This document shows positions 1 to 34,311 of a stretch of 34,311 bases of DNA, in pieces. The DNA comes from Candidatus Aenigmatarchaeota archaeon (lineage in GTDB: Archaea > Aenigmatarchaeota > Aenigmatarchaeia > GW2011-AR5 > JAHLMP01): assembly GCA_018920315.1 (NCBI GenBank), contig JAHLMP010000006.1, forward strand, positions 1,884 to 36,194, given 5' to 3'. How positions within the stretch are numbered: the stretch's first letter is position 1; each line of letters starts with the position of its first letter. The notes below the pieces were generated by a model. It did not search any database. It was not told where the DNA came from and saw nothing but the letters and a program-made list of their open reading frames with translations. The translations under genes were made by a program, and so were the position numbers.

Positions 1-1
1 T

Positions 2-751
2 CTTTCAAGAAGAATTCAAAGAAAGTATGAAATAGAAAAAATGATGATTGAAATTCCTGTACAAGTAAATTTGTTCGATCTCATTTATGTTAATGGAGAA
101 AATTTTATGCATAAAAAACTAAGAGAAAGATGGAAAAAGCTGAAAGAGATAATAAAAGAAAGTGAGAACTTCAAATTAGCGGAGCATATAGAAACAAAGG
201 ATTTTGAAGAAGCAAAAAGGTTTTATGAAGATTGCTTAGCCAAAGGCTATGAAGGTGTTATTGTCAAAAATCTTGATGCTCACTATCAGCCAGGAAAAAG
301 AGTTGGCTATTGGCTAAAGGTTAAGCCAATAATGGAACCATTAGATTTAGTTATTATTGGTGCCGAATGGGGTGAAGGAAAGAGAGCGCATCTCTTGGGC
401 TCTTTAGTTTTAGGTGCTCGCAACCCTAAAACAAATGAGTTTCTTCCTACAGGTATGATGGGCTCTGGTTTGACAGATGAGCAGCTAAAAGAGATTACTG
501 AAAAACTAAAAGATTTGATAATAGAAGAGAAGGGAAGAGAGGTAAAGATAAAACCAAAGATTGTCGTAGAAGTTGCTTATGAAGAGATACAAAAATCACC
601 AAAGTATCCTACTGGCTATGCTTTGCGTTTTCCTCGCTTGCTAAGATTTCGCGACCAAGAAAAGAGCATAGAAGAGGCGGATACGGTAGAAACAATAGAG
701 AAGCTATATCTACAGCAAAAAAGAGCAAAGCTCGGAGAAAGCGAGAAATGA
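2..751 (+). CDS. lig: ATP-dependent DNA ligase, C-terminal part (5'-truncated by window edge)
   Basis: Frame is open from base 2 (LSRRIQRKYEIEKMMIEIPVQVNLFDL...), continuing into EGVIVKNLDAHYQPGKRVGYWLKVKP and VVEVAYEEIQKSPKYPTGYALRFPRLLRFRDQE, typical of archaeal ATP-dependent DNA ligases. The listed ORF start at 41 is internal. Confidence 0.93.
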   Translation, partial: LSRRIQRKYEIEKMMIEIPVQVNLFDLIYVNGENFMHKKLRERWKKLKEIIKESENFKLAEHIETKDFEEAKRFYEDCLAKGYEGVIVKNLDAHYQPGKRVGYWLKVKPIMEPLDLVIIGAEWGEGKRAHLLGSLVLGARNPKTNEFLPTGMMGSGLTDEQLKEITEKLKDLIIEEKGREVKIKPKIVVEVAYEEIQKSPKYPTGYALRFPRLLRFRDQEKSIEEADTVETIEKLYLQQKRAKLGESEK

Positions 752-926
752 ATAGAAAGCAAATAAATGAAAAAAGCAATAAAATCGTTAAGTCAAGAAG
801 AAAAAAATTTAAATTTCTTATAACTTTTTACCTTTCTCATAATTATTAACGCTTTTAAGCTTTCTCTCATTAATAATTTTTGAGAGAGAAATAATTTTTG
901 TGAGAAGCTTAAATTCGGTGAATAAA

Positions 927-1136
927 ATGAAAATAGATTTTTATATACATGGACTTTGGATATTGGCAGCACTCTTCTTTTTGATAGCTTCAATGATAGC
1001 AGGCAATGTAGAATATACGCTAGGAACTACAACAGAAAGCTATATACTTTCGATATTATTAGCTTTCGTTTTGTTTCTAATAGCAACCATGCTAATCGCT
1101 TACTCTGCGATAAATGCTATAAGGGAAGAGATTTGA
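927..1136 (+). CDS. small two-TM membrane protein, unknown function
   Basis: ORF 900..1136; ATG at 927 (MKIDFYIHGLWILAALFFLIASMI...) is more likely than the GTG at 900. Two hydrophobic segments. Confidence 0.5.
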   Translation: MKIDFYIHGLWILAALFFLIASMIAGNVEYTLGTTTESYILSILLAFVLFLIATMLIAYSAINAIREEI

Positions 1137-1225
1137 TTTTAGAAAATTGAAGTTAGAAGCAAAATAAATTTCTTAAACTAAATTTTGCAAATTTTTATTC
1201 TTGCATTAATAAATAAAATAATGTT

Positions 1226-2224
1226 ATGCTTGAATCATTGTTAGATCCTAAGCATGCGATAAAAAATCCATTAGAAGTCTTTCTCGTTGCTTCTCTCTTT
1301 ACTACAGTTTCTATACTCTTTTCTTATTTTTTGTTTCCAGATCACAGCTCTGTTTTAATCTGTGCTTATATAACGCTTTTGTTTTCTCCATTCTTTCAGA
1401 GATTGTTTGCAACAGAAGAAGCAAAGGAAGAATATGCAATAAAGCATAGAATAAGAATTGCAAATGTTTTTCAAAGGCACAGCGACTTGATTGAAATCTT
1501 TGGAGCATTTTTCTTGGGCATAATAATAACATCAAGCTTGTTTGCAGTATTTCTTCCAGAGCCAATAAAATTTGTGGTTTTTAAAAAGCAGATAGAGGAG
1601 TTGCATAGGATAGCTTCCTTAGCAACATCTGGAAAATTCTTAAGTTTCGATACCTTTTCTGCTAGCATAGCTTCAATACAATTAGAAAAGGCAAAGTTAA
1701 TATTTTTCAACAATTTGCTCGTTCTTTTAATTTCATTCATATCCTCTCTTTTATTCGGTACAGGTGCTCTGTTAATACTTACATGGAACGCTTCTATAAT
1801 AGCAACATATGTTGCTGCATATGTAGAAACAATTGCTGCCAAAGGCTCTGAGCTAACTATTGCTTATATTATTGGAATGCCAAGCGCTTTGCTAGCAATT
1901 ACCTTACATGGAATCCCAGAGATAATTGGATATTTCTTTGCTGGTCTTGCAGGAGGTATATTGTCATGCGGATTGGTGAGAGAAAAACTCTGGAGCAATG
2001 AGATGAAGTTCATATTTTTTGATTCTTTACTTCTTCTTTCCTTTGGTATATTTTCAATATTTTTCGGAGCTTTTATAGAAACATCTGACATATTGCTAAG
2101 CTCTATAGGATTCACCTCTTATTTAATATTTTTATTAACTCTATTAAAGAAAGGTGAGTTTTCTCACGAGATGACATGGAATAAGAGCTCAGAAGATATT
2201 ATTGAAAAAATAAGTGAAATCTAA
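1226..2224 (+). CDS. SpoIIM/DUF95-family integral membrane protein
   Basis: 332 aa, about six TM segments, pattern FLGIIITSS...G...L..WN.SI.A.Y......HGIPEI.GYFFAGLAGG typical of archaeal SpoIIM-like proteins. Stop abuts the pyrG start. Confidence 0.75.
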   Translation: MLESLLDPKHAIKNPLEVFLVASLFTTVSILFSYFLFPDHSSVLICAYITLLFSPFFQRLFATEEAKEEYAIKHRIRIANVFQRHSDLIEIFGAFFLGIIITSSLFAVFLPEPIKFVVFKKQIEELHRIASLATSGKFLSFDTFSASIASIQLEKAKLIFFNNLLVLLISFISSLLFGTGALLILTWNASIIATYVAAYVETIAAKGSELTIAYIIGMPSALLAITLHGIPEIIGYFFAGLAGGILSCGLVREKLWSNEMKFIFFDSLLLLSFGIFSIFFGAFIETSDILLSSIGFTSYLIFLLTLLKKGEFSHEMTWNKSSEDIIEKISEI

Positions 2225-3970
2225 ATGGGCTACTTAGAAAATCTTGAAGAGATATCTAATAAAAAAGAAAAGCACGAGTTCTATCTTCCTATACCAAAAG
2301 GTTATGAAAGAGGGAGAACAAAATACATTATAGTTACAGGAAGCGTTATGAGTGGCGTAGGAAAAGGAACATTAACATCTTGCTTAGGAACCTTGCTTCG
2401 TTGCCATGGATTAAAAATCTCTATGATAAAATTTGATGGATACTTAAATTATGACGCAGGTACTTTGAACCCATTTCGCCATGGCGAAGTTTTTGTTTTA
2501 GACGATGGAACAGAGTGCGATTTAGACTTAGGCTCTTATGAAAGGTTTACTAATCAAAATTACACAAAGGATAATTATCTAACTGCTGGAAAGATATTTA
2601 AGAGAATAATAGAGAAAGAGAGAAAAGGAGAATTTCTTGGAAGAGATGTGCAATTTATTCCACATGTTACAGGAGAGATAAAAGGTTTTTTAAGAGAGCT
2701 TGCAGTAAAAACTCGAGCAGACGTTATTCTAGTAGAGGTTGGCGGAACTGTAGGCGATATAGAAAATTCTTATTTTATAGAGGCGATGCGCGAATTAAGA
2801 TACGAAGAAGGAGAGCATAATGTTTGCTTCATAAATGTTACATATATCATAGAGCCAAAATCTTTGCAAGAGCAAAAGAGTAAAGCAGCCCAACTTGGAA
2901 TAAGAAAGCTTCTTGAGCTTGGAGTACAACCAGATATAATATTTTGCAGATGTGAAAGTAAGCTTAATGAAAGCATAAGAGAGAAAATAAGTATTTATTC
3001 GAACGTTCCTTTAAAAAATGTTTTCGAGCTAGGAGATGTTGAATCAGTTTATGAACTTCCTTTAATTCTTAAAGATAATAATGTTGACAAAGCAATTTTT
3101 GAGGTTCTTAAAATTTCTGAAAGAAAAAACGAAGAAAGCGATATAAACTTTTCAATATGGAGCTCTTTTGTTGATAAAATAAAGAAAAGCAATAAGAAAA
3201 TAAATATTGCTATTGTAGGAAAATATACTAAGGTACAAGACGCCTATATAAGCATAATAAAAGCATTGGAGCATTCAGCAGCCTACTACTTAGCGAAACC
3301 AGAAATAAAATGGATAGAAGCAAGCTTGCTCGAAGATGAAAATAATAATGTAAAAGAGGATTTAGTTAAAGAAAGCTTGAAAGATGTTCATGGAATTATT
3401 GTTCCAGGAGGTTTTGGAAAGCGAGGTATAGAGGCTAAGATATCTTGCATAAAATATGCAAGAGAAAATAATATTCCATTTCTTGGTCTATGCTTAGGGT
3501 TTCAGCTAGCAATCGTAGAATTTGCAAGAAATGTTTGCAATCTAAAAGATGCTAATTCAAGAGAGTTTGATTTGAATACAAAACATCCTGTAGTAGATCT
3601 CTTGCCGGAACAAAAAAATATAGAAGAAATCGGTGGCACTATGCGTTTAGGAGGAAAAGATGTTGAAATAGTTCCAAATACGCTTGCTCACAAACTTTAC
3701 GGAAAGTTATTGGTTAGAGAACGTTTTAGACATAGATTTGAATGCAATCCAAACTATGTAGAAATCTTAGAAAGGCATGGAATGGTATTCTCAGGAAAAG
3801 CACCAAATAGCAATATAATGCAAATCCTAGAGCTTCCATTTCATAGATTTTTCTTAGCAACACAGTTTCATGCTGAGTTTACCTCAAAGCCTTTGGCTCC
3901 AAGCCCAATATTTAAAGGATTTATCAAGAGTTGTTTAGAATTTGCGGGTTTATCTGAGAATAGTATCTGA
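2225..3970 (+). CDS. pyrG: CTP synthase
   Basis: TKYIIVTGSVMSGVGKGTLTSCLGTLLRCHG, KFDGYLNYDAGTLNPFRHGEVFVLDDGTECDLDLGSYERF, and a GATase domain with VPGGFGKRGIEAKISCIKYARENNIPFLGLCLGFQ. Confidence 0.98.
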   Translation: MGYLENLEEISNKKEKHEFYLPIPKGYERGRTKYIIVTGSVMSGVGKGTLTSCLGTLLRCHGLKISMIKFDGYLNYDAGTLNPFRHGEVFVLDDGTECDLDLGSYERFTNQNYTKDNYLTAGKIFKRIIEKERKGEFLGRDVQFIPHVTGEIKGFLRELAVKTRADVILVEVGGTVGDIENSYFIEAMRELRYEEGEHNVCFINVTYIIEPKSLQEQKSKAAQLGIRKLLELGVQPDIIFCRCESKLNESIREKISIYSNVPLKNVFELGDVESVYELPLILKDNNVDKAIFEVLKISERKNEESDINFSIWSSFVDKIKKSNKKINIAIVGKYTKVQDAYISIIKALEHSAAYYLAKPEIKWIEASLLEDENNNVKEDLVKESLKDVHGIIVPGGFGKRGIEAKISCIKYARENNIPFLGLCLGFQLAIVEFARNVCNLKDANSREFDLNTKHPVVDLLPEQKNIEEIGGTMRLGGKDVEIVPNTLAHKLYGKLLVRERFRHRFECNPNYVEILERHGMVFSGKAPNSNIMQILELPFHRFFLATQFHAEFTSKPLAPSPIFKGFIKSCLEFAGLSENSI

Positions 3971-4149
3971 GAATAGGTATCTGAGGATATATGGATTTCC
4001 GGTTATATGGATTTCCAAGAGAAATAATATTGAAGTTAAGATTATTTAATTTGTATTAATTAATTTGAAAATAATTGAATTTTGAAAAATTATTTGTTTA
4101 GATTGCGTTTAAAATAATTTTTAGTATTGTAAATAATTGGCGAAGAGAT

Positions 4150-5406
4150 ATGACAGAGATTTCAAGGGTAAAAGGTACGAAGGATTATATACTTGAAGAA
4201 ATGGAAAAGATAAATTATATCATTGAAAAGGTTAAAGAAACTTTTGAGAGGTTTGGTTTTAGACAGATGGATACACCAGCACTAGAAAGTTGGGATATTC
4301 TATCAAAAAAGGGCGTTGGGGGTAGCGATATTTTAGAAGAAACATTTAGATTTAAGGATAAATCTAATAATGAAATTGGATTGCGTTACGATCTTACTGT
4401 ACCTCTTGCTAGAGTTATTGCTTTAAATAAAAATCTTCCATTACCATTTAAGCGATATCAGATAGCAAAGGTTTGGCGTTATGGCGATGTTTCAAAAGGA
4501 AGATTAAGAGAGTTTTATCAAGCAGATATCGATATTGTTGGTTCTTCAAGCTTGCTTGCAGATGCAGAAGTTTTAGCATGTGCTTCAGAAGCTTTGAAAC
4601 GCTTGCATATAGATTTCTTGATAAGGATAAATAGTAGAAGAATTTTGTTTTCTATGATGAAAAGCGCAAGGATAGAAAAGGAAAAGATGTTAGAAGTTAT
4701 AAGAGCTATAGATAAATTAGAAAAGATAGGAGAAGATAGCGTAAAAGATGAGTTAAAAAAGATAAAGATTGAGGAAAAAAGCATAGATAAGATATTTGAT
4801 TTTATTAAAATGGATTTTGATTCTATTGCTCTAGAAGGAAGAGAAGAGATAGAAAATCTAATAGATTATCTAGATGGCTTTGGAATAAAGAATTTTAAAA
4901 TAGATCTTAGCTTAGCTAGAGGATTAGATTATTACACAAGCGTAATCTTTGAGATAATTGCAAAAAAAGAAGGAAAGCTTGGAAGCATAGCTGGAGGAGG
5001 AAGATATGATAATCTTATAGAACTATTTGCTGGAAAGAAGATTCCAGCTACTGGCATAAGCTTGGGTATAGATAGAATTGCTGAGATTATAGATCGTTTC
5101 CCAAAGAAAAGTTTGATTTACGTAGCATTAACTAGTGATAAGGTTTTGAAAAAAGGCTTTGAGATAATAAAAATGCTAAGAGATAATGGAATTAACGTTG
5201 ACTTTGATTTGATGAAAAGAAAATTGGCAAAGCAATTGGAGTATGCTAATTCATTGAAAATAGAGTTTGTTATAATCGTTGGAGAGGAAGATTTGAAAAA
5301 TAATGAAGTAACATTAAGAAACATGGTTACAGGCGAGGAAAAAAAGATTAAGATTGAAAATCTCATCGAAGAATTGAAGCAAATTTTATCAAATAAACTC
5401 ATTTGA
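4150..5406 (+). CDS. hisS: histidyl-tRNA synthetase
   Basis: 418 aa; RVKGTKDYILEEM, RYDLTVPLARVIALN, LPLPFKRYQIAKVWRYGDVSKGRLREFYQADIDIVG, ARGLDYYTSVIFEI. Confidence 0.97.
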   Translation: MTEISRVKGTKDYILEEMEKINYIIEKVKETFERFGFRQMDTPALESWDILSKKGVGGSDILEETFRFKDKSNNEIGLRYDLTVPLARVIALNKNLPLPFKRYQIAKVWRYGDVSKGRLREFYQADIDIVGSSSLLADAEVLACASEALKRLHIDFLIRINSRRILFSMMKSARIEKEKMLEVIRAIDKLEKIGEDSVKDELKKIKIEEKSIDKIFDFIKMDFDSIALEGREEIENLIDYLDGFGIKNFKIDLSLARGLDYYTSVIFEIIAKKEGKLGSIAGGGRYDNLIELFAGKKIPATGISLGIDRIAEIIDRFPKKSLIYVALTSDKVLKKGFEIIKMLRDNGINVDFDLMKRKLAKQLEYANSLKIEFVIIVGEEDLKNNEVTLRNMVTGEEKKIKIENLIEELKQILSNKLI

Positions 5407-6043
5407 CATAGCTTAGATTTTTCAACAATTTTAAAACAATTTCTCCAGCTTCTTTCATATCTTTTTCTAAAGAGAGAAAGCCATGATTTTTCATTATAAT
5501 AAAATTCTTCTTGTTCAAAATTTCAAGTACACTATTTACAAGAGATATTGTTCCAAATTTCTCTTCCTTTTTTGTAAAAGCAATTTTTATTTCCTTTGTT
5601 TTGTTTTTATTCGCTAAAGCCAGCTTTCTTATTCTCTCTTCAAAATCTTTTGAAGGAAAATGTGCATGAAAAATAGCATTAACATCCTTTCTATTTTTAT
5701 ATATAGCATAGTGAAGCATTGATTCGGAAGAAGGATTTTTAGAACCACATGCATAAACTATTTTATTTCTTAGATCGCAAGATTTGACAAGAACAAAATC
5801 ATCTTTATTCAAATCTCTTTTCGATTTTAAGCAAGAGGCAGTAATTATGAATGAATCATTGCTTGCTCTAAAACTCAAGTTGCCAGAAGAGTATTTTCCA
5901 TCTTCCTTTTCTGGCTTTGTTAAAGAAAGATCTTCAAAGATGCTGCACCAATTTATTAGCTCTTCTATCTTATTTTTGATCTCTTCAAAATCATAACCAT
6001 TTTTCAAAAATATAACCTTGAATTTTATTCTAGGATTTTTCAT
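5399..6043 (-). CDS. class II aldolase/adducin-family protein
   Basis: NAIFHAHFPS and IIMKNHGFLSL motifs, GTISLVNSVLEIL; overlaps the 3' end of hisS by 8 bp. Confidence 0.7.
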   Translation of the reverse strand: MKNPRIKFKVIFLKNGYDFEEIKNKIEELINWCSIFEDLSLTKPEKEDGKYSSGNLSFRASNDSFIITASCLKSKRDLNKDDFVLVKSCDLRNKIVYACGSKNPSSESMLHYAIYKNRKDVNAIFHAHFPSKDFEERIRKLALANKNKTKEIKIAFTKKEEKFGTISLVNSVLEILNKKNFIIMKNHGFLSLEKDMKEAGEIVLKLLKNLSYVK

Positions 6044-6093
6044 AATAGTTTTTGAATGAAATGGATCAATCTAACATTCTACAATCTCTTAAT

Positions 6094-6773
6094 TCAACAT
6101 TCTACAAGCTCTTTTAATTCATCTAGATTTCTCAATCCTTGCAAAACAATATCGTCGATAATTACTGTAGGATATTCTGTAATATTATGTTGCTTTATAA
6201 TCGCATCTATAACAGTAAGATTCAAATCTGCTGCAAGAGGTATAAGCATTATCTTATTTCCACAAATCTCTTTTAAGTCGAGCAAAACAGCTGCTTGCGT
6301 TTTTTGATCTATAATTTCTTCTCTTGTCAAATTCTTTTGCTTATAAAAATAAACAACATTATGATATGTAAAATTACATCTTTCCTTAAGTTCTATGCTA
6401 TTAAACCAAAATTGCGTTTGAAGTAGTATATATCTTCTTTTTTGGTCTATTAGCTCTGGAGTAAACCTATTTGCTTTTTCTGCAAACTCTATCTCTAGGC
6501 CCTCTTGATAAATCTTTTGATTATATGCAAGATTCTGTTCTAAAGCAAGTTCGCAATAATCCTTTTGCAACTTTTGGAAATAAAGATTAAGCAATCTTGC
6601 ATCATTCCAAGAAACATCTAGAGAAGCTATTCTACCTTTTATATCCTCTAATCTATACTGATCAATAAATATTCCTAAAATTACTCCTGCTGAAAATACA
6701 ATAATCGTAAGTATTGTTGCCTTTACATATGGACTTAGATTATTTTCGTATTTTTTATTTTCATCATTTTCAT
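6094..6773 (-). CDS. membrane-anchored thioredoxin-fold protein lacking CxxC; apparent frameshift near the start
   Basis: Listed ORF 6094..6594 uses an internal TTG. In the same frame upstream the sequence encodes NNLSPYVKATILTIIVFSAGVILGIFIDQYRLEDIKGRIASLDVSWNDARLLNLYFQ (TM anchor plus linker), but no ATG/GTG/TTG occurs before the stop at 6799-6801. A +1 base in the T6 run 6751-6756 would join it to ATG codons near 6762-6773. C-terminal cis-Pro-like EYPTVIIDDIVLQG. Confidence 0.6.
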
Positions 6774-6817
6774 TAATATTGCTCTTTCTCCTAATATCTC
6801 ATCACTCTTCTAATTTA

Positions 6818-8125
6818 TCACTTTGTTAGCCAAGCTTTCTTTATATCCCCTTCTTTAATTAATAATATAAACTTGAAAAGAGAGTAGACCAAAACAATTG
6901 GGAATAGCATTATATAAAAAGTAATGAAAATAATTAAAGGTATTAGCTCCAATTTCGCATTTTTTATTATTTTTTTTACGCTTGTTTTTCTTTGCATTTT
7001 TATTCCATTGTAAAGAAGATAGAGTGATGTTGAAAAAACAAAAACCCCAAAAATTGTGAAAACATCTATTGCATATCTAAAGCTTATTCTTGAGATGGGA
7101 TTAATTCCAACTCTCAAAGCTTCGAAAAAGTAATCAAGAAAGTTTGCAATAGCATTATAAAATAAATATATTGCAATGAAAACACCAAGCGTTGTTAAAA
7201 GATAACCAGCCAATGAATATGGAATTATAAATTTTCTTAGCGCAGGATTTTTTCTCACTTCTTTAATATATTTTAATAATGTTTGAAAACCCCCTAGATT
7301 CCATCTTGTTCTTTGCTTCCACCATTTTTTAAGCGTAGCAGGATAATCGCTCCAAACTTTAGCATCGAATGCCATTCTTATTTTATAATTATGCGCAAGC
7401 AATCTCCAGGCTATTTCTATATCTTCAGTGAGATTACTTTCATCAAATCCACCAAGCTTTAACAAAACATCTCTTCTAAAAACAGAAAGAGGGCCTGGGG
7501 TTGCCATAATAATATTAAGTCTTTCTTGCAATTTTCTAAGAGATGCTATAAGCATGAATTCTATGTTTTGGAGTTTTTGTAATAATCTTGAGTTTTTATC
7601 TACAAGAATGTTCGAAGTAACTGCAGCAACATCTAGATTTTCTTTCCCATCATCAAAGAATCTAAGCATGCAATGATAAAGAGCATCTTCATGCAATTTG
7701 GAATCAGCATCTATAACAGCAACAAATCTTTTTCTTGCTATTCTTATTCCTTTGTTAAGCGAAGTAGCCTTTCCTAAGCGAGCATTATTTTTTAATATCT
7801 TCCAAGAGATCTTCTTTGCTTCATTTTTTCTTTTCATTTTTTTAACTTCTTTTTTCATAATTTCATATGTAGCATCAGAGCTTCCATCATCTATAAGAAT
7901 AACCTCAAGCTTATCTTTAGGATAGTTAAGTTTAGCGATATTATTAATTATTCTAGAAATATTTCCTTCTTCATTATGCGCTGGAACTATTATGCTAACA
8001 CTTGGAAGATTTTTAGCAGTTCTTTCTATAAAATCTCTTTTACTTTCTTTCCAAAGTATTATATGAAGAAAGTTTATGTATAAAACTACAAGTATTGTTG
8101 CAATTAATACCAGCTCTATTAGCAT
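6818..8125 (-). CDS. membrane glycosyltransferase family 2
   Basis: SVSIIVPAHNEEGNISRIINNIAKLNYPKDKLEVILIDDGSSDATYEI, VIDADS, TPGPLSVFRRDVLLKLGGFDESNLTEDIEIAWRL, WWKQRTRWNLGGFQ, C-terminal TMs. Confidence 0.93.
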   Translation of the reverse strand: MLIELVLIATILVVLYINFLHIILWKESKRDFIERTAKNLPSVSIIVPAHNEEGNISRIINNIAKLNYPKDKLEVILIDDGSSDATYEIMKKEVKKMKRKNEAKKISWKILKNNARLGKATSLNKGIRIARKRFVAVIDADSKLHEDALYHCMLRFFDDGKENLDVAAVTSNILVDKNSRLLQKLQNIEFMLIASLRKLQERLNIIMATPGPLSVFRRDVLLKLGGFDESNLTEDIEIAWRLLAHNYKIRMAFDAKVWSDYPATLKKWWKQRTRWNLGGFQTLLKYIKEVRKNPALRKFIIPYSLAGYLLTTLGVFIAIYLFYNAIANFLDYFFEALRVGINPISRISFRYAIDVFTIFGVFVFSTSLYLLYNGIKMQRKTSVKKIIKNAKLELIPLIIFITFYIMLFPIVLVYSLFKFILLIKEGDIKKAWLTK

Positions 8126-8240
8126 AAAAAGATTATCGAATAGATTTTTTAATATCTTAATAGAAATTTGCCTATATATCCTTGCTTAAAAACAAATATT
8201 TCCCAAAATTTTACATTCATAATTAAAAAGAGTTGATCAC

Positions 8241-9083
8241 ATGAATAAAGATGAAATAATAGCAGAGCTTCACTGCCATTCTATTTATTCAGTTGGCGAG
8301 AAGATATTAGCAGAAGGTCTAAACTCTCCTAAAGAATTAATAATTCATTCAAAAAAGTTGGGCCTTGGTTGCATTGCTTTGACAGATCACGACACAATGA
8401 AAGGAATAAAAGAAGCTAATAGGTATGCAAGGAAGTTTGACATCTTCTTAATTCCAGGAGAAGAGATTACAACTCTTCGTGGCCATGTAGTTGCGCTAGG
8501 AATTGAAGAAGAAATTCCTCCAAAGCTAAGCTTAGAAGAAACATTAGATAAAATAAGATCGCAAGATGGCATCGCAATAGCTCCACACCCTTTCGATATA
8601 AGAAGAAAAGGAATAAGAGAATTTGCAAAGCTTTGCGATGCTATAGAAGTTTTTAACGCTCTAAACATCGACAGATTTTCAAACGATAAGGCAAAAGAGT
8701 TTTTTGATAATAAAAGCAAAGTAGCTGGAAGCGATGCTCATACTATAGATATGCTTGGCTATGGCGTTACGATATTTAAAGATTGCAGCAACATAGATAA
8801 TTTCTTAAAAGCAATAAAAAAAGGAAAAGTAAAAATAGATTGTAGATATATACCAACTAAAATAATAACTGATTGGAGCGTTCAAAGGATAAAATGCTCA
8901 TACGATTGGATAATAAGTTATATGAATAGAAATTATAGATTTCCTAAAAGAAAGATTGGAAATCAAATGATAAAGCTTGTTAGAAGAGCTCCCGGAAAAA
9001 GAGATTATATATTTAGAATTTGGGCTTATGCTGGCTTAGGCGTTGTATTTCTCTATTCCTTTTTTAGAAATAGAATCTTTTGA
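8241..9083 (+). CDS. PHP-domain metal-dependent phosphoesterase
   Basis: AELHCHSIYSVGEKI, GCIALTDHDTMKGIKEA, IPGEEITTLRGHVVALGI, IAPHPFD, AGSDAHTIDMLGYG. Confidence 0.92.
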   Translation: MNKDEIIAELHCHSIYSVGEKILAEGLNSPKELIIHSKKLGLGCIALTDHDTMKGIKEANRYARKFDIFLIPGEEITTLRGHVVALGIEEEIPPKLSLEETLDKIRSQDGIAIAPHPFDIRRKGIREFAKLCDAIEVFNALNIDRFSNDKAKEFFDNKSKVAGSDAHTIDMLGYGVTIFKDCSNIDNFLKAIKKGKVKIDCRYIPTKIITDWSVQRIKCSYDWIISYMNRNYRFPKRKIGNQMIKLVRRAPGKRDYIFRIWAYAGLGVVFLYSFFRNRIF

Positions 9084-9094
9084 AAGAGAATATA

Positions 9095-9607
9095 ATGAGC
9101 AAACTAAAAATATTAAATTTCTCGATGATTAAATCATTCATAATGATAAGTTTTTTTGAGTTATTTGGGAATTTAGCAACAAGCTATGGAATTTTTATAG
9201 TTGTATTTTTCATAATCTTTTTATTCATCGCAAGATTTGTTGCAAAGTTTATTCTGCAGCTAATTTTCATTTTATTAATCTCAACGATTTTTCCAATATT
9301 TGCAAATAAGCTCTTTGGCTTGGCAATTCCATTAAATCTAGAAACGATATTATCTTTTGCAATATTAGGTATTGGAGTATTTCTTCTTTATTATGCGCTA
9401 AAGATTCTATGGAGAATTAGCGAGATTGTTGCAAGCACTTTAGAATATATAGCAGAAAGCATTGAGAATTTCATAAAATTTTTAGAGAAAGGTTTGAAAA
9501 GTAAAGAAAAGAAAAAGGAGGAAAAAGAGGTAAAAATTTTAAATAAGGAAGAGAAAAAGGAAAAAGAAGAAAAAAGCAAAGAGAAGGAAAGGGAAGAGCA
9601 TGAATAG
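9095..9607 (+). CDS. membrane protein with highly charged K/E-rich C-terminal tail
   Basis: Likely ATG at 9095 (MSKLKILNFS...). Several TM segments followed by EKKKEEKEVKILNKEEKKEKEEKSKEKEREEHE. Overlaps rtcA start by 8 bp. Confidence 0.6.
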   Translation: MSKLKILNFSMIKSFIMISFFELFGNLATSYGIFIVVFFIIFLFIARFVAKFILQLIFILLISTIFPIFANKLFGLAIPLNLETILSFAILGIGVFLLYYALKILWRISEIVASTLEYIAESIENFIKFLEKGLKSKEKKKEEKEVKILNKEEKKEKEEKSKEKEREEHE

Positions 9608-10643
9608 CAAGAAAGACATGCTAGTCATTGATGGCTCTGAAGGAGGTGGCTCAATTTTAAGAATTTCATTAGCATTTTCTATATTAACAAAAACTCCTAT
9701 AAGGGTTATTAACATAAGGGCAAAAAGACCCCAACCAGGAATAAAAGAGCAACATTTGCAAGGCGTTATTGCACTTTCAGATCTTTGTAATGGAAGAATT
9801 AAAGGAGCTTTTTTAGGTTCAAAAGAAATAGAATTTTATCCAAGTGATAAACTTAAAAAATATATTTTTGTGAAAATATCAACAGCTGGTTCAGTTGGCT
9901 TAGTTTTATATCCTTTAATTTTAGCTTCTATTAAATTAAAAGAGCTTAGGGTTAGAATAGTTGGCGGTGCAACCTTTGGGAAATGGGCACCACCGATAAC
10001 ATTTTTAGAATATGCAACATTTGAGATGCTAAGAAAGATAGGAATAGATGTAAAGCTAAATGTTATTCGTCATGGGTTTTATCCTAAGGGTCAAGCTGAG
10101 GTTGAAGCTAAAATTTTAGTAAAAGATAAGTTAAATCCTCTAAATTTAGAAGAGCAAGAAGAAATAGAGCAAATAATCGCTATCTCAACTACATCAAATG
10201 ATTTGAAAAGAAGAGAGGTTGCAGAAAGGCAAAATAAAGCATTTTTAGATGAAGTAAGAAGAATTTTGAGTGAAAAAGAAATAAAAATTGATAATATATT
10301 AACCAAGGAAGATTATGTAGATTCTGCATCATCAGGAAGTTGCATTGTAGCGATGATAAAAACTAAAAATTATATCTTAGCAAGCGATGCATTAGGAGAG
10401 TTGAAAATTAGAGCAGAAGATTTAGGAAGAGAAGTTGCAAGAAATCTCTTCAAAATTTATTTTTCAGGTGCTACTCTAGATGAGCATCTTGCAGATCAAC
10501 TAATACCTTTTCTTTCATTGGTTGGCAACTCTTCTTTTATTATTCCAAACATTACGGAGCATATAAAAAATAGCATCTGGCTTTCAAAGCTCTTCACAAA
10601 AAGAGAAATAATAACTAAAGAGAATAAAATAGAGATTTCATGA
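9600..10643 (+). CDS. rtcA: RNA 3'-terminal phosphate cyclase
   Basis: IDGSEGGGSILRISLAFSILTKTPIRVINIRAKRPQPGIKEQHLQGVIAL, RHGFYPKGQAEVEAKI, LDEHLADQLIPFLSL. Confidence 0.96.
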   Translation: MNSKKDMLVIDGSEGGGSILRISLAFSILTKTPIRVINIRAKRPQPGIKEQHLQGVIALSDLCNGRIKGAFLGSKEIEFYPSDKLKKYIFVKISTAGSVGLVLYPLILASIKLKELRVRIVGGATFGKWAPPITFLEYATFEMLRKIGIDVKLNVIRHGFYPKGQAEVEAKILVKDKLNPLNLEEQEEIEQIIAISTTSNDLKRREVAERQNKAFLDEVRRILSEKEIKIDNILTKEDYVDSASSGSCIVAMIKTKNYILASDALGELKIRAEDLGREVARNLFKIYFSGATLDEHLADQLIPFLSLVGNSSFIIPNITEHIKNSIWLSKLFTKREIITKENKIEIS

Positions 10644-10938
10644 TCAAGAGTTTGTAAGAATTTTTGCTTTCGCGAAATAAATTATCGATACGAGTTTCTT
10701 CTAAAAAATAAATTATCGGGCTAATAAATCATCTGTATGTCCAAGTACGGTATGCTCAAGTAAAGAGTATACCAAAGTGCAAATAATAAACAAAAATCTT
10801 TTCAATAAAAAATCTTTTTGCTCGCTCTAATTAAACTAATCGCATGGTATAAAATAAATTAAAAAAAGAATAATTAAATAATCGCGATAATGAAATGAAT
10901 GTAATCACGCTAATGAAATAATTTTATTCAAATAAAAT

Positions 10939-11211
10939 TCATCCTAGGATGCTTCCAAACCCAAGCAATGCTTGCTCCTCTTCCTCTTTTATCTTTCTTA
11001 TTATTTCCTCCTTATTCTCTGCCTCTTTTGCAATATCCTTTAAGATATCCCTTGCTCTGCCTATAGCTTCTTCATTACCATCTATTAGAAAGTAAAACTT
11101 GTCTTCGAAAGCTCGAACTACTATGCTTTGCCTACTAATCAGATCATCTTTCTTAATAATATTTTCCACTTTGTTCTTATTCTCTTTACTAACTTCAAAA
11201 ACTACTTGCAT
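10939..11211 (-). CDS. small protein, possible Pcc1-like KEOPS subunit
   Basis: 90 aa; SRQSIVVRAFEDKFYFLIDGNEEAIGRARDILKDI resembles the Pcc1 pattern (R.S.v.i..d..l...i.a.d....ra). Not decisive. Confidence 0.45.
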   Translation of the reverse strand: MQVVFEVSKENKNKVENIIKKDDLISRQSIVVRAFEDKFYFLIDGNEEAIGRARDILKDIAKEAENKEEIIRKIKEEEEQALLGFGSILG

Positions 11212-11505
11212 ATCTTTCTAATTCTCAGAAAGATTTTTAAATGAAATTTTAAAATAAGAAATAATTAAAATATGAGGAAAATAGAAAGTGCAAGATCGCT
11301 CGAAAGAAATGCAAAAGGAAAAAGATTCTTATTCCGAACATAAAAAATAATGTGAATGATAGCACTAAAATATAAAGTTATTTAAATAGCTAAAGTAAAA
11401 TATTTTTATAGTACGACATCCAAAATTTATTTATATTACTGCAAAAGCATCAACTTTACTCATGTCTATAATTGAATGCTCATAATTTGAAAGTGATTTT
11501 CGAAA

Positions 11506-14500
11506 ATGATAAAGGAAAAAAATAAGAGTTTAAATCTCAAGGGCGTTTCACCAATAATTGCAGTAATTCTCTTAGTAATGATTGTAATAGGAATGGGATT
11601 GACAGCTTACTTATTCTTTAGTAGAACTCAAGAAACTTTGCAAAAAGGTACAGAAGAACAGGCAGGAAAAGCTTTTGAAGCCATGTACTCAAAAATAAAG
11701 ATAGAATCTGTTACCAAAGAAAAAATATATATAAGAAATGCTGGATCTTTTGAAATAAATTCAACTTCTCTTACATTATATGTGAATAATGAAACATACT
11801 CCTTTACTATAGGTACAGAGATATTAGAGCCAAATCGGGTTTATGCTTTGCAGCTTTCTCAACCCTTGGGAGAGCAAGATTATCTTATAAAAGTTACAGC
11901 AGGCGCTGGAATAGAAGATTCAAGATATGTTAATCTTGCGATAACCACTACAACTACAACAACATCAATTCCAATAACTATAACAACTACAACAATACCT
12001 CCAGGAGTGACAACCACAACTACAACCCTACCTCCGGGAGTCACTACAACAACATTACCAAATACCCCACCTGTAGTAACGCCTGTAAGCTTTAGCGGAA
12101 GTACAAATCAAGGCTCTGTTGTAACTTTCATGACAAATGCAACTGATAACGAGCAATCAAGCTCTTCGCTTACTGTAAGACTTTGGGTTGGTGTTTGTAC
12201 TAGTGGGGATTGCTCATCTTCAAGTAATTATCAATGGATTCTTGATGGTGTTCAGATGAGTTATTATGCTGGCAATGAATTCCGTTATCAATGGACAATA
12301 AATCAGCCAGCTGGAAGCATTATAGGAGCTACTTGCCAAGCAATAGATAATCAAGGAGCAACATCTAATTGGGGAGATAGGTTTCCAATCTTTACTGTAG
12401 GCGTGCAACCGACAACTACTACATTAACAACCACAACTTCCACTACATCAACCACAACTACTACAACAATTTCCTGGTACTTTTCAAACCTTCCTAAGAG
12501 AAGAGCAATAAACGTTACAAACTCTGGTTCAGCGCTAACAAATTATCAGCTTGCATTGAATATAAGCTATTCTTCAAGCATGACCTATAACTTTGCAGAT
12601 CTAAGGTTCACTTACTTTAATGGCTCTGCTGAGCAACAAATTCCTTATTGGCTAGAAACATATCAAGCAAACTCCTGGGCAAAGGTTTGGGTAAAGGTTC
12701 CAAGCATTCCATCTGGAACTTCAAGGCTTTATGTTTATTATGGAAATAGCTCATTGCTTTCAGAATCAAACTTCGATCAAGTATTTACAAAGAATTTCGA
12801 AGATTCTGATCTTGTTGGCCTATGGCATTTTGATGAAGGCTCTGGAACAAGCGTTAGCGATGCATCTGGAAATGGAAATAATGGAAATATAATTAATCAA
12901 AATCTTGGTACTTATTGGGTTGCAAGCGATGGTGGCCAATGGGATGGAAGAAGCGATGTAAAGTTCTCTACAGGAGCATCTATAAACTTTACAAACGCTT
13001 TCTCTTTTGTAGAGGTGCCACATTCATCTTCGCTAAATCTTCAAAATGCAATAACAATAGAAGCTTGGGTAAACCCAAGAGCAATAGGAGGAAGCTTTAG
13101 CTATAGAAGGCCTATAACAATAACAAATACAGCAGGAGCTTTAACAGATTACCAAGTTCTCGTTACACTTGATACAGCAAGTTTAATCTCTCAAGGAAAG
13201 ATGCGTAGTGATTGCGGGGATATAAGATTTACTGATAGCGATGGAGCTACAAAATTAAGTTATTGGATTGAAAGTGGATGCAATTCAGCAAATACAAGAA
13301 TTTGGATAAAGATTCCTTCAATTCCTAGAACATCTACAAAACTTATTTATATGTATTATGGTAATTCTTCAGTAACATCAGAAAGTAATGGAGCAGCTGT
13401 TTTTGATTTTTTCGATGATTTTAATACCTTAGATACATCTTCTCGATGGTATCCTGTCGCAGGCTCTAACTATCAAGTAAGTAATGGAATTTTGAGAATA
13501 AATCAAGGTGCTATAGGTCTAATTAGCGCATTACCTTTTAATCTGAATAGTGGCTATATGGTAGAGTCAAGAATTCAATATAATACAAACTCAGAATCTG
13601 ATTATAGCGGAGTCTTAGAGACAGCAAGCTATAGATTTATAGCAGGAGGAAATGCTAATAGCGATGCTACAGTACTTTATATGGTAGATTATCCTTCTGG
13701 AAACGTAAATGTAAAAGGATGGGTCGCAAACGGAGCTTCTACAGGTTATAATATAGCAAATGCTGTCTCGCTATTTGATATGAGCCTAAACACATGGTAT
13801 ATTATAGGAATAGAGACAACATCATCAACTGTCGGATTTTGGAGGGATTATTCTAGGATTGCTAACTACTCTCTTTCCTGGAGTAAAAACATGAATTACA
13901 TTTCTTTAGGTTACTATGCTGGCCTATCAAATAATATTAAAGATACATCCTACGATTGGGTAAGAATAAGAAAGTACAGAAGCCCAGAACCAACTACAAG
14001 CGTTGGATCTGAACAAAGTTCACAATCACAAACAAATTGGTTATATAGAAGACCAATAACAATAAACAATCCTGGAAGCGCAAAAACAAATTATCAAGTT
14101 TTGGTAACTATAGATACAGCAAGTTTAATTTCTCAAGGAAAGATGAGAAGTGATTGCGGGGATATAAGATTTACTGATAGCGATGGAGTAACATGGCTAG
14201 AGTATTTCTTGGAAGGAGGTTGTAATACAAATGCAACACAGGTTTGGATTGTTGTCCCATCAATTCCAAGCGGAAGTAAGAAAATATATATGTATTATGG
14301 AAATCCTGACGCAGTTTCAGCAAGTTTGATGTGGAACGGCCAGTTTATTGTTCTCTCAGACGTGCCTTGTGATACACCTTGGACAAGATTTTCTCAATTA
14401 GACAACCGCTTCCCAAGAGGCTCTTCTTCTTACGGAGGAACAGGAGGTAGCGAAACGCATACCCATACAACCTCTGGACCAAGTGCTACAAAATGTGTGG

Positions 14501-15576
14501 ATTCGTCTCCTTGCACTACTAATGTAGCCTCCGATACTCACACTCACACCGCTACTGCAAACCATCTTCCGCCATATCTTAATATGATTTTCTGTAGTAG
14601 CAATAATTTATATTTGAGAAGATTTTCTATAGCAATGTTTAGTACAAGCTCGCTTCCTTCTGGTTGGACAAGATTTTCTCAATTAGACAACCGCTTCCCA
14701 AGAGGCTCTTCTTCTTACGGAGGAACAGGAGGTAGCGAAACGCATACCCATACAACCTCTGGACCAAGTGCCACAAAATGTGTGTATTCGCCTTGCGTTA
14801 CTAATGTAGCCTCCGATACTCACACTCATACTGTTAGTACAGAAAACCATCTTCCGCCATATATTGATACAATTTTTGCTCAGGTTAATAGCGATGGCCC
14901 AGCACCATCAGGAACAATAGTAATGGCAACTTCATTACCTCCTTTAGGATGGACAAGAGTAAGTAGTTTTGACAACCGCTTCCCTCGTGGCTCTTCTTCT
15001 TACGGAGGAACAGGAGGTAGCGAAACGCATACCCATACTCTATCTGGACCAAGTGCTACAAAATGTGTGGATTCGTCTCCTTGCACTACTAATGTAGCCT
15101 CCGATACTCACACTCACACCGCTACTGCAAACCATCTTCCGCCATATTTGGATGTGCTTTTCATTCAGAAGAATTCGCAAGACGTTACGACGAGCGTTGG
15201 AGCTGAGGAGATGAGATTTATGATAAATAAGGGAACTAACTATGGCTTAGGAGCAAATACTACTCATGCATTCGGTATAATAAACAATAATAGGATTTCT
15301 GCTCCAATCCCGCAAGGTTGGGTTTTCATAGCATTAACTTACGATGGCTCATATCAAAGATTATATGTTAATGGCTTAGAGTCAGCTTCAACACCAAAAA
15401 CAGAAACCATAGCAACTAGCAATAGCCCGCTAATAATATTCAATCCAGGAATATTAGATGAAGTTAGAATTTATAATAGAGCTTTATCTCAAAACGAGAT
15501 TATAGCCCATTACGAAAGAAGAAAGTATTCAGCAACACCACCAAGCTATGTAATAGGAAGTGAGGAAACAAGATAA
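11506..15576 (+). CDS. giant surface adhesin-like protein with type IV pilin-like N-terminus, Thr linkers, DUF2341, split LamG and three tail-collar-like repeats
   Basis: N-terminus NLKGVSPIIAVILLVMIVIGMGLTAYLFFSRTQ (archaeal class III signal/Pilin_N-like); TTTTTTTSIPITITTTTIPP linkers; three DUF2341-like segments (...YVYYGNSS, ...MYYGNSS, ...MYYGNPD); LamG halves VGLWHFDEGSGTSVSDASGNGNNGNI...NAITIEAWVNP and WVFIALTYDGSYQRLYVNG...GILDEVRIYNRALSQNEIIAHY; three DNRFPRGSSSYGGTGGSETHTHT repeats. Confidence 0.88.
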   Translation: MIKEKNKSLNLKGVSPIIAVILLVMIVIGMGLTAYLFFSRTQETLQKGTEEQAGKAFEAMYSKIKIESVTKEKIYIRNAGSFEINSTSLTLYVNNETYSFTIGTEILEPNRVYALQLSQPLGEQDYLIKVTAGAGIEDSRYVNLAITTTTTTTSIPITITTTTIPPGVTTTTTTLPPGVTTTTLPNTPPVVTPVSFSGSTNQGSVVTFMTNATDNEQSSSSLTVRLWVGVCTSGDCSSSSNYQWILDGVQMSYYAGNEFRYQWTINQPAGSIIGATCQAIDNQGATSNWGDRFPIFTVGVQPTTTTLTTTTSTTSTTTTTTISWYFSNLPKRRAINVTNSGSALTNYQLALNISYSSSMTYNFADLRFTYFNGSAEQQIPYWLETYQANSWAKVWVKVPSIPSGTSRLYVYYGNSSLLSESNFDQVFTKNFEDSDLVGLWHFDEGSGTSVSDASGNGNNGNIINQNLGTYWVASDGGQWDGRSDVKFSTGASINFTNAFSFVEVPHSSSLNLQNAITIEAWVNPRAIGGSFSYRRPITITNTAGALTDYQVLVTLDTASLISQGKMRSDCGDIRFTDSDGATKLSYWIESGCNSANTRIWIKIPSIPRTSTKLIYMYYGNSSVTSESNGAAVFDFFDDFNTLDTSSRWYPVAGSNYQVSNGILRINQGAIGLISALPFNLNSGYMVESRIQYNTNSESDYSGVLETASYRFIAGGNANSDATVLYMVDYPSGNVNVKGWVANGASTGYNIANAVSLFDMSLNTWYIIGIETTSSTVGFWRDYSRIANYSLSWSKNMNYISLGYYAGLSNNIKDTSYDWVRIRKYRSPEPTTSVGSEQSSQSQTNWLYRRPITINNPGSAKTNYQVLVTIDTASLISQGKMRSDCGDIRFTDSDGVTWLEYFLEGGCNTNATQVWIVVPSIPSGSKKIYMYYGNPDAVSASLMWNGQFIVLSDVPCDTPWTRFSQLDNRFPRGSSSYGGTGGSETHTHTTSGPSATKCVDSSPCTTNVASDTHTHTATANHLPPYLNMIFCSSNNLYLRRFSIAMFSTSSLPSGWTRFSQLDNRFPRGSSSYGGTGGSETHTHTTSGPSATKCVYSPCVTNVASDTHTHTVSTENHLPPYIDTIFAQVNSDGPAPSGTIVMATSLPPLGWTRVSSFDNRFPRGSSSYGGTGGSETHTHTLSGPSATKCVDSSPCTTNVASDTHTHTATANHLPPYLDVLFIQKNSQDVTTSVGAEEMRFMINKGTNYGLGANTTHAFGIINNNRISAPIPQGWVFIALTYDGSYQRLYVNGLESASTPKTETIATSNSPLIIFNPGILDEVRIYNRALSQNEIIAHYERRKYSATPPSYVIGSEETR
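11953..13236 (+). repeat. paralogous near-identical block, copy 1 (copy 2 at 16098..17390)
   Basis: Direct reading: the sequences match almost base for base outside a divergent patch at ~12190-12280. The stretch ~12383-13200 vs ~16537-17354 looks identical, and spurious ORFs inside it are identical (12820..13023 vs 16974..17177; 12915..13100 vs 17069..17254). Confidence 0.9.
14380..15156 (+). repeat. three tandem tail-collar-like repeats, 285-bp period
   Basis: Repeat starts (tggacaag...) at 14380, 14665 and 14950, exactly 285 bp (95 codons) apart. Each has FPRGSSSYGGTGGSETHTHT...SDTHTHT...NHLPPY. Confidence 0.9.
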
Positions 15577-15621
15577 GAGAACGAAATAATAGAAAATTAA
15601 GGAATAATAGCAATAAAGAAT

Positions 15622-15647
15622 TTTCTGAAATATTTAAATTTCAGAAA
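15622..15647. promoter_or_regulatory. 10-bp-arm dyad tttctgaaat-atttaa-atttcagaaa overlapping candidate TATA element of 15666 CDS
   Basis: Perfect inverted repeat read directly; the TATA-like tatttaaat is in its centre, ~30 bp upstream of ATG. Confidence 0.45.
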
Positions 15648-15665
15648 TTAATAATTTATTAATTT

Positions 15666-18600
15666 ATGCACAGAAAAAATTTTTTTAAGGGAATATCTCC
15701 AATAATTGCCGTAGTTCTTTTAATTATGATTGTAATAGGAATGGGTATAACAACATATTACTACTTATCTAAAACTCAACAAACAATCCAAACAGGAACA
15801 ACAGAGCAAACAGAAGAAGCTTACAAGCTCACTTATACAAAAATAATTTTTGAATCATTAACACCAGAGAAAATTTACATAAGATTACACGCTCCATATG
15901 AAATAAATAGTAGTCTAATAAGAGTTTATGTTGATGAAGAGCTTTATAATTTTACTATAGATGAAGAGATTTTGAGGCCAAATGAAGTTTATTCTATAAA
16001 ACTTTCTCCGTCCATTCCTCCAGGAGAACATAAAGTAAAGATTACTATAGGGGTTGGCGTAGAAGAAGAAAGAAGAATAAAAGTTCCAAGACCTGTAACT
16101 ACAACAACATCAATTCCAATAACTATAACAACTACAACAATACCTCCAGGAGTGACAACCACAACTACAACCCTACCTTCGGGAGTCACTACAACAACAT
16201 TACCAAATACCCCGCCTGTAGTAACGCCTGTAAGCTTTAGCGGAAGTACAACTCAAGGCTCTGTTGTAACTTTCATGACAAATGCAACTGATAACGAGCA
16301 ATCAAGCTCTTCGCTTAATGTAAGACTTTGGGTTGGAAGATGTAATTACAACTCTACGGCAAATTGCACAACCTCTAGTGCTTACACATGGATTCTTAAT
16401 AACGTTAGCATGACATATTATGCTGGCAATGAATTTCGTTATCAATGGACAATAAATCAGCCAGCTGGAAGCATTATAGGAGCTACTTGCCAAGCAATAG
16501 ATAATCAAGGAGCAACATCTAATTGGGGAGATAAGTTTCCAATCTTTACTGTAGGCGTGCAACCGACAACTACTACATTAACAACCACAACTTCCACTAC
16601 ATCAACCACAACTACTACAACAATTTCCTGGTACTTTTCAAACCTTCCTAAGAGAAGAGCAATAAACGTTACAAACTCTGGTTCAGCGCTAACAAATTAT
16701 CAGCTTGCATTGAATATAAGCTATTCTTCAAGCATGACCTATAACTTTGCAGATCTAAGGTTCACTTACTTTAATGGCTCTGCTGAGCAACAAATTCCTT
16801 ATTGGCTAGAAACATATCAAGCAAACTCCTGGGCAAAGGTTTGGGTAAAGGTTCCAAGCATTCCATCTGGAACTTCAAGGCTTTATGTTTATTATGGAAA
16901 TAGCTCATTGCTTTCAGAATCAAACTTCGATCAAGTATTTACAAAGAATTTCGAAGATTCTGATCTTGTTGGCCTATGGCATTTTGATGAAGGCTCTGGA
17001 ACAAGCGTTAGCGATGCATCTGGAAATGGAAATAATGGAAATATAATTAATCAAAATCTTGGTACTTATTGGGTTGCAAGCGATGGTGGCCAATGGGATG
17101 GAAGAAGCGATGTAAAGTTCTCTACAGGAGCATCTATAAACTTTACAAACGCTTTCTCTTTTGTAGAGGTGCCACATTCATCTTCGCTAAATCTTCAAAA
17201 TGCAATAACAATAGAAGCTTGGGTAAACCCAAGAGCAATAGGAGGAAGCTTTAGCTATAGAAGGCCTATAACAATAACAAATACAGCAGGAGCTTTAACA
17301 GATTACCAAGTTCTCGTTACACTTGATACAGCAAGTTTAATCTCTCAAGGAAAGATGAGAAGTGATTGCGGGGATATAAGATTTACTGATCCTAGCGTAA
17401 ACTCACCTCTAAACTATTGGATAGAAACAAACAATGCAATTTCCCCGATTTTAATAATCCAAGGTGATGATGATTTCAATACTGGAACAAGAGACGCTAA
17501 TTGTGGAGCAAATCCAACATTTAAGTATTATTACTGTACTCATCCTTGCGAACCTCTAAATTGGTTTACTACTAGTTTTGATGATTCTAGTTGGCCAAGT
17601 GGAGTAACACCATTCGGAGCGCAAAGTGTATATACATCTGCTTGCACTAATGTATTAACGTCTGCTCCTGATGATCTTTTCATTAGGAAATGGTTCACAA
17701 TAAGTGGCGGAGCTCCTATTTCAGGAAGATTGTATCTTTCTCACGACGATGGTATAAGATGCTATATAAATGGAAATATAGTTGTAGATGTTTTGGGAAC
17801 AGGTGGAGTAGCTTCATATTGGAATAGAATAGTAGAGATCCCTGGCAGTTATCTAGTAAAGGGTAATAATCTTCTTGCATGTTGGGTAGCAAATGGAGGA
17901 GAAAATAGCGGAGCTGGAGGAGGTTATCTTGATATAAGATTAGAAGTTACAGTATCTACTTGTGATTCTTCCAACACAAGAATTTGGGTTCGCGTACCGT
18001 CAATTCCTGTTGGAAGCAAAACTATCTATATGTATTATGGAAATCCAAGTGCAACTTCGATGAGTGATGGCAAGAATACATTTTATATTTTTGAAGATTG
18101 GGAAACTGGAAGCATAGATACAAATTATTGGAGCATGAGAGGTTCTGTCTCTCCTGCTTGGAAAACATATTGGGAGAATAAATATCAAGGCTCATATTCT
18201 GCTGGAAATAGTAAAATAAACGATGGACAATATGTAGAATTATATAAGATTGTAAACTTTCCAATGAGATGGAGAATAGATTATTATTGGTCTGTAAGCT
18301 CAGAAGCAAATAAAGATTTCCTAAGATTTTGGATGGATGGTTACGAGTATGCGATAATTTCAGGTTCTGTTGGTTGGACTTTACGCTCCTTTACAGATAT
18401 TTCTTCAGGAAGTCATACACTAGTTTGGAGATATGATAAAGATGCTTCTGGAAGTGCAGGAAGTGATACCGGATGGGTTGATTATATAATTGCTCGTGGA
18501 TATGCTAATCCAGAACCTAGTTTAACATTAGGAGAAGAAACTCCTGCACTAATGATAGCAAAAGGAAATGCTTATGGCTTAGGAGCAAATACTACAGATG

Positions 18601-18920
18601 CATTCAGCTTTATTAATGGAGTTAGAATCTCTACTTCACTATCTTCTGGTTGGAATCATATTGTGATGACAGCAGAGTATATAGCAGGAGTTATGCAGCA
18701 AAAGCTTTATGTAAATTCAGTTCACTTGCAAACCCAAACTGTTTCAGGAACAATAAACACTAATACAAATCCTTTAATGATTTTTAATCCTGGAATATTA
18801 GATGAAGTTAGAATTTATAATAGAGCTTTATCAGAAGGGGAGATTAGAGCTCATTATTATAGAAAGAAATACGCTTCCGTAGAGCCAAGTTATGTAATAG
18901 GAAGTGAGGAAACGAAATAG
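15666..18920 (+). CDS. giant surface adhesin-like protein, paralog of 11506..15576
   Basis: N-terminus FFKGISPIIAVVLLIMIVIGMGITTYYYLSKTQ; same linkers, DUF2341 and split LamG; galactose-binding-like jelly-roll segment (RLYLSHDDGIRCYINGNIVVDV...YLVKGNNLLACWVANGG). Confidence 0.88.
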   Translation: MHRKNFFKGISPIIAVVLLIMIVIGMGITTYYYLSKTQQTIQTGTTEQTEEAYKLTYTKIIFESLTPEKIYIRLHAPYEINSSLIRVYVDEELYNFTIDEEILRPNEVYSIKLSPSIPPGEHKVKITIGVGVEEERRIKVPRPVTTTTSIPITITTTTIPPGVTTTTTTLPSGVTTTTLPNTPPVVTPVSFSGSTTQGSVVTFMTNATDNEQSSSSLNVRLWVGRCNYNSTANCTTSSAYTWILNNVSMTYYAGNEFRYQWTINQPAGSIIGATCQAIDNQGATSNWGDKFPIFTVGVQPTTTTLTTTTSTTSTTTTTTISWYFSNLPKRRAINVTNSGSALTNYQLALNISYSSSMTYNFADLRFTYFNGSAEQQIPYWLETYQANSWAKVWVKVPSIPSGTSRLYVYYGNSSLLSESNFDQVFTKNFEDSDLVGLWHFDEGSGTSVSDASGNGNNGNIINQNLGTYWVASDGGQWDGRSDVKFSTGASINFTNAFSFVEVPHSSSLNLQNAITIEAWVNPRAIGGSFSYRRPITITNTAGALTDYQVLVTLDTASLISQGKMRSDCGDIRFTDPSVNSPLNYWIETNNAISPILIIQGDDDFNTGTRDANCGANPTFKYYYCTHPCEPLNWFTTSFDDSSWPSGVTPFGAQSVYTSACTNVLTSAPDDLFIRKWFTISGGAPISGRLYLSHDDGIRCYINGNIVVDVLGTGGVASYWNRIVEIPGSYLVKGNNLLACWVANGGENSGAGGGYLDIRLEVTVSTCDSSNTRIWVRVPSIPVGSKTIYMYYGNPSATSMSDGKNTFYIFEDWETGSIDTNYWSMRGSVSPAWKTYWENKYQGSYSAGNSKINDGQYVELYKIVNFPMRWRIDYYWSVSSEANKDFLRFWMDGYEYAIISGSVGWTLRSFTDISSGSHTLVWRYDKDASGSAGSDTGWVDYIIARGYANPEPSLTLGEETPALMIAKGNAYGLGANTTDAFSFINGVRISTSLSSGWNHIVMTAEYIAGVMQQKLYVNSVHLQTQTVSGTINTNTNPLMIFNPGILDEVRIYNRALSEGEIRAHYYRKKYASVEPSYVIGSEETK
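16098..17390 (+). repeat. paralogous near-identical block, copy 2
   Basis: See copy 1; offset 4145, becoming 4154 after a 9-bp length difference in the Ig-like segment. Confidence 0.9.
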
Positions 18921-19043
18921 AGGAGTCGAGATAGGGAGTCGAGATAGAATAGGGAGATAGAAGATAGGAGATAAGGAAACGAGAGAGAAGAGAAAATTAA
19001 CGAAAATGGAAAATAAAGAGCGAGAAATAAATGTTCCTTCTCA

Positions 19044-19934
19044 TCATCTTATTTTTCTTTCATTTTTCATTTTCTTATTTTTCTTATGATTTGGAGAGAG
19101 ATAAAAAGAAATAACATAAACTGAAAGAAAACCAAAGATTCCAACCAAAGATAATAAAATTCCTGAATTCTTCTCGAACTCGAAGATTTCTGAGATGAAA
19201 TTTTTTAATGCCATGCCTTCTATCTTTTCGCTTAAAAATTTTATTAAGAGCTCGGTTCCAAAGAACCAGATTAACAAGCATATTATACCAGTAATTAATG
19301 TTATTTTAAAAACATTCTTGAAAAGCTTTTGAAAAGATCGCGTTGCTAGATAAATTAGCAATACTCCAGTAGAAATTAGAATAATGCCATAATAAAAAGA
19401 ATCTTTCAAACTTTCATTAACCTTCTTTAAAGAAATATTGTCAATCAAATTCTTTTCATATATCTTTTCTTTCTCTCTTTCTACATCTTCTTTACTTTTC
19501 TTTAGTTCAGAACAAAGATTTTCTATTTGATTTACATAATCTCTAGCTATTGATATTTGATTACAAGCATCCTTATTATGAGAGCATATTAGCCTTATAG
19601 CATCTTCCTCAGTAAGATTATCATTCCTTGTAATATTTTTTATTAAGTTTTCATACTCTTTTCTAATCTCCTTGCTTTTTTCACATGTTTTCTCAACTAT
19701 TTCTTCAAAGCTATTGCAAGAGATGTTAAGAGATTTGCAAATCTCTTTAAAATCATCTCTTTTCTCTATCATCTCAATAATAATCTTGTCTGTCAACTCG
19801 TTGAACTTTTCTCTAGAAGTAATTTTATAAAAATATTCTCCTTGCATTGCAAGAATCAATCCTATGTGGAAAGTAAAGAAACCTAATAATAGGATTATCG
19901 CTAATAAAATCCTTTTCAAGATATTTTTACCCAT
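19044..19934 (-). CDS. membrane protein with N-terminal TM, extracellular helical/coiled region and C-terminal TMs
   Basis: 296 aa; hydrophobic segments at LLAIILLLGFFTFHIGLILA, FYYGIILISTGVLLIYLA, ITLITGIICLLIWFFG and SGILLSLVGIFGFLSVYVISFYL. Confidence 0.6.
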   Translation of the reverse strand: MGKNILKRILLAIILLLGFFTFHIGLILAMQGEYFYKITSREKFNELTDKIIIEMIEKRDDFKEICKSLNISCNSFEEIVEKTCEKSKEIRKEYENLIKNITRNDNLTEEDAIRLICSHNKDACNQISIARDYVNQIENLCSELKKSKEDVEREKEKIYEKNLIDNISLKKVNESLKDSFYYGIILISTGVLLIYLATRSFQKLFKNVFKITLITGIICLLIWFFGTELLIKFLSEKIEGMALKNFISEIFEFEKNSGILLSLVGIFGFLSVYVISFYLSPNHKKNKKMKNERKIR

Positions 19935-20088
19935 TTCAAATTACCGTTCAAATAAATATAAATTGCTTCACTATTTTTATTCTTTTTTTCTTGAGTTTTA
20001 ATTTTGTAATTTTCACTATGGCAAAATTTTTGCTATAAAAGAATTTCGATAACAAAGTTTAAAACCGAATTTAAAGAATTTACCCGAA

Positions 20089-20098
20089 TTTAAATATA
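20089..20098 (+). promoter_or_regulatory. likely archaeal TATA box (tttaaatata) for 20122 CDS
   Basis: Centred ~28 bp upstream of ATG, consistent with a leaderless or short-leader transcript. Confidence 0.45.
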
Positions 20099-20121
20099 AG
20101 CTGAAATAAATAATAAATTGT

Positions 20122-21906
20122 ATGAGAAAAAATATATTTTTGCTTTTATTTTCTCTATCTTTTTTGCTCTATGCAAAAGCATCGTTTAGCCTTACTTGCA
20201 ATATTAGAAGTAGTTGTCTTTCGAATGAAACTTGCATATTCTCTCTTTATGATACAGATAATTCTCACATCGCCTCTTGCGGATATTTTGCGAATAGGCT
20301 TTGTTGCGATGATATAATTTCAGCAAGCATAAAGGATAATTGTGATTATAACGAAGCTATTATGCTTTTAGCATATAAGGAGAATGATACCCACGTAGAA
20401 GCACCAACGCTAGCGAATTATGGAAAAAAGGTTTGTGTAAGATATCAAGACCCAAGCAATTTTTTGAATTGTAGTGTAAGAGATGCCTGCTTAGATAAAG
20501 AAACCCAAATTATAACGCTTTATAACGAGACAAATGCTCACGTGGGCTTGAGTTATGATTATAAGCTTTGTTGCAAAATTTTAAAGCCAGATTTGGTTGT
20601 GAATTCATCTTCCTTGATTATTACTGAGACTCCAAGATATGGGGATGCCGTTGAACTTAACATAACCATTTGGAATATAGGAGATTATAATGCAACAAAT
20701 GCTAATGTCTCTTGCTATGCTAACGGAACTTATTTCGATTCTGATATTATAAATGTAACCATGGGAGAAAGCGCTATAGCTCGTTGCTTATGGATAACAA
20801 GTTGTAGCAATAATATTACTATAAAAGTAGATCCTCTTAATTTGATTAATGAGCACAATGAAACAAATAATGAAGCATCCTTTACAATAAATATTCAAGA
20901 TGTTACAATAGTTACGATAAATTCTCCGAAAGAAGGAGAAAATTATTATAGAAATCAAACAATATTTTTGAATGCAACAGTTTCAAGATTTTGCGGGGAA
21001 GTAGAAGAGTATAATTTAACTTGGTATAATGCTTCAATGCATCAAATCGCTACTGGCAAAGAAGCTTATTGGCAGATTCCTATAAACTATGAAATAGGCC
21101 CTGAGAATATATATGCTAAGGCCGTTACAATTAATTATGGAAATGCAACATCATATGTAACAATAAACATACTAAATAACCCCCCTAACATAAGCGAGCT
21201 AATGTTCGAGCCAGATAGTATTTTGATCAATGAAAGCATAACAATATCTTGCAATGTTAGCGATGTAGAAAATGCAGTTGAAGATTTGAAAGTTAATATT
21301 TCTATTAGAAATCCTTATGGACAATGGAACAATGCAACTGCTTCAAGAATAGGAAATACATTCTATCGAGAGTTTGTAGGTAGCGATCCAGTAGGAACTT
21401 ATTTAGCAAAATGCTTAGCTTGCGATTTAGATAACGATTGCTCAGAAAGGAATGGAACCTTCGTAGTTTATAGGCCACTGAGAATTTCAATAAATTTGAA
21501 TGCAACAGAGGTTTGGTGGAATGAAAGTATTTTAATTAGCGGAATAGTAGAAAGAGATGATGGCTCTAGGGTTGACACTTCTCAAGATCCTTACTCAGAT
21601 GTTAGAATATATGTTAGAAATATTCTAAGCGCAATTACAGAGACAAATGCTCTAGGAGAATATAATGCTACGATTTATGCACCTCTTGCCGTAGGAACAT
21701 ATATTATAAATGTTACAGTTCGCGATCCATTAACTACAAAATTATCTTCAAATACTATGCAAATATATGTAAAGCCAAGTTATGGAGAAGAAAAGAAAGA
21801 AGTAGAAGAATCGAGAAACGTCGGTTGCTATGAAAAGCCAATAATAATACAAAATCCTGATGGAAGCTTGAGCAGAGTTATCGCAAAGGTTTGCGTCTTA
21901 AGATAA
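20122..21906 (+). CDS. secreted Cys-rich protein with two N-terminal repeats and a CARDB-like domain
   Basis: Signal-like N-terminus; repeats LTCNIRSSCLSNETCIFSLYDTDNSHIASCGYFANRLCC and LNCSVRDACLDKETQIITLYNETNAHVGLSYDYKLCC; CARDB-like PDLVVNSSSLIITETPRYGDAVELNITIWNIGDYNATN...INEHNETNNEASF. Confidence 0.8.
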   Translation: MRKNIFLLLFSLSFLLYAKASFSLTCNIRSSCLSNETCIFSLYDTDNSHIASCGYFANRLCCDDIISASIKDNCDYNEAIMLLAYKENDTHVEAPTLANYGKKVCVRYQDPSNFLNCSVRDACLDKETQIITLYNETNAHVGLSYDYKLCCKILKPDLVVNSSSLIITETPRYGDAVELNITIWNIGDYNATNANVSCYANGTYFDSDIINVTMGESAIARCLWITSCSNNITIKVDPLNLINEHNETNNEASFTINIQDVTIVTINSPKEGENYYRNQTIFLNATVSRFCGEVEEYNLTWYNASMHQIATGKEAYWQIPINYEIGPENIYAKAVTINYGNATSYVTINILNNPPNISELMFEPDSILINESITISCNVSDVENAVEDLKVNISIRNPYGQWNNATASRIGNTFYREFVGSDPVGTYLAKCLACDLDNDCSERNGTFVVYRPLRISINLNATEVWWNESILISGIVERDDGSRVDTSQDPYSDVRIYVRNILSAITETNALGEYNATIYAPLAVGTYIINVTVRDPLTTKLSSNTMQIYVKPSYGEEKKEVEESRNVGCYEKPIIIQNPDGSLSRVIAKVCVLR

Positions 21907-22136
21907 TTTAAAAATAATTTCGAAAAAATAATTTCGGGGTATTCGAAGAATATTAAAAAAGACTAAATATTCTAAAGATTTTTTATTATTGTTTCTTGTC
22001 TTTTCTCCTTCTCTATGCAAATAAAAGAGTTAAATTAAAACTTTTCTTCAATACAGCTTGCTATTCTAGCAAATCTTGTGCTTCAGCCATTTTTATATTT
22101 TTTCCTCTCTATATCTTAACTTCCATTACTCTTTCT

Positions 22137-22739
22137 CTATATCTTACATCCTGCTTGCTCTGCTAGCCAATCTGCTGTTTTAGCACCTTTATATATAACT
22201 CCATTTATTACTATTGATGGAACTTCTTCTATTCCTGCATTAATACATTGTTGTAGCATATCTCCATCACAAAGTACAAAGAGCTTTGTAGAGCTTCTTC
22301 CTAGAACGTTGAACTGAAGCAATGTTCCAGTATCGTTGCTTAAGCCATAGATTCTTACACCTTTTTCATATAAACAATCGACAAGCTTGTTCAATCTTTT
22401 TATATTCTCTATTGATGCTTCAATAGATATTGGATTTTGTATTAGGTATTTTCCATCCTTTGTTATGTAAATTTCCATATAATTTGTGCCTAAGCTTCCT
22501 GTGGCCTTTATTAAAATTTTATAAAGCTCTCCTTCCTCAGAAAAGCTTGCAATCTCTATTGTTGTTCCAGGATTAGAGAGCTCAAAGATCTCTTTCACTT
22601 TGCTTTCTATTTCTTGCTTTGATGCAAAGCTAAAGGTTAAAAGACCTGTTTTTGGAATTGCAAAAAAGATGGAAATAATTGCTATGATCGCTATTGTTAT
22701 TACTAACAAAACCTTTTTTGATGCTATTTTGTTTACCAT
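22137..22739 (-). CDS. membrane-anchored thioredoxin-fold protein resembling the VKOR-linked Trx domain but without CxxC
   Basis: N-terminal TM; LVDCLYEKGVRIYGLSNDTGTLLQFNVLGRSSTKLFVLCDGDMLQQCINAGIEEVPSIVINGVIYKGAKTADWLAEQAGCKI. Confidence 0.7.
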   Translation of the reverse strand: MVNKIASKKVLLVITIAIIAIISIFFAIPKTGLLTFSFASKQEIESKVKEIFELSNPGTTIEIASFSEEGELYKILIKATGSLGTNYMEIYITKDGKYLIQNPISIEASIENIKRLNKLVDCLYEKGVRIYGLSNDTGTLLQFNVLGRSSTKLFVLCDGDMLQQCINAGIEEVPSIVINGVIYKGAKTADWLAEQAGCKI

Positions 22740-22877
22740 GTTATTGATTTGGATAGCAAATTTTATAAATGTTCCATATCAACAAAAACAATAATCTTTA
22801 ATGAAGATTTATTAAGAGATGATGCTTCGATAGTTAAAAAATAGAAATTAAAAATTTTCTTTTATAGAATTTTTGGG

Positions 22878-23606
22878 ATGAGCGGAAAGATAGTTGTATA
22901 CACAGGTCCAATGTTTTCTGGAAAAACTACATTTCTGCTTAGCGAGTTGGAAGCAGCAAGAATTTCTGGAGAAATTAGAAATAGAAATTCTTATGTCGCA
23001 ATAAAGCCTATAATAGATAGAAGATATTCAGATTTTAGATCTGATGAAGAGTTTGGAGTTTATGTAGGTAGCATCGACTCGCATTCCGGAAATTCAATAA
23101 AATGCTATGGAGCAGAAAGCTTCGAAGATATTTATAACATAGTAAAAAGAATAGAGGAGCGCGATGGAAAATTAGAAATAATAGGGATAGATGAGCTAAA
23201 TTTGTTTAAAGGTTCTCCTAGCGAAGCTTTAGAAATTCTCGAATATTTTTCTCATGGAAGAAACTCTAGAGTATTTTGTGCAGGCTTAGATACAAACTAT
23301 CGTGGCGAGCCATTCTCGCCAATACCAGAGATTATGAGCATAGCAGACGAAGTTTACAAAAGAAGGGCTGTGTGCAAGATATGCGGTAGTTTAGAAGCAA
23401 CGAGAACGCAAAGATTAGATTTAGTTGATGTTAAGAATGGCAAGCCAATCTATACACCATCTCCTTACGATGCGGAAACAATAATTGTTGGAGGAGGGCT
23501 TGAAGAAAATATAGAAGCAAAGAATTTTCCAAAACATATTTATGAGCCAAGGTGCATAGCTCATCATGAAGTGCCTGGAAAGCCAAGAAGATATTGGAGT
23601 TTTTAG
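22878..23606 (+). CDS. tdk: thymidine kinase (type II)
   Basis: GKIVVYTGPMFSGKTTFLL (P-loop), IGIDELNLF, CAGLDTNYRGEPFSPIPEIMSIADEVYKRRAVCKICGSLEATRTQRL. Confidence 0.92.
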   Translation: MSGKIVVYTGPMFSGKTTFLLSELEAARISGEIRNRNSYVAIKPIIDRRYSDFRSDEEFGVYVGSIDSHSGNSIKCYGAESFEDIYNIVKRIEERDGKLEIIGIDELNLFKGSPSEALEILEYFSHGRNSRVFCAGLDTNYRGEPFSPIPEIMSIADEVYKRRAVCKICGSLEATRTQRLDLVDVKNGKPIYTPSPYDAETIIVGGGLEENIEAKNFPKHIYEPRCIAHHEVPGKPRRYWSF

Positions 23607-23702
23607 AAAATCTTAGTAAGAAATTTTTTAAAATAATTCAAGAAATGATAATGAAGTTTTAGCGAAATTTTCTCCAAATCTTTTTATTTTCTTAAAGAAA
23701 AA

Positions 23703-23712
23703 TTTATAAATA
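23703..23712 (+). promoter_or_regulatory. likely archaeal TATA box (tttataaata) for 23772 CDS
   Basis: Consensus-like box A in the intergenic region. Confidence 0.4.
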
Positions 23713-23771
23713 AAGAAAAACAAATATTACATAAATAGTACATAGAAATTGTAGAATTTGGTAGTGATGAA

Positions 23772-25568
23772 ATGAGAATAAAAATATTGCTTACATTCAT
23801 TGCATTATTTTTACTCTCTTCTCTATCTTTTGGTGGAATAGTTCCTACGGGCTCTTTAAATCTGCCTTCATGTTCTTTTTCTGACTCTTCTGGTATTTGG
23901 GTAAAGCCAAAAGATTGTGATTGGAGCTCTAGAGCACTTTTAGGCTCTGGAAAAAAGGCAGAATGCAGGCCATGGTGGTCTGCTTTTCAGCCTCATACAA
24001 CATGGACTAGTAGTTTATATACTGGAAGCGTAACAACATCAGCTCCAGCAGGCATAGGAGAGGCAACAAGCTTTTGTAAAATAGAGCCTGTAAGTTTAGA
24101 TTACTTGCCAGCATGCCCATTTTCTGGAAATCCTGGAGATGTTTATGTAAAGCCAAGGTTTAATAGTGGTTTATGGGAATGGAAATGGAGCGATGGAAGA
24201 TGTAAAATAGGAGAAGAATGCTCTGTGATAAAAAGTTTTAACTTGGCTCAAGTGCTTCTCATGCTTGGGCTAATAACACCAGACCAATTAGCTATTGGAA
24301 CAGTAGAGATAGAGGTTGGAAAGCTTATAAAATCTCTTACAGGGATAGATCTTCCAATAGAAGGAAAAATAAAAATAGATTTAAAAGTTCATTTAACTAT
24401 TGGGCCAGAACTTTATACGCATCAAGGTACAGATACTGCATGGTGCGGAACAAAAATACCACCGATATTTACAGGCACTCTTCCATGTGATGTTTGCGTA
24501 ATTAGAGACCCTTCTATATCATCTTGTAAAGATAGTGACAATGGAAAAAATCCAAATATAAAAGGAAGCGTGACAATAGGATCTACAACTTATGAAGATT
24601 ATTGTGTTGGTTACGATAAAGTTATGGAATATTATTGTGATAAAGATGCTGGAAGATTAGAGCTTTTTGATTGCCCTCAAGGTTGCTCTAATGGTGCTTG
24701 CATAGGAGGAGTAACAACTATACCTCAAGCTACTTGCTCAGGAAGATGTGGAAGATTTTATTCAGGATTGCCATGTCAATGTGATGAAGATTGTAGAAGA
24801 AGAGGAGATTGTTGTTCAGATGTTTGTAGAGCATGTCCAAATCTACCTTTCTGTCAAGTTACAACAATTCCACCCGGGCCAACAACAATTCCAACTACGA
24901 TAGTTACCACAATTCCAACAACATTACCTCCAGGACCGACAACAATTCCTACAACGATAGTTACAACAATTCCAACTACGATAGTATCAACAACTACAAC
25001 AACCATATCAATCCCAGCAAGTTGTGCGGGAAGATGCGGAAATTACAACCCTCAAGCTCCTTGCCAATGCGATAATGTTTGCCATTTGTATAGAGGAAGC
25101 GATGGTTGTTGCCAAGATATTTGCAGAGCATGCCCAACGCATCCAAGTTGCTTGGTAACAACAATTCCACAACCAACTACTATACCAACAACAATACCAA
25201 CTACATTGCCTCCGGGACCAACAACAATACCAACAACAATTCCACAACCTTCTGGTCAATTCATTGCAAAACTATTTACTTGCACTCAGATTGTAAATGG
25301 TTACAGATGTTATATAAATTATGACAATCAACTTGGAGAAAATGCAAACTTGATCTTCATATTTCTTGACTCAAAAGGAAAAGTAGTTTCAATATCTTTA
25401 TCCACAGCACAAAAAGGAGAAGGTACTGTAAGCGGTTTGCTATTCTGCGATTTAGTAGGTAAGGGTATTTACAGGGTTTATTGGAAAGCTTATAGAGAAA
25501 GCGATTTATTGCTAGCAAATCCGGTAGCGTGGGCAAAAAGTTATGAAATGCAAACAATTAATTGTTGA
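23772..25568 (+). CDS. secreted Cys-rich protein with two somatomedin-B-like domains and TTIP linkers
   Basis: Signal peptide MRIKILLTFIALFLLSSLSFGG; DSD...DYCVGYDKVMEYYCDK...CSNGACI module; CSGRCGRFYSGLPCQCDEDCRRRGDCCSDVC and CAGRCGNYNPQAPCQCDNVCHLYRGSDGCCQDIC. Confidence 0.82.
   Translation: MRIKILLTFIALFLLSSLSFGGIVPTGSLNLPSCSFSDSSGIWVKPKDCDWSSRALLGSGKKAECRPWWSAFQPHTTWTSSLYTGSVTTSAPAGIGEATSFCKIEPVSLDYLPACPFSGNPGDVYVKPRFNSGLWEWKWSDGRCKIGEECSVIKSFNLAQVLLMLGLITPDQLAIGTVEIEVGKLIKSLTGIDLPIEGKIKIDLKVHLTIGPELYTHQGTDTAWCGTKIPPIFTGTLPCDVCVIRDPSISSCKDSDNGKNPNIKGSVTIGSTTYEDYCVGYDKVMEYYCDKDAGRLELFDCPQGCSNGACIGGVTTIPQATCSGRCGRFYSGLPCQCDEDCRRRGDCCSDVCRACPNLPFCQVTTIPPGPTTIPTTIVTTIPTTLPPGPTTIPTTIVTTIPTTIVSTTTTTISIPASCAGRCGNYNPQAPCQCDNVCHLYRGSDGCCQDICRACPTHPSCLVTTIPQPTTIPTTIPTTLPPGPTTIPTTIPQPSGQFIAKLFTCTQIVNGYRCYINYDNQLGENANLIFIFLDSKGKVVSISLSTAQKGEGTVSGLLFCDLVGKGIYRVYWKAYRESDLLLANPVAWAKSYEMQTINC
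24735..24854 (+). other. somatomedin-B-like domain 1
   Basis: C-x3-C-x8-C-x-C-x3-C-x5-CC-x3-C; contains GRCG...CQCDEDC...DCCSD. Confidence 0.65.
25023..25151 (+). other. somatomedin-B-like domain 2
   Basis: CAGRCGNYNPQAPCQCDNVCHLYRGSDGCCQDICRACPTHPSC. Confidence 0.6.
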
Positions 25569-25585
25569 AAAAATTGTTGAAAAAG

Positions 25586-25595
25586 TTTAAATATA
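25586..25595 (+). promoter_or_regulatory. likely archaeal TATA box (tttaaatata) for 25634 CDS
   Basis: Same 10-mer as at 20089, ~43 bp before ATG. Confidence 0.4.
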
Positions 25596-25633
25596 ATCGC
25601 AACAAAATTAAATATTAATTAAAGGGATTAAAA

Positions 25634-28435
25634 ATGAAGAAAAAATTATTTTTATGTATTTTTTTAATATTTGTTTTAGCTCAAAATTTAGGATATTCTC
25701 AATGCACAGATTCAGATGGTGGTTACAGAATAGACATTTATGGATGTGTAAATGTGGGTGGAAATCAATATTGTGATAGATGTGCGAGTCAAAATACATT
25801 ATATGAATACTATTGTACTAACTCTTACCCTTATTATAATTATGGAGAAGCTTCGTGTCCTTCTGGACAGGTGTGTAGTAATGGCGCTTGCGTAGCTATA
25901 TCTCAAACTTCAACAACAACTTCAACAATTTCGGCATGTCCTTACACAAGGTGCGAAAGTGTTAATCCAATAGGATGTAGATGTGGTAATCTCATCACAG
26001 AAGGTAGTTTAAGATGGTGTTGCGTAGGAACGCAATCAAATATTACATCATCAACTCAAGATGAATGCGTAAATAGGTGTAACTTTCAATCTCAACCTTG
26101 TCCTTACACAAAGTGCCAAGCAGAGAACCCGGTAGGATGTTACTGTGGTGGCAATGCACAAACCACAAGTTATTCTAGATGGTGTTGTGTAATGGGAAGT
26201 TTATCTTATATAGTAAGTAGCAAGGATAGTTGTCTCATACATTGTGGAACAACAACCACCTCAACCTCTACAATTCCATCACAATGTAACATAACTATAA
26301 ATCGTGTAGACGTTACACCTCAACCAGCAAGCACTCAAGTTACATTTGTCGCTGTAGGTAATAATATAGAGCAGGTAAGAGTAAGAATTTATGATTCAAC
26401 AGGAGCAGAAATATTTACAGGAAATTGGATCAATGGTAATTCATTTACATGGAATCTTAGAGATAATAATGGAATAGATGTTAGAAATGGACTCTATTAC
26501 TATTTAATGTATGCAAGAGGTTGTGGAAGAGAAATAGAGGCTGGGAGAGGTACCTTTAATGTTGAGAGAGGGGCTATTACAACAACTACAACCACAACTA
26601 CTACAACAACCGCTCCATCTCAGATGAGCTGTGCTGGAAGATGTGGAACTTACGATCCTCAAGCTCCTTGTCAATGTGATTTGCAATGTCGTATAAATAA
26701 TGATTGTTGTTCAGATGTTTGTAGAGCATGTCCAAATCTACCTTTCTGTCAAGTTACAACAATTCCAACTACGATAGTTACCACAATTCCAACAACATTA
26801 CCTCCAGGACCGACAACAATTCCTACAACAATAGTAACTACAATTCCAACCACAACTACAACAACCATATCAATCCCAGCAAGTTGTGCGGGAAGATGCG
26901 GAAATTACAACCCTCAAGCTCCTTGCCAATGCGATAATGTTTGCCATTTGTATAGAGGAAGCGATGGTTGTTGCCAAGATATTTGCAGAGCATGCCCAAC
27001 GCATCCAAGTTGCTTAGTAACAACAATTCCACAACCAACTACTATACCAACAACATTACCGCAAGTATATATATCATGTCCTGCATGTAGAGTAGGTAAT
27101 TGTACATGCTTAATTAGTGGATGTAATTCAGGATATGTAGAGATATACTTATCTCAAGATTGTGGTAAAAATATAACCTCCACCTATAACTTTACCGGAA
27201 ATTCTATAACATTAGCTCCTGAAAGAGAAGGAATAATTTATCTCAAGGTTATTTGTGATACTGGTCAATCTTCTGTATGCACACCAATTACTGTATCTTT
27301 ACCACCCATTACAACCACTACAACAACTATTCCAGAAGTCAAAGTAACTTGTGAAAAAAGTGTAATTTTGATAGGAGAAAAAATAAATTGCTCTATTCAG
27401 AATTGTGTTCAAGGAACTTGGTTTGCATCTAATAAACAAGGAAAGCCATTAGAGTCGCCAATCCTTTTACCAATACCACCATTTTCTATAGAAATAGGAC
27501 CGATAATTAGCGAAGGTATAATATCTGTTGTAGGTGTTTGTAGAGAACCATCCGTAACTTCAAGCTTTGATTTAAAGGTTGAAAAAGGAGTAGAAATAAA
27601 TTGCTCCTCATGCTTTGTTGAGAGTAGCTGTAGCTGTGAGATTAAGAATTGCACATATGGATGGCTTTATTTGACCAATTCAAAAGAGAATCCTTTAAAT
27701 GATGATATAGTAAGGGTAATTTCTACATCTCCCTATTCTTTAGTTTTCAAACCATATCAAGCAGGCGAGGTTTTGCTAACTCTAGAATGCTACTCTCCTT
27801 ACAAGCTAACAAGAAGTCAAAGAATTGAGGTAAAGAATGTATGCTCCGGAGCTGTAACTTTGAATATTTCACCAAGTGTTGTGAGCACAAGTTCTCTTAC
27901 AAGAGCTTACATATCTGGCTTGCAATACTGCGAAGGATATAATGTAACAATAAGAAAAGATTCTTGTAGTGGTGAGCTAGCCTGCACTGCAAAAGCGAAT
28001 GAGAATTGTCAATTTTCTGCTCCTCAACAAGAAGGCAATTATACTTATTATGCTTGCATCGATAAGAACAACGATAATGATTATGATGATCCAGGAGAGC
28101 AAACATTTGCAAAGATTGAAGTAAAGAAGATTGAAGAAAGATTCAAGTTCATTAACATCTCTTGTACACCAACGAAATGTATGTACAATATAGAAAATAC
28201 AATAAAAGAGCCTGGAATAGTATTGATAAGATTAGTTAGCATTCCAGAAGGAAGGATACACTATGCTGCCAATGATGACATATCTCCAGGATTTTCTGGA
28301 AGAAGAGAAGTACCGCTGTTAAAGATAAGAGATTGTACTTTAGGCGCGCAACTTAAAGTTGTTGCTATTGCATTTAAGCAGAGCGATGTAGAGAATGAAT
28401 TAGATAGAATTGTAAAAGTAGCATTTACTTGCTAA
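25634..28435 (+). CDS. large secreted Cys-rich modular protein with two somatomedin-B-like domains
   Basis: Signal peptide [29 protein letters not shown]...YEYYC...CSNGACV; two CPYT[KR]C repeats; FlgD-Ig-like segment ([47 protein letters not shown]); two SMB-like domains; C-terminal Cys-rich beta repeats. Confidence 0.85.
   Translation: [933 protein letters not shown]
26630..26749 (+). other. somatomedin-B-like domain 3
   Basis: [40 protein letters not shown]. Confidence 0.65.
26885..27013 (+). other. somatomedin-B-like domain 4
   Basis: Same protein sequence as domain 2 (25023..25151) and almost identical DNA. Confidence 0.6.
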
Positions 28436-28450
28436 GAGAAGAGGAGAAAT

Positions 28451-29050
28451 ATGAAAACAAAGAATATAGAATTGTTTTTCATTTCAATATTATTTACAGC
28501 CTCTATAGTCAATGCGCAACAAATAGAAATTACAGAATGCTCTTCTGGCAAAGAACCTTGGGTTTGTTATAGCAACGAGCTCTGTATTTGTAGAATCTCT
28601 GGCATTTGCACAGATGGCATTCTAATGATTTATAAGGGTAGTATTCAAGATGCTTTTTGTTTTCCATCAATCGAAAAAGGTATTGCAGCAATCTATCTAG
28701 ATGATTGCAATAATCCAAGAGAAGAAATAAAAGTAAGAGCATCTTGCTTAGAAGGAAATTCTGCTGAAAAAACAATAAAGATAGAAGAAAAGGTAGAGAG
28801 AGCAAGCACAACTACAACAATAGCTACAAGAGAAACTACAACAATAAGGGAATGCTCTAAGCTTGGAGATTCTTGTGCTTATCAAAATTGTTGCGAAGGT
28901 TTATATTGTTGTAGCGATATGGTTTGTAAGGAATCTTGTGAAGAAGAAAGAAGTGAAACAAATCTTTGGCTGATTATAATTCCAGTAATTGGATTGCTGA
29001 TAATAGTTGCATCTTTTGTGATTATAAAAAGAAGAGGAGAAATTGAATAA
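28451..29050 (+). CDS. small secreted/membrane-anchored Cys-rich protein with knottin-like motif and C-terminal TM
   Basis: Signal-like N-terminus; ECSKLGDSCAYQNCCEGLYCCSDMVCKESC; C-terminal TM LWLIIIPVIGLLIIVASFVIIKRRGEIE. Confidence 0.72.
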   Translation: MKTKNIELFFISILFTASIVNAQQIEITECSSGKEPWVCYSNELCICRISGICTDGILMIYKGSIQDAFCFPSIEKGIAAIYLDDCNNPREEIKVRASCLEGNSAEKTIKIEEKVERASTTTTIATRETTTIRECSKLGDSCAYQNCCEGLYCCSDMVCKESCEEERSETNLWLIIIPVIGLLIIVASFVIIKRRGEIE

Positions 29051-29124
29051 AAATGCAAATTCTTCATTAATTGTCATTTAATCATTAATTATCACTTAAA
29101 TAAACTCAGAAATAAATAAAATTT

Positions 29125-29661
29125 ATGAAAGGTTTGGAACTATCTTTAATTGCAAAAGCTTTGATCGCAATTTCTTTAATCTTTATTTTGTTAATAATAT
29201 TAAATCAAATGTATCCAAATTTTGTTGGAGAAGGTATTTGTAAATTTTACAATCTTGTTCTTGCATTGCCATTACCACAATTTCTAAAGCCAAGTATGCA
29301 AGAGTGTTTTGAAGCTCAAATAACAAGTAGGGTTGCTTTAGAATCCTTAGAGGAGACAACTCTTCTTAGCTATGTTATTAACTGCTGGAGAAAAGCGAAT
29401 GAAGGCAAAAGCGGAAAAAGCTTTATATGCTTCGAGATTTTTGTTAAGAATCCAAAAACAATTAGCGAAAAAGAGATAACAGATTTATTAAAAAGCAGAA
29501 AACAATGTAATTATATTCAAAACAATTATTTGGATTTGGAAAAATCTTCGTATGATTGCGGTAATGAGAACAAAATATTCTGGAATGCTACAATTGGTGG
29601 AAGAGATTTAACAATAATAATAAAGTATAATGCCCTTGCTCATAGAATTGAAGTAATCTAA
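29125..29661 (+). CDS. N-terminally membrane-anchored protein, possible class III signal (MKG|LELSLIAKALIAISLIFILLIIL)
   Basis: 178 aa; N-terminal hydrophobic segment directly after MKG; remainder soluble with several Cys. Confidence 0.55.
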   Translation: MKGLELSLIAKALIAISLIFILLIILNQMYPNFVGEGICKFYNLVLALPLPQFLKPSMQECFEAQITSRVALESLEETTLLSYVINCWRKANEGKSGKSFICFEIFVKNPKTISEKEITDLLKSRKQCNYIQNNYLDLEKSSYDCGNENKIFWNATIGGRDLTIIIKYNALAHRIEVI

Positions 29662-29822
29662 TTCATAGAAGTGAATTACTAGCTAATCTTCTTGTGAACT
29701 ATTTAAAAATTCAGTTGAGTTAAAACTCATCTTATTTTTTTTAAAAATATATAAAGAATCATAAATCTTTTTATATTAGTGAAAGAAATAATTTATTATC
29801 TTTTTAATTTTTGGTTTTGAAA

Positions 29823-30518
29823 ATGGTAAGAAAGTTTGATCCAATTGATGCAATAGAAAATGGCTTTGCATTGCTAAAGAAAAAACCAATTATATTTTTT
29901 ATAGCGCTTATAATATCTTTCTCAGTCTTTTTATTTGATTATAGTTTCTTTGGTCGTTTTCCTTATACTTTTTATGGACGTGGAAATAGATTTGCAGAAT
30001 TGATGATAGAAACATCTCTATTAAATGAATTTTTATTTGTCTTTATATTATTTTTGCTTCAAATTTTTGTATCTTCTCTACTGATAAAAATTGCATATGA
30101 AAAAAGAGTGGATATATCAAAAGCAATAAAATTTGTTTTTGGTAAATATTTAATATTACTGGTTTCTACAATATTATTTGGCTTAATAGTTGGGGCAGGA
30201 CTTCTACTTCTAATAATACCAGGTATATTTCTTTTAATTAAACTATTATTTTATCAATACGCAATAATAATCGAAAATAAAGGCATAATTACTTCATTAG
30301 AAAGAAGCTGGGAAATAACAAATGGAAACTGGCTTAGAATTTTTGCTTTATTTATATTTCTTTTTATTATTAGTTTATCTCTTGGTTTTGTTTGTGTTCT
30401 TCTATATTTAATTTTCAATTGGTTAGGAATCTTATCTTTTATAATTTTACAAGCCTTTATCTCCTCTCTAAATATTGTAGCATTTCTCGAAGCCTTTAAA
30501 AAACTTTCTGGAAAATAA
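29823..30518 (+). CDS. polytopic membrane protein, paralog of next gene
   Basis: ATG 29823 (MVRKFDPIDAIENGFALLKKKP); about five or six TMs; SLERSWEITNGNWLRIFALFIF. Confidence 0.65.
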   Translation: MVRKFDPIDAIENGFALLKKKPIIFFIALIISFSVFLFDYSFFGRFPYTFYGRGNRFAELMIETSLLNEFLFVFILFLLQIFVSSLLIKIAYEKRVDISKAIKFVFGKYLILLVSTILFGLIVGAGLLLLIIPGIFLLIKLLFYQYAIIIENKGIITSLERSWEITNGNWLRIFALFIFLFIISLSLGFVCVLLYLIFNWLGILSFIILQAFISSLNIVAFLEAFKKLSGK

Positions 30519-30575
30519 TTTGTCTTGAAAATAATTTGTAAAATTTATATATAACAAAGAGAAATTATATTTAAG

Positions 30576-31295
30576 ATGAATAAAGTAAAATCTTTAAAGG
30601 ATGGCTTGAAAAATTTTAAAAGAAATCAAATACTTCTACCAATCTCAGTAATTTATTCTTTCATATTAGCTTCATTTCTTTACTCATTCAACGTAACTTT
30701 ACCAAGACTTTTATCGCTACCATTGCTAAGAGTTTTCATTTTTTTAATGCTTCTTTTTATACTATTTTGTTGCGCCTATTTCTTTGAAAGATTTTTAGTA
30801 GCTTTAATGATCAGAATTTCAAGTGATAAAAAGAAAAATCCAGAAAAAAGCTTTGAATATGTAGAAAGAATTGTAGGAAGCTTCGTAATAGCTTCTCTCA
30901 TATATTTATGTTTGGGTGCTCTTTCGCTATTATCTTCTCAATTTCTAGAGCCAATCGAACTTTTTATATTTCTCATAGTTATTTTAATAATCTCTATAAA
31001 GGTCGCATTCTACGAGTATGCGATAGCTATAGATGGAGCTGGCGTAATAAAATCTTTTATAATGAGTTGGAAGTTAACAGAAAATAATTGGTTTAACATT
31101 TTCTTTTTAAAAATGTTCTTCTTTACGATTTACATCTTAACATATTTTATTCTTTATTTTGTCTCTGAGCTTTTCCTCTATCCAATCAACTTTTATCTCG
31201 TAACATTTTTATTAACAATTTTCCTAAAGCCTTGGGAAATATCAACCTTTAGCATAGTTTTTAAAAATCTTAAAAAGGAAAGGAAGAAGAAATAA
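30576..31295 (+). CDS. polytopic membrane protein, tandem paralog of preceding gene
   Basis: Similar length and topology; shared motif FIMSWKLTENNWFNIFFLKMF. Confidence 0.65.
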   Translation: MNKVKSLKDGLKNFKRNQILLPISVIYSFILASFLYSFNVTLPRLLSLPLLRVFIFLMLLFILFCCAYFFERFLVALMIRISSDKKKNPEKSFEYVERIVGSFVIASLIYLCLGALSLLSSQFLEPIELFIFLIVILIISIKVAFYEYAIAIDGAGVIKSFIMSWKLTENNWFNIFFLKMFFFTIYILTYFILYFVSELFLYPINFYLVTFLLTIFLKPWEISTFSIVFKNLKKERKKK

Positions 31296-31299
31296 CTAT

Positions 31300-32238
31300 A
31301 TGGAGCTTAGAGAAAAATACGAGAAAAAGAAAATATTGAAAACAATATCTGAGAAATTATCTAATAACAAAATTATTTTTACATTTCTGTTTCAATTATT
31401 TTTTCTTCACTCTTCTCTTGGATTTTGCGGTTTTATATCAATTTCTACTACAGCAAATACAAGTTATTTTGACAAAATAAAGAATGAAGCGATTCTAAGC
31501 TTGATTATTAAAAATCTTGGCAATGAGGCAGCATTTGATTTGCAAGTTGAAATAATTTCTAACTATTTCGATGGCAAGCCTATATCTATAGGAAATATTC
31601 AACCAAATGAAGAAAAGGAAATTAAAATAAGATTAGTAAATAAAAAAGAAATTTTGCCAGGAAGTTATTATATTGGAATTTTGATAAAATATAAAGATGC
31701 GAACAATTATGAATTTTCTTTAGTAACTTTTGCAATTGTTATCAATGAAATAGAAAGCTATCCAAGCATCTATGCTTCTCTTAATAGTATAAGTATTTTA
31801 AATGAGGGTGAGCTAAAGTTAAAGGTTTATAATCCAAACGAAGAAGATAAGAAAATAAATATAAAATTATTTTTACCGCAAGAATTTAGCGGAAGTAATG
31901 AAATAAATGATGCGGTCTTGCCTAAGAATAGTGAGAAAGAATTTTATTTTAAAATCAAAAATTTAAAAGGTCTTGTAGGAAGCAATTATTTTGTTTTTGC
32001 ATTGTTAGAAGAAGAAAAAGAAGTAGAAGGAAAAAGAGTGCACGCTTCCTTAGTTGCTGGTGCTAACGTTGCAATAGCCGAGCAATTTTACTCGAGAAGC
32101 AGCGAAAGTAAAAAAGATATTTTCTTGAATTTACCAATTCAAGTAAAAATTTCAATCACAACAATTATAATACTTTTATTTTTATTTATCTATCTTTCAT
32201 TAAAAGAAAGATTAGAAGAGAAAAAAATTAAGAGGTGA
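31300..32238 (+). CDS. S-layer/CARDB-like (COG1361-type) extracellular protein with C-terminal TM
   Basis: N-terminal hydrophobic segment, NEAILSLIIKNLGNEAAFDLQVEIIS...ILPGSYYIGILIKYKD pattern, C-terminal TM ITTIIILLFLFIYLSLKERLEEKKIKR. Confidence 0.65.
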   Translation: MELREKYEKKKILKTISEKLSNNKIIFTFLFQLFFLHSSLGFCGFISISTTANTSYFDKIKNEAILSLIIKNLGNEAAFDLQVEIISNYFDGKPISIGNIQPNEEKEIKIRLVNKKEILPGSYYIGILIKYKDANNYEFSLVTFAIVINEIESYPSIYASLNSISILNEGELKLKVYNPNEEDKKINIKLFLPQEFSGSNEINDAVLPKNSEKEFYFKIKNLKGLVGSNYFVFALLEEEKEVEGKRVHASLVAGANVAIAEQFYSRSSESKKDIFLNLPIQVKISITTIIILLFLFIYLSLKERLEEKKIKR

Positions 32239-32936
32239 AAGAAATCAAGAAAGGATTGAAAATTTCTATAGTAATACCAACATGGAATGAAGAAAAAAAT
32301 ATTGCACACGTGCTAAGAGACGTTAAAAATTTTTTCAAAAAAGAAGGCTACGATTATGAGATTCTTGTTATAGACAAATATTCTGTAGATAAGACGGCTG
32401 AAATCGCAAAGAAATTTGGTGCAAAAGTAATCTATGATTCTGGTGGCAAAGGCGCAGCGCTTATAAAAGGAATGAAAACAGCGAAAGGTGACATAATAAT
32501 TACGATGGATGCAGATTGCTCCATGGTAGCAAAAGAGATGGGATTATTAATCGAAGGAATAAAGTGCGGCTATGATATTTGCATGGGCTCTCGTTTTATT
32601 CAGGGCGGAGGTACAGAAGACATGCCTTGGTATCGAAAGCTTGGAAATAAATTTTTTGTTTTTCTCGTTAATCTTATTTGGGGAATGAAATATTCTGATC
32701 TTTGCTATGGATATAGAGCATTCAATAGAAAAGCAATAAAAAGATTAAATTTGAAATCAGAAGGTTTTGGAATAGAGACAGAGATTTCAATAAAAGCCGC
32801 GAAAAAGGGATTGAAAGTTTTAGAGGTTCCAAGCTTTGAAAAATCAAGAAGAAGTGGAAAAGGAAAGTTAAGAACTTTTAGAGATGGGTTTAAGATTTTA
32901 TCAACTATAATCAGAGAATTTTTGTCTAAGGAGTGA
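32235..32936 (+). CDS. glycosyltransferase family 2 (dolichyl-phosphate sugar synthase-like)
   Basis: KISIVIPTWNEEKNIAHVLRDVKNFF, EILVIDKYSVDKTAEIAKKFGAKVIYDSGGKGAALIKGMKTAKGDIIITMDADCSM; GTG start overlapping the upstream stop. Confidence 0.9.
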   Translation: MKEIKKGLKISIVIPTWNEEKNIAHVLRDVKNFFKKEGYDYEILVIDKYSVDKTAEIAKKFGAKVIYDSGGKGAALIKGMKTAKGDIIITMDADCSMVAKEMGLLIEGIKCGYDICMGSRFIQGGGTEDMPWYRKLGNKFFVFLVNLIWGMKYSDLCYGYRAFNRKAIKRLNLKSEGFGIETEISIKAAKKGLKVLEVPSFEKSRRSGKGKLRTFRDGFKILSTIIREFLSKE

Positions 32937-32941
32937 ACATA

Positions 32942-33994
32942 ATGCTACGAGAAATGAAATTTGCTTATAAGATTTTTGCTACAAATCTAGGTTTTTCAAA
33001 TCCATATCAGCTGAACTTCGCTATAACCTATAAATGCAATAGCAGATGTAAATTCTGTAGCATATGGAAAATAAGATCAAAAAATGAATTAACTTTAGAA
33101 GAAATAGAAAAGATAGCGAAGAAAGCTAGATTTGTGCAATGGTTAAGATTAACAGGAGGAGAACCATTTTTGAGAAGGGATTACTCTGAAATATTAAAAG
33201 CCTTTTATGAAAACTCTTCTGGACTTTGCTTAGTTTCAACGCCAACCAATGCAATAGCTTCAGAATTATCCTATAAAACGATAAAAAAGGTTCTTGATTT
33301 CTTTGATGGAAAATATATAGTATCGATAAGCTTGGATGGAGATGAAGCTACGCATGATACTCTAAGAGGAATTAGAGGTAATTGGAGGAATGCGGTCAAT
33401 CTATATAAAAGACTCTTTAGATTAAAAGAGAAATATAATGATTTTTCTGTAGTTTTTGGTTATACGATATATCCTGAAAATGTTGGACTATTTGAAAATG
33501 CTTATAAAGCGATTAAGAAAGAGTTGAAAGAAAAGGTAACGATAAATAATTTTAACTTTAATCTCTTTGAGATTTCTGATTTTTATTATCATAATTTGGG
33601 TATAAGTAAAACTAAGGAGTATTTTGAAGCTGCAAGAAAAGAGATCGAGAAAATAATAAAAATGAGAAAAAAGAAAATAAGCAGCGTAGATATAATTCAA
33701 GAAATTTATCTAAAGCTCGCGATGAGATATCTTAAAAGTAGAAGAACGCCAATAAGATGTAATATATTAAATTTGTCTTGTTTTCTTGATCCATATGGAA
33801 ATGTTTTTCCTTGTACTATTTTTGGCGAGAATATAGGAAATTTAAGAGAAAACAATTATGATTTAAGAAAAATTTTGAAATCGAAGAAAGTAAAAGATAT
33901 AAAGGAAAAAACAATAAGATTAAAATGTCCAAACTGCTGGACACCTTGCGAGGCGCATCAACTAATAGTAAGTAATATTTTGAAATTGATCTAA
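32942..33994 (+). CDS. radical SAM protein with C-terminal SPASM-like Cys cluster
   Basis: ITYKCNSRCKFCSIWK (CxxxCxxC), RLTGGEPFLRRDY, SISLDGDEATHDTLRGIRG, C-terminal CNILNLSCFLDPYGNVFPCTIFG...CPNCWTPCEAH. aaggag lies just upstream of ATG 32942. Confidence 0.88.
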   Translation: MLREMKFAYKIFATNLGFSNPYQLNFAITYKCNSRCKFCSIWKIRSKNELTLEEIEKIAKKARFVQWLRLTGGEPFLRRDYSEILKAFYENSSGLCLVSTPTNAIASELSYKTIKKVLDFFDGKYIVSISLDGDEATHDTLRGIRGNWRNAVNLYKRLFRLKEKYNDFSVVFGYTIYPENVGLFENAYKAIKKELKEKVTINNFNFNLFEISDFYYHNLGISKTKEYFEAARKEIEKIIKMRKKKISSVDIIQEIYLKLAMRYLKSRRTPIRCNILNLSCFLDPYGNVFPCTIFGENIGNLRENNYDLRKILKSKKVKDIKEKTIRLKCPNCWTPCEAHQLIVSNILKLI

Positions 33995-34029
33995 AAACTA
34001 AAAATATTTAAAAAAGTAAGAAGATTACC

Positions 34030-34311
34030 ATGAAAATTTCTATTGTAGTACCAACTTATAATGAAAAAGATAATATAAAAATTCTAATTCCAAAAATATT
34101 TGAAACATTTAGAAAAAATAAAATAGATGGAAGTTTGATAATCATTGACGATAACTCTCCTGATGGAACATCTGAGATTGTTAGAAAATTTCAAAAAAGA
34201 TATCCAATAATTTTAATTGTTAGAAAGAAAAAAATGGGGCTAGGCTCAGCCTATATTACAGGATTTAAAAGAGCTTTGAAAGAAGACGCGAGCATAATTT
34301 TTGAGATGGAC
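34030..34311 (+). CDS. glycosyltransferase family 2 (DPM1-like), 3'-truncated by window edge
   Basis: My translation: MKISIVVPTYNEKDNIKILIPKIFETFRKNKIDGSLIIIDDNSPDGTSEIVRKFQKRYPIILIVRKKKMGLGSAYITGFKRALKEDASIIFEMD; not in the ORF track because it runs off the end. Confidence 0.9.
   Translation, partial: MKISIVVPTYNEKDNIKILIPKIFETFRKNKIDGSLIIIDDNSPDGTSEIVRKFQKRYPIILIVRKKKMGLGSAYITGFKRALKEDASIIFEMD

Follow-up and report, generated by a model that had tools for sequence, protein, structure and literature searches.

Tandem pilin-like surface proteins of an Aenigmatarchaeota genome with a LamG domain interrupted by inserted cargo, and the same hairpin in related genomes

Two tandem genes for pilin-like multidomain proteins

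The window, i.e., the whole stretch of 34,311 nucleotides analyzed here, belongs to a genome of 0.71 Mb (nine contigs, completeness of ca. 86%) and carries two genes in tandem, P0001 and P0002, neighbored by housekeeping genes such as those for an ATP-dependent DNA ligase and an RNA 3'-terminal phosphate cyclase (Table 1). These neighbors are consistent with an archaeal genome, presumably one of the DPANN type. The domain order is common to both proteins: a pilin-like stretch, Thr-rich linkers, DUF2341, and LamG. Their N termini (KGVSPIIAVILLVMI in P0001 and KGISPIIAVVLLIMI in P0002) are pilin-like, and KGVSPIIAVILLVMIVIG was judged by eye to be a candidate class III signal peptide or pilin helix. 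Residues 10 to 112 of P0001 matched a flagellin in a PDB search (8fk7; E value, 7e-4), and the Pfam family Pilin_N gave an E value of 0.07, under its family cut-off. DUF2341 (PF10102) was recovered above cut-off in both proteins, with 207.5 bits in three stretches of P0001 and 140.3 bits in P0002.

Table 1. Features of P0001 and P0002 (window positions)
Feature	Position	Strand	Evidence or remark
P0001, pilin-like multidomain surface protein, 1356 aa	11506..15576	+	Open frame
823-bp block identical to 16535-17357, spans LamG breakpoint	12381..13203	+	
Outer DUF2341, immediately 5' of LamG	12472..12807	+	PF10102; local HMM, residues 328-431
LamG N-half, residues 435-529, C-terminal end ITIEAWVNPRAIGG	12808..13092	+	72.8 bits, profile 1-79/207
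Inserted cargo, 706 aa (residues 530-1235), 2118 bp	13093..15210	+	Between LamG halves; absent from intact templates L014, L015
Inserted DUF2341 no. 1, holds patch LISQGKMRSDCGDIRFTD	13093..13401	+	Local HMM, residues 530 to ~633, 178 bits; PF10102
"FFDDF" segment, residues 633-838, ends PEPTTSVGSEQ, presumed jelly roll	13402..14034	+	Homologous segment in L032, 115 bits
Inserted DUF2341 no. 2	14035..14301	+	Local HMM, residues 844 to ~951, 171.5 bits
Three 285-bp (95-aa) collar-like repeats, GGSETHTHT...NHLPPY	14380..15162	+	PHROG tail protein, E 2e-4
LamG C-half, MRFMINKG...ILDEVRIYNRAL...SYVIGSEE	15211..15573	+	66.8 bits, profile 99-207/207; PF13385 E 3e-14
P0002, tandem paralog, 1084 aa, same split LamG, other cargo	15666..18920	+	
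P0002 LamG N-half, DNA identical to P0001	16962..17246	+	Inside 823-bp exact repeat
P0002 inserted DUF2341, first part	17247..17429	+	PF10102 profile 1-21/84
Second-level insert, 177-aa galactose-binding-like domain, order A-B	17430..17960	+	Splits PF10102 between positions 21 and 25
P0002 inserted DUF2341, second part	17961..18080	+	PF10102 profile 25-64/84, E 4e-13
P0002 LamG C-half	18549..18917	+	PF13385 E 1e-10; 56 bits on LamG HMM

A LamG domain interrupted in P0001

The LamG (Laminin_G_3) of P0001 is broken after residue 529 and resumes at residue 1236. A first-pass annotation had already proposed that the LamG of the 1356-aa protein was split by an insert of ca. 2.1 kb, from ca. 13093 to ca. 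15211, and this was borne out by a HMM of 207 positions built from 79 intact LamG domains. Scored separately, both halves (residues 435 to 529 and 1231 to 1356) were recognized as complementary pieces that tile the profile without duplicating any part of it, and shuffled halves gave no match to the same HMM. With PF13385, the N-half was below the cut-off (E value, 0.014; profile positions 5 to 30 of 151) and tiled with the C-half (positions 51 to 150 of 151). The Omnitrophota proteins L014 and L015 have the DUF2341-LamG unit uninterrupted, with a tail of the same type. From the profile tiling, the two halves appear to belong to one discontinuous LamG, and we infer that they pack together as one jelly roll. 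AlphaFold models of P0001 residues 323 to 1356 and P0002 residues 321 to 1084 (alignments of 13 and 11 rows) were of low confidence (mean pLDDT of 47 and 40), so it is from sequence that we take LamG to be closed across the insert. In a Foldseek search with the low-confidence P0001 model, the top ConA-like folds matched over only ca. 110 columns (botulinum receptor-binding domain, AbnA, SAP, and PAPP-A), and PilC of S. sanguinis (7oa7) was also returned. We take these ConA-like matches of the model as fold resemblance only and claim no relation to toxins.

Regarding the content of the insert, two DUF2341 units and three collar-like repeats were recovered as first described, but the "concanavalin-like" segment stayed unproved, the FFDDF segment having no match in the Pfam search. 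The repeats, which are followed by TTSVGAEE, matched neither Pfam Collar nor phage records, and the PHROG tail match was weak; a phage origin of the repeats found no support in phage records. A site-specific insertion element was also discarded: the junction regions had no informative repeats and the flanks no target duplication obvious by eye.

An identical block shared with the paralog

The break in P0002 falls at the same codon; that both proteins break at one point had been noted at first. However, its insert is not wholly different, as the annotation had it, about the first 47 aa being shared. The 823-bp block runs from the end of the linker through the outer DUF2341 and the LamG N-half into the insert, of which it takes in approximately 37 residues, and terminates within the DUF2341 patch LISQGKMRSDCGDIRFTD. 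Identity between the two genes remains high for some 10 residues past the block, to ...GDIRFTD, and then collapses, the contents differing beyond. The pilin parts, with ca. 55 to 75% DNA identity, and the LamG C-halves, with 58% amino acid identity, have diverged. Because the 823 bp are identical across it, the common breakpoint is not independent evidence, and independent breakage in P0001 and P0002 is rejected. This identity reflects recent recombination or gene conversion with an edge in the DUF2341 patch, and given that the paralogs were recently homogenized, interchangeable cargo argued from this pair alone is a weak case. The patch of both genes is 90 to 93% identical at the DNA level, over 55 to 58 bp, to that of a gene in contig C4, which suggests a route for cargo exchange.

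Identical sequences in adjoining genes are the type of repeat that confuses short-read assembly, which could have falsely homogenized P0001 and P0002, or the repeats could have joined unrelated gene pieces into an artifact of metagenome assembly. We consider such an artifact very improbable, since the frames are open throughout 4071 and 3255 bp, the genome was assembled in nine contigs, and assemblies independent of this one (L019 and L059, for example) show the same nested architecture.

Nesting within nesting and circular permutation

The reading of the 177-aa insert of P0002 as galactose-binding-like is by motif resemblance only, Pfam giving nothing significant. A third member of the family, L032 (1233 aa), is encoded in contig C4. 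It appears to have an outer DUF2341 in two halves, matched by the local HMM with 29.9 and 12.5 bits (the second half being weak) and separated by ca. 480 residues. Between them lies a DUF2341-ConA unit, and here, too, the inner DUF2341 is broken in that loop by the galactose-binding-like domain, which has the order B-A versus A-B in P0002. By BLASTP, residues 13 to 98 of the P0002 insert matched 87 to 170 of the C4 insert (62%, 2e-40), and residues 104 to 179 matched 9 to 83 (57%, 3e-30); against the doubled C4 insert, a single collinear match of 167 aa was obtained (54%, 204 bits). The two inserts are circular permutations of each other in one host loop, and, as judged from the sequence, nesting goes three levels deep. 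The two orders in the same loop provide a natural test of whether it is the spacing of its two termini that limits an insert.

The same hairpin in other genomes

We surveyed related genomes with a dynamic programming scan in which a single long jump could be placed anywhere along the profile, in a set with 122 intact LamG domains. Among loci picked partly by similarity to the LamG C-half, we found ca. 16 split LamG domains in 12 genomes, broken in the same hairpin (profile ca. 75 to 98 of 207), which lies after the strand "ITIEAWVNP" and before the strand "IxKGxxYGL." Because the half-alignments over-extend into the inserts, several of the breaks were placed by eye with an intact template as the reference. 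Exact insertion points vary by several residues, and in G117 and G109 the break comes after the next strand. The hairpin is the main site and not the only one, since one LamG (G117:C158) carries a propeller (Fungal_lectin match) in a different loop and L066 had a weak alternative break position in the scan.

Table 2. Cargo found in the LamG hairpin of the surveyed genomes
Genome	Cargo
G054 and Methanobacteriota MAG (L059, L019)	DUF2341-ConA
G072	DUF2341 + ~400 aa
G130	Gly-rich, 379 aa
G136	Collagen/fibrinogen-type domain (COLFI)
G153	Four repeats, propeller-like motif
G091	GBD-like, 173 aa
G109	Two different inserts
G056	RCC1 repeats, 710 aa, E 3e-51
G015	Another LamG, 71 bits
G117, three paralogs	405 aa; Ig-like + Hint (PT-HINT); F5/8C

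About a dozen unrelated types of cargo were found at this hairpin across the 12 genomes (Table 2), most of them without similarity to each other; for the LamG-in-LamG case L193, the gain in score was small (12 bits). Inserts differ even among paralogs of a single genome. The three G117 paralogs have a common LamG scaffold, with C-halves 72 to 79% identical, and their cargoes have no BLAST match to one another. The idea of a scaffold with interchangeable cargo, suggested in the first-pass annotation together with a comparison of relatives at the breakpoint, thus found its support in other genomes. As its content varies so widely from one relative to the next, the loop looks like a natural display socket.

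A different explanation would be that two LamG remnants, truncated by recombination, flank the DUF2341 units by chance, in a protein that consists of incomplete modules strung together. The region does recombine actively, as indicated by the 823-bp exact repeat and by an 807-bp duplication, 98% identical, in the C4 gene, and the P0001 N-half by itself is under the Pfam cut-off. However, the halves are complementary, with no part of the profile duplicated, and the arrangement recurs in 12 genomes with the halves conserved in order. Away from contig edges, no strong C-half was unpaired, the N-half being located upstream in the same ORF, and the split LamGs of G054 and the Methanobacteriota MAG keep the core residues of the C-half. 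Remnants are therefore improbable, although less so than an assembly artifact.

One insertion or several

Small alignment sets were used because in large mixed alignments MAFFT placed the post-loop strands into the insert. P0001, P0002, L019, and L059 grouped together (support of 89), all with DUF2341-led cargo. This grouping would fit an insertion of DUF2341-ConA into LamG that took place once, long ago, and was passed on both vertically and horizontally, later changes being confined to the cargo, in which case the loop would be no general socket; by the AU test, too, one clade uniting all the split LamGs was not rejected (P = 0.31). On the other hand, the split label requires 10 changes by parsimony on a LamG tree of 114 rows, at least three of them forced by well-supported branches, most cargoes are dissimilar, and the insertion points are off by several residues (G117 and G109). 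A single insertion may hold for the P0001/P0002 clade without accounting for the other split LamGs, and as a general explanation we regard it as unlikely, if a good deal less so than remnants. The AU value is compatible both with recurrent insertion and with a single old insertion after which cargo was exchanged and some inserts were lost. The safest statement is that there was at least one old DUF2341-led nest common to different phyla. Cargo turnover at the loop is clear, and the loop has probably been used independently several times.

A probable pilus-associated display scaffold

Our preferred reading, to which we give a probability of roughly 80%, is that P0001 and P0002 belong to the modular surface proteins associated with pili and are probably adhesins, with a LamG jelly roll as the outer scaffold for whole domains inserted in a hairpin. 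The chain would exit LamG at the hairpin, build the cargo domains, and return to complete the same LamG, and because it leaves and comes back, the cargo would be held at two points. LamG would act as a stiff platform, with the cargo clamped at both ends and projecting from one hairpin. Cargo may be exchanged by homologous recombination via conserved patches such as the DUF2341 one. The proteins may be carried on a filament resembling a type IV pilus, from which they would bind surfaces or other cells. In the same genome there are T2SSE/FlaI-type ATPases, with T2SSE matches over cut-off, although not all of them need be pilus ATPases; no pilus assembly genes were recognized beside P0001 and P0002.

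Filament-borne adhesion to cells or surfaces seems the most likely role, favored by the pilin-like N terminus, the T2SSE-type ATPases, the proposal of DUF2341 proteins as tip adhesins, and the existence of modular lectin pilins. According to Makarova et al. 2016 (PMC4858521), DUF2341 proteins are found in archaeal type IV pilus (T4P) loci and were proposed to be PilY-like tip adhesins. They resemble P0001 and P0002 in having DUF2341 in large surface proteins, to which ours add a pilin-like N terminus, and differ from them in their adjoining pilus assembly genes; the passages on them in that paper make no mention of a nested LamG/DUF2341 arrangement. A screen for transformation defects in M. 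maripaludis recovered transposon insertions in a DUF2341 protein (PMC10133366). Among modular type IV pilins such as PilC and PilB of Streptococcus sanguinis (PMC9934059, PMC8179133), PilC has a ConA-like lectin module (PMC9934059), and P0001 and P0002 likewise have a pilin-like N terminus followed by a ConA-like, presumably adhesive module. However, the modules of PilC are in series, whereas in P0001 and P0002 further domains are inserted inside the lectin-like domain. LamG/concanavalin proteins on the surface of DPANN archaea such as Undinarchaeota have also been suggested to serve in cell adhesion (PMC7414124); P0001 and P0002 differ from them by their split and nested architecture. Our literature search on insertion in LamG loops or split or nested LamG architecture found no paper within the library covered.

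In domain insertion in general, too, a loop of a parent domain is broken by complete domains, either one or several. Such insertion is usually regarded as a rare accident. What differs here is that about a dozen inserts unrelated to each other have entered one loop of one family, that nesting reaches up to three levels, and that one insert is also found circularly permuted in the same host loop. In our judgment, it is an even bet that DPANN-type archaea have used one LamG hairpin again and again as a general plug-in site, with cargo swapped via conserved patches on a pilus-linked scaffold. Domains with close termini would fit such a site (propellers, jelly rolls, Hint, fibrinogen-like domains, or another LamG), and because only the distance between the termini would matter, inserts would be free to be circularly permuted. 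Annotation by individual domains splits such LamGs and overlooks them. The hairpin may offer a natural display scaffold usable in protein engineering. The small-genome archaea with split LamGs probably live attached to other cells, and cargo exchange would be a testable route for surface variation in host-dependent archaea.

Domain order and nesting in the surface proteins

The same galactose-binding-like domain (assigned by motif in the P0002 insert) lies in the identical DUF2341 loop of two genes of this genome, i.e., P0002, a pilin-like surface protein gene in the window (17430-17960), and the C4 gene (L032). Its two parts are arranged A-B in the former and B-A in the latter, and this is a circular permutation. 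The C4 gene contains an internal duplication with nearly identical copies, a further sign of active recombination within this surface-protein family.

Among the related genomes, a pilin-like protein (L236, G117:C158) has a fungal-lectin-like propeller in its LamG, inserted after LYVDG, i.e., in a loop other than the main LamG hairpin, and in another locus (L162) the cargo inside LamG includes a Hint (intein-like) domain. Reversed nesting, with a DUF2341 domain enclosing a whole LamG, was seen in L071 (G051:C7) and L081 (G137:C71).

The window also codes for a pair of secreted, Cys-rich proteins that carry Somatomedin B domains and have Thr/Pro-rich linkers in common; to our knowledge, such proteins are uncommon in archaea.

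Coordinates of inserts, duplication copies and Somatomedin B proteins
Feature	Location	Strand	Details
L032 locus (C4 gene)	G000:C4:100500-107500	minus	has the galactose-binding-like domain in its DUF2341 loop
L032 duplication copies	2122-2928 and 3640-4446	L032 minus	807 bp, 98% identity
L162 Hint-containing cargo region	G117:C193, ORF residues 1269-1621		PT-HINT, E 5e-11
Secreted Cys-rich protein 1	window 23772-25568		Somatomedin B, E 2e-7
Secreted Cys-rich protein 2	window 25634-28435		Somatomedin B, E 3e-4, slightly under cut-off
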